A stretch of 32,875 bases of DNA, taken from Minisyncoccota bacterium (GTDB lineage: Bacteria; Patescibacteriota; Minisyncoccia; Minisyncoccales; Minisyncoccaceae). Positions 1 through 32,875 of this stretch are shown here, piece by piece (position 1 is the first letter of the stretch; the number at the start of each line of letters is the position of its first letter). The translations under genes were made by a program, and so were the position numbers. The DNA is taken from positions 7,742-40,616 of the forward strand of contig JAQUWR010000003.1 of NCBI GenBank assembly GCA_028692745.1, given 5' to 3'. The notes below the pieces were generated by a model, which made no database searches, was not told the DNA's origin, and was given only the letters and a program-made list of their open reading frames with translations.

Positions 1-188
1 ATCTCAACAACAGGCTCTTCTTCTTTTACAGGCTCTGGTGTGGGTTCTGGCATCTCAACAACAGGCTCTTCTTCTTTTTGAGGAACAGGAATTTCAATTT
101 CTTCTTCTTCTGGTTCAGGAATAGAAACTTCCTCAAGGGGTAATTTTTCTGTTATATTTTGAGGAACAGGAATTTCAATTTCTTCTTC
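1..188. repeat. Intragenic direct repeats in the acidic linker
   Basis: Two in-frame DNA repeats are visible. A 27-bp unit at 1-27 recurs at 52-78, an offset of 17 codons. A 32-bp unit at 76-107 recurs exactly at 157-188, an offset of 27 codons. Both keep the reading frame, so they expand the Glu/Pro linker. Identity at DNA level suggests recent slippage or recombination. Confidence 0.75.
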
Positions 189-296
189 GTTTTCGTCAGG
201 AGAATTGTTTTCTTTGTCATCAAGAGGAGACAATAAATCTTTTTTCATTGTCCTTATTTTATTCATGTTAAGCTTGAAAACGTTTTCTTCTGCCAT
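1..296 (-). CDS. Acidic, proline-rich repeat protein, 3' end outside the window (partial)
   Basis: An open frame starts at an ATG read leftward from 296 and runs off the window edge, so only about 98 residues are visible; it is not in the ORF track. The N-terminus is mildly basic (MAEENVFKLNMNKIRTMKKD) and then becomes a low-complexity Glu/Pro/Val linker with two repeated units, EIEIPVPQ and EEEPVVEMPEP. There is no signal peptide in the visible part. It lies 11 nt downstream of the pnp stop on the same strand and could be the last gene of the rpsO-pnp transcript. Such acidic linkers usually tether a folded or membrane C-terminal domain, but that part is not visible. I do not recognise the family. 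The open frame is clear; the function is unknown. Confidence 0.6.
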   Translation of the reverse strand, partial: MAEENVFKLNMNKIRTMKKDLLSPLDDKENNSPDENEEEIEIPVPQNITEKLPLEEVSIPEPEEEEIEIPVPQKEEEPVVEMPEPTPEPVKEEEPVVE

Positions 297-307
297 ATTA
301 TTTAAAA

Positions 308-2431
308 TTATTGATTATTTTTTCTCGCTTCTTTTAATGATAAATTAATTCTTCCCTGTTCGTCAATAGAGATGACCTTAACAGGAATTATATCTCCTGT
401 TTTCACAACATCCCCTACTTTTTCTACTCTTTTTTCTGATAGCTGTGAAATGTGAACTAATCCTTCTTGTCCTGGTAGTATTTCTACAAAAGCACCGAAG
501 TCAAGAATTCTTTTAACGTTACCTTGAAATATTTCTCCAACAGTTACTTCTCTGGTAATGTTGTTAATCCATTCTAATGCTTTTTTAGCAGAATCTTCTT
601 TTTCAGCGGTAATAAATATTTCCCCGGTTTCTTCTATGTCAATTAAAACATTACACTCGTCAATAATTTCATTAATAACTTTTCCTCCTGTTCCAATAAC
701 TTCACCAATTTTTTCAGGATTAATTTTAATAATATATATTCTTGGAGCAAAAGGAGAAAGACTGTTTCTTGGCTCTGGAATAATAGCTAACATTTTATCA
801 AGAATTTCTAATCTTGCTTTTTTTGATTGTGTTAATGTTTCTACAATTATTTTATCAGTAATTCCTCTTACTTTCAAGTCCATTTGTAAAGCATTGATTC
901 CATCTTTTGTCCCAGCAACCTTAAAGTCCATATCTCCGTAATGATCTTCTTCTCCTTGAACATCAGTTAATACTTTATATTTTTTTTCTTCTGTGCTTTT
1001 TGATTCGCTTGTTTCCATCATTAACCCCATCGCTATCCCAGAAACAGGTTTTTTAATTGGAACACCCCCATCCATTAAAGCTAAACAAGCAGCACAGGTT
1101 GATGCCATTGAACTTGAACCATTAGAGCATAAAACTTCAGAAACTAATCTTATTGTATATGGAAAATCTTGAGATTCTGGAATAACTGATCTTAATGCTT
1201 TTTCAGCAAGCATACCATGACCAATTTCTCTTCTACCTGGTCCTCTTAATGGACCTGTTTCTCCAACACAAGATGGTGGGAAATTGTAATGATGCATAAA
1301 TCTTTTCTTTCCATTTATTTCCATTTCTTCCATTATTTTTTGATCTCCAGGAGAGCCTAGGGTTAAAAATGATAATACTTTTGTTTGGCCCCTGCAAAAC
1401 AAGCCAGAGCCATGAGTTCTTTCAAAAAGATTAACTTTACATTCAATTTCTCTTAATTGTTGGCTATTTCTTCCATCAATTCTAATATCTTTATCTATGC
1501 CCATTTCATGAAGTAATTCTTCTCCTTGTTTTTCGAAAAAAGACAAACCATAATGTAGAGCATCTTTTTCTTCGTATTTTTCAGTTAAATATACCTTTAA
1601 TTCTTCTTTAATTTCTTCAAAAGTGCAATCTTTTTTTAAAAAAGAATTTTTAAGTCGATCCCCTAGGAATTCTTTTAAGTCTTTTTCTAAGTCTTCATTT
1701 TTAATAAATTCTTTTAGTTGTTGTTTTTCTTTACCAATTTTTTTAGTTATTTCTTTTTGGAAATTAATTAATTTTTCTTGAACATCTTTTGTTTCTTTGA
1801 TTGCTTCAATAATTTCATCTTCTTTTGCTTCTTTGAATTCAGCTTCAATCATATTAATGATTAATTCTTTTTCTGATTCTGATTTTAAAGAAGATATAGT
1901 TAAATCAAAACCATTTTCTTGTCTTTCGTTTGGTGTTGTAAAGATATTAAATTTATTGTCTTTTTTTCCAATTCTTAAAGGAGCAATTGGCCCATTCCAT
2001 GGAATATCAGATATTGAAAGAGCTAAAGAAGCAGCAAATAATGATAAAATAGAAGGATCGTTTTCTTTGTCCCAAGAAACACAAGTAGTAATAACTTGAA
2101 CTTCTCTTTTTAAGTTGCTAGGAAACAATGGTCTGATTGCCCTATCGATTAATCTAGAATTTAATATTGCTTTTTCGCTTGGACGAGATTCTCTTTTTAA
2201 AAACCTTGAACCAAGTATTTTTCCTACAGCATAATATTTTTCTTCATAGGCTACGCTTAAAGGAAAAAAATCGATTCCCTCGATTTCTTTTTTAGACATT
2301 ACGCAGGTAGCAATAATAACAGTATTGTCTAGTTTTACCCAAACAGAAGCATTAGCTCTTTCAGCTAAATTATTTATTTCTACTTCTAGAGTTTTTCCTT
2401 CAATTTCTAGTTTAAATGATTCGCTTTTCAT
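308..2431 (-). CDS. pnp: Polyribonucleotide nucleotidyltransferase (PNPase)
   Basis: PNPase is a phosphorolytic 3'-to-5' exoribonuclease that releases nucleoside diphosphates and works in cytoplasmic mRNA decay. The 707 residues match the family's usual length and order: first RNase PH domain (about 10-140), a charged helical linker, second catalytic RNase PH domain (about 320-540), a KH domain from about 565 with the GxxG loop in IGTGGKVINE, and an S1 domain from about 631 (FGAFVEILPGQEGLVHIS). The second core carries the family-type acidic motif GDMDFKVAGT. The ATG overlaps the TGA stop of rpsO by 4 nt (ATGA), so translation is probably coupled. rpsO-pnp is the classic bacterial order. RNase Y, the usual endonuclease partner in organisms without RNase E, is also in this window. 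Confidence 0.97.
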   Translation of the reverse strand: MKSESFKLEIEGKTLEVEINNLAERANASVWVKLDNTVIIATCVMSKKEIEGIDFFPLSVAYEEKYYAVGKILGSRFLKRESRPSEKAILNSRLIDRAIRPLFPSNLKREVQVITTCVSWDKENDPSILSLFAASLALSISDIPWNGPIAPLRIGKKDNKFNIFTTPNERQENGFDLTISSLKSESEKELIINMIEAEFKEAKEDEIIEAIKETKDVQEKLINFQKEITKKIGKEKQQLKEFIKNEDLEKDLKEFLGDRLKNSFLKKDCTFEEIKEELKVYLTEKYEEKDALHYGLSFFEKQGEELLHEMGIDKDIRIDGRNSQQLREIECKVNLFERTHGSGLFCRGQTKVLSFLTLGSPGDQKIMEEMEINGKKRFMHHYNFPPSCVGETGPLRGPGRREIGHGMLAEKALRSVIPESQDFPYTIRLVSEVLCSNGSSSMASTCAACLALMDGGVPIKKPVSGIAMGLMMETSESKSTEEKKYKVLTDVQGEEDHYGDMDFKVAGTKDGINALQMDLKVRGITDKIIVETLTQSKKARLEILDKMLAIIPEPRNSLSPFAPRIYIIKINPEKIGEVIGTGGKVINEIIDECNVLIDIEETGEIFITAEKEDSAKKALEWINNITREVTVGEIFQGNVKRILDFGAFVEILPGQEGLVHISQLSEKRVEKVGDVVKTGDIIPVKVISIDEQGRINLSLKEARKNNQ

Positions 2432-2694
2432 GACTTAAGGCCGATCTTTTTAGTCAGCTCTTTATATTTTTTAGGATTAGTTTTTTCTAAGTATTTTAAA
2501 AGTTTTCTTCTTTTAGCAATCATTTTTAATAATCCTTTTTTAGAGTGAAAATCTTTTTTGTTTTTTTGTAAGTGAGAAAGAAGAGATCCTATTTCTTCTG
2601 ATAATAAAGCAACCTGGACTTCTGCAGAGCCAGTATCTTTTTCGTGTAATTTATGCTTACTTATTATTTTTTCTTTTTCTGTTGTTGAAATCAT
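2428..2694 (-). CDS. rpsO: 30S ribosomal protein S15
   Basis: This 88-residue protein is the normal size for S15, which binds 16S rRNA early in assembly of the 30S platform. Recognisable family signatures are KHKLHEKDTGSAEVQVA, the HLQKNKKDFHSKKGLL segment and RRKLLKYLEK. Translation starts at the ATG at 2694 with no Shine-Dalgarno in front, only a run of A and T. Its TGA stop overlaps the pnp ATG, which shows that UGA is read as stop here. tRNA-Lys lies 25 nt upstream on the same strand, so the gene probably sits on a transcript processed at the tRNA. In other bacteria S15 represses its own mRNA; the leader here is too short to judge. Confidence 0.97.
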   Translation of the reverse strand: MISTTEKEKIISKHKLHEKDTGSAEVQVALLSEEIGSLLSHLQKNKKDFHSKKGLLKMIAKRRKLLKYLEKTNPKKYKELTKKIGLKS

Positions 2695-2719
2695 ATTTTT
2701 TAATTAATTTATCTTTTAT

Positions 2720-2795
2720 TGGTGCCCCGTGAGGGACTCGAACCCACGACCTTGAAGTTAAGAGCTTCCTGCTCTACCAGCTGAGCTAACGGGGC
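2720..2795 (-). tRNA. trnK: tRNA-Lys (anticodon CTT), CCA encoded
   Basis: The minus strand folds as a cloverleaf: acceptor GCCCCGT/ACGGGGC, D stem GCTC/GAGC, anticodon stem GGAAG with loop CTCTTAA, and a T loop TTCGAGT. The anticodon is CTT, reading AAG. Discriminator A is followed directly by an encoded CCA. Two positions do not pair: 27-43 (G-A) and 50-64 (T-T). The gene abuts the pilin stop codon at 2796 and lies just ahead of rpsO, so it must be cut out of a longer transcript. Confidence 0.92.
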
Positions 2796-3233
2796 TTAAG
2801 GGTTGTTTGGATTTTGGAAAAAATTAAGTGGCCAAGGGTCTCCTCCACCGGTTAAAAAGGATACAAATCCATAAACAATTAACCAGGCCGCGTAAACTAC
2901 TAATACGCCGATTATTCCATAAGTTATCATTTTTTTCCCTGTCTGTATTTTTGAAGGATCTCCTCCTGCTGTCATCATTGTTATTCCGCCAAAAGCAAAC
3001 CATATGATTGCTAGAGGAGGAACAACATTGAACATTATAAAGGTAATAACTCTGTTTATTAAGCAAAACAAATCATCGAAAGTACAAGGATCTTGTCCTT
3101 CATTTCCACAAAAAACAATAGGGTCTCCTGCTTTATATTCTGGACAATCAGCAACTGCAGTTGTTGTTATTGAAAATAAAAAAAATAGAACCAAGACTAA
3201 AACTATTTTTTTTGGTATGATGTTTGGATTCAT
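2796..3233 (-). CDS. Small membrane pilin-like protein (VirB2/TrbC-type, T4SS pilin family)
   Basis: The 145 residues have a signal peptide (about 1-28, ending TTTAVA), a short loop with four cysteines (including DCPEY, FCGNEG, DPCTF and LFCLINR), then two long hydrophobic helices (about 58-90 and 103-130) joined by the polar loop GGDPSKIQTGKKMI. This is the plan of VirB2/TrbC pilins and of the related small pilin family that is frequent in Patescibacteria. The product is expected in the cytoplasmic membrane or in a pilus. No other secretion gene is in the window, so a type IV secretion role is inference. The start follows a good promoter by only a few bases, giving a nearly leaderless mRNA. 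It lies between two tRNA genes and touches tRNA-Lys. Confidence 0.72.
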   Translation of the reverse strand: MNPNIIPKKIVLVLVLFFLFSITTTAVADCPEYKAGDPIVFCGNEGQDPCTFDDLFCLINRVITFIMFNVVPPLAIIWFAFGGITMMTAGGDPSKIQTGKKMITYGIIGVLVVYAAWLIVYGFVSFLTGGGDPWPLNFFQNPNNP

Positions 3234-3242
3234 CTTGTTGTA

Positions 3243-3271
3243 ACTATAGTATTTTTTTAATAAAAAATCAA
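3243..3271 (-). promoter_or_regulatory. Sigma70-type promoter of the pilin gene
   Basis: On the minus strand TTGATT is followed after exactly 17 bp by TATAGT. Transcription would start near 3236, only about 3 nt before the pilin ATG at 3233, so the mRNA would be leaderless or nearly so. It sits just downstream of tRNA-Arg and may let the pilin, tRNA-Lys and rpsO-pnp be made independently of the lipid operon. Confidence 0.6.
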
Positions 3272-3279
3272 GGTCTCTG

Positions 3280-3351
3280 TGCCCCTGGCAAGATTCGAAC
3301 TCACATCATTGGTTCCGAAGACCAGTGCTCTATCCGTTGAGCTACAGGGGC
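3280..3351 (-). tRNA. trnR: tRNA-Arg (anticodon TCG)
   Basis: Minus-strand cloverleaf of 72 nt: acceptor GCCCCTG/CAGGGGC, D stem GCTC/GAGC with an 8-nt loop containing GG, anticodon stem CTGGT with loop CTTCGGA, T stem GTGAG/CTTGC with loop TTCGAAT. The anticodon TCG reads CGN. Position 27-43 is a C-A mismatch. Discriminator A is followed by CAG, so CCA must be added. Its first ten bases overlap the last codons of the upstream plsY gene. Confidence 0.9.
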
Positions 3352-4022
3352 TTTTTGTTTTTTAAGAACTTAAGTCTAAAAGGAGGAACAGTATCTTGAT
3401 CAAAAATTAGTCGATTTTCTATTAATTCTTTTTTCTTTTCTCCTTTTGTCTCAAATAATTCCTTTATAGGGCTTAATCTTTTAATAAAAATAGGGATTAA
3501 GGATAGAATAAATAAGTACCCTACTGGTTCAAAGATAAATCCCCCTTTAAAAGAAATAAAAATACCTAGAATTAAAGAAATAATTGTTCCAATTGAAGCT
3601 GTCCAGATAATAGCAAAGAAAATAGTAGGAATTAAAACAATAAAAAGAGTTATGGGTGATAAAGCTAATACAGCGCCTATTAAACTAGCCAAACCTCTTC
3701 CTCCTTGAAAATTCATGAATATTGACCAATTGTGTCCAATTATTGTCATTAATCCACAAAATACTTGCATTGTATCGCTTAAACCAAAGTATTTTGCTAA
3801 ATAAATTGCTAAAAAAGCTTTGCCAATATCTAGAAACATTGTTAATCCTCCTTCTAAGATACCAATGTTTTTAGTTACATTTGATCCAGAGCTTTTTTTC
3901 CAGCCAATATCATAGATATTTTTACCAGAGCTTATTTTAGTAACAATATAAGCAAAGGGAATTGATCCTAAAACATAGGATAAAAATAAAAAGACAAAAT
4001 TAATTAAACATTGATTAATCAT
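3342..4022 (-). CDS. plsY: Divergent PlsY-family glycerol-phosphate acyltransferase (copy 1)
   Basis: This 226-residue integral membrane protein has the PlsY plan: an N-terminal LGSIPFAYIVTK, a polar loop after the first helix, and the loop GHNWSIFMNFQGGRGLAS matching the second PlsY motif (GH..P....FKGGKG). PlsY transfers an acyl chain from acyl-phosphate to sn-1 of glycerol-3-phosphate in the inner membrane. Motif 1 is altered: SSGSNVTKN stands where the family has SGNxGxTN, so its acceptor or activity may differ. It has a longer basic C-terminal tail than the canonical copy. The ATG overlaps the end of the preceding plsY copy by 8 nt. Its TAG stop lies inside the tRNA-Arg gene, at tRNA positions 8-10. 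Family assignment is firm; substrate is not. Confidence 0.82.
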   Translation of the reverse strand: MINQCLINFVFLFLSYVLGSIPFAYIVTKISSGKNIYDIGWKKSSGSNVTKNIGILEGGLTMFLDIGKAFLAIYLAKYFGLSDTMQVFCGLMTIIGHNWSIFMNFQGGRGLASLIGAVLALSPITLFIVLIPTIFFAIIWTASIGTIISLILGIFISFKGGFIFEPVGYLFILSLIPIFIKRLSPIKELFETKGEKKKELIENRLIFDQDTVPPFRLKFLKNKKPL

Positions 4023-4680
4023 TTAAATAAGTCTTATTTTTTATTTTTTCAAGCTGTTCTTTTAGCCTGTCTTTATGAGCAATTAAAATTAATGGTGTAA
4101 CAAACAAGGCTGGAAAGAACAATATAGTATTATATGCATAAAACCATAAAACAGCAATTGTTTCTCCGGTTAATCTTCCCAATACTTGATCAGAAACAGC
4201 ATGTTTTAAGAATTTTTTATTTATTTTTCTTTTAGCCATTAATTCAAATAAAACCATAAAAAATACAATAATTAATATCCAAACTAAAAATGATTTCCAG
4301 TCAAGATATAATAATATTCCTAAAAAACTAGCTGCTCCTCTTCCCCCTTTTAGCTTTAAAAATATTGAATAATTATGCCCCAAAATAACAAAGAATGAAG
4401 CTAAGGTAATTGCAAGAATACTATTGGGAAATAATATTTGAGCAATTATAATTGATAATATTGCCTTGCCCATATCTAGAGCAGTAACAGCGATAAAAGA
4501 AATCAAACCAATTAACTTCCCTTTTTCTTTAGAAGCTGTTCTTAGGGTGTTAAGAGCACCCATGTTTTTTGAGCCAAAAGTTCTAATATCTTGTTTAAAA
4601 AATAATTTATTTACAACTAAAGCAAAAGGAATTGAACCTAATAAATAAGAAAATAAAATAATAAAAATATAGTTTATCAT
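4015..4680 (-). CDS. plsY: PlsY-family glycerol-phosphate acyltransferase (copy 2)
   Basis: A 221-residue membrane protein with LLGSIPFALVVNK at the N-terminus, motif 1 as GSKNMGALNTLR (family: GSGNxGxTNxxR) and motif 2 as GHNYSIFLKLKGGRGAAS. About six hydrophobic segments are visible. It has a larger cytoplasmic stretch after the fourth helix (ELMAKRKINKKFLKH) and a charged C-terminus. The Gly-to-Lys change in motif 1 separates it from the canonical copy at 9495-10094. It starts 12 nt after a DegV/FakB gene and overlaps the next plsY by 8 nt, so it belongs to the same transcript. Making lysophosphatidate from acyl-phosphate is the family role; a role in second acylation or with another acceptor is speculation. 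Confidence 0.85.
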   Translation of the reverse strand: MINYIFIILFSYLLGSIPFALVVNKLFFKQDIRTFGSKNMGALNTLRTASKEKGKLIGLISFIAVTALDMGKAILSIIIAQILFPNSILAITLASFFVILGHNYSIFLKLKGGRGAASFLGILLYLDWKSFLVWILIIVFFMVLFELMAKRKINKKFLKHAVSDQVLGRLTGETIAVLWFYAYNTILFFPALFVTPLILIAHKDRLKEQLEKIKNKTYLND

Positions 4681-4692
4681 AATTAAAAATTA

Positions 4693-5547
4693 TTAATCTT
4701 CTAATGTACAAACAAGTAAAGAGCCTGGACCAACATGAGCGCCAATAACAAGACTAATTAAGCTGATGAATTCAATTGTTGATTCAGGAAAATTATCTTC
4801 AATTAATGTTTTTAACTTTAATGCTTCTTCTAAATTATCAGCATGAGTTATAGCTATTTTTAGTTTTGGGTTTTTTAGCCCTTGCACTTCTTTTAATAAT
4901 GCTTCAGCAGTATCTTTAGCTTTCATTTTAACAGTAGTTGGTTTAATTAGGCCGTCTTTAATTCCAAGTATTGGTCTTAATCCTAATTTTTGTGCATTTT
5001 CTAAAATACTAGCAATAGTAGAGTTTATTCTTCCTCCTGTTTCTAGCCACCTTGGGCTTTCTATCATTCCGAAGACATGAATTTTAGAATTATCTAAAGA
5101 ATTATATATTTCTTCAGCTGTTTTTCCTTGAGCGACTAATTCAGCAGCTTTTATTCCTAACAATGCTTCAGTTGCATCTGCGTTCATTGTGTCAAAAATA
5201 AAAACCTTGTTTTGCAATTCTTCTTTAAGCATTTTTCTAGCTTGAAAAGCAGAATTATATGTACCAGATATTTTTGAACTAATGGTTAAGCATAATACTT
5301 CTTGACCAGTAGATAATATTTCTTCAAATATTTTTTTGTACACTCCTATTGATGGTTGAGATGTTTTGGGGTAAGTTTTTAAACCATTTTTTTTAGCATT
5401 TCGCATTTTTTCAAATATGGTTTTTCCTTCAATGTTTGCTTCTTCTTTCCATTCCATAACAAAAGGAACTAGGTGCATATTATATTTTTCTGCTATTTCT
5501 AAGGGGATGGAAGAACTTTCTCCTATTACAATAGTTGTTTTTTTCAT
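4693..5547 (-). CDS. fakB: DegV/FakB-family fatty-acid-binding protein (copy 1)
   Basis: DegV proteins (FakB) carry a fatty acid in a buried pocket and present its carboxyl group to the kinase FakA, giving acyl-phosphate. The 284 residues match the usual length. Pocket and head-group motifs are intact: TSQPS (about 62-66), SGTYNSA (Ser near 94), GGRI (Arg near 173) and GAHVGPG (His near 271). It is cytosolic with no signal peptide. It lies 19 nt after a second copy and 12 nt before plsY. The two copies share only part of their sequence, so they may prefer different chains, as the two FakB proteins of Staphylococcus aureus do. The partner FakA is encoded three genes' length upstream in the same operon. 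Confidence 0.88.
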   Translation of the reverse strand: MKKTTIVIGESSSIPLEIAEKYNMHLVPFVMEWKEEANIEGKTIFEKMRNAKKNGLKTYPKTSQPSIGVYKKIFEEILSTGQEVLCLTISSKISGTYNSAFQARKMLKEELQNKVFIFDTMNADATEALLGIKAAELVAQGKTAEEIYNSLDNSKIHVFGMIESPRWLETGGRINSTIASILENAQKLGLRPILGIKDGLIKPTTVKMKAKDTAEALLKEVQGLKNPKLKIAITHADNLEEALKLKTLIEDNFPESTIEFISLISLVIGAHVGPGSLLVCTLED

Positions 5548-5566
5548 ATATATTATTAATTAATAA

Positions 5567-6427
5567 TTATTCGTTCCATGACAACACTAAAGCTCCTGGA
5601 CCAATATGACTTCCAATAGGAAGACAAACAAAGCTAGAAAAAATTACTTCAACGTTAATTTTTGAAAGAAGGTCTTTTAATTTTTTTGCTTCTTCTAAAT
5701 TATCAGCATGAGTAATGCCAGCTATTATTTTTTTTCCAGATTGTCTTATTTTTTGAGTATTTTTTTCAAATTCTTCAAATAAAATTTTAGACATTTCTTT
5801 TACTCTTTTTATTCCAGCGATAGCTAATTTTCCATCTTTAAAACCAAACAAAGGTTTTATTTTCATTCTTTCTGCGCCTTTGTTTATGAAACGAGGAATT
5901 CTTCCGCTGGCTTCAAGCCATTTTCCATTTTCATAAAGACCAAGTAGTTTTATTTTTTTTGTTTCTTGTTCTAATTTTTCAATTATTTCTTTTATATTAT
6001 AATTATTTTTTATAAGCTCTAATGTTTTTAATACAAATAATCCTTCCCCAGCACTTCCGTTTAATGTGTCAAAAATATGAACCCTTTCTTTTAATTCTTG
6101 AGCTAGAAATTTTTTAGCCTGAAGCGCAGAATTATATGTACCAGAAACTTTTGAGCTTATGGTAATACAAATTATTTCTTTATAATTTTTTAATTTTTCT
6201 TGAAAAGCTTTAGCAAAATCATTAATAGAGGGTTGAGATGTTTTAGCGAAAGTTATTTTATTTTCTTTTTCCGCTTGTCTCATTTTTTCATAAATATTTC
6301 CAGGATATTTTTCTAATTCTTGTAAATCTAATTTAAATTTAACAAGAGAAATATCATTATTATTGATAATTTCTTCTGGTAAATCAATTGCTTCGTCAGC
6401 AACAATACCAATATTTTTTTCTTCCAT
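5567..6427 (-). CDS. fakB: DegV/FakB-family fatty-acid-binding protein (copy 2)
   Basis: The 286 residues form a full DegV protein with a Rossmann-like first half and an EDD-type second half. All lipid-head-group motifs are present: TSQPS (Thr near 63), SGTYNSA (Ser near 95), SGRI (Arg near 176) and GSHIGPG (His near 274). It is closest to the neighbouring copy at 4693-5547, sharing blocks such as TISSKVSGTYNSA, HADNLEEA and HIGPG. Its start lies one base after the fakA stop, so translational coupling with the kinase is likely and production in balance with FakA is expected. The chain-length preference cannot be read from the sequence. Confidence is high for the family and good for the fatty-acid role, because fakA and plsY flank it. 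Confidence 0.88.
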   Translation of the reverse strand: MEEKNIGIVADEAIDLPEEIINNNDISLVKFKLDLQELEKYPGNIYEKMRQAEKENKITFAKTSQPSINDFAKAFQEKLKNYKEIICITISSKVSGTYNSALQAKKFLAQELKERVHIFDTLNGSAGEGLFVLKTLELIKNNYNIKEIIEKLEQETKKIKLLGLYENGKWLEASGRIPRFINKGAERMKIKPLFGFKDGKLAIAGIKRVKEMSKILFEEFEKNTQKIRQSGKKIIAGITHADNLEEAKKLKDLLSKINVEVIFSSFVCLPIGSHIGPGALVLSWNE

Positions 6428-6428
6428 A

Positions 6429-8204
6429 TTATTTTACTATCCATCCCACTATTAAGCTTTCTGGGCAAGCATTAATACTGGTTACTGGATCAGTAATTGT
6501 TACAAAAGAGATATCAGCTCTTTTATATTTTTTAAGACTGCTTTTGAGCTGTTCGGCCTGCTCTTGATTGTCACCATGAGCAATAACAGCTCTTATTCTT
6601 CCTCCTTTTTTAATTTCTTTAGCTGTAATGTGGTCTATTCTTTTAAATAAGATATTAGCAAAATCTTTACTTCTAGCAGGACCAGTTTTTGTTAATTTTC
6701 CATCTTTAATTTGTGCTAAGACATGAACATAATCTTTTTTTTCTTTAGACCAGAAGTTGCCCTTCCACCATCTTTCTTCTTCTAAGACAAAGCAAACATT
6801 TATTTGAGGAATTATTTTTTCTAAACGTGTTTGTATTTCTTTAATGTTTCGGTGTTCTTTAATTAATTCTATTGCTTCGAGAATTAATAGTGATTGACCA
6901 GCGCTAATATTTTTTGAATCAATAATAAAAACTTTTTCCTGATCTTTTTGGTTTAATAAAGATTTTGCTTTTAAAGCAGCTTTATAGCTTTCTGATAATT
7001 TTGAACTTGAAACAACACATAATACGTTTTTGAATTTTTCTAATTGTTTTTTATATGCTTCAAGAAAAAATTCATGAGAAATAGGCTCTATTTTTGGTTT
7101 TTGTATTAAACCTTGTTTTTTTGCTTCTTTTATTTTTTCGCACACAGTATTGCCTGGTAAACTTTCTCCTTCTGGCCAAGTAATTTTAAATGGAATAACC
7201 TCAATATCATAATGATCAATTATTTTTGCTGTTAAGCCAGCTCTTTCATCAATAATAATTCCAATAGATACGCTTTCAATTGATTTTTCCCCAATTACTT
7301 CTCTAGCCATGTCTTGGATTTTTAGGTTTTCGATATCTCCTATTCCTTTAATAATGTCTCTTACTTCATATGGGCTATCTGTATGAATATGTATTTTTGT
7401 TCTTGATTTTATTTGAATAATGTCTAAACAATTACCAAGATAATTTAATTTATTTTTAATTGATTTTTCGTTTTCTTCTACATTTCTAAGCAAAGCCACT
7501 ACTTCGTAACGATTAGAAATAATTTGAATAAATCTTTTTGGGCTAATAGTTTCTTTTTCAAAAGAGAATGTTTTGGGAGAAGAAATATCTTCTTGTTCTT
7601 TCAAAATATCTAAATATGTTTCTAAAATCATTAAAAAACCGAGGCCACCTGCATCAACAACCCCAGCTTTTTTAAGTATTTCCATTTTATTTGGTGTGTT
7701 TTCTAAAGCTATATGCGCTTGTTCTAAAGATTTATAGAAAACATTAACAATGTCTTTTTCTTTTTTAGATTCTTCCTTGAAAGACAAAGCAAATGCTTCA
7801 ACAATATCTAGAATGGTTCCTTCTCTTGGATTTTGAATAGAGTCTTTAGCTCTTTCGTATCCTTTTTCAAAAGCTTCTCCTAATTGAACAGCATTAATTG
7901 TGTTTTCTTTTCCTAATTCAGGAAGAAACCCAGCTAAAAAACCAGTATAAATAATTCCAGCATTGCCTTGAGCACCAGTTAAAGCTCCTTCTAAAACACT
8001 ATTACTTAATTCTTCAACTGAAGAAAAATCTTTATCTTCAATTTGTTCTTTCATTCCCTTAAGAGTGGCAGCTAAATTATTACCAGTATCTTGATCAGGC
8101 ACAGGAAAAACATTTATTTTATTGATTTGCTCTTTGTCCCTCTCTATTCTTTCACAAGAAAAGAGAATCATTTTTTTAAGTTCATTTTGTGTTATTTCTT
8201 GCAT
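6429..8204 (-). CDS. fakA: Fatty acid kinase FakA-like: DAK2 kinase domain fused to a degenerate DegV-like domain
   Basis: Domain order: DAK2/DhaL-type kinase domain (about 1-200) with the metal- and ATP-binding signature NVFPVPDQDTGNN and the loop GAQGNAGIIYTGF; a FakA middle domain (about 225-310) ending in HIHTDSPYEVRDI; then a DegV-like domain (about 315-590). FakA phosphorylates fatty acids held by FakB. The C-terminal domain keeps the DegV layout (SSSKLSESYKAA, IAHGDNQEQAEQ) but lacks the lipid-site motifs: TSQPS is EPIS, SGTY is SESY, and both GGRI and HxGPG are missing. It is therefore probably a docking or scaffold part and not a lipid carrier. The ORF track starts at TTG (8210); I prefer the ATG at 8204, giving 591 residues. 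Stop is one base before fakB copy 2. Confidence 0.87.
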   Translation of the reverse strand: MQEITQNELKKMILFSCERIERDKEQINKINVFPVPDQDTGNNLAATLKGMKEQIEDKDFSSVEELSNSVLEGALTGAQGNAGIIYTGFLAGFLPELGKENTINAVQLGEAFEKGYERAKDSIQNPREGTILDIVEAFALSFKEESKKEKDIVNVFYKSLEQAHIALENTPNKMEILKKAGVVDAGGLGFLMILETYLDILKEQEDISSPKTFSFEKETISPKRFIQIISNRYEVVALLRNVEENEKSIKNKLNYLGNCLDIIQIKSRTKIHIHTDSPYEVRDIIKGIGDIENLKIQDMAREVIGEKSIESVSIGIIIDERAGLTAKIIDHYDIEVIPFKITWPEGESLPGNTVCEKIKEAKKQGLIQKPKIEPISHEFFLEAYKKQLEKFKNVLCVVSSSKLSESYKAALKAKSLLNQKDQEKVFIIDSKNISAGQSLLILEAIELIKEHRNIKEIQTRLEKIIPQINVCFVLEEERWWKGNFWSKEKKDYVHVLAQIKDGKLTKTGPARSKDFANILFKRIDHITAKEIKKGGRIRAVIAHGDNQEQAEQLKSSLKKYKRADISFVTITDPVTSINACPESLIVGWIVK

Positions 8205-8246
8205 ATACAAAAAAGGAAATAAAAAGTATTTCTTTATTTAAAAAAT

Positions 8247-8897
8247 TTATTTTATCTTTTTTTCTAAGTCTTCAAGGATTTTTGCAGCAAAGTCTTTTCC
8301 GCCGAGACCAAAAGATAGGCCGAAAAATAATACAATAAAAAGAACAAACCCTATAAAGATTGTTAAAATTAAGTCAGGAACTATTTTTAATTGATAAAGT
8401 ATTGCTAGTATTGCCAGTATCCAGGCAACAGAAGAAATAATATCTCCCAATACCCCTGAATATGCAATTTTTTCTTTTTCTAAACTTACAACAACAATTT
8501 TTTTAGAAAAATCAGCTAAAAATACAGTGAATATAAAAATAATAATAGCTATAAAAATATTAGGGAAATAATTTATTATTCCTTGAATAAAAAGATTGAC
8601 TTGGTTTAATCCTAATATATCAAAAGAAATTGTTAGAAACAATAAGATGAAAAAAATACAAACAATGTCTCCCAGGAATTTAGATACATTAATTTGAGCA
8701 TTATAGCGATCAAAGAAATCCTCCCAGCCTAATGTTTTTAACATTTGATTAAGGCGAAATTTTTTTAATAATTCAATAGTATAGTCTTTTATTTTTTTAC
8801 CAACAATTATTCCAACAAATAAAATTAATAAAGACCAAATTAAATTTGGTAAGCTTAAAATTATGTTTTGAATAAAAGCATTTATTAAATTTTGCAT
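8247..8897 (-). CDS. Mechanosensitive-channel-like conserved TM-helix protein
   Basis: A 216-residue membrane protein with about five hydrophobic helices. The motif LGGKDFAAKILEDL close to the C-terminus and the N-terminal plan LPNLIWSLLILFVGIIVGKKI match the 'conserved TM helix' family related to small mechanosensitive (MscS-type) channels. The part after the last helix is short, so there is no MscS beta-domain or vestibule; a complete MscS channel is unlikely. It lies in the middle of the lipid operon, 36 nt before fakA and 35 nt after carS. The position suggests a membrane-associated role, such as sensing membrane tension or lipid state, but that is inference. No Shine-Dalgarno is present. 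Confidence 0.7.
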   Translation of the reverse strand: MQNLINAFIQNIILSLPNLIWSLLILFVGIIVGKKIKDYTIELLKKFRLNQMLKTLGWEDFFDRYNAQINVSKFLGDIVCIFFILLFLTISFDILGLNQVNLFIQGIINYFPNIFIAIIIFIFTVFLADFSKKIVVVSLEKEKIAYSGVLGDIISSVAWILAILAILYQLKIVPDLILTIFIGFVLFIVLFFGLSFGLGGKDFAAKILEDLEKKIK

Positions 8898-8932
8898 AAA
8901 ATTAACAATTATTTTTACAAATTAATTCTACC

Positions 8933-9493
8933 CTACCATTTAGCATTATGCAAGCCCATATTATACCCAGCCCTATTAAAGAAAATATGTAAGAAAAATG
9001 TCAAGATAATTAAACAAAGCCAAAATTTAATCTCTAATTTTAAAAATGGTTGAATAAAAATAAAAGCACCAATAACATAATTAGTTTGATCAAAAGGAAT
9101 AAATTTACTGCCTGGTTTTAAATCTAAGCGTCTTTTAATAAAAGCAAAGAATAAATCACCAAAAATAATGCCTATTGATAATAAAAATCCCAATAAAAAA
9201 CCATTTATTTGGGGAAATACATTAAATCCAATGGTTTGATAATGATCTAAACCTAGAAAATTATGGATATAAATAAAAATTGGCATTAATAAGGTGCAAA
9301 TTATTATTTCAGAAATTACCCCTCTCCATGTTTTGTGGTCTCCTAGAATAGGCTTATTGTTAATGGTTTTTCCTCCATCAACTGGTTTTCCTAATGCTTT
9401 TAAAAAATTAAATTTATAAGCTAAGGGTGGTGATGCATTAGCTAAATAAGCTGGACCAAAAAAATATATACAAGATAATAAATAATATAACAT
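8933..9493 (-). CDS. carS: CarS/DUF46-family CDP-lipid synthase (CDP-archaeol synthase-like)
   Basis: This 186-residue membrane protein shows the hallmarks of the CarS (DUF46) family: GDHKTWRG, a Gly-rich inner helix (LLGFLLSIGIIFGDLFFAF) and IKRRLDLKPGSKFIPFDQTNYVIGA. CarS transfers CMP from CTP to a phosphatidate-like lipid; in archaea the substrate is unsaturated archaetidic acid, and the family is related to bacterial CdsA. In this bacterium, next to plsY, the likely product is CDP-diacylglycerol or a CDP-linked variant; that is inference. About five membrane segments are visible. The ATG lies one base after the plsY stop, implying coupled translation. No archaeal glycerol-1-phosphate or geranylgeranyl enzyme is seen in the window. 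Confidence 0.85.
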   Translation of the reverse strand: MLYYLLSCIYFFGPAYLANASPPLAYKFNFLKALGKPVDGGKTINNKPILGDHKTWRGVISEIIICTLLMPIFIYIHNFLGLDHYQTIGFNVFPQINGFLLGFLLSIGIIFGDLFFAFIKRRLDLKPGSKFIPFDQTNYVIGAFIFIQPFLKLEIKFWLCLIILTFFLHIFFNRAGYNMGLHNAKW

Positions 9494-9494
9494 T

Positions 9495-10094
9495 TTACTT
9501 AAATAATTTTGATTCTTTTCCTTGTTTTAATCTTTGTATGTTTTCTCTGTGAGCCCACCATATAATAATAATATATAGGAAGCTTAATATTAAATAAGAA
9601 ACAGAGTGAGTTTTATACCAGAACAATATTGGTAAAGATAAAACTATAATTAAATTAGTTAAACTCATGATATTAATAATTAATAACATGCATATCCATG
9701 AACCAAGAAATATTAATGAATATTTTAATCCTAAGATCATAAATAATGTTGCGGCAACAGTAGAAACTCCTTTGCCTCCTTTAAATTTAAGCCAAACAGG
9801 AAAAACATGCCCAATTACTGGAGATATTGAAACAATAGCCATTTGCCAATCTATAATTAAATATTGACTAGCTATGTATATAGGTAAAATAGCTTTTGAA
9901 ATATCAAGAAGCCCAACCAATATTCCATATTTAAAACCAAGATTTCTTGCTACATTGGTTCCCCCGATATTACCACTTCCCTGTTTTCTAACATCAATAT
10001 TTTTTATTTTTCCTATTAAATATCCAAAAGGGATTGACCCTGACAAGTATCCTAAGATTGTAAATATTATTAATAGTATAATTTGATTTTCCAT
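9495..10094 (-). CDS. plsY: Canonical acyl-phosphate:glycerol-3-phosphate acyltransferase PlsY (copy 3)
   Basis: The 199 residues match normal PlsY length and all conserved loops: LSGSIPFGYLIGK, motif 1 GSGNIGGTNVAR, motif 2 GHVFPVWLKFKGGKGVST, and the C-terminal RHxxN-like region (WWAHRENIQRL). PlsY makes lysophosphatidate in the inner membrane from acyl-phosphate and glycerol-3-phosphate. Of the three PlsY genes in the window, this one is the best candidate for the standard reaction. It is the first gene of the lipid operon and overlaps nothing upstream; carS starts one base after its stop. PlsX, which normally makes acyl-phosphate from acyl-ACP, is not in the window; FakA/FakB can supply the same substrate. 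Confidence 0.95.
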   Translation of the reverse strand: MENQIILLIIFTILGYLSGSIPFGYLIGKIKNIDVRKQGSGNIGGTNVARNLGFKYGILVGLLDISKAILPIYIASQYLIIDWQMAIVSISPVIGHVFPVWLKFKGGKGVSTVAATLFMILGLKYSLIFLGSWICMLLIINIMSLTNLIIVLSLPILFWYKTHSVSYLILSFLYIIIIWWAHRENIQRLKQGKESKLFK

Positions 10095-10107
10095 ATATTT
10101 ATTTTAA

Positions 10108-10123
10108 TGTTTCATGTGGAACA
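10108..10123. promoter_or_regulatory. parS: parS-like ParB binding site 1 (imperfect)
   Basis: TGTTTCATGTGGAACA matches the bacterial parS consensus TGTTTCACGTGAAACA at 14 of 16 positions. Read on the other strand it is TGTTCCACATGAAACA, one base from the TGTTCCACGTGAAACA form known in Bacillus. It lies between plsY and its proposed promoter, about 100 bp from a second, better site. Confidence 0.65.
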
Positions 10124-10137
10124 TGTTGATAAAAAAT

Positions 10138-10167
10138 TTATAATTTTATTGTATCATATTGTGTAAA
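10138..10167 (-). promoter_or_regulatory. Candidate promoter of the plsY-carS-fak operon
   Basis: Minus-strand TTTACA and TTATAA are 18 bp apart, giving a start near 10131 and a leader of about 37 nt that contains parS-like site 1. The boxes are only moderately good, but no better pair is seen in this 132-bp gap. ParB spreading from the sites could in principle affect this promoter. Confidence 0.35.
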
Positions 10168-10209
10168 ACATGGGTAATTATTATTAGGTTAATAATAAAT
10201 TTATATTTT

Positions 10210-10225
10210 TGTTTCACGTGAAACC
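10210..10225. promoter_or_regulatory. parS: parS-like ParB binding site 2 (near-perfect)
   Basis: TGTTTCACGTGAAACC matches parS at 15 of 16 positions and contains the full 14-bp palindrome GTTTCACGTGAAAC. A 14-bp palindrome of this exact type is very unlikely by chance in AT-rich DNA. It ends 2 bp before the cca stop codon. There is no T-run next to it, so it is not a terminator. Confidence 0.78.
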
Positions 10226-10226
10226 C

Positions 10227-11717
10227 TTAAGTAATCCAATATTTTTCTTTTGTCATTTTGTCTTTTTTTGTTTCAACTTTTTTTATTTCTATTCTTGCTT
10301 TTTTTGTTAGCAAGTCTAATTCTTTATCATTTAATAAGTTTAATTCTTTTAACATAGAACTTAAATATTTTTTAGTATTGTTTTTGGGATTTTTTAATAC
10401 TTGCTCAAGCATTATGTCAAGATATTGTCCTATTTTTTTACCAGGCTTAATGTTTAGTTGTTTAACAATATCATTGCCATTTATTTTAAGCATTTTAACT
10501 GAAATAGGATCTTTTGATACTTTTTCAATCATGTACTTTAAATGTCTTAATTTGTATGGCTCTGCTTTAGGGCAACCTGACCCTATTCTATCTGCCATTC
10601 TTAGCTTTAGTAAATCATTCATATTTTCAATGCCAGCATTTTTAATTAATCTTCTAACTGAAGATTCTCCCACTTCCTCTACATTGTAATAAAAAAGATG
10701 ATATCTTATTAAATTAACAATTTTATCAATATCTTTTTTAGAAAACTTTAAACGATTTAAAGCTTTTTCAGCCATTTTTGCTCCAACTATTTCATGGTTA
10801 TAAAAAGTAGCATTTTCTCCAAAGCCTTTTTTTGTAGCTGGTTTTCCTATGTCGTGTAATAAAGCAGCCATTTTTATATGAAAATTAAAATCTTTTTTAG
10901 TAGCATAATTTAAACATTCAAGATTGTGCTTATAGCAATCATATATATGATGTTTGTTTTGTTTAACATTAATGCCTAATTCTAGCTCAGGTAAAATGTA
11001 TTGTAATAATTTAGTTTTTCTTAATGCTTCAATGCCAAACCCAGCATTATTACTATTAATGATCTTTATTAATTCATCTCTTATCCTTTCTTTAGCTGAT
11101 TTTTCTAGTAAATAACTGTATTTAATTATTGCTTTTTCTGTTTGTTTTTCTATTTTCCAATCATTTCCTAGTGTTGTTTGAAACCTAATAGCTCTCATCA
11201 TTCTTAAATAGTCTTCAGAAAATCTTTGCTCAGGAGAACCAACAGTTTTAATAATCTTATTTTTTAAGTCTTTTTGGCCTGAAAATAAGTCAATAATTTG
11301 ATAGTCATTTTTAGAAACAGGGGTAATAGCAATAGCATTTATAGTAAAATCTCTTCTATTAAGGTCTTCTTCAATATGTTTTGACCAATTTACTTTATCA
11401 GGGTGCCTAGAGTCAGAATAAGTTGATTCTGAACGATAGGTTGTTATTTCAATAATTTCATTTTTAGGAAAAATAATACCCACGGTTCCAAAGCTATTTT
11501 CATAGAATGTTTTAATGTTTAATTCTTCAAAAACAGCTTGTATTTGCTCAGGAATAGCATTAGTAGTAATATCCCAATCAGCTGGAGTTTTGTCCATAAA
11601 TAAATCTCTAGTGCAACCACCAACTATATAGGCTTCAAATCCTTTTTGCTTTAAAGAATTTATACATAAGAGAACATTTTTAGGGATATTGAATTTTATT
11701 TTTTTTGTTTCAGTCAT
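10227..11717 (-). CDS. cca: CCA tRNA nucleotidyltransferase with HD domain
   Basis: The enzyme adds or repairs the 3' CCA of tRNAs using CTP and ATP. The class II nucleotidyltransferase head is at about 20-150: AYIVGGCTRDLF, then the catalytic DWDITTNA and the RRDFTINAIA motif. The tRNA-binding neck follows (RMMRAIRF), and an HD domain is seen at about 260-380 with HDIGKPATKKG and FYNHEIVGA. At 496 residues it is like HD-containing bacterial CCA enzymes. It is needed here: three of the four tRNAs in the window lack an encoded CCA. Transcription probably starts from a promoter whose -35 box overlaps that of nusA on the other strand, with a leader of only about 6 nt. Confidence 0.95.
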   Translation of the reverse strand: MTETKKIKFNIPKNVLLCINSLKQKGFEAYIVGGCTRDLFMDKTPADWDITTNAIPEQIQAVFEELNIKTFYENSFGTVGIIFPKNEIIEITTYRSESTYSDSRHPDKVNWSKHIEEDLNRRDFTINAIAITPVSKNDYQIIDLFSGQKDLKNKIIKTVGSPEQRFSEDYLRMMRAIRFQTTLGNDWKIEKQTEKAIIKYSYLLEKSAKERIRDELIKIINSNNAGFGIEALRKTKLLQYILPELELGINVKQNKHHIYDCYKHNLECLNYATKKDFNFHIKMAALLHDIGKPATKKGFGENATFYNHEIVGAKMAEKALNRLKFSKKDIDKIVNLIRYHLFYYNVEEVGESSVRRLIKNAGIENMNDLLKLRMADRIGSGCPKAEPYKLRHLKYMIEKVSKDPISVKMLKINGNDIVKQLNIKPGKKIGQYLDIMLEQVLKNPKNNTKKYLSSMLKELNLLNDKELDLLTKKARIEIKKVETKKDKMTKEKYWIT

Positions 11718-11729
11718 TTTGATAATTGT

Positions 11730-11758
11730 ATTTTATCCTAAAATCCTTCTCTTGACAA
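11730..11758 (-). promoter_or_regulatory. cca promoter, sharing its -35 box with nusA
   Basis: On the minus strand TTGTCA (11753-11758) and TAAAAT (11730-11735) are 17 bp apart. Transcription would begin near 11723, about 6 nt before the cca ATG. The -35 hexamer overlaps the nusA -35 by five bases. Confidence 0.6.
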
Positions 11759-11780
11759 TCCCCTTGTTTTAGAATAGTAT
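11752..11780 (+). promoter_or_regulatory. nusA operon promoter
   Basis: Perfect TTGACA (11752-11757), a 17-bp spacer, then TAGTAT (11775-11780). The start would be near 11787, giving a leader of about 70 nt before nusA. It faces away from the cca promoter with which it shares the -35 region. Confidence 0.78.
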
Positions 11781-11808
11781 GAGTACATAAAGATTTGAGT
11801 GATTATTG

Positions 11809-11831
11809 TCGGAGTGATTTCCGATTTTTTT
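11809..11831 (+). terminator. Terminator-like hairpin in the nusA leader (possible attenuator)
   Basis: TCGGA, a 6-nt loop and TCCGA form a 5-bp stem (up to 7 with G-U pairs), followed at once by seven T. It lies between the nusA promoter and the nusA start. The stem is short, so read-through would be expected; it fits an attenuator better than a full stop. Confidence 0.5.
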
Positions 11832-11857
11832 AATAAATATAAAGAAAAAATAAACAT

Positions 11858-13069
11858 ATGGACATGCAAAATTTTCTATTAGCCATAAGTCAGTTAGCAG
11901 AAGAAAAGGGCATACAGCATGAAAAAGTTCTTGAAACAGTAGAGCATGCTTTAGCTTCAGCATACAAAAAAGAATATGGTAAAAAGGGACAAATAATCAA
12001 AGCTAAAATAAACTCTAAAACAGGAGAAACTGAGTTTTGGAGAGAAAAATTAGTTGTTGATCATACAATGGTATATATACCTAAGGCAGAAGAAGGAGAA
12101 GAAGAAATAAAAATTAAAAAATCCTATTTACCTAAAGAAGACGAATTAAGTAATGAAGATATAGGAGAATTAGAAATAGGGACAAAAAGAGTAAGGTATA
12201 ACTCAGAAAGACATATTTTAATTGAAGAATTAGAAGATTCTAAGTTTAAACCAGGACAAGAAATGATTATTCCTTTGGAGAACAAGCAAGGATTTGGAAG
12301 AATAGCCGCCCAAACAGCTAAACAAGTTGTTTTACAAAAAATTAGAGAAGCGGAAAAAGAAAATATTCTTGAAGAATATAAGTCAAAAGAAGGAGAAATA
12401 GTATCAGGTATTGTTCAAAGAATTGAAGGTTCTAATATATATTTTGATATAGGTAAAAGCTTAGGAATATTACCAAAAGAAGAGCAAATAAGAGGCGAAT
12501 TCTATAAAGAAGGACAAAGATTAAAACTATATGTTTTAAAAGTAGATACTACGCCTAAAGGCCCAATAATTATTCTTTCAAGGGCTTATCCTAAATTAAT
12601 TTCTAAATTATTTGAATTAGAAGTACCAGAAATAGCATCAGGTCAAATAGAAATTAAATCAGTAGCTAGAGAGCCAGGTTCTAGAACAAAGATATCTGTT
12701 GAATCTTTGGCAGAAGGCGTTGATCCTATTGGAGCAATGGTTGGACAGCGTGGAGTAAGAGTAGCAGCAGTAATTTCTGAATTAGGAGGTGAAAAAATTG
12801 ATGTTATTGAATATTCTGATGATCCAGTAAAATATATTACTAATGCATTATCTCCAGCTAAAGTAATTGATGTTCAAATATTACCTAAAAATACAGGTTT
12901 AGTTATAGTTCCTCATGATCAATTATCTTTAGCTATTGGAAAAGAAGGTCAAAACGTAAGACTTTCTTCCAAATTAACTGGTTGGAAAATAGATGTTAAG
13001 AGTGATGAACAACTAAAAGCAGAAGATGAAGAAGAGTTAAATATAGAAGACGAAGAAGATAAAGAATAA
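11858..13069 (+). CDS. nusA: Transcription termination/antitermination factor NusA
   Basis: NusA binds RNA polymerase and nascent RNA and controls pausing and termination. The 403 residues contain an N-terminal polymerase-binding domain (about 1-130), an S1 domain (about 179-245, GIVQRIEGSNIYFDIG), and two KH domains: the first with AMVGQRGVRVAAV and the second with LAIGKEGQNVRLSSKLTGW. The C-terminus is short and acidic, with no proteobacterial acidic repeats. The ATG at 11858 has an A-rich leader ending AAAAAATAAACAT and no Shine-Dalgarno. It is the first gene of nusA-tig-clpP, 12 nt before tig. The hairpin in its leader would allow feedback through termination, since NusA itself promotes it; that is inference. 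Confidence 0.95.
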   Translation: MDMQNFLLAISQLAEEKGIQHEKVLETVEHALASAYKKEYGKKGQIIKAKINSKTGETEFWREKLVVDHTMVYIPKAEEGEEEIKIKKSYLPKEDELSNEDIGELEIGTKRVRYNSERHILIEELEDSKFKPGQEMIIPLENKQGFGRIAAQTAKQVVLQKIREAEKENILEEYKSKEGEIVSGIVQRIEGSNIYFDIGKSLGILPKEEQIRGEFYKEGQRLKLYVLKVDTTPKGPIIILSRAYPKLISKLFELEVPEIASGQIEIKSVAREPGSRTKISVESLAEGVDPIGAMVGQRGVRVAAVISELGGEKIDVIEYSDDPVKYITNALSPAKVIDVQILPKNTGLVIVPHDQLSLAIGKEGQNVRLSSKLTGWKIDVKSDEQLKAEDEEELNIEDEEDKE

Positions 13070-13081
13070 AACAAAAAAACA

Positions 13082-14272
13082 ATGGAAATTAAAGTTAAAG
13101 ATGTTTCTAACACAAAAAAGAAAATAGAAATAGAAATTAATGCAGAAGAATTTAATGTTTTTTATGATAAAGCCTTTAAATTAATGACTAAAGAGCTTGA
13201 AATGCCTGGTTTTAGAAAAGGAATGGTTCCAGAATCAATGGCTAAAGAAAAAATTAATGAAAATAATGTTTTAAATTATGCTGCTGAGCTAATAATTAAT
13301 GAAAAATGGAGCGAATATTTAAAAGAAACAGACTTAGAGATTGTTTCTCAGCCAGTAATAGATGTAATTAAGGTAGCTAAAGACAATCCTTTTGTTTTTT
13401 CAGCAGAAGTAGAAACATTAAAAGATATTGATTTACCTGATTTTAAGGCAATTGCCAAAACAATAAAAAAACAAGAAGTAAAAGTTGAAGAAAAAGAGAT
13501 TAATGACGCTATTACATGGCTTCAACAATCAAGAGCTATATTTAAAGATAAAGAAGGAGCTGTAGAAACAGGTGATTTTGTTGAAATTACTTTATTTGAA
13601 AACGAAAAAGAGCAAAAAGATGGTTTTATTGTTGGAAAAGGGCACGAATTAGATACAGTTTTAATTAATATGAATCCTGGAGAAGAAAAAGAAGCTAAGC
13701 CAGGTCTTAAAATTATACTAAATTCAGTTAAAAAAGTTGAAATACCTGAAATTAATGATGAATTTGTTAAAACATTAGGTCAATTCAACACAATTGAAGA
13801 ATTAAAGAAAAACATTGAACAAGGATTAAAACAAGAGAAAGAAACAGCAATAAAACAAAAACAAAGAGCAGAAGTACTAGAAAAGATTGCCACAAAGATA
13901 AAAATAGACATTCCTCAGTCATTAGTTGAAAGAGAAGCCCAGGGATTAATTAGTAATTTACAAAATAGAGTTAAAAACGAATTAAATATTAGTTTTGAGG
14001 AGTATTTAGATCAAACAAAGAAAACATTAGAACAAGTTCAAAAAGAATTTGAAAAAATAGCTTATGATAGAGTAAGAAACTTCTTGATTATAAGGCAAAT
14101 AATTAAAAATCAAGGAATTGAAGTAAAAAAAGAAGAAATAGAAGATAGGATTAAAGAAATTTTAGCTAATTATCCAGAAGAATCTAAAAAACAAATTGAC
14201 TTAGATAGAATTAAGCTATATATTGAAGATGAAATTAAGAATGAAAAGGCTTTTGCCTTATTAAACCTTTAA
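13082..14272 (+). CDS. tig: Trigger factor, with a shortened PPIase region
   Basis: Trigger factor is the ribosome-bound chaperone for nascent chains. The ribosome-docking signature is present as PGFRKGMVP (about 41-49). The N-terminal domain spans about 1-145 and a long helical C-terminal domain about 220-396. Between them the FKBP-like PPIase domain is reduced: the stretch from VETGDFVEI to KVEIPE is only about 63 residues, against roughly 85 in typical family members, and the usual Phe-rich active-site segment is not visible. It is probably not a working prolyl isomerase but can still be a chaperone. At 396 residues it is shorter than the common 430. It lies between nusA and clpP; tig-clpP is a conserved pair. 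Confidence 0.93.
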   Translation: MEIKVKDVSNTKKKIEIEINAEEFNVFYDKAFKLMTKELEMPGFRKGMVPESMAKEKINENNVLNYAAELIINEKWSEYLKETDLEIVSQPVIDVIKVAKDNPFVFSAEVETLKDIDLPDFKAIAKTIKKQEVKVEEKEINDAITWLQQSRAIFKDKEGAVETGDFVEITLFENEKEQKDGFIVGKGHELDTVLINMNPGEEKEAKPGLKIILNSVKKVEIPEINDEFVKTLGQFNTIEELKKNIEQGLKQEKETAIKQKQRAEVLEKIATKIKIDIPQSLVEREAQGLISNLQNRVKNELNISFEEYLDQTKKTLEQVQKEFEKIAYDRVRNFLIIRQIIKNQGIEVKKEEIEDRIKEILANYPEESKKQIDLDRIKLYIEDEIKNEKAFALLNL

Positions 14273-14293
14273 TAATAATTAAGAATCAATAAA

Positions 14294-14878
14294 ATGAACT
14301 TAATTCCAACAGTAATTGAAAAAACACAACAAGGAGAAAGAGCTTATGATATATATTCTAGACTTTTAAAAGACAGAATTATCTTATTAGCAGGTACTTT
14401 TAATGACACAATGGCTAATTCAATAGTTGCTCAGTTACTATTTTTAGCCTCAAAAGACCATGAAAAGGACATAAGACTATATATTAACAGTCCTGGAGGC
14501 TCTGTTACAGCTGGTTTAGCTATTTATGATACTATGCAGTATATAAAACCAGATGTTTCTACTATATCAATAGGTCTTTCAGCGTCAATGGGGGCTTTAA
14601 TATTAGCAGCAGGAGCTAAAGGAAAAAGATATGCATTGCCAAATTCAGAGATATTACTACATCAAGTAGCTGGAGGGGCAAGAGGACAAGCAACGGAAAT
14701 AGAAATTACAGCAAAACAAATTTTAAAAATTAAAGAAAGAATGAATAAAATTTTAGCCAAGCATACTGGTCAGCCATTATCAAAAATTTCTAAAGACACT
14801 GACAGAGATTTTTATCTCACAGCTGATGAAGCAAAAGAATACGGAGTAGTTGATAAAGTACTTTTAGGAAAAAAATAG
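14294..14878 (+). CDS. clpP: ATP-dependent Clp protease proteolytic subunit
   Basis: ClpP forms the 14-subunit cytosolic proteolytic chamber fed by ClpX or ClpC. All 194 residues align with normal ClpP, and the catalytic triad is present: Ser98 in GLSASMGA, His123 in LLHQVAGG and Asp172 in DTDRDFYL. The start at 14294 gives the typical N-terminus [24 protein letters not shown]. It is the last gene of the nusA-tig-clpP unit; the TAG stop forms the first bases of a strong terminator. No clpX follows, unlike the common tig-clpP-clpX order, so the unfoldase must be elsewhere. Confidence 0.97.
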
Positions 14879-14897
14879 GACGAGAGTCCTGTTTTTT
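14877..14897 (+). terminator. Intrinsic terminator of nusA-tig-clpP
   Basis: AGGAC, a GAGA tetraloop and GTCCT form a perfect 5-bp stem, followed by G and six T. The stem begins inside the clpP stop codon. The next promoter's TTGACA starts two bases after the T-run. Confidence 0.88.
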
Positions 14898-14898
14898 C

Positions 14899-14927
14899 TT
14901 GACAAAAAATAATTTTACAGAGATAAT
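14899..14927 (+). promoter_or_regulatory. Promoter of the giant secreted protein genes
   Basis: Perfect TTGACA (14899-14904), a 17-bp spacer and GATAAT (14922-14927). The start would be near 14934, giving a leader of about 150 nt that carries a small ORF and a strong hairpin. Confidence 0.78.
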
Positions 14928-14960
14928 AAAATAAAGTTAATCATAAAAGGTGAGGTGTTT

Positions 14961-15047
14961 ATGAAAAAGCTTTTATTTTGTAGGAATTTTTCCGGTTATT
15001 TAATTAATAAATTTTTTAATATAAAGATGTTCTTTAGCATATGCTAA
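14961..15047 (+). CDS. Possible 28-residue leader peptide
   Basis: The ATG at 14961 opens a 28-codon frame ending in TAA at 15045-15047, too short for the ORF track. It is preceded by AGGTGAGGTG, the only clear Shine-Dalgarno-like sequence I found before any start in the window. The peptide begins MKKLLFCRNFSGYLINK and is basic and hydrophobic, with no run of one amino acid as in classical attenuator peptides. Its stop codon lies inside the perfect palindrome at 15031-15050, so a ribosome finishing the ORF would cover the first arm of the hairpin. That geometry suggests translation-controlled read-through into the surface-protein genes. It could also be a chance ORF within a structured leader RNA. 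Confidence 0.45.
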   Translation: MKKLLFCRNFSGYLINKFFNIKMFFSIC

Positions 15048-15056
15048 AGATTTTTT
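15031..15056 (+). terminator. Perfect palindrome with T-run: attenuator-type terminator in the surface-gene leader
   Basis: TCTTTAGCATATGCTAAAGA is a perfect 20-bp palindrome. As RNA it gives an 8-bp stem with an ATAT loop, followed by six T. It lies between the promoter and the start of the first giant gene at 15085, so full termination here would silence both giant genes. As DNA it could also be a dimeric operator. Confidence 0.72.
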
Positions 15057-15084
15057 AATACAAAAAATATAATAAAAAATAAAC

Positions 15085-18000
15085 ATGAATAATAAAATTT
15101 TTAAAACAATACTTTTCTTTTCAATAATGTCGATGATTTTTGTTGGAGGAAATGTTTTTGCTGCTAGTTGTGGATTAGCCACTGAACAATCATGGGGATA
15201 TTGGGATCCATATCCTTCAGAAAGTTTATTGTGTAGTGATGGTAATTTTGTATCAGGAACGATGATGTATAACTCAACTGATGAAACTTGGTTTTGGGCT
15301 TGTTCTGGCGGAGAAGAAGGATCACCTTATGTTTTTTGTAATGCTTCAATGATAGCGAACAATGGATGGAAAGTGAAAGCTCCTTGGGCTTATCCAAGGA
15401 CGGCTCATACGGTTGCATCCAGTAGTAGTAAGATTTATGCGATTGGAGGATATCGTCTTCCTTTAGAAGGTCCTTATAATGCTATAGAAGAGTATAATCC
15501 GTCTAGCAACGTGTGGACAGCAAAAAGTCATACTAATTCGTATGATCGTGGTATGGCAGCATATGTTGATGGTTATGTATATTTTATGGGCGGGAAAGAA
15601 TCAATATATATTGATTCAAATAAAAGATATCGCATATCAAATGATTCTTGGGCAGCGAGGGCTGATATGCCTACTGCTAGAGAGAGTGCTACCACAGCCG
15701 TGGTAAATAATAAAATTTATGTGATAGGGGGGAGAAATTCTGATGGTGTTTTAAATACAAACGAAGAGTATGATCCAGCTACAAATACCTGGACCACCAA
15801 AGCATCCATGCCTACTAAAAGATATGTGACGGGAGCAGTAACCGTCAATAATAAAATTTATGTGATAGGGGGTTATGTGCCTCATCTTCCTGGGTCAACG
15901 GGAGTAAACGAGGAATACGATCCAGCTACAAATACCTGGACCACCAAAGCATCCATGCCAACGCCTAGGGGACATGTTTTTCCTGTAGTATATAATAATA
16001 AAATTTATGTGATAGGGGGGTATAACACAATTCTTAATTCATGGGTAACCGTTAATGAAGTTTATGACCCAGTCACTGATACTTGGGTCACTGCGGATAG
16101 CTTGCCTCAAGCTGTAAGCGATGCTGTTGTCGCCGTTGCTAACGATAAAATTTATGTTATGGGTGGATATGATGGAAAAATTAATTTAGTATATGACCCA
16201 ACCTCTGTAGCTGTTGATGGTGTTTGCGGTTCTTCTAGCGGAGGAATTTTTTCATCAGAATTAGATATTGTTAATCTTTGTGATAAAGGAGAAAATACAG
16301 AAATTAGTTATAATGGAGGATTAAATAATACATGGACATGGAGTTGTACAGGAATTAATGAAGGAAGTACAGCAAATTGTTCAGCAGGTGCTCCAGCTCC
16401 AGCTGGTACATTTGACAGCGTCGAATATAATGGCTCGGGAATAGGAACAATCTCGGTTAATGTTACAGAGTTATCTGTTGAGCCAACAAAATTACAAATA
16501 AGATGGAGTACAGAAAATAATCCACCAGAGGTTGAAGACATTAAAAAATGGGTTGATGTTTCAAGTACAGGAATTAAAACAGTTTCAATGGAAGATCTTG
16601 TTGATGGTGAAACATATTATGTTTCTGTTTTAATATCAGCAAATAATGTTTTAACTGATTTAGGAACAAAAACTTTAACAACAAACAACAAGCCAGTTAT
16701 TATTAATGGAACATTAAATTATTCAGTTAATGTTTCTGAACAAGTTAATTTTACTGGTTTTTCAGCTTCAGACGCTGACAATGATCTACTATCTTATTTA
16801 TGGTCATGCCTCCCTGAAAATGAAGGAGGAGGCACGTTTATTAATAGTAATTTAGCTAATCCTACATATATTGCGCCAGCTTCTCCAATAGAAGATGAAT
16901 GTTTTTTGTATGTATTTGATGGAAAAGAAGTAACATGGTCTGATATAGTTACAGTTTCAGTTACAGAAGAATCTAATGTCCAATGTGGTTCGTCTCATGG
17001 AGGATCATTTACAACTGCTCCTTCAACTAACCTATGTTTAGCTGGAACTCCAATCTTTATTACTAGTAATGGTTCTTGGTATTGGACATGTTCTTCTTGG
17101 GTACAAAAAGAGGAATATAGACCTTGGTCGGGAATATCAATGTCTTCAACAGGACAATATCAGACAGCGGTTACAAGGTGGACGCCCATTTCAGATTCAG
17201 AAATTTATATTTCAAGCGATTATGGTGCAACATGGACAATGGTAAAAAGCACTAGTGAATTAGGATGGTTTGACGTTGATGTTTCTTCAACAGGACAATA
17301 TCAAACAGCGGTTGGTCTATCAAAGATTCATACATCAAGCGATTATGGTGCAACATGGACTCAAAGAAAAAATGATTCGAATAATTATTATAAAGTTGCA
17401 ATTTCAAATGATGGAAAATATCAAACAGCAGGAACACAAGATTCTTACGATGGAAAAGTTTATACATCAAGTGATTATGGTGCAACATGGACCGCAACAT
17501 TATCTGGTACAGGGGGTCATTTTTTAGGAATAGATATTTCTTCAACAGGACAATATCAAACAGCATCTGAAACAAATAATATTATTTATACATCAAGTGA
17601 TTATGGTGCAACATGGACCGCAACATTATCTGGTACAGGGAGTGATTTTTATGGAATAGGTCTTTCTTCAACAGGACAATATCAAACAATAACGACTGAA
17701 AACGGAGTAATTTTTTCAAGCGATTATGGTGTAACATGGACATCGAATAATCTAGATGCCTATTTACGAGAGGTAGATGTTTCAGATAGTGGTCAAATTC
17801 AGGTTGCGGTTGGTAAAGAAATTTATACATCAAGTGATTATGGTGCAACATGGACCGCAACATTATCTGGTACAGGGAGTGATTTTTATGGAATAGGTCT
17901 TTCTTCAACAGGACAATATCAAACAGCAGTTGCTTATCTTCATAAAGAAGGGTCTGCATGGATATACAATGGACCTATGTATACCTCTAATGATTATGAA

Positions 18001-20061
18001 ACAAATGTTTCTTGCTTTGCTTACAAAACCACTTGTGGCTCTTCAAGCGGAGGAAGTTTTTCTTCTGAATTAGAGATTACTAATCTTTGTGAATTCGGAC
18101 AGCCTTCTTTGATAACAATTAATTCTTCAACATATACGTGGACCTGTACTGGAGACGATTCGTTGCCGATAAGTTGTTCGGCAACTAGGTTAACTTCTGA
18201 ATTTAGTTGTGGCGATAATTTTACAGATTCTCGTGACGGGCAAACATATTCTACTGTTCAAATAGGTGATTATTGTTGGATGAAAGAAAATTTAAATTAT
18301 GCAGCAGAAAACAGCTCTTGTTATGATAATAATCTTGCTAATTGTGATGTATATGGAAGATTGTATCATCATGAAGAGTCTTTAAATGCTTGTCCTTCGG
18401 GTTGGCATTTAGCAAGCAAAGAAGAATTTGATAGCTTGTTTTCTTTGACCGCGGACATTACGAGAGATCTTTTGGCTACTCCTCCTGCTTGGGTCGGTGA
18501 AAATCTTACTGGTTTTTCAGCTCTTCCTGCAGGGGGATGGAATATTCTTGAAACAAATCCATATACATATTTAAACCTTGGTTCTGCTGCTTATTTTTGG
18601 GAATGGTTTTCTCCTTTTTATGTATGGTTTTTTGGTGATATTGGTCCTCTTGAATGTGGTTATTCGTGTATATATCCTCATGATGAGCTTAGCGGGAAAA
18701 TTAGAATCTACTGGGCGCCTCCTTGTTCTTCGAAAGATATCGCTATTTCGGCTCGATGCGTCAAGGATTATAATCAAAAACCAATAATCACTAATGGTGT
18801 TTTAGATTATTCAGTTAATGTTTCTGAACAAGTTAATTTTACTGGTTTTTCAGCCTCAGACCCTGATGAAGACGATTTATTTTATAGATGGACATGTTCT
18901 TGTTCTGAAGGAGCATTTGTTGATGACTCTGTAATCAATCCTACATATATTGCTCCAGCTTCTCCAGTAGAAGATGCATGTTCTTTGTATGTATTTGATG
19001 GTACAGAAATAGTTTTCTCTGATCCAGTTACAGTTTCAGTTACAGAAGAATCTATCGATGGTGTTTGTGCAACTAATTCAGAAATATATTCAGAAATGCC
19101 TGTAAATCGATGTGTTTCAGGAATTTCAATTAATGAAAATATAGGATCAACATCATATACTTGGCAATGTCAAGGAAATAACTCTACAGTTGATTGTTCT
19201 GCTGACAGGATTTCATTTAAAAATCCACTAGATTTTGATGTTGATAATACTGATGAATCTTGTTTCTATTGTGATTATTATTATGATAGTTCTGGAGTAT
19301 TAAGAAAAGGAAGTTTAAGCACTTCAACAGGAAGAGCTCAGCCAATATTAGGATTTATAGTAAATAATACAAAATATATTAACTATAAAGTCAGAGTTGG
19401 AAGTGTAGAGACCACAAGTTGGCTTCCAATAAATAATCAGTCAATAGAATATACTGGTTTAATGGTGGGAGAAGGCGTAACAACAGACATTGCATTAAGT
19501 AATTATACTTTATTAATTTCTTATGGAAACGGAACTATTGGAAAAACATATAATTGGTATGTTAATTTAGAAAAACAAGGAGGGGGTGAAACTGGTTGGA
19601 TTTCAGCTGGAACATTTGACACTCCTAAAAAACCATATCCAATAGTTAGGATTGCTACTGCGTCAACAAATGTATATTTAAATACAGATGTTCAGTACTG
19701 TACAACAACAAATACTTTAAATAGAAATACTGATACAAGTGAATGTTTTGACATTTGCTGGACAGGGGAAGAAGATACAGCAAGCTTAACTTCATCTGAT
19801 TGGAAATGTAGTGTTTGTTATGATTCTTCTGGAAATAGAACGCTTTGTTCTACAAGCAATAGTCAATTCTCTTGGTTTTTACCTTTAACAGTAGGATCTT
19901 ATCAAAGTCAAACAGGAATAGATTCTCCTAATCCAATTTTTAAATATACTTCATTAATTGGAGATGAAAATCCAGGGTTAGCAATTACTGGTTCTGAGTG
20001 TGCTGCTGAAGGAGAGACAGGAACAACCGTTCCTTTACCAACATGGAGAGAAACCAATTAA
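15085..20061 (+). CDS. Giant secreted modular surface protein 1 (kelch, Asp-box, FISUMP)
   Basis: A 1658-residue exported protein; signal peptide at about 1-26 ending NVFA. Modules in order: a Cys-containing unit; six kelch repeats (about 93-375, each with an I/V-Y-x-x-GG core such as IYVIGGYV); Cys unit CGSSSGGIFSSE; a fibronectin-III-like region (about 442-533); an Ig/PKD-like domain (about 537-630); a Cys unit; six Asp-box repeats SSDYGATW plus one degenerate copy (about 672-972); another Cys unit; a FISUMP domain (about 1038-1231, WMKENLNY and CPSGWHLAS); a second Ig/PKD-like domain; a last Cys unit; and a C-terminal domain shared with the next gene, ending VPLPTWRETN. No LPXTG or other known anchor and no C-terminal membrane helix is seen. 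It probably acts at the cell surface in adhesion or glycan binding; the ligand is unknown. Confidence 0.88.
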   Translation: MNNKIFKTILFFSIMSMIFVGGNVFAASCGLATEQSWGYWDPYPSESLLCSDGNFVSGTMMYNSTDETWFWACSGGEEGSPYVFCNASMIANNGWKVKAPWAYPRTAHTVASSSSKIYAIGGYRLPLEGPYNAIEEYNPSSNVWTAKSHTNSYDRGMAAYVDGYVYFMGGKESIYIDSNKRYRISNDSWAARADMPTARESATTAVVNNKIYVIGGRNSDGVLNTNEEYDPATNTWTTKASMPTKRYVTGAVTVNNKIYVIGGYVPHLPGSTGVNEEYDPATNTWTTKASMPTPRGHVFPVVYNNKIYVIGGYNTILNSWVTVNEVYDPVTDTWVTADSLPQAVSDAVVAVANDKIYVMGGYDGKINLVYDPTSVAVDGVCGSSSGGIFSSELDIVNLCDKGENTEISYNGGLNNTWTWSCTGINEGSTANCSAGAPAPAGTFDSVEYNGSGIGTISVNVTELSVEPTKLQIRWSTENNPPEVEDIKKWVDVSSTGIKTVSMEDLVDGETYYVSVLISANNVLTDLGTKTLTTNNKPVIINGTLNYSVNVSEQVNFTGFSASDADNDLLSYLWSCLPENEGGGTFINSNLANPTYIAPASPIEDECFLYVFDGKEVTWSDIVTVSVTEESNVQCGSSHGGSFTTAPSTNLCLAGTPIFITSNGSWYWTCSSWVQKEEYRPWSGISMSSTGQYQTAVTRWTPISDSEIYISSDYGATWTMVKSTSELGWFDVDVSSTGQYQTAVGLSKIHTSSDYGATWTQRKNDSNNYYKVAISNDGKYQTAGTQDSYDGKVYTSSDYGATWTATLSGTGGHFLGIDISSTGQYQTASETNNIIYTSSDYGATWTATLSGTGSDFYGIGLSSTGQYQTITTENGVIFSSDYGVTWTSNNLDAYLREVDVSDSGQIQVAVGKEIYTSSDYGATWTATLSGTGSDFYGIGLSSTGQYQTAVAYLHKEGSAWIYNGPMYTSNDYETNVSCFAYKTTCGSSSGGSFSSELEITNLCEFGQPSLITINSSTYTWTCTGDDSLPISCSATRLTSEFSCGDNFTDSRDGQTYSTVQIGDYCWMKENLNYAAENSSCYDNNLANCDVYGRLYHHEESLNACPSGWHLASKEEFDSLFSLTADITRDLLATPPAWVGENLTGFSALPAGGWNILETNPYTYLNLGSAAYFWEWFSPFYVWFFGDIGPLECGYSCIYPHDELSGKIRIYWAPPCSSKDIAISARCVKDYNQKPIITNGVLDYSVNVSEQVNFTGFSASDPDEDDLFYRWTCSCSEGAFVDDSVINPTYIAPASPVEDACSLYVFDGTEIVFSDPVTVSVTEESIDGVCATNSEIYSEMPVNRCVSGISINENIGSTSYTWQCQGNNSTVDCSADRISFKNPLDFDVDNTDESCFYCDYYYDSSGVLRKGSLSTSTGRAQPILGFIVNNTKYINYKVRVGSVETTSWLPINNQSIEYTGLMVGEGVTTDIALSNYTLLISYGNGTIGKTYNWYVNLEKQGGGETGWISAGTFDTPKKPYPIVRIATASTNVYLNTDVQYCTTTNTLNRNTDTSECFDICWTGEEDTASLTSSDWKCSVCYDSSGNRTLCSTSNSQFSWFLPLTVGSYQSQTGIDSPNPIFKYTSLIGDENPGLAITGSECAAEGETGTTVPLPTWRETN
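15772..15959 (+). repeat. 41-bp identical repeat within the kelch region
   Basis: GATCCAGCTACAAATACCTG and the following 21 bases occur identically at 15772-15812 and 15919-15959. They encode the same segment of two successive kelch blades (DPATNTWTTKASMP). Identity at the third codon positions points to recent duplication or gene conversion. Confidence 0.85.
16718..18854 (+). repeat. 49-bp repeat shared by the two Ig/PKD-like domains
   Basis: A 49-bp stretch at 16718-16766 is identical at 18806-18854. It encodes YSVNVSEQVNFTGFSA at the start of both Ig/PKD-like domains, which flank the Asp-box propeller and the FISUMP domain. The entry spans both copies; the DNA between them is not part of the repeat. 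Confidence 0.85.
17584..17925 (+). repeat. 105-bp perfect direct repeats in the Asp-box propeller
   Basis: 17584-17688 and 17821-17925 are identical over 105 bp (offset 237 bp, 79 codons). A third, partly diverged copy lies at about 17460-17570. Each encodes one Asp-box blade (SSDYGATWTATLSGTG). The in-frame offset keeps the propeller readable and would let blade number change by recombination. Confidence 0.9.
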
Positions 20062-20086
20062 TAATTAAATAATAAAAAATAAACTT

Positions 20087-23000
20087 ATGAAAAATCAAAA
20101 ACATCTACAATTAATTATTCTTTCTTTATTTTTGGTTTTTGGTTTTGCTATACAGTCTGTTTTTGCAGCACCTGTTTGTGGAAATGCTACTACTTGTAAC
20201 TGGAAAAGCGAAGCAGATATAGTAAGTTCAAATGGTGGATCAACCCCTTATCCTGGTTTTAAAATGTGTTCTGTTGGAATATCTCATAATTTACATATGA
20301 TAAGGGATGGCCTTACAATACTTGGTTTTGGGTGGGATTGTATAGACAATACAACTGTTCAATGTACTGCTGGTTATGCTTCTACTTCTTATTGCCCGAC
20401 TATAATTAATGGTGTTTGCGGATCGTCTAATGGCGGAACATTTTCAACTGCTCCTTCAACAAATCTTTGTAGCACAGGAACAGCCTCTTCAGTAACAACT
20501 GGATCAACAACCTACACCTGGACTTGTGCTGGTTCTGGTGGTGGAACAACAGCAAGCTGTTCTGCGAATAGAGCTGTTGTTAATGGTGTTTGTGGTTCTG
20601 TTAACAACACCAATGTTACTTCTTTAACTTCTTCTTCTCCTAATCTTTGTTCTTCTGGAACAGTTTCTAATTGGAATGCTCCACCTGTATATAGTTCGTA
20701 TTGGTGGATATGTGATGGTTCAGGAGGAGGAACTAATTCTGATTGGTGTGTTGCTCATATAATAGTTAATGGTGCTTGTGGATCTCAAAGCAGCCCAACA
20801 AGTGGAGGAGTAACTAGTGGTTCTTTAACTTCTTCTTCTCCTAATCTTTGTTCTTTAGGAACAGTTGCCAATTTTCAAATATTTAATGGAGGAGACGGAG
20901 ATGCATATTGGTGGAATTGTAGTGGTGCATATGGAGGAACCAATTCTGATTGGTGTTTAATTCACATCAAACAAAATGGTGTTCTTGGAACTGCTAATGG
21001 TCATACTTATGCATCAACTGATACTTCTTGGGGAAGCTATACTCAATGTAGTGTAGGAAATCCTTCAAATACAACTTTTCCTTCTCAAGGCGGATCAACA
21101 AGTTGGTATTGTTCTGGTTTATGGACTGGAACAAATAGTGGAACAGGAATAGCCTATAGATCAGCCCCTGTAATTAATGGTTCTTGTGGGTCTGCTAAGG
21201 GTCATGGATATCCTTCAACCTCATATATTGATACATCAGCTGAAAGGTGTGCAGTTGGAACATTTACATCTTTTACTGATAATGGTTCTTCTTGGAGTTG
21301 GTCTTGTAGTGGTTCTGGAGGAGGAACAACAGCTTCATGTTCTGCTCCTAAGGTTTCTTGTGGATCATATCATAACACAACAAGAAGAGATCAACCTTCA
21401 ACTAATCTTTGTACATATGGAAGCAACACAACATTAAGTCTTGCAAGTAATAAATGGTCATGGTCTTGTACTAATAATCCAGGTATCAATGCTTCTTGTT
21501 ATACTTACAAAACAAGTTGTGGATCATCTAATGGCGGAACATATACATCTGTTCCAACAAGTCTTTGTACTTATGGTACAGCCTCTAGTGTAACAAGCGG
21601 AACATCAACCTATACCTGGACTTGTACAGGAAACGACTCTTTACCAGTTAGTTGTTCAGCTACGAGAAATTATGTAGTAACCTATACTTCATCAACAGGA
21701 GGTTCTTGTACTCCTTCTAGCCGAACAGTAGCCTATAATGGAACATCAGCTGCACCAGCTTGTACACCAAGCTCAGGATATATTTTGGTTGGCTTTACTA
21801 GAACTAGTGGATCTGGTGGAACCCTTAATACTTCTACTGGAGCAGTCACTGGTGTTACTGGAAGTCAAACCATTAGAGCAGATTTTGGTCTTAATGGTTC
21901 TTGTGGAACTGCTGATGGTCATACTTATGCATCAACTGATTCTTCTTGGACTCCATATACTCAATGTGCCACAGGAACTCCTTCTAGTACAACATTTCCA
22001 GAACCAGGAGCTTCAGCAACCTGGACTTGCTTAGGACAAAACGGAGGAACTGATAGTGGAACTTGTAGTGCATCAAGAACAGTAGGAATTTCTTGCGGAT
22101 CATATCATAACACAACAAGAAAAGATCAACCTTCAACTAATCTTTGTGTTTCTAGTGCTAATACATCATTGGTTTTAAACAATAATACTTGGTATTGGAA
22201 TTGTGAAAGTGAACCAGAAACACCAGCTGCTTGTTATACTTACAAAACAAGTTGTGGATCATCAAACGGAGGAACCTTTGTTTCTGCTCCAGAAACAAAC
22301 CTTTGTACATATGGAGACCCTTCTTCAGTAACAACTGGATCAACAACCTATACTTGGACTTGTACAGGAGATGATTCATTAACTGTTAGTTGTTCAGCAA
22401 CAATAGATAATTCAGTTGATGGTCTTTGTGGATCATCTAATGGTGGATCATTTACAACCGCTCCTTTAACAAATTTATGTGATGCAGGAAATCCTTCTGA
22501 AGTTATTGACAATACAACAACATTTGATTGGACTTGTACTGGAATAAACGGTGGATCAACAGCATCGTGTTCAGCAATTCAATTAGATCAAGCTGCTTGT
22601 GGGTCAGCAGATGGCGGATCCTTTGCAACAACTCCTTCAAGCAATTTATGTAGCGAGGGAATAGCTACAGAAGTTTTAGGAACAGGTCCTTGGACGTGGA
22701 GTTGCGAAACAGAAGGAACAACCTGGCTTGAAGGATATGATTACAGGAAAGAAGTTGAATTTACTAATTCAGGTTCAGTTTTAACAAATTATCAGATGCA
22801 AATAACGGTTTCTTATGATTCAGATATGCAAGTAGATTTTGATGATATACGTTTTACTGATTCTACTGGCATAACAGAATTAAATTATTGGAGAGAGTCA
22901 AAAGTAGATTCATCTACAGCTACTTTTTGGGTAAAGGTTCCATCAATTGCTAGTGGAAGTTCTAGTATATATATGTATTATGGAAATGATTCTGTTTCTA

Positions 23001-24499
23001 CTACATCTAACGAAGCTAATGTTTTTGATTTTGTTGATTATTTTGATGATGGAAGTGTTTCTGATTGGACAGTTTCTTATGCATATAAAGATGGGTCAGA
23101 TGCTGGTAGTATGTCTGCAACAACAGCACAAAAAGTATCAGGAAGTTATAGTTTGTATTTGTACAGTAAGTCTCATTGTAATCATTCTCCTTGGGACGGA
23201 ATATATACTTATGCTAACAAATCATTAAATTTTGAAGCAGGAACATATATTGCTACTTTTTATGTTAAAGCCACAGGAGGACAATATACTTATTGCAGAA
23301 CTGGAACCATTCCAGATGCATCAGCATTAATAGATGGAACTGTTATTAAATCATTAAGCAATATTAGTTATTCAGGATGTAGCACGTCTAATACGGTTAA
23401 TTGGACAAGTCTTACTTCTAATAGTTTTACTTTAACTGAAGGAACCCATACTTTTAAAGTAAGGAGCAGGGCAACTGATTGTGAAGAAGTTAGAACTTAT
23501 TGGGATAACGTTAAGATTAGAAAATATACTGATTCTGTTCCATCCGTGGTATTTAAAGATGAAGAATCAGAAGTAGCAGGTACTGTTGCTTATTGTTCAG
23601 CTAATTTATTAGACGCTCCTTCAGCTACTAGTCTTTCAAATCCATTAGATATAGATAGCAATGCTTCTTGTTGGTATTGCGATAAATATTTAGAAGAAAC
23701 AAGTGTAATTTCAGGAAAGTCAGGAAACTTAGAATTTAAGTTTACTTATACTGATTCAGATTCAGAAGCAAAGATTATTGGTTATGATTTTGCAATATCA
23801 CAAGGATCAGATCCTTTGAATCCAGTATTTTCAGATTCTATTGATTTAAGCATTAATCCTCTTTCTCCTAACACAATAATAACCTATAACAATGCTTCGG
23901 TTAAAAGAAGTGGAGAAAATGAATTATTATTTTTAAAACAAATAGCTTATAATAAAATATATAATTGGTGGGTTAAAGTATATAATGATAAAGGAGCAAG
24001 TTCTGATTGGGTTCAAGCCTCTTCTACATTTACCACTCCTTCCCGTGCTTTTCCATTAGTAAGAGTTGTTCCGCAAAAGTCTAGTCTTGTTTTAGATGAA
24101 AGCACATTAATGTGTTCAACAACAGATAGTGTATATAGAGGAGAAGATCAAAGTGGATGTTTTGATGCTTGTTGGACAGGAGAAGGGGATACAGCTATTT
24201 TAGATCCAAACAATTTAGATAATGGGTGGAATTGTAGTATTTGTTATAACACTAGCCAAAGTCCTGTTCTTTGTTCTTCAGGAAATAATAATACTTTTAC
24301 ATGGTCATTGGTTAATGGTTCAGCAGATTTAACTAACACTACAAACAATAATGTTACAATTACTGCTACAAATACTGGAGAAGAAATAAGGACAAGACTA
24401 TTAATTACTGGTTCTGATGGCTGTGCAGGAGAACAAGGAGAAGGAGAAGGGTCATATCCTAGTTTACCATTGCCAACATGGAAAGAAGTTGGAAATTAG
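20087..24499 (+). CDS. Giant secreted modular surface protein 2 (Cys-rich repeats, DUF2341)
   Basis: A 1470-residue exported protein; signal peptide at about 1-27 ending SVFA. About twelve Cys-containing units follow (roughly 105-880), each built on CGSSNGGT, then a Leu-Cys, TYTWTC and SCSA. Near 529-600 they are interrupted by an InlB-repeat-like segment (VTYTSSTGGSC, SGYILVGFT). A DUF2341 domain lies at about 882-967 (DYRKEVEFTNSG, YWRESKVDSSTATFWVKVP, IYMYYGND), followed by a jelly-roll or LamG-like region to about 1165. The C-terminal domain, about 1174-1470, is the one shared with protein 1 (SCWYCDKY, CFDACWTGEGDTA, LPLPTWKE). It starts 25 nt after protein 1 and is probably co-transcribed. 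Role inferred: surface adhesion or carbohydrate binding. Paired cysteines suggest disulfide-stabilised units. Confidence 0.86.
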   Translation: MKNQKHLQLIILSLFLVFGFAIQSVFAAPVCGNATTCNWKSEADIVSSNGGSTPYPGFKMCSVGISHNLHMIRDGLTILGFGWDCIDNTTVQCTAGYASTSYCPTIINGVCGSSNGGTFSTAPSTNLCSTGTASSVTTGSTTYTWTCAGSGGGTTASCSANRAVVNGVCGSVNNTNVTSLTSSSPNLCSSGTVSNWNAPPVYSSYWWICDGSGGGTNSDWCVAHIIVNGACGSQSSPTSGGVTSGSLTSSSPNLCSLGTVANFQIFNGGDGDAYWWNCSGAYGGTNSDWCLIHIKQNGVLGTANGHTYASTDTSWGSYTQCSVGNPSNTTFPSQGGSTSWYCSGLWTGTNSGTGIAYRSAPVINGSCGSAKGHGYPSTSYIDTSAERCAVGTFTSFTDNGSSWSWSCSGSGGGTTASCSAPKVSCGSYHNTTRRDQPSTNLCTYGSNTTLSLASNKWSWSCTNNPGINASCYTYKTSCGSSNGGTYTSVPTSLCTYGTASSVTSGTSTYTWTCTGNDSLPVSCSATRNYVVTYTSSTGGSCTPSSRTVAYNGTSAAPACTPSSGYILVGFTRTSGSGGTLNTSTGAVTGVTGSQTIRADFGLNGSCGTADGHTYASTDSSWTPYTQCATGTPSSTTFPEPGASATWTCLGQNGGTDSGTCSASRTVGISCGSYHNTTRKDQPSTNLCVSSANTSLVLNNNTWYWNCESEPETPAACYTYKTSCGSSNGGTFVSAPETNLCTYGDPSSVTTGSTTYTWTCTGDDSLTVSCSATIDNSVDGLCGSSNGGSFTTAPLTNLCDAGNPSEVIDNTTTFDWTCTGINGGSTASCSAIQLDQAACGSADGGSFATTPSSNLCSEGIATEVLGTGPWTWSCETEGTTWLEGYDYRKEVEFTNSGSVLTNYQMQITVSYDSDMQVDFDDIRFTDSTGITELNYWRESKVDSSTATFWVKVPSIASGSSSIYMYYGNDSVSTTSNEANVFDFVDYFDDGSVSDWTVSYAYKDGSDAGSMSATTAQKVSGSYSLYLYSKSHCNHSPWDGIYTYANKSLNFEAGTYIATFYVKATGGQYTYCRTGTIPDASALIDGTVIKSLSNISYSGCSTSNTVNWTSLTSNSFTLTEGTHTFKVRSRATDCEEVRTYWDNVKIRKYTDSVPSVVFKDEESEVAGTVAYCSANLLDAPSATSLSNPLDIDSNASCWYCDKYLEETSVISGKSGNLEFKFTYTDSDSEAKIIGYDFAISQGSDPLNPVFSDSIDLSINPLSPNTIITYNNASVKRSGENELLFLKQIAYNKIYNWWVKVYNDKGASSDWVQASSTFTTPSRAFPLVRVVPQKSSLVLDESTLMCSTTDSVYRGEDQSGCFDACWTGEGDTAILDPNNLDNGWNCSICYNTSQSPVLCSSGNNNTFTWSLVNGSADLTNTTNNNVTITATNTGEEIRTRLLITGSDGCAGEQGEGEGSYPSLPLPTWKEVGN

Positions 24500-24513
24500 C
24501 CTAAAATCATTAA

Positions 24514-24538
24514 ACTCTTGTATTTACAAGGGTTTTTT
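24514..24538 (+). terminator. Intrinsic terminator after the giant secreted proteins
   Basis: ACTCTTGT, an ATTT loop and ACAAGGGT form an 8-bp stem with one T-G pair, followed by six T. It lies 14 nt after the stop of protein 2 and closes the surface operon. Confidence 0.85.
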
Positions 24539-24565
24539 GATATACTTAATTTAGATTATTAGATT
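24537..24565 (+). promoter_or_regulatory. Candidate promoter of rny
   Basis: TTGATA (24537-24542) and TAGATT (24560-24565) are 17 bp apart. The -35 box begins in the T-run of the preceding terminator, the same terminator-promoter arrangement as after clpP. It predicts a leader of about 100 nt before rny, in which I see no clear structure. Confidence 0.42.
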
Positions 24566-24669
24566 AATTTGAAATTTTTGGTAAATATATTTTTATTAAA
24601 ATGAATATAGTATTAATGAAATTAACAAAATTATAGGTATTTTTATGTGCCAAATTTTCAACTACATAC

Positions 24670-26202
24670 ATGTTAGAAGAATTAACACCAGTGGTTATAG
24701 TCACGATTTCATTAATCGTGGGATCCATTGTTGGTTATTATGTCCGCCAATCGATTGCCAGAAAGCGTGCAGGAACAATTGAAGCAGAGCTTCAAAAGAA
24801 AATTGTTCAAACAAAACAAAATGCTGAAGAAATAATTAATAAGGCTAAAGAAAAAGCAGAACAAATAGAAAGAAAAACATTTTCTGACTTAGAAGAAAGG
24901 CAAAAAATAATAATCAAGACAGAGGGTCGTATTTTAAAAAAAGAAGAGGAGTTAGAGGAAAAACAAAAAGAAAATCAAAGCAAGGAAAAGGAGGTAGGGG
25001 CAAAGTTAGAAAAATTAAAAGAAATTAAGAAAGATTTAGAAGGACTTAAAGAAGAAACATTAAAAAAGCTTGAGAAAGTATCTGGATTATCAAAAGAACA
25101 AGCAAAAGAAGAATTATTAGAAAAAACAGAAAGAGAGTATAATGCAGAGGTTTTAGAAAGAATAAGAAAGCTGGAAGAAAGGGGGGCAGAACAATATGAA
25201 AAAAAGGCTAAAGAGATTATTAGTACAGTTGTTCAAGCTTATGCATTACCTCAAGTACAAGAGTTAACTACTTCATCAGTTGCTATTCCATCTGATGAAA
25301 TTAAAGGAAGAATTATTGGTAAAGAAGGAAGAAACATTAGAGCATTTGAAAAAGCAACTGGAGTAGAATTAATTGTTGATGAAACACCAGGAATGGTTAT
25401 TCTTTCAAGCTTTAATCCAGTAAGAAGAGAAATAGCTAAGATTGCTTTAGAAAGATTATTGAAAGATGGAAGAATACAACCAGCAAGAGTAGAACAAGAA
25501 ATTGAAAAAGCAGAAGAAGAAATTAATAAAAAAATTAAAGAAGCAGGAGAAGCAGCAGTTTATGAAACAGGAGTGCTTGATTTACCAGATAAGCTCGTTC
25601 AAATATTAGGTAGGTTGCAATACAGGACAAGTTATGGCCAAAATGTATTAAATCATAGTATAGAAGTATCCCTTTTATCAGGAGCTATGGCAGGAGAATT
25701 AGGTCTAGATGTATCATTGTGCAAAAAAGCAGGACTACTTCATGATATTGGTAAAGCTCTTGACTATAAGATAGAAGGGTCTCATACTGATATAGGAGCT
25801 AAAATTTTAGAGAAATTTGAAATAAGCGAGAAAATTATTACAGCAGTAAAGTCTCATCACGAAGAATATCCTTATGAAAGTGTAGAGGCAAGAATTATTC
25901 AAGCTGCTGATCAAATATCAGGGGCAAGACCAGGAGCTAGAAAAGATACTTTAGAAAATTATTTAAAAAGATTGGGAGACTTAGAAGATATTGCAACAGC
26001 TTTTCCAGGAGTTGAGAAAGCATATGCTATACAAGGAGGAAGAGAAATAAGAGTATTTGTTAAGCCAACAGATATTGATGATTTAACAGCTCATAAAATG
26101 GCCAGAGAGATTGCTAAAAAGATTCAAGAAGAATTAAGATTTCCTGGAGAAATTAAAGTAAATTTAATCAGAGAAATGAGGGTGATAGAGTACGCAAAAT
26201 AA
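24670..26202 (+). CDS. rny: Ribonuclease Y
   Basis: RNase Y is the membrane-anchored endoribonuclease that starts mRNA decay in many bacteria without RNase E. The 510 residues have the standard plan: an N-terminal membrane helix (about 7-25), a long charged coiled coil (about 30-185), a KH domain (about 205-265, GRIIGKEGRNIRAFE) and an HD domain with the metal-binding pair LLHDIGKA (His358-Asp359) and KSHHEEYP. The C-terminus RVIEYAK is typical. It acts at the inner face of the cytoplasmic membrane, feeding fragments to exonucleases such as the PNPase encoded at 308-2431. Translation starts at the ATG at 24670 without a Shine-Dalgarno. Confidence 0.96.
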   Translation: MLEELTPVVIVTISLIVGSIVGYYVRQSIARKRAGTIEAELQKKIVQTKQNAEEIINKAKEKAEQIERKTFSDLEERQKIIIKTEGRILKKEEELEEKQKENQSKEKEVGAKLEKLKEIKKDLEGLKEETLKKLEKVSGLSKEQAKEELLEKTEREYNAEVLERIRKLEERGAEQYEKKAKEIISTVVQAYALPQVQELTTSSVAIPSDEIKGRIIGKEGRNIRAFEKATGVELIVDETPGMVILSSFNPVRREIAKIALERLLKDGRIQPARVEQEIEKAEEEINKKIKEAGEAAVYETGVLDLPDKLVQILGRLQYRTSYGQNVLNHSIEVSLLSGAMAGELGLDVSLCKKAGLLHDIGKALDYKIEGSHTDIGAKILEKFEISEKIITAVKSHHEEYPYESVEARIIQAADQISGARPGARKDTLENYLKRLGDLEDIATAFPGVEKAYAIQGGREIRVFVKPTDIDDLTAHKMAREIAKKIQEELRFPGEIKVNLIREMRVIEYAK

Positions 26203-26242
26203 TAAAGTAAAAGGTCGACGCTAATTCTAACAGGCTTTTATT

Positions 26243-26271
26243 TTAAAAATTAATCAACAATTAATTTTTAA
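26243..26271. repeat. 12-bp AT-only inverted repeat between rny and hup
   Basis: TTAAAAATTAAT, a CAACA loop and ATTAATTTTTAA pair perfectly over 12 bp. It is followed by only a weak T-run within the stem. It could be a weak terminator for rny, an operator for hup, or a structured leader of the hup mRNA. The ATG of hup lies 19 nt downstream. Confidence 0.6.
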
Positions 26272-26290
26272 TCTGAAAGTTTTTAACAAT

Positions 26291-26572
26291 ATGACAAAAA
26301 TGACAAAAGAAGATATCATTGAATCAATTATTAAAGCAACAGCTATGTCTAAAAAAGACGCAAGCGAAGCTTTAAACGCTATTATTGAAGAAATTACAAA
26401 AACCCTATCAAAGGGAGGTGAGGTTGTTTTAACTGGTTTTGGTACTTTTAAAGTTGGTGCTAGAGCAGCTAGAGAAGGAAGAAATCCTAAAACAGGAGAA
26501 AAGATTAAAATTCCAGCAATGAAGAGTCCTAAATTTAAAGCAGGAAAAGCTTTAAAAGACGCTGTAAGATAA
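26291..26572 (+). CDS. hup: HU-family DNA-binding protein
   Basis: HU proteins bend and compact DNA as dimers. The 93-residue protein has the family plan: a helical N-terminal dimer region (MTKEDIIESIIKATAMSKKDA), GEVVLTGFGTFKVGARAAREGRNPKTGEKIKIPA with the beta arm and its Pro, and the closing helix FKAGKALKDAV. Met4 would also be a sensible start; I keep Met1 because nothing decides between them. It has its own transcription stop right after it, and it is preceded by an AT-only hairpin that could regulate it. Confidence 0.95.
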   Translation: MTKMTKEDIIESIIKATAMSKKDASEALNAIIEEITKTLSKGGEVVLTGFGTFKVGARAAREGRNPKTGEKIKIPAMKSPKFKAGKALKDAVR

Positions 26573-26582
26573 ATTAATTTTT

Positions 26583-26610
26583 AAAACCGTCCTCTTTGAG
26601 GGCGGTTTTT
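26583..26610. terminator. Strong bidirectional terminator after hup
   Basis: AAACCGTCCTC, a TTT loop and GAGGGCGGTTT give an 11-bp stem with one T-G pair, flanked by A-run and T-run. It stops hup transcription on the plus strand, and transcription of the two tRNAs that run toward it on the minus strand. Confidence 0.92.
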
Positions 26611-26613
26611 ATG

Positions 26614-26684
26614 TGGACCCGCGGGGAATTGAACCCCGGACTCATCCATGCCATGGACGCGTGTTACCCCTATACTACGGGCCC
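26614..26684 (-). tRNA. trnA: tRNA-Ala (anticodon GGC)
   Basis: A 71-nt minus-strand cloverleaf: acceptor GGGCCCG/CGGGTCC with the alanine identity pair G3-U70, anticodon stem CGTCC/GGATG with loop ATGGCAT (anticodon GGC, the same loop as in Escherichia coli tRNA-Ala-GGC), and T stem CGGGG/CCCCG. The D stem GTAT/ACAC has one A-C mismatch (12-23). Discriminator A is followed by CAT, so CCA is not encoded. It lies 8 nt downstream of tRNA-Arg(CCT). Confidence 0.92.
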
Positions 26685-26692
26685 CTTGAGTG

Positions 26693-26764
26693 TGTCCCCG
26701 AAAGGAGTTGAACCCTTATCTAGAGATTAGGAATCTCTTGTTCTATCCGTTGAACTACGGGGAC
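26693..26764 (-). tRNA. trnR: tRNA-Arg (anticodon CCT)
   Basis: A 72-nt minus-strand cloverleaf: acceptor GTCCCCG/CGGGGAC, D stem GTTC/GAAC, anticodon stem AGAGA/TCTCT with loop TTCCTAA (anticodon CCT, reading AGG), T stem AAGGG/CCTTT with loop TTCAACT. CCA is not encoded. It is probably co-transcribed with tRNA-Ala(GGC), both opposite to the flanking protein genes. Confidence 0.92.
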
Positions 26765-26791
26765 TTTTGTATTTATTATCATATTTTTCTA

Positions 26792-26820
26792 TTGTTATCA
26801 ATCTTTTTTTATGATAAAGT
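26792..26820 (+). promoter_or_regulatory. Candidate promoter of the HtrA-like gene
   Basis: TTGTTA (26792-26797) and TAAAGT (26815-26820) are 17 bp apart, 25 nt before the ATG at 26845. The tRNA pair must be transcribed leftward from the same short gap, but I see no clear minus-strand promoter. Confidence 0.33.
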
Positions 26821-26844
26821 TAAATAAAAATAATACATATTATT

Positions 26845-27870
26845 ATGAAAAAATCATCAATAGTTTCTATAGCCAAAAAGGTTTGTCCAGCAGTAATAAC
26901 CATTATTGCTTCCAAAGATTTACCAGAAATAGAAGAGTTTTATTTCCTTCCTTTTAAAGGAGAAAAAATAGCTTTTCCTAAAAAAATAAAAGAAGGTAAT
27001 TGTAAAACAAAAATAGGAGGAGGTTCTGGTTTTATTATTTCTAAAGATGGATATATATTAACCTGTAATCATGTTGTTGAAGACAAAGAAGCTGACTTTA
27101 CAGTAATTATTGATCCTGATCATAAGTACAAGGCAAGGGTAATAGATAAAGATCCTTTGGTTGATATGGCAATTTTAAAAATACAAGGCAATAATTTTCC
27201 ATTTATAAAATTAGGCGATTCAGATAAATTAGATTTAGGAGAAGATGTTTTAGCCGTAGGAAATCCTTTGGGAGAGTTTGAAGACACTCTTTCTAAGGGT
27301 ATAATTTCAGGATTAAGTCGAAAAATTAATGCTCACAATAGTTTTACATCTGATATTACTTTTTTAAGAGGACTTATTCAAACAGATGCTGCTATTAATC
27401 CTGGTAATTCTGGAGGGCCATTGGTTAATATGAAAGGAGAAGCAGTAGGTATTAATACAGCCATGATTATGGGAGCAGAAAACATTGGATTTGCTATACC
27501 AATTAATTACATTAAAGACGAATTAAAAGAGATAAGGAAAAGAGGAAAAGTAAAAAGACCTTATCTTGGAGTAAAGTATGTTATTTTAAATCCTGAAATA
27601 GCTAAAGAAAATAAAATAGAAGTTAATTATGGAGCACTAATTGTAAGAGAAATGTTTGGAGAATCAGCAATAGCTAAAAATTCTAGCGCAGATTTAGCAG
27701 GATTAAAAGAATACGATATTATTTTAGAAATCAATAAAGAAAAAATCAATCAAGACAATCCTTTAGCTGATATTATAGCAAAATATAAAATAGGGGATAG
27801 TATAACTCTTAAAGTTTTAAGATGCTGTCAAGAAATAGAAATAGAAGCTAGTTTAAAAGAAAAGAAATAG
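26845..27870 (+). CDS. htrA: HtrA/DegP-like serine protease with PDZ domain, no visible signal peptide
   Basis: A 341-residue trypsin-fold protease with the S1C triad: His76 in CNHVVE, Asp107 in VDMAIL and Ser189 in NPGNSGGP. A PDZ domain follows (about 240-335, RPYLGVKYV, ADLAGLKEYDIILEIN). HtrA proteins degrade or refold damaged proteins, normally outside the cytoplasmic membrane behind an N-terminal anchor. Here the protein starts directly at the protease domain (SIVSIAKKVCPAVITI), with no hydrophobic anchor. The frame upstream is AT-rich with stops and offers no better start. Either it works in the cytoplasm or it is exported by another route. The ABC exporter gene begins 64 nt after its stop. 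Confidence 0.9.
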   Translation: MKKSSIVSIAKKVCPAVITIIASKDLPEIEEFYFLPFKGEKIAFPKKIKEGNCKTKIGGGSGFIISKDGYILTCNHVVEDKEADFTVIIDPDHKYKARVIDKDPLVDMAILKIQGNNFPFIKLGDSDKLDLGEDVLAVGNPLGEFEDTLSKGIISGLSRKINAHNSFTSDITFLRGLIQTDAAINPGNSGGPLVNMKGEAVGINTAMIMGAENIGFAIPINYIKDELKEIRKRGKVKRPYLGVKYVILNPEIAKENKIEVNYGALIVREMFGESAIAKNSSADLAGLKEYDIILEINKEKINQDNPLADIIAKYKIGDSITLKVLRCCQEIEIEASLKEKK

Positions 27871-27934
27871 AATCGCAATTTTTTTAGAGTTATGTAAACA
27901 ATAGGCTCTTTTAAAGATTGTTATCATAAACATA

Positions 27935-29734
27935 ATGAAAAAAGATTTTACATTTTGGAAATTTTTATCAAAACTAAAAGAATTTTATAAACCATTTTTA
28001 GGGGCAATAGTAATAATATTTTTGTTAATGCTTTTACAGGAAGCATTAAGTTTGGTTGCACCGTATATTTATGGAAAAATAATCGATGGTATTTTACAAG
28101 AACAGGAATTTTATCAAGTAATTAATTTGTGTTTGATCTCTTTGGGAATATTGGTTTTAAATAATGTTTTTCTTGCTTATGTGAAGGAAAAATTTGAAAT
28201 TAAAAACTTTGAGTTAGATGTGCCAAGATTTATTTCTGAAAAAACCCTAGAGGGTGTTTTAGATTTTTCTATTGGTCAGCACGAAAATCAAAACTCAGGA
28301 ATGAAAAAAAGTATTATTGACAGAGGACAAAGCGCTTTAATAGAATTAGCTAACCTTTTAATGTATGGAATATTTCCAGTTTTTCTGCAGGTATTTGTGA
28401 CTGTTATTGCTTTGTTTATTGTTTCTCCAATATTAGGATTTATTCTTTTAGGAGGTCTTATAATTTTTATTTTATTTATTCTTTATACTAATAAGATTTT
28501 TTCAAAAGATTTAGAAAAAGTTCAAGACATGTGGGTTGATTCTGATAAAAAACAATCAGAATTTTTAAGAAATGCTTCATTAATTAAGATTAATGCTAAA
28601 GAAGACGAAGTAACTAAAGAATACAATAATAATTTATTAAAGATTAATATTTTTGAGAAAAATATTTGGACTAGATTTATAGCTTTTGCTAAAACAAGAA
28701 ATTTTATTTCAGCCATAACTAGAACCTTAATTTTAATTACAGGAGTTTATTTAATTTATCAAAAAGTTTATACGCCGGGCTTTTTAGTAGTCTTTTTATC
28801 CTGGGCTAATAATGCTTTTGATAGAATAGGGTATTTATCATATATGCAGAGAAGAATTAATCATTTATACTCAGCTATAAAGAATTATTTTACATTAATA
28901 TCTATTAAGTCTAATATAAAAGAGGTTGATGACCCTATTGTCTTAGAGGAATTTAAGGGAAAAATAGAATATAAGAATATATTTTTTAAGTACCCAGAAA
29001 GAGAATTTATTGGAAAAGATATTGATAAAATAAAAAAAGAGGCTGGATTAAAAAATATTAACATTTTAATTGAGCCTGGACAAAGAATAGCAATAGTTGG
29101 ACATAGTGGAGCAGGTAAGTCTACTTTAATTCAATTATTAATTAGAGCATATGATCCTGACAAAGGTAGTATTTTAATTGATAATAATGATTTAAAAGAC
29201 TTATCATTAAAAGATTATAGAAATTCTTTGGGAGTTGTTCCTCAGGAAGTTAGTCTTTTTGATAATACCTTGAGATATAATATTCTTTTTGGAGCAAAAA
29301 AATCAGTTAATGAAGATGAATTAAAAGAAGCAGTTAAAATGGCTCGTATCGATGATTTTGTTAAGACCTTAGAAAAAGGATTAGACACAATAATAGGTGA
29401 AAGAGGGGTTAAACTTTCTGGAGGAGAAAGACAAAGGGTAGGAATAGCAAGAGCTTTAGTTAAAAATCCATTAATCCTTATTTTTGATGAAGCAACTTCT
29501 AGTTTGGATGTAGAAAATGAATCTTTAATTAGAGAGTCTATTGAAAAAGCTTCTCTGGGAAGAACAACAATTATTATTGCTCATAGATTATCAACCATTA
29601 AAGATGCTGATAAGATTATTGTTTTAGAAAAAGGAAAAGTAATAGGGCAGGGGAAACACAAAGAATTAATAAAAAATTGCGAAGTTTATAATAAAATGAT
29701 TAAAATGCAAACAGTTATTTTGGGAGATGATTAA
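27935..29734 (+). CDS. ABC exporter, fused membrane and ATPase domains (MsbA/multidrug type)
   Basis: A 599-residue half-transporter. The membrane part (about 1-320) has roughly six helices, starting FYKPFLGAIVIIFLLMLLQ. The ATPase part has Walker A GHSGAGKST, the Q-loop VVPQEVSLF, signature LSGGERQR, Walker B LILIFDEATSSLD and H-loop IIAHRLSTI. It should act as a dimer in the cytoplasmic membrane, exporting lipids, drugs or peptides; the substrate cannot be told. No peptidase domain is present. It follows the HtrA-like gene and may share its transcript. It ends in a likely terminator. Confidence 0.93.
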   Translation: MKKDFTFWKFLSKLKEFYKPFLGAIVIIFLLMLLQEALSLVAPYIYGKIIDGILQEQEFYQVINLCLISLGILVLNNVFLAYVKEKFEIKNFELDVPRFISEKTLEGVLDFSIGQHENQNSGMKKSIIDRGQSALIELANLLMYGIFPVFLQVFVTVIALFIVSPILGFILLGGLIIFILFILYTNKIFSKDLEKVQDMWVDSDKKQSEFLRNASLIKINAKEDEVTKEYNNNLLKINIFEKNIWTRFIAFAKTRNFISAITRTLILITGVYLIYQKVYTPGFLVVFLSWANNAFDRIGYLSYMQRRINHLYSAIKNYFTLISIKSNIKEVDDPIVLEEFKGKIEYKNIFFKYPEREFIGKDIDKIKKEAGLKNINILIEPGQRIAIVGHSGAGKSTLIQLLIRAYDPDKGSILIDNNDLKDLSLKDYRNSLGVVPQEVSLFDNTLRYNILFGAKKSVNEDELKEAVKMARIDDFVKTLEKGLDTIIGERGVKLSGGERQRVGIARALVKNPLILIFDEATSSLDVENESLIRESIEKASLGRTTIIIAHRLSTIKDADKIIVLEKGKVIGQGKHKELIKNCEVYNKMIKMQTVILGDD

Positions 29735-29736
29735 TA

Positions 29737-29769
29737 AAAACAAGATTACTGCTTTGTTTTCTTTTTTTT
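29737..29769 (+). terminator. Probable terminator after the ABC exporter
   Basis: AAAACAA and TTGTTTT form a 7-bp stem around a 10-nt loop, followed by C and eight T. It overlaps the 3' end of the small minus-strand ORF at 29746-29871. Confidence 0.5.
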
Positions 29770-29871
29770 CTTTATATTTTTTATTTGAGCATTTTTAGAT
29801 TTTGCTTTTAGTCGAGGAGGACGAGTTAAATGTTCATCTTGTAATATTTCTTTTTTTGTTTTTTTGATCAT
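29746..29871 (-). CDS. Small Lys-rich ORF (41 residues), uncertain
   Basis: A minus-strand frame too short for the ORF track starts at the ATG at 29871 and ends in TAA at 29746-29748. The product is very basic: MIKKTKKEILQDEHLTRPPR, then Lys- and Asn-rich, ending KKKKKTKQ. The middle, EILQDEHLTRPPRLKAKSK, is less biased than expected for chance translation. The lysine tail, however, comes from the T-run of the ABC-exporter terminator on the other strand, and no promoter or Shine-Dalgarno is seen. It could be a small nucleic-acid-binding protein. I do not recognise it. Confidence 0.35.
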   Translation of the reverse strand: MIKKTKKEILQDEHLTRPPRLKAKSKNAQIKNIKKKKKTKQ

Positions 29872-29900
29872 ATATTATATTTTGATTCATTTATTTAAAA

Positions 29901-29960
29901 ATGTCAACGGGATTAAACAAGAAAAAAGATGATCACAATTATTTAATAGAAAAGAAATAA
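29901..29960 (+). pseudogene. Possible remnant of a second NYN gene (3' tail only)
   Basis: The last codons read NYLIEKK and stop, against KHLIGKK and stop at the end of the intact NYN gene. At DNA level TTTAATAGAAAAGAAATAAA here compares with TTTAATAGGGAAGAAATAAA at 30600-30619. In both places a GGG...CCC hairpin and then the same repeat follow. This fits a tandem duplication whose left copy has lost all but its end. The matched stretch is short (about 20 bp), so chance is not excluded. Confidence 0.45.
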
Positions 29961-29961
29961 A

Positions 29962-29988
29962 AAGGGTTTTTGCAGGTGCCCTTATTTT
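29962..29988 (+). terminator. Weak hairpin, counterpart of the one after the NYN gene
   Basis: AAGGG and CCCTT pair over 5 bp around a 12-nt loop, followed by ATTTT. It occupies the same place after the NYN-like tail as the stronger hairpin at 30622-30653. Confidence 0.4.
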
Positions 29989-29999
29989 AATTTGTTTAT

Positions 30000-30048
30000 C
30001 TGGGTCAGTTACGTTACGCATTCAGAACTTTTGACTGGGATGAGATAA
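30000..30048 (+). repeat. Flanking repeat, left copy
   Basis: A 49-bp unit beginning CTGGGTCAGTTACGTTACGC has a counterpart at 30699-30747 with about 80% identity by eye, including an unbroken CATTCAGAACTTT and TGGGATGA. Weaker similarity goes on for another 25-40 bp. The two copies flank the intact NYN gene as direct repeats. Confidence 0.8.
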
Positions 30049-30115
30049 GTAGGGGGATGGAAAAATATAGTACAATTTGATAGAATTATATTAATAATAT
30101 ATTTTTTATGAATTT

Positions 30116-30619
30116 ATGAAAAAAGAAAAAAATTTAGCTTTTATAGATGGACAGAATTTATATAGAGGAACAACAGAAACTAATCCTAAATGGAAAGTTG
30201 ATCTTTCCAAATTTAGAAAATATTTATCTAAAAAGTATAACGTTGAAAAAGTGTATTATTTTTTAGGATTTCTTGATGAAAGTAATCAGAATCTTTATGA
30301 CGAAATACAAGAAGCAGGTTTTATTATTAAGTTTCGTGAGCATAATTCTGTTATGATTGGAAAAAAGAAAGGAAATGTTGATTCTGATATTATTTTTGAC
30401 ATTATGAAAAGAATGTATAAAAAAGAATCATTTGATAAAATAATTTTAGTTTCAGGAGATGGTGATTATAAGATGTTGGTAGATTTTTTAATTGAAGAGA
30501 ATAAATTCAAAAAAATATTATTTCCAAATAAAGATTTTGCATCTTCTTTGTATAAAAAAATAACCAGAGTATATTTTGATTATTTAATCAACGTTAAACA
30601 TTTAATAGGGAAGAAATAA
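30116..30619 (+). CDS. NYN-domain (LabA/DUF88-type) putative RNase
   Basis: The 167 residues form a single NYN/PIN-like domain. Conserved acidic positions of a metal-dependent nuclease are present: Asp11 and Asn14 in FIDGQNLY, Asp89 in GNVDSDIIFD, and Asp115/Asp117 in VSGDGDYKMLVDFL. There is no extra domain, signal peptide or partner antitoxin gene. NYN proteins act in RNA processing and, in some contexts, in defence or as toxins; which applies here is open. The ATG at 30116 is chosen because the upstream ATG (30109) is closed by a stop at once. The gene lies between two copies of an intergenic repeat, next to two insertion sequences, which suggests a mobile or duplicating cassette. Confidence 0.85.
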   Translation: MKKEKNLAFIDGQNLYRGTTETNPKWKVDLSKFRKYLSKKYNVEKVYYFLGFLDESNQNLYDEIQEAGFIIKFREHNSVMIGKKKGNVDSDIIFDIMKRMYKKESFDKIILVSGDGDYKMLVDFLIEENKFKKILFPNKDFASSLYKKITRVYFDYLINVKHLIGKK

Positions 30620-30621
30620 AA

Positions 30622-30653
30622 AAAAGGGGGCCTTTACAGGGACCCTTTTGTCT
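30622..30653 (+). terminator. Intrinsic terminator after the NYN gene
   Basis: AAAAGGG/CCCTTTT form the outer 7 bp and CCT/AGG an inner 3 bp around a TTAC loop, with a small internal bulge. The final T-run is part of the stem and continues as GTCTT. It lies 3 nt after the stop codon. Confidence 0.7.
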
Positions 30654-30698
30654 TGATACTTATTTTATATCATCTTTATATGAATTTTGTCAATATCG

Positions 30699-30747
30699 CT
30701 GGGTCGGTTATGTGATACATTCAGAACTTTAGATTGGGATGAAATTA
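30699..30747 (+). repeat. Flanking repeat, right copy
   Basis: CTGGGTCGGTTATGTGATAC begins the second copy of the unit at 30000-30048. Similarity seems to go on to about 30770, where the left terminal repeat of the IS481-like element begins. The insertion sequence therefore sits directly at the end of this copy. Confidence 0.8.
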
Positions 30748-30774
30748 AAGAAAATATAACACAATGTTTTAGGC

Positions 30775-31771
30775 ACACACATATGGCGGATTTAATTATT
30801 TATTTTTAAAGCTTCATTGGGCGTTAATCCGTTCAGTGCACAATGTTCTGTATTGTTGTATTCTTCGTTCCACTTTTTCATTTTGTTTTTCAACTCTATC
30901 ACGGTTTTAAATTTAAATCTATCATAGAAATGTTCTTGATCTGTTCTGTGAGACCTCTTTACTTTTCCATTCTGGGCAGGTTTGCCTGGATCAATCAAGT
31001 AATGAATAATATTTCTATCTCTACACACAATATCAAAGTCATGGATTCTTGGATTAAAAGGGTTTGTCGATTTATTATACCCCGTGTATCTGTTTGTAAA
31101 GCACGAACCATTATCTGTTTTGATTGCCCGTATTCTGAATGGAGATATTTTAATTATCTTATTCAATAATTTAATTGCACAATCATTTCCCATTCCATCA
31201 TATATTTCTAAATATCTCCATCTTGATGCACAATCAATAGCCGTGAATTGATAGTATTTAAGCCCATTAATCAAGTCTGGCACGTATTTAATAGCTACTT
31301 CCACTAATTCTCCTTTTAACAAAGGAACCTTGATATATTTGTATTTAATTTTTCTTGTTCTGTATTTCCTAGTTAATCCCCCTGTCTTGATTATTTTTCC
31401 AACAGTTCTTTCTTTTATGGGTATGTTTTCTTTTTCTAGTTTCCATTTCAATTTTTTGGCACAGACACGAGTTTCTTTTCTTAATTCAATTATTCTTTCT
31501 TTAATTCTAATGGGTTTTTCATTAGGACACGTTCTCGGCCTAGTTGATTTAGGAATTAATCCTTCTTCTCCGTATTCCTTGTAGAGAGAAACCCATCGTT
31601 CTAAAGTTTTTTTTCCTTGAGAAAAAAGAATAGCTGCATCCTTTAACCTAACCTCTTTGTTTACAATGGGCAAAACCCATCTTAAACGTTCTTCTAAAGC
31701 ATCTTTTGGTAGTTTTGTACACAATATGTATTGAGTTTTCCATATTTCTTGAAAAACCGCCATGTGTGTGT
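30775..31771 (-). mobile_element. IS481-like insertion sequence (about 1.0 kb)
   Basis: Imperfect terminal inverted repeats, ACACACATATGGCGGATTT at 30775-30793 and its inverted partner at 31753-31771, match at 17 of 19 positions. They enclose one transposase gene whose start and stop codons both lie inside the repeats. No target duplication is evident. The outer borders may be off by a few bases. Confidence 0.75.
30792..31763 (-). CDS. IS481-like DDE transposase, catalytic Glu replaced by Lys
   Basis: The N-terminal half is a helix-turn-helix region (VRLKDAAILFSQGKKTLERWVSLYKEYGEEGL), followed by an rve/RNase H-type core with Asp in TAIDCASRW and Asp in IKTDNGSCF. The third catalytic residue is expected in the motif NGKVERSHRT, but the sequence reads NGKVKRSHRT: a GAG-to-AAG type change at 30957-30959. 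The transposase is otherwise full length and without frameshift. The distance from the second Asp to this position is about 51 residues, longer than usual, because of an insertion. The track starts at GTG (31775); I prefer the ATG at 31763 (MAVFQEIWKTQ), giving 323 residues. It is probably inactive unless another Glu takes over. Confidence 0.85.
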   Translation of the reverse strand: MAVFQEIWKTQYILCTKLPKDALEERLRWVLPIVNKEVRLKDAAILFSQGKKTLERWVSLYKEYGEEGLIPKSTRPRTCPNEKPIRIKERIIELRKETRVCAKKLKWKLEKENIPIKERTVGKIIKTGGLTRKYRTRKIKYKYIKVPLLKGELVEVAIKYVPDLINGLKYYQFTAIDCASRWRYLEIYDGMGNDCAIKLLNKIIKISPFRIRAIKTDNGSCFTNRYTGYNKSTNPFNPRIHDFDIVCRDRNIIHYLIDPGKPAQNGKVKRSHRTDQEHFYDRFKFKTVIELKNKMKKWNEEYNNTEHCALNGLTPNEALKINN

Positions 31772-31789
31772 ACACATTACCTTCCTAAG

Positions 31790-32866
31790 TTCTAATCCAA
31801 AGTGCAACATTAAGAATTAAAGAAAACTTCTTTTGGGGTTAAATAATTAAGTCTTTTTCTAGGGCGGTTGTTAAGCAACCGCTCTACTCTTTTTATATCT
31901 CTTTCCTGTATATTGTCAAAGTTTGTCTTTTTTGGAAAGAACTGCCTTATTAATCCATTCCCGTTTTCATTAGATCCTCTTTCCCATGAATGGTATGGAT
32001 TAGCAAAGAATACATCCATTCCAGTTTCTTTCTCTATTGCCTCATATTCAGCAAATTCTCCTCCATTATCATAAGTCATTGTTTTTCTTTTATGCTTGGG
32101 AATATTCTTGAATCTTTTCTTTGTTTCTTCTAAAACTAATTCAGCTTGTCTTCTTTTAATTTTGCTTATCAATATCAATCCGCTTTTTCTTTCATTGTTA
32201 GTTAAAAGAACAGGGCCAGCTTTTATTCCTCCTAATACAGTGTCTCCTTCCCAGTCTCCTAGTCTTTCCTTTGCTTCAACAATTAGGGGACGGTTAGATA
32301 TGTTTCTTGTATTCTCCATATTTTGCCTTTGTTTAATGCGTTTTCCAGTTCCTTTTCTCCTTCTGTATTTTCCTTTAGAACATCTTAGATATTTAATCAA
32401 AGTTTGATTCTTTTCATAAATGAACTCATAAATACTGTCTTTCCCGATTCTTATTCCTTTTCTTTCAAACCTTCCGCTTATCTGCTCTGGGCTCCAGTAT
32501 TTTCTTATTCCCTTGATTATCTTTTTTTGAAGGTTTGGATTATTATCAATTTTCCTAAACCTGCTATTGGCATTAATTCTTCTCTCCTTAGTTAGTCTTT
32601 TAGCTGTTCTGGCATTATACTTTCCGTTTGAACTACTATTTCTAATTCTTTCTCGATAGATAGTGCTCCGGTGTTTGTTTAAAAGTTCTGCTATTTCTTT
32701 TTGTTTTACTTGAGCTTGGATTAAAACAGATAGCTCATTTCTTTGAATTAGTGTAATATGTTTGTAGGACATCTTTTTATTGATTTAGTTTGTTATCTAG
32801 ACCATAACTACTATACCAGAAAGATGTCCTTTTGTGTTTTCTACAATGTTGCACTTCGGAGTAGAA
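31790..32866 (-). mobile_element. IS30-family insertion sequence (about 1.08 kb)
   Basis: Terminal inverted repeats of 22 bp with two mismatches: TTCTAATCCAAAGTGCAACA... at 31790-31811 and its inverse at 32845-32866. They enclose one full IS30-type transposase gene. It begins 18 bp after the right repeat of the IS481-like element. A target duplication is not visible. Confidence 0.85.
31810..32772 (-). CDS. IS30-family transposase
   Basis: The 320 residues start with the IS30-type helix-turn-helix (ITLIQRNELSVLIQAQVKQKEIAELLNKHRSTIYRE) and a second DNA-binding segment (YWSPEQISGRF). The DDE core is complete: Asp in GDWEGDTVLG, Asp in MTYDNGGEFA, and Glu in WERGSNENGNGLIRQFFPK. The closing motif NNRPRKRLNYLTPKEVF is typical of the family. 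The gene fills nearly the whole element, and its stop lies within the left terminal repeat. Nothing suggests inactivation, so the element may be mobile. Confidence 0.95.
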   Translation of the reverse strand: MSYKHITLIQRNELSVLIQAQVKQKEIAELLNKHRSTIYRERIRNSSSNGKYNARTAKRLTKERRINANSRFRKIDNNPNLQKKIIKGIRKYWSPEQISGRFERKGIRIGKDSIYEFIYEKNQTLIKYLRCSKGKYRRRKGTGKRIKQRQNMENTRNISNRPLIVEAKERLGDWEGDTVLGGIKAGPVLLTNNERKSGLILISKIKRRQAELVLEETKKRFKNIPKHKRKTMTYDNGGEFAEYEAIEKETGMDVFFANPYHSWERGSNENGNGLIRQFFPKKTNFDNIQERDIKRVERLLNNRPRKRLNYLTPKEVFFNS

Positions 32867-32875
32867 TGTGGGAAT

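Follow-up and report, generated by a model that had tools for sequence, protein, structure and literature searches.

A genus-restricted leader with a conserved 5' block and a terminator-like hairpin before giant surface-protein genes of Patescibacteria, a candidate transcription attenuator

The pyrBI leader of Escherichia coli is of the ribosome-coupled type of attenuator, and the RfaH/ops and LoaP leaders are known for the processive antitermination of long operons. To our knowledge, gene regulation in Patescibacteria is almost unstudied; the genus considered here consists of tiny, probably host-dependent bacteria, and the giant surface proteins of Patescibacteria are a likely means of host contact. 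Leaders that carry a premature terminator have been described (PMC2965389), and an E. coli terminator placed right after a translated gene is nearly fully repressed (PMC4824070). A survey of ribosome binding (PMC10783764) assigns several candidate phyla of this kind to a class without CCUCC and without Shine-Dalgarno binding, its category iv listing, for example, Wolfebacteria and Campbellbacteria. Our search of the literature returned nothing that deals directly with the anti-Shine-Dalgarno or with attenuation in Patescibacteria. Here, we describe a leader that precedes two giant surface-protein genes, and we discuss how it may control them.

The window, that is, the whole stretch of 32,875 nucleotides that was analysed, belongs to a genome of 553,530 bases in 30 contigs, and carries in order nusA, tig, clpP, the leader, two surface genes of 1658 and 1470 residues, RNase Y and HU. 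The 3' end of clpP is marked by a short hairpin with a T tract, upstream of the leader promoter. This promoter (-35 TTGACA at 14899-14904, a spacer of 17, -10 GATAAT at 14922-14927) matches the consensus at 11 of 12 positions and ranks first among the 66 promoter-like sites in the 13 kb scanned; its -35 and -10 are kept in all five species compared, the -10 reading TATAAT in the four relatives (G001 to G004). The perfect 20-bp palindrome TCTTTAGCATATGCTAAAGA fills 15031-15050 and is followed by six T (15051-15056), and the surface gene starts at 15085. The strong promoter, 28-codon reading frame, palindrome, T run and 1658-residue gene of the preliminary description were all found in place, and about 9.4 kb of surface genes do lie downstream of a conserved, terminator-bearing leader. 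The two surface genes presumably form one operon, with its probable end at a downstream hairpin (Table 1).

Table 1. Features of the leader and of the surface genes behind it (positions in the window)
Feature	Position	Strand	Remarks
Sigma-70-type promoter, TTGACA-17-GATAAT	14899..14927	+	Top-scoring among 66 candidates; conserved in 5/5 species
5'-terminal conserved block, predicted hairpin	14933..14973	+	37/42 columns invariant; fold predicted; single copy in genome
AGGTGAGGTG, hairpin loop (read as Shine-Dalgarno in the preliminary description)	14948..14957	+	No anti-Shine-Dalgarno in 16S; no Shine-Dalgarno enrichment
28-codon reading frame, putative	14961..15047	+	Peptide poorly conserved
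Variable linker	14974..15030	+	Right part of the segment common to G001 and G004
Intrinsic-terminator-like hairpin (8 bp, 4-nt loop) and T6	15031..15056	+	Stem invariant, loop variable, 5 species
Surface-type protein, 1658 residues (Kelch repeats, Fib_succ_major, weak PKD)	15085..20061	+	Start codon context open, A-rich
Second large protein, 1470 residues (DUF2341)	20087..24499	+	25 nt past first gene
Terminator-like hairpin	24512..24535	+	Probable operon end

The preliminary description regarded AGGTGAGGTG as a Shine-Dalgarno site serving the mini-ORF, a claim that has to be abandoned in view of the 16S rRNA. The tail of the organism's own 16S (3' end at L067 14000-14060) carries GGATCAATTATTTT where GGATCACCTCC would be expected; the molecule ends GGATCAATTATTTTATAC, and other bacteria have GGATCACCTCC there. 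CCUCC is missing from every 16S end that could be read in the order (26 of 26; loci L100-L128 plus our own), so the whole order is without this anti-Shine-Dalgarno. Nor are Shine-Dalgarno words enriched before the genome's own genes of at least 150 codons (n = 378) relative to a control stretch farther upstream: GGAG occurs before 15 of 378 genes as against 20 of 374 controls, GAGG 8 times in both, and AGGT 8 times as against 12. Since the 16S lacks CCUCC and such words are not enriched, the usual pairing with the ribosome is not available to AGGTGAGGTG, and it is not a usable Shine-Dalgarno site in this organism. The case also shows that a string resembling a Shine-Dalgarno site must be compared with the 16S tail of the organism itself before it is built into a ribosome-based mechanism. 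As a separate observation, AATAATT, which is complementary to AATTATT of the 16S tail, occurs 39 times in the 22 nt upstream of the genome's genes as against 15 times in shuffles; this pairing is a possible replacement of the Shine-Dalgarno, confounded by the TAA stops of preceding genes.

The leader is present in one copy per genome in all five species of this genus of Patescibacteria, always between clpP and a surface gene (the G004 contig stops at the gene start). A covariance model run over 247 genomes of the order, the search that the preliminary description had proposed, found it in these five genus members and in none of the other 242; BLAST in 60 relatives returned only the genus members, an exact pattern search of the genome contigs gave three matches, all at the loci of G001, G002 and G003, and scans of 535,646 of the 553,530 bases of the genome itself found no second copy. 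No part of the leader matches an Rfam family at the gathering score, the window as a whole giving only tRNAs, on which ground a known riboswitch or other Rfam RNA was rejected. In sister genera the surface genes also follow clpP, but the promoter there is a plain one, the untranslated region is short and no leader is present. Paralogues of the surface gene were seen at L028 1501-1566 (G000:C2) and at about 12980 of L149 (G004:C6); they have a different promoter and no leader, and the sequence of their signal peptide is nearly identical to that of the gene at the clpP locus.

Conservation within the leader is distributed very unevenly. In the 5' block 37 of 42 columns are invariant among the five species, and in the inner stem of the terminator, CTTTAGC/GCTAAAG, all 14 bases are, with 0 of 4 in its loop; invariant columns make up 23 of 69 in the linker, and 8 of 61 among the fourfold-degenerate columns of clpP in the same comparison, which are saturated. 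This contrast with the clpP sites points to selection on the block and the terminator stem, and to much less on the linker. The block is predicted to fold, from about the expected +1, into the hairpin AAAGUU-aa-UCAUAAA-[AGGUGAGGUG]-UUUAUGA-aaa-AGCUUU, corresponding to the inverted repeat TCATAAA-N10-TTTATGA in the DNA, and in all five species the nearly invariant AGGTGAGGTG forms its 10-nt loop. Folding is slightly better than in shuffles (z of -1.7 to -2.3). The compensatory changes that had been looked for could not be had from these five species, in which the stem is conserved but varies too little for covariation to be informative. RNAalifold revealed no conserved antiterminator pairing that competes with the terminator, the 5' hairpin and the terminator forming together; a pairing of promoter-spacer bases with the linker was rejected, because the spacer bases lie upstream of the expected start of the transcript.

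By its form alone, a terminator-like hairpin says little in this DNA, as 10 were found in 13 kb where 5.7 +/- 2.9 are expected, a number not clearly above chance. Hairpins with a T tract nevertheless stand at 49 of 516 gene ends as against 2 in shuffled controls, and intrinsic termination is therefore clearly in use in this genome. The leader hairpin (-8.5 kcal/mol) falls in the middle of the range of the genome's own terminators; its position 34 nt before the ATG of the surface gene, together with its conservation, makes it a credible promoter-proximal terminator, and one that the sequence comparison supports well. Similar hairpins precede other genes, and several of these are evidently terminators of the gene before. 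Two others lie far from the preceding gene, namely TTAACCCAAGTAACATTGGGTTAA on the - strand of L063, 9 nt before a 981-nt gene, and one on the - strand of L077, 15 nt before a 741-nt gene; they may be attenuators as well, or mark where small RNAs end.

Taken together, these data argue for a promoter-proximal transcription attenuator specific to the genus, in which the invariant 5' block is most likely the regulated part; we give this reading a probability of about 0.5. RNA polymerase would start at the strong promoter, and the 5' end of the transcript would fold into the hairpin with its nearly invariant G-rich loop, followed by the variable linker. The polymerase would then meet the intrinsic terminator before the surface gene, where part of the transcripts would end near 15056, yielding a leader RNA about 120 nt long; the 9.4-kb surface-gene mRNA would come from read-through alone. 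The block may be the binding site of a trans-acting factor, or a structure that acts on the polymerase, and translation of the surface gene would begin at a separate start that is open, A-rich and not of the Shine-Dalgarno kind. In all five species a promoter lies upstream and a hairpin with a T tract stands between promoter and gene, and the form and conservation of promoter, block and terminator are matters of observation; termination in vivo, its partial and regulated character, and the role of the block as the sensor are what we infer. The reading is favoured because the leader occurs in the five genus members only and is lacking in sister genera, because its block and stem are invariant where clpP sites are saturated, because its hairpin lies within the range of the 49 gene-end terminators, and because the 16S has no anti-Shine-Dalgarno while the start of the 1658-residue gene is less folded than 91% of gene starts in the genome. 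Against it we count the modest z-scores of the 5' hairpin, the uninformative covariation, the lack of an antiterminator pairing and of a known factor, and the lack of a specialised NusG. Each of the five genus members has one NusG of the housekeeping type and no specialised paralogue, on which ground processive antitermination of the RfaH/LoaP type was rejected.

The leader also appears to mark the edge of an exchanged segment. G001 resembles G002 closely and G004 little throughout clpP, tig and the promoter, the identities at fourfold sites of clpP being 0.78 and 0.34, whereas from 14969 on, in the linker and terminator, it is 97-100% identical to G004 and only 52-64% to G002. Its ancestry switches somewhere from 14954 to 14969, a stretch that belongs to the right half of the 5' block. 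The G+C content of the G001 surface gene is 0.40 in its first 1.5 kb and 0.48 in its last part (0.47 in G001 clpP), and the 3' end of the gene matches G002 again. Because of this switch, the drop in G+C and the return to G002, G001 appears to have acquired from the other lineage a segment that begins within the block and takes in the greater part of the leader together with the 5' portion of the surface gene. The leader would thus also be the boundary of a surface-gene segment that passes horizontally between species, as judged from the one event seen, and the switch calls for nothing beyond ordinary homologous recombination where conservation is highest. If the attenuator reading is true, one small leader both determines how much of the surface proteins is produced and marks the edge of a swapped segment. 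Species differ in what they carry between clpP and RNase Y, with two surface genes in the window (15085-24499) and one mosaic gene in G001 (L129 4192-8598).

The main rival to this reading is the ribosome-controlled attenuation of the preliminary description, but without a Shine-Dalgarno, in which a ribosome starting at the ATG at 14961 would reach the palindrome and block the folding of the terminator, making transcription of the surface genes dependent on translation of the leader. The preliminary description had placed the stop of the mini-ORF within the palindrome, and this is true of the window (TAA at 15045-15047) and of G002, but not of G001, G004 and G003, where the frame continues past the hairpin; it stops 5 nt short of the ATG of the surface gene in G001, 2 nt short of it in G004, and overlaps it in G003. 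Across the five species its stop has no constant place relative to the hairpin. Conservation of the ORF likewise holds in part: no stop interrupts the frame ahead of the terminator in 5/5 species (a chance of 0.13-0.25 per linker, and of about 0.03 for two unrelated linkers), and its ATG and first codons are invariant, but beyond these the peptide changes freely and is poorly conserved. Changes at codon positions 1, 2 and 3 number 3, 4 and 9, a lean toward third positions that amounts to a weak coding signal. The open frame, its invariant start, this lean, the frame ends near the surface gene and the E. coli precedent (PMC4824070) all speak for the ribosome, and translation of the mini-ORF by the non-Shine-Dalgarno route of the lineage is possible. 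It would have to begin, with no anti-Shine-Dalgarno in the 16S, at an ATG that belongs to the 3' arm of the predicted hairpin and whose surroundings fold more stably than those of 93% of gene starts, behind a G-rich sequence that is unusual for the genome. The invariance also includes the loop upstream of the ATG, for which a Shine-Dalgarno-free start gives no explanation, and the peptide is poorly kept; we consider control by the ribosome less likely than the main reading.

That the invariant block acts as DNA, either as an operator (TCATAAA-N10-TTTATGA just past the start site) or as the core of a recombination site for the exchange of surface segments, would agree with its near-perfect invariance, its inverted repeats and the G001 switch in its right half. 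A site unique in the genome offers no second site for site-specific exchange within it, however; ordinary homologous recombination, too, would have its crossover where conservation is highest, the central 10 nt lack symmetry although they are conserved, and a single exchange event was seen; we hold this explanation to be quite improbable. The self-complete unit of promoter, hairpin and terminator could also be a separate gene for a small RNA of about 120 nt acting in trans, or the 5' hairpin could merely stabilise the mRNA, the surface gene being served by leakage or by a weak promoter of its own. For such a promoter one might adduce the TATAAT that occupies 15069-15074 of the window and recurs in G001 and G004. 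This downstream TATAAT is missing in G003, has no good -35 and is no surprise in DNA this rich in AT, and the linker would be most of the RNA, yet it lacks conservation, only 23 of its 69 columns being invariant; we regard this as the least probable of the alternatives weighed here. Returning to the attenuator, a further step would be that the Shine-Dalgarno-like sequence, kept nearly unchanged as the loop of a 5' hairpin although the lineage has no anti-Shine-Dalgarno, is a new kind of cis-regulatory element, and that the block is a fixed boundary at which species exchange attenuated surface-gene segments. We think this unlikely as a whole; it would mean a promoter that stays in place while the attenuated surface gene behind it is interchangeable.

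Compared with described systems, the organism resembles the Shine-Dalgarno-scarce bacteria of category iv (PMC10783764) in its 16S tail without CCUCC and its genes without Shine-Dalgarno enrichment, a trait that here spans one order (26 of 26 readable ends) and is not itself a regulatory system. With pyrBI-type attenuators the locus shares a short frame running through the terminator to the gene start in three relatives, although the frame in the window ends inside the terminator; here, no Shine-Dalgarno is possible, the peptide is putative, the ATG lies in a predicted hairpin, and there is no connection with pyrimidines. As in RfaH/ops and LoaP systems, a short conserved element stands at the 5' end of a long operon for surface proteins and is followed by a terminator, but each genome has one NusG of the housekeeping type and the element is not an ops sequence. 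In layout the locus resembles premature-terminator leaders (PMC2965389), which also have a promoter, a leader of about 120 nt and an intrinsic terminator just before the first gene, and which are likewise lineage-restricted and fast-evolving except for the terminator and one block; the leader described here differs in having no known ligand, T-box, riboswitch or amino-acid run and no Rfam entry, and in standing before giant surface genes in Patescibacteria.
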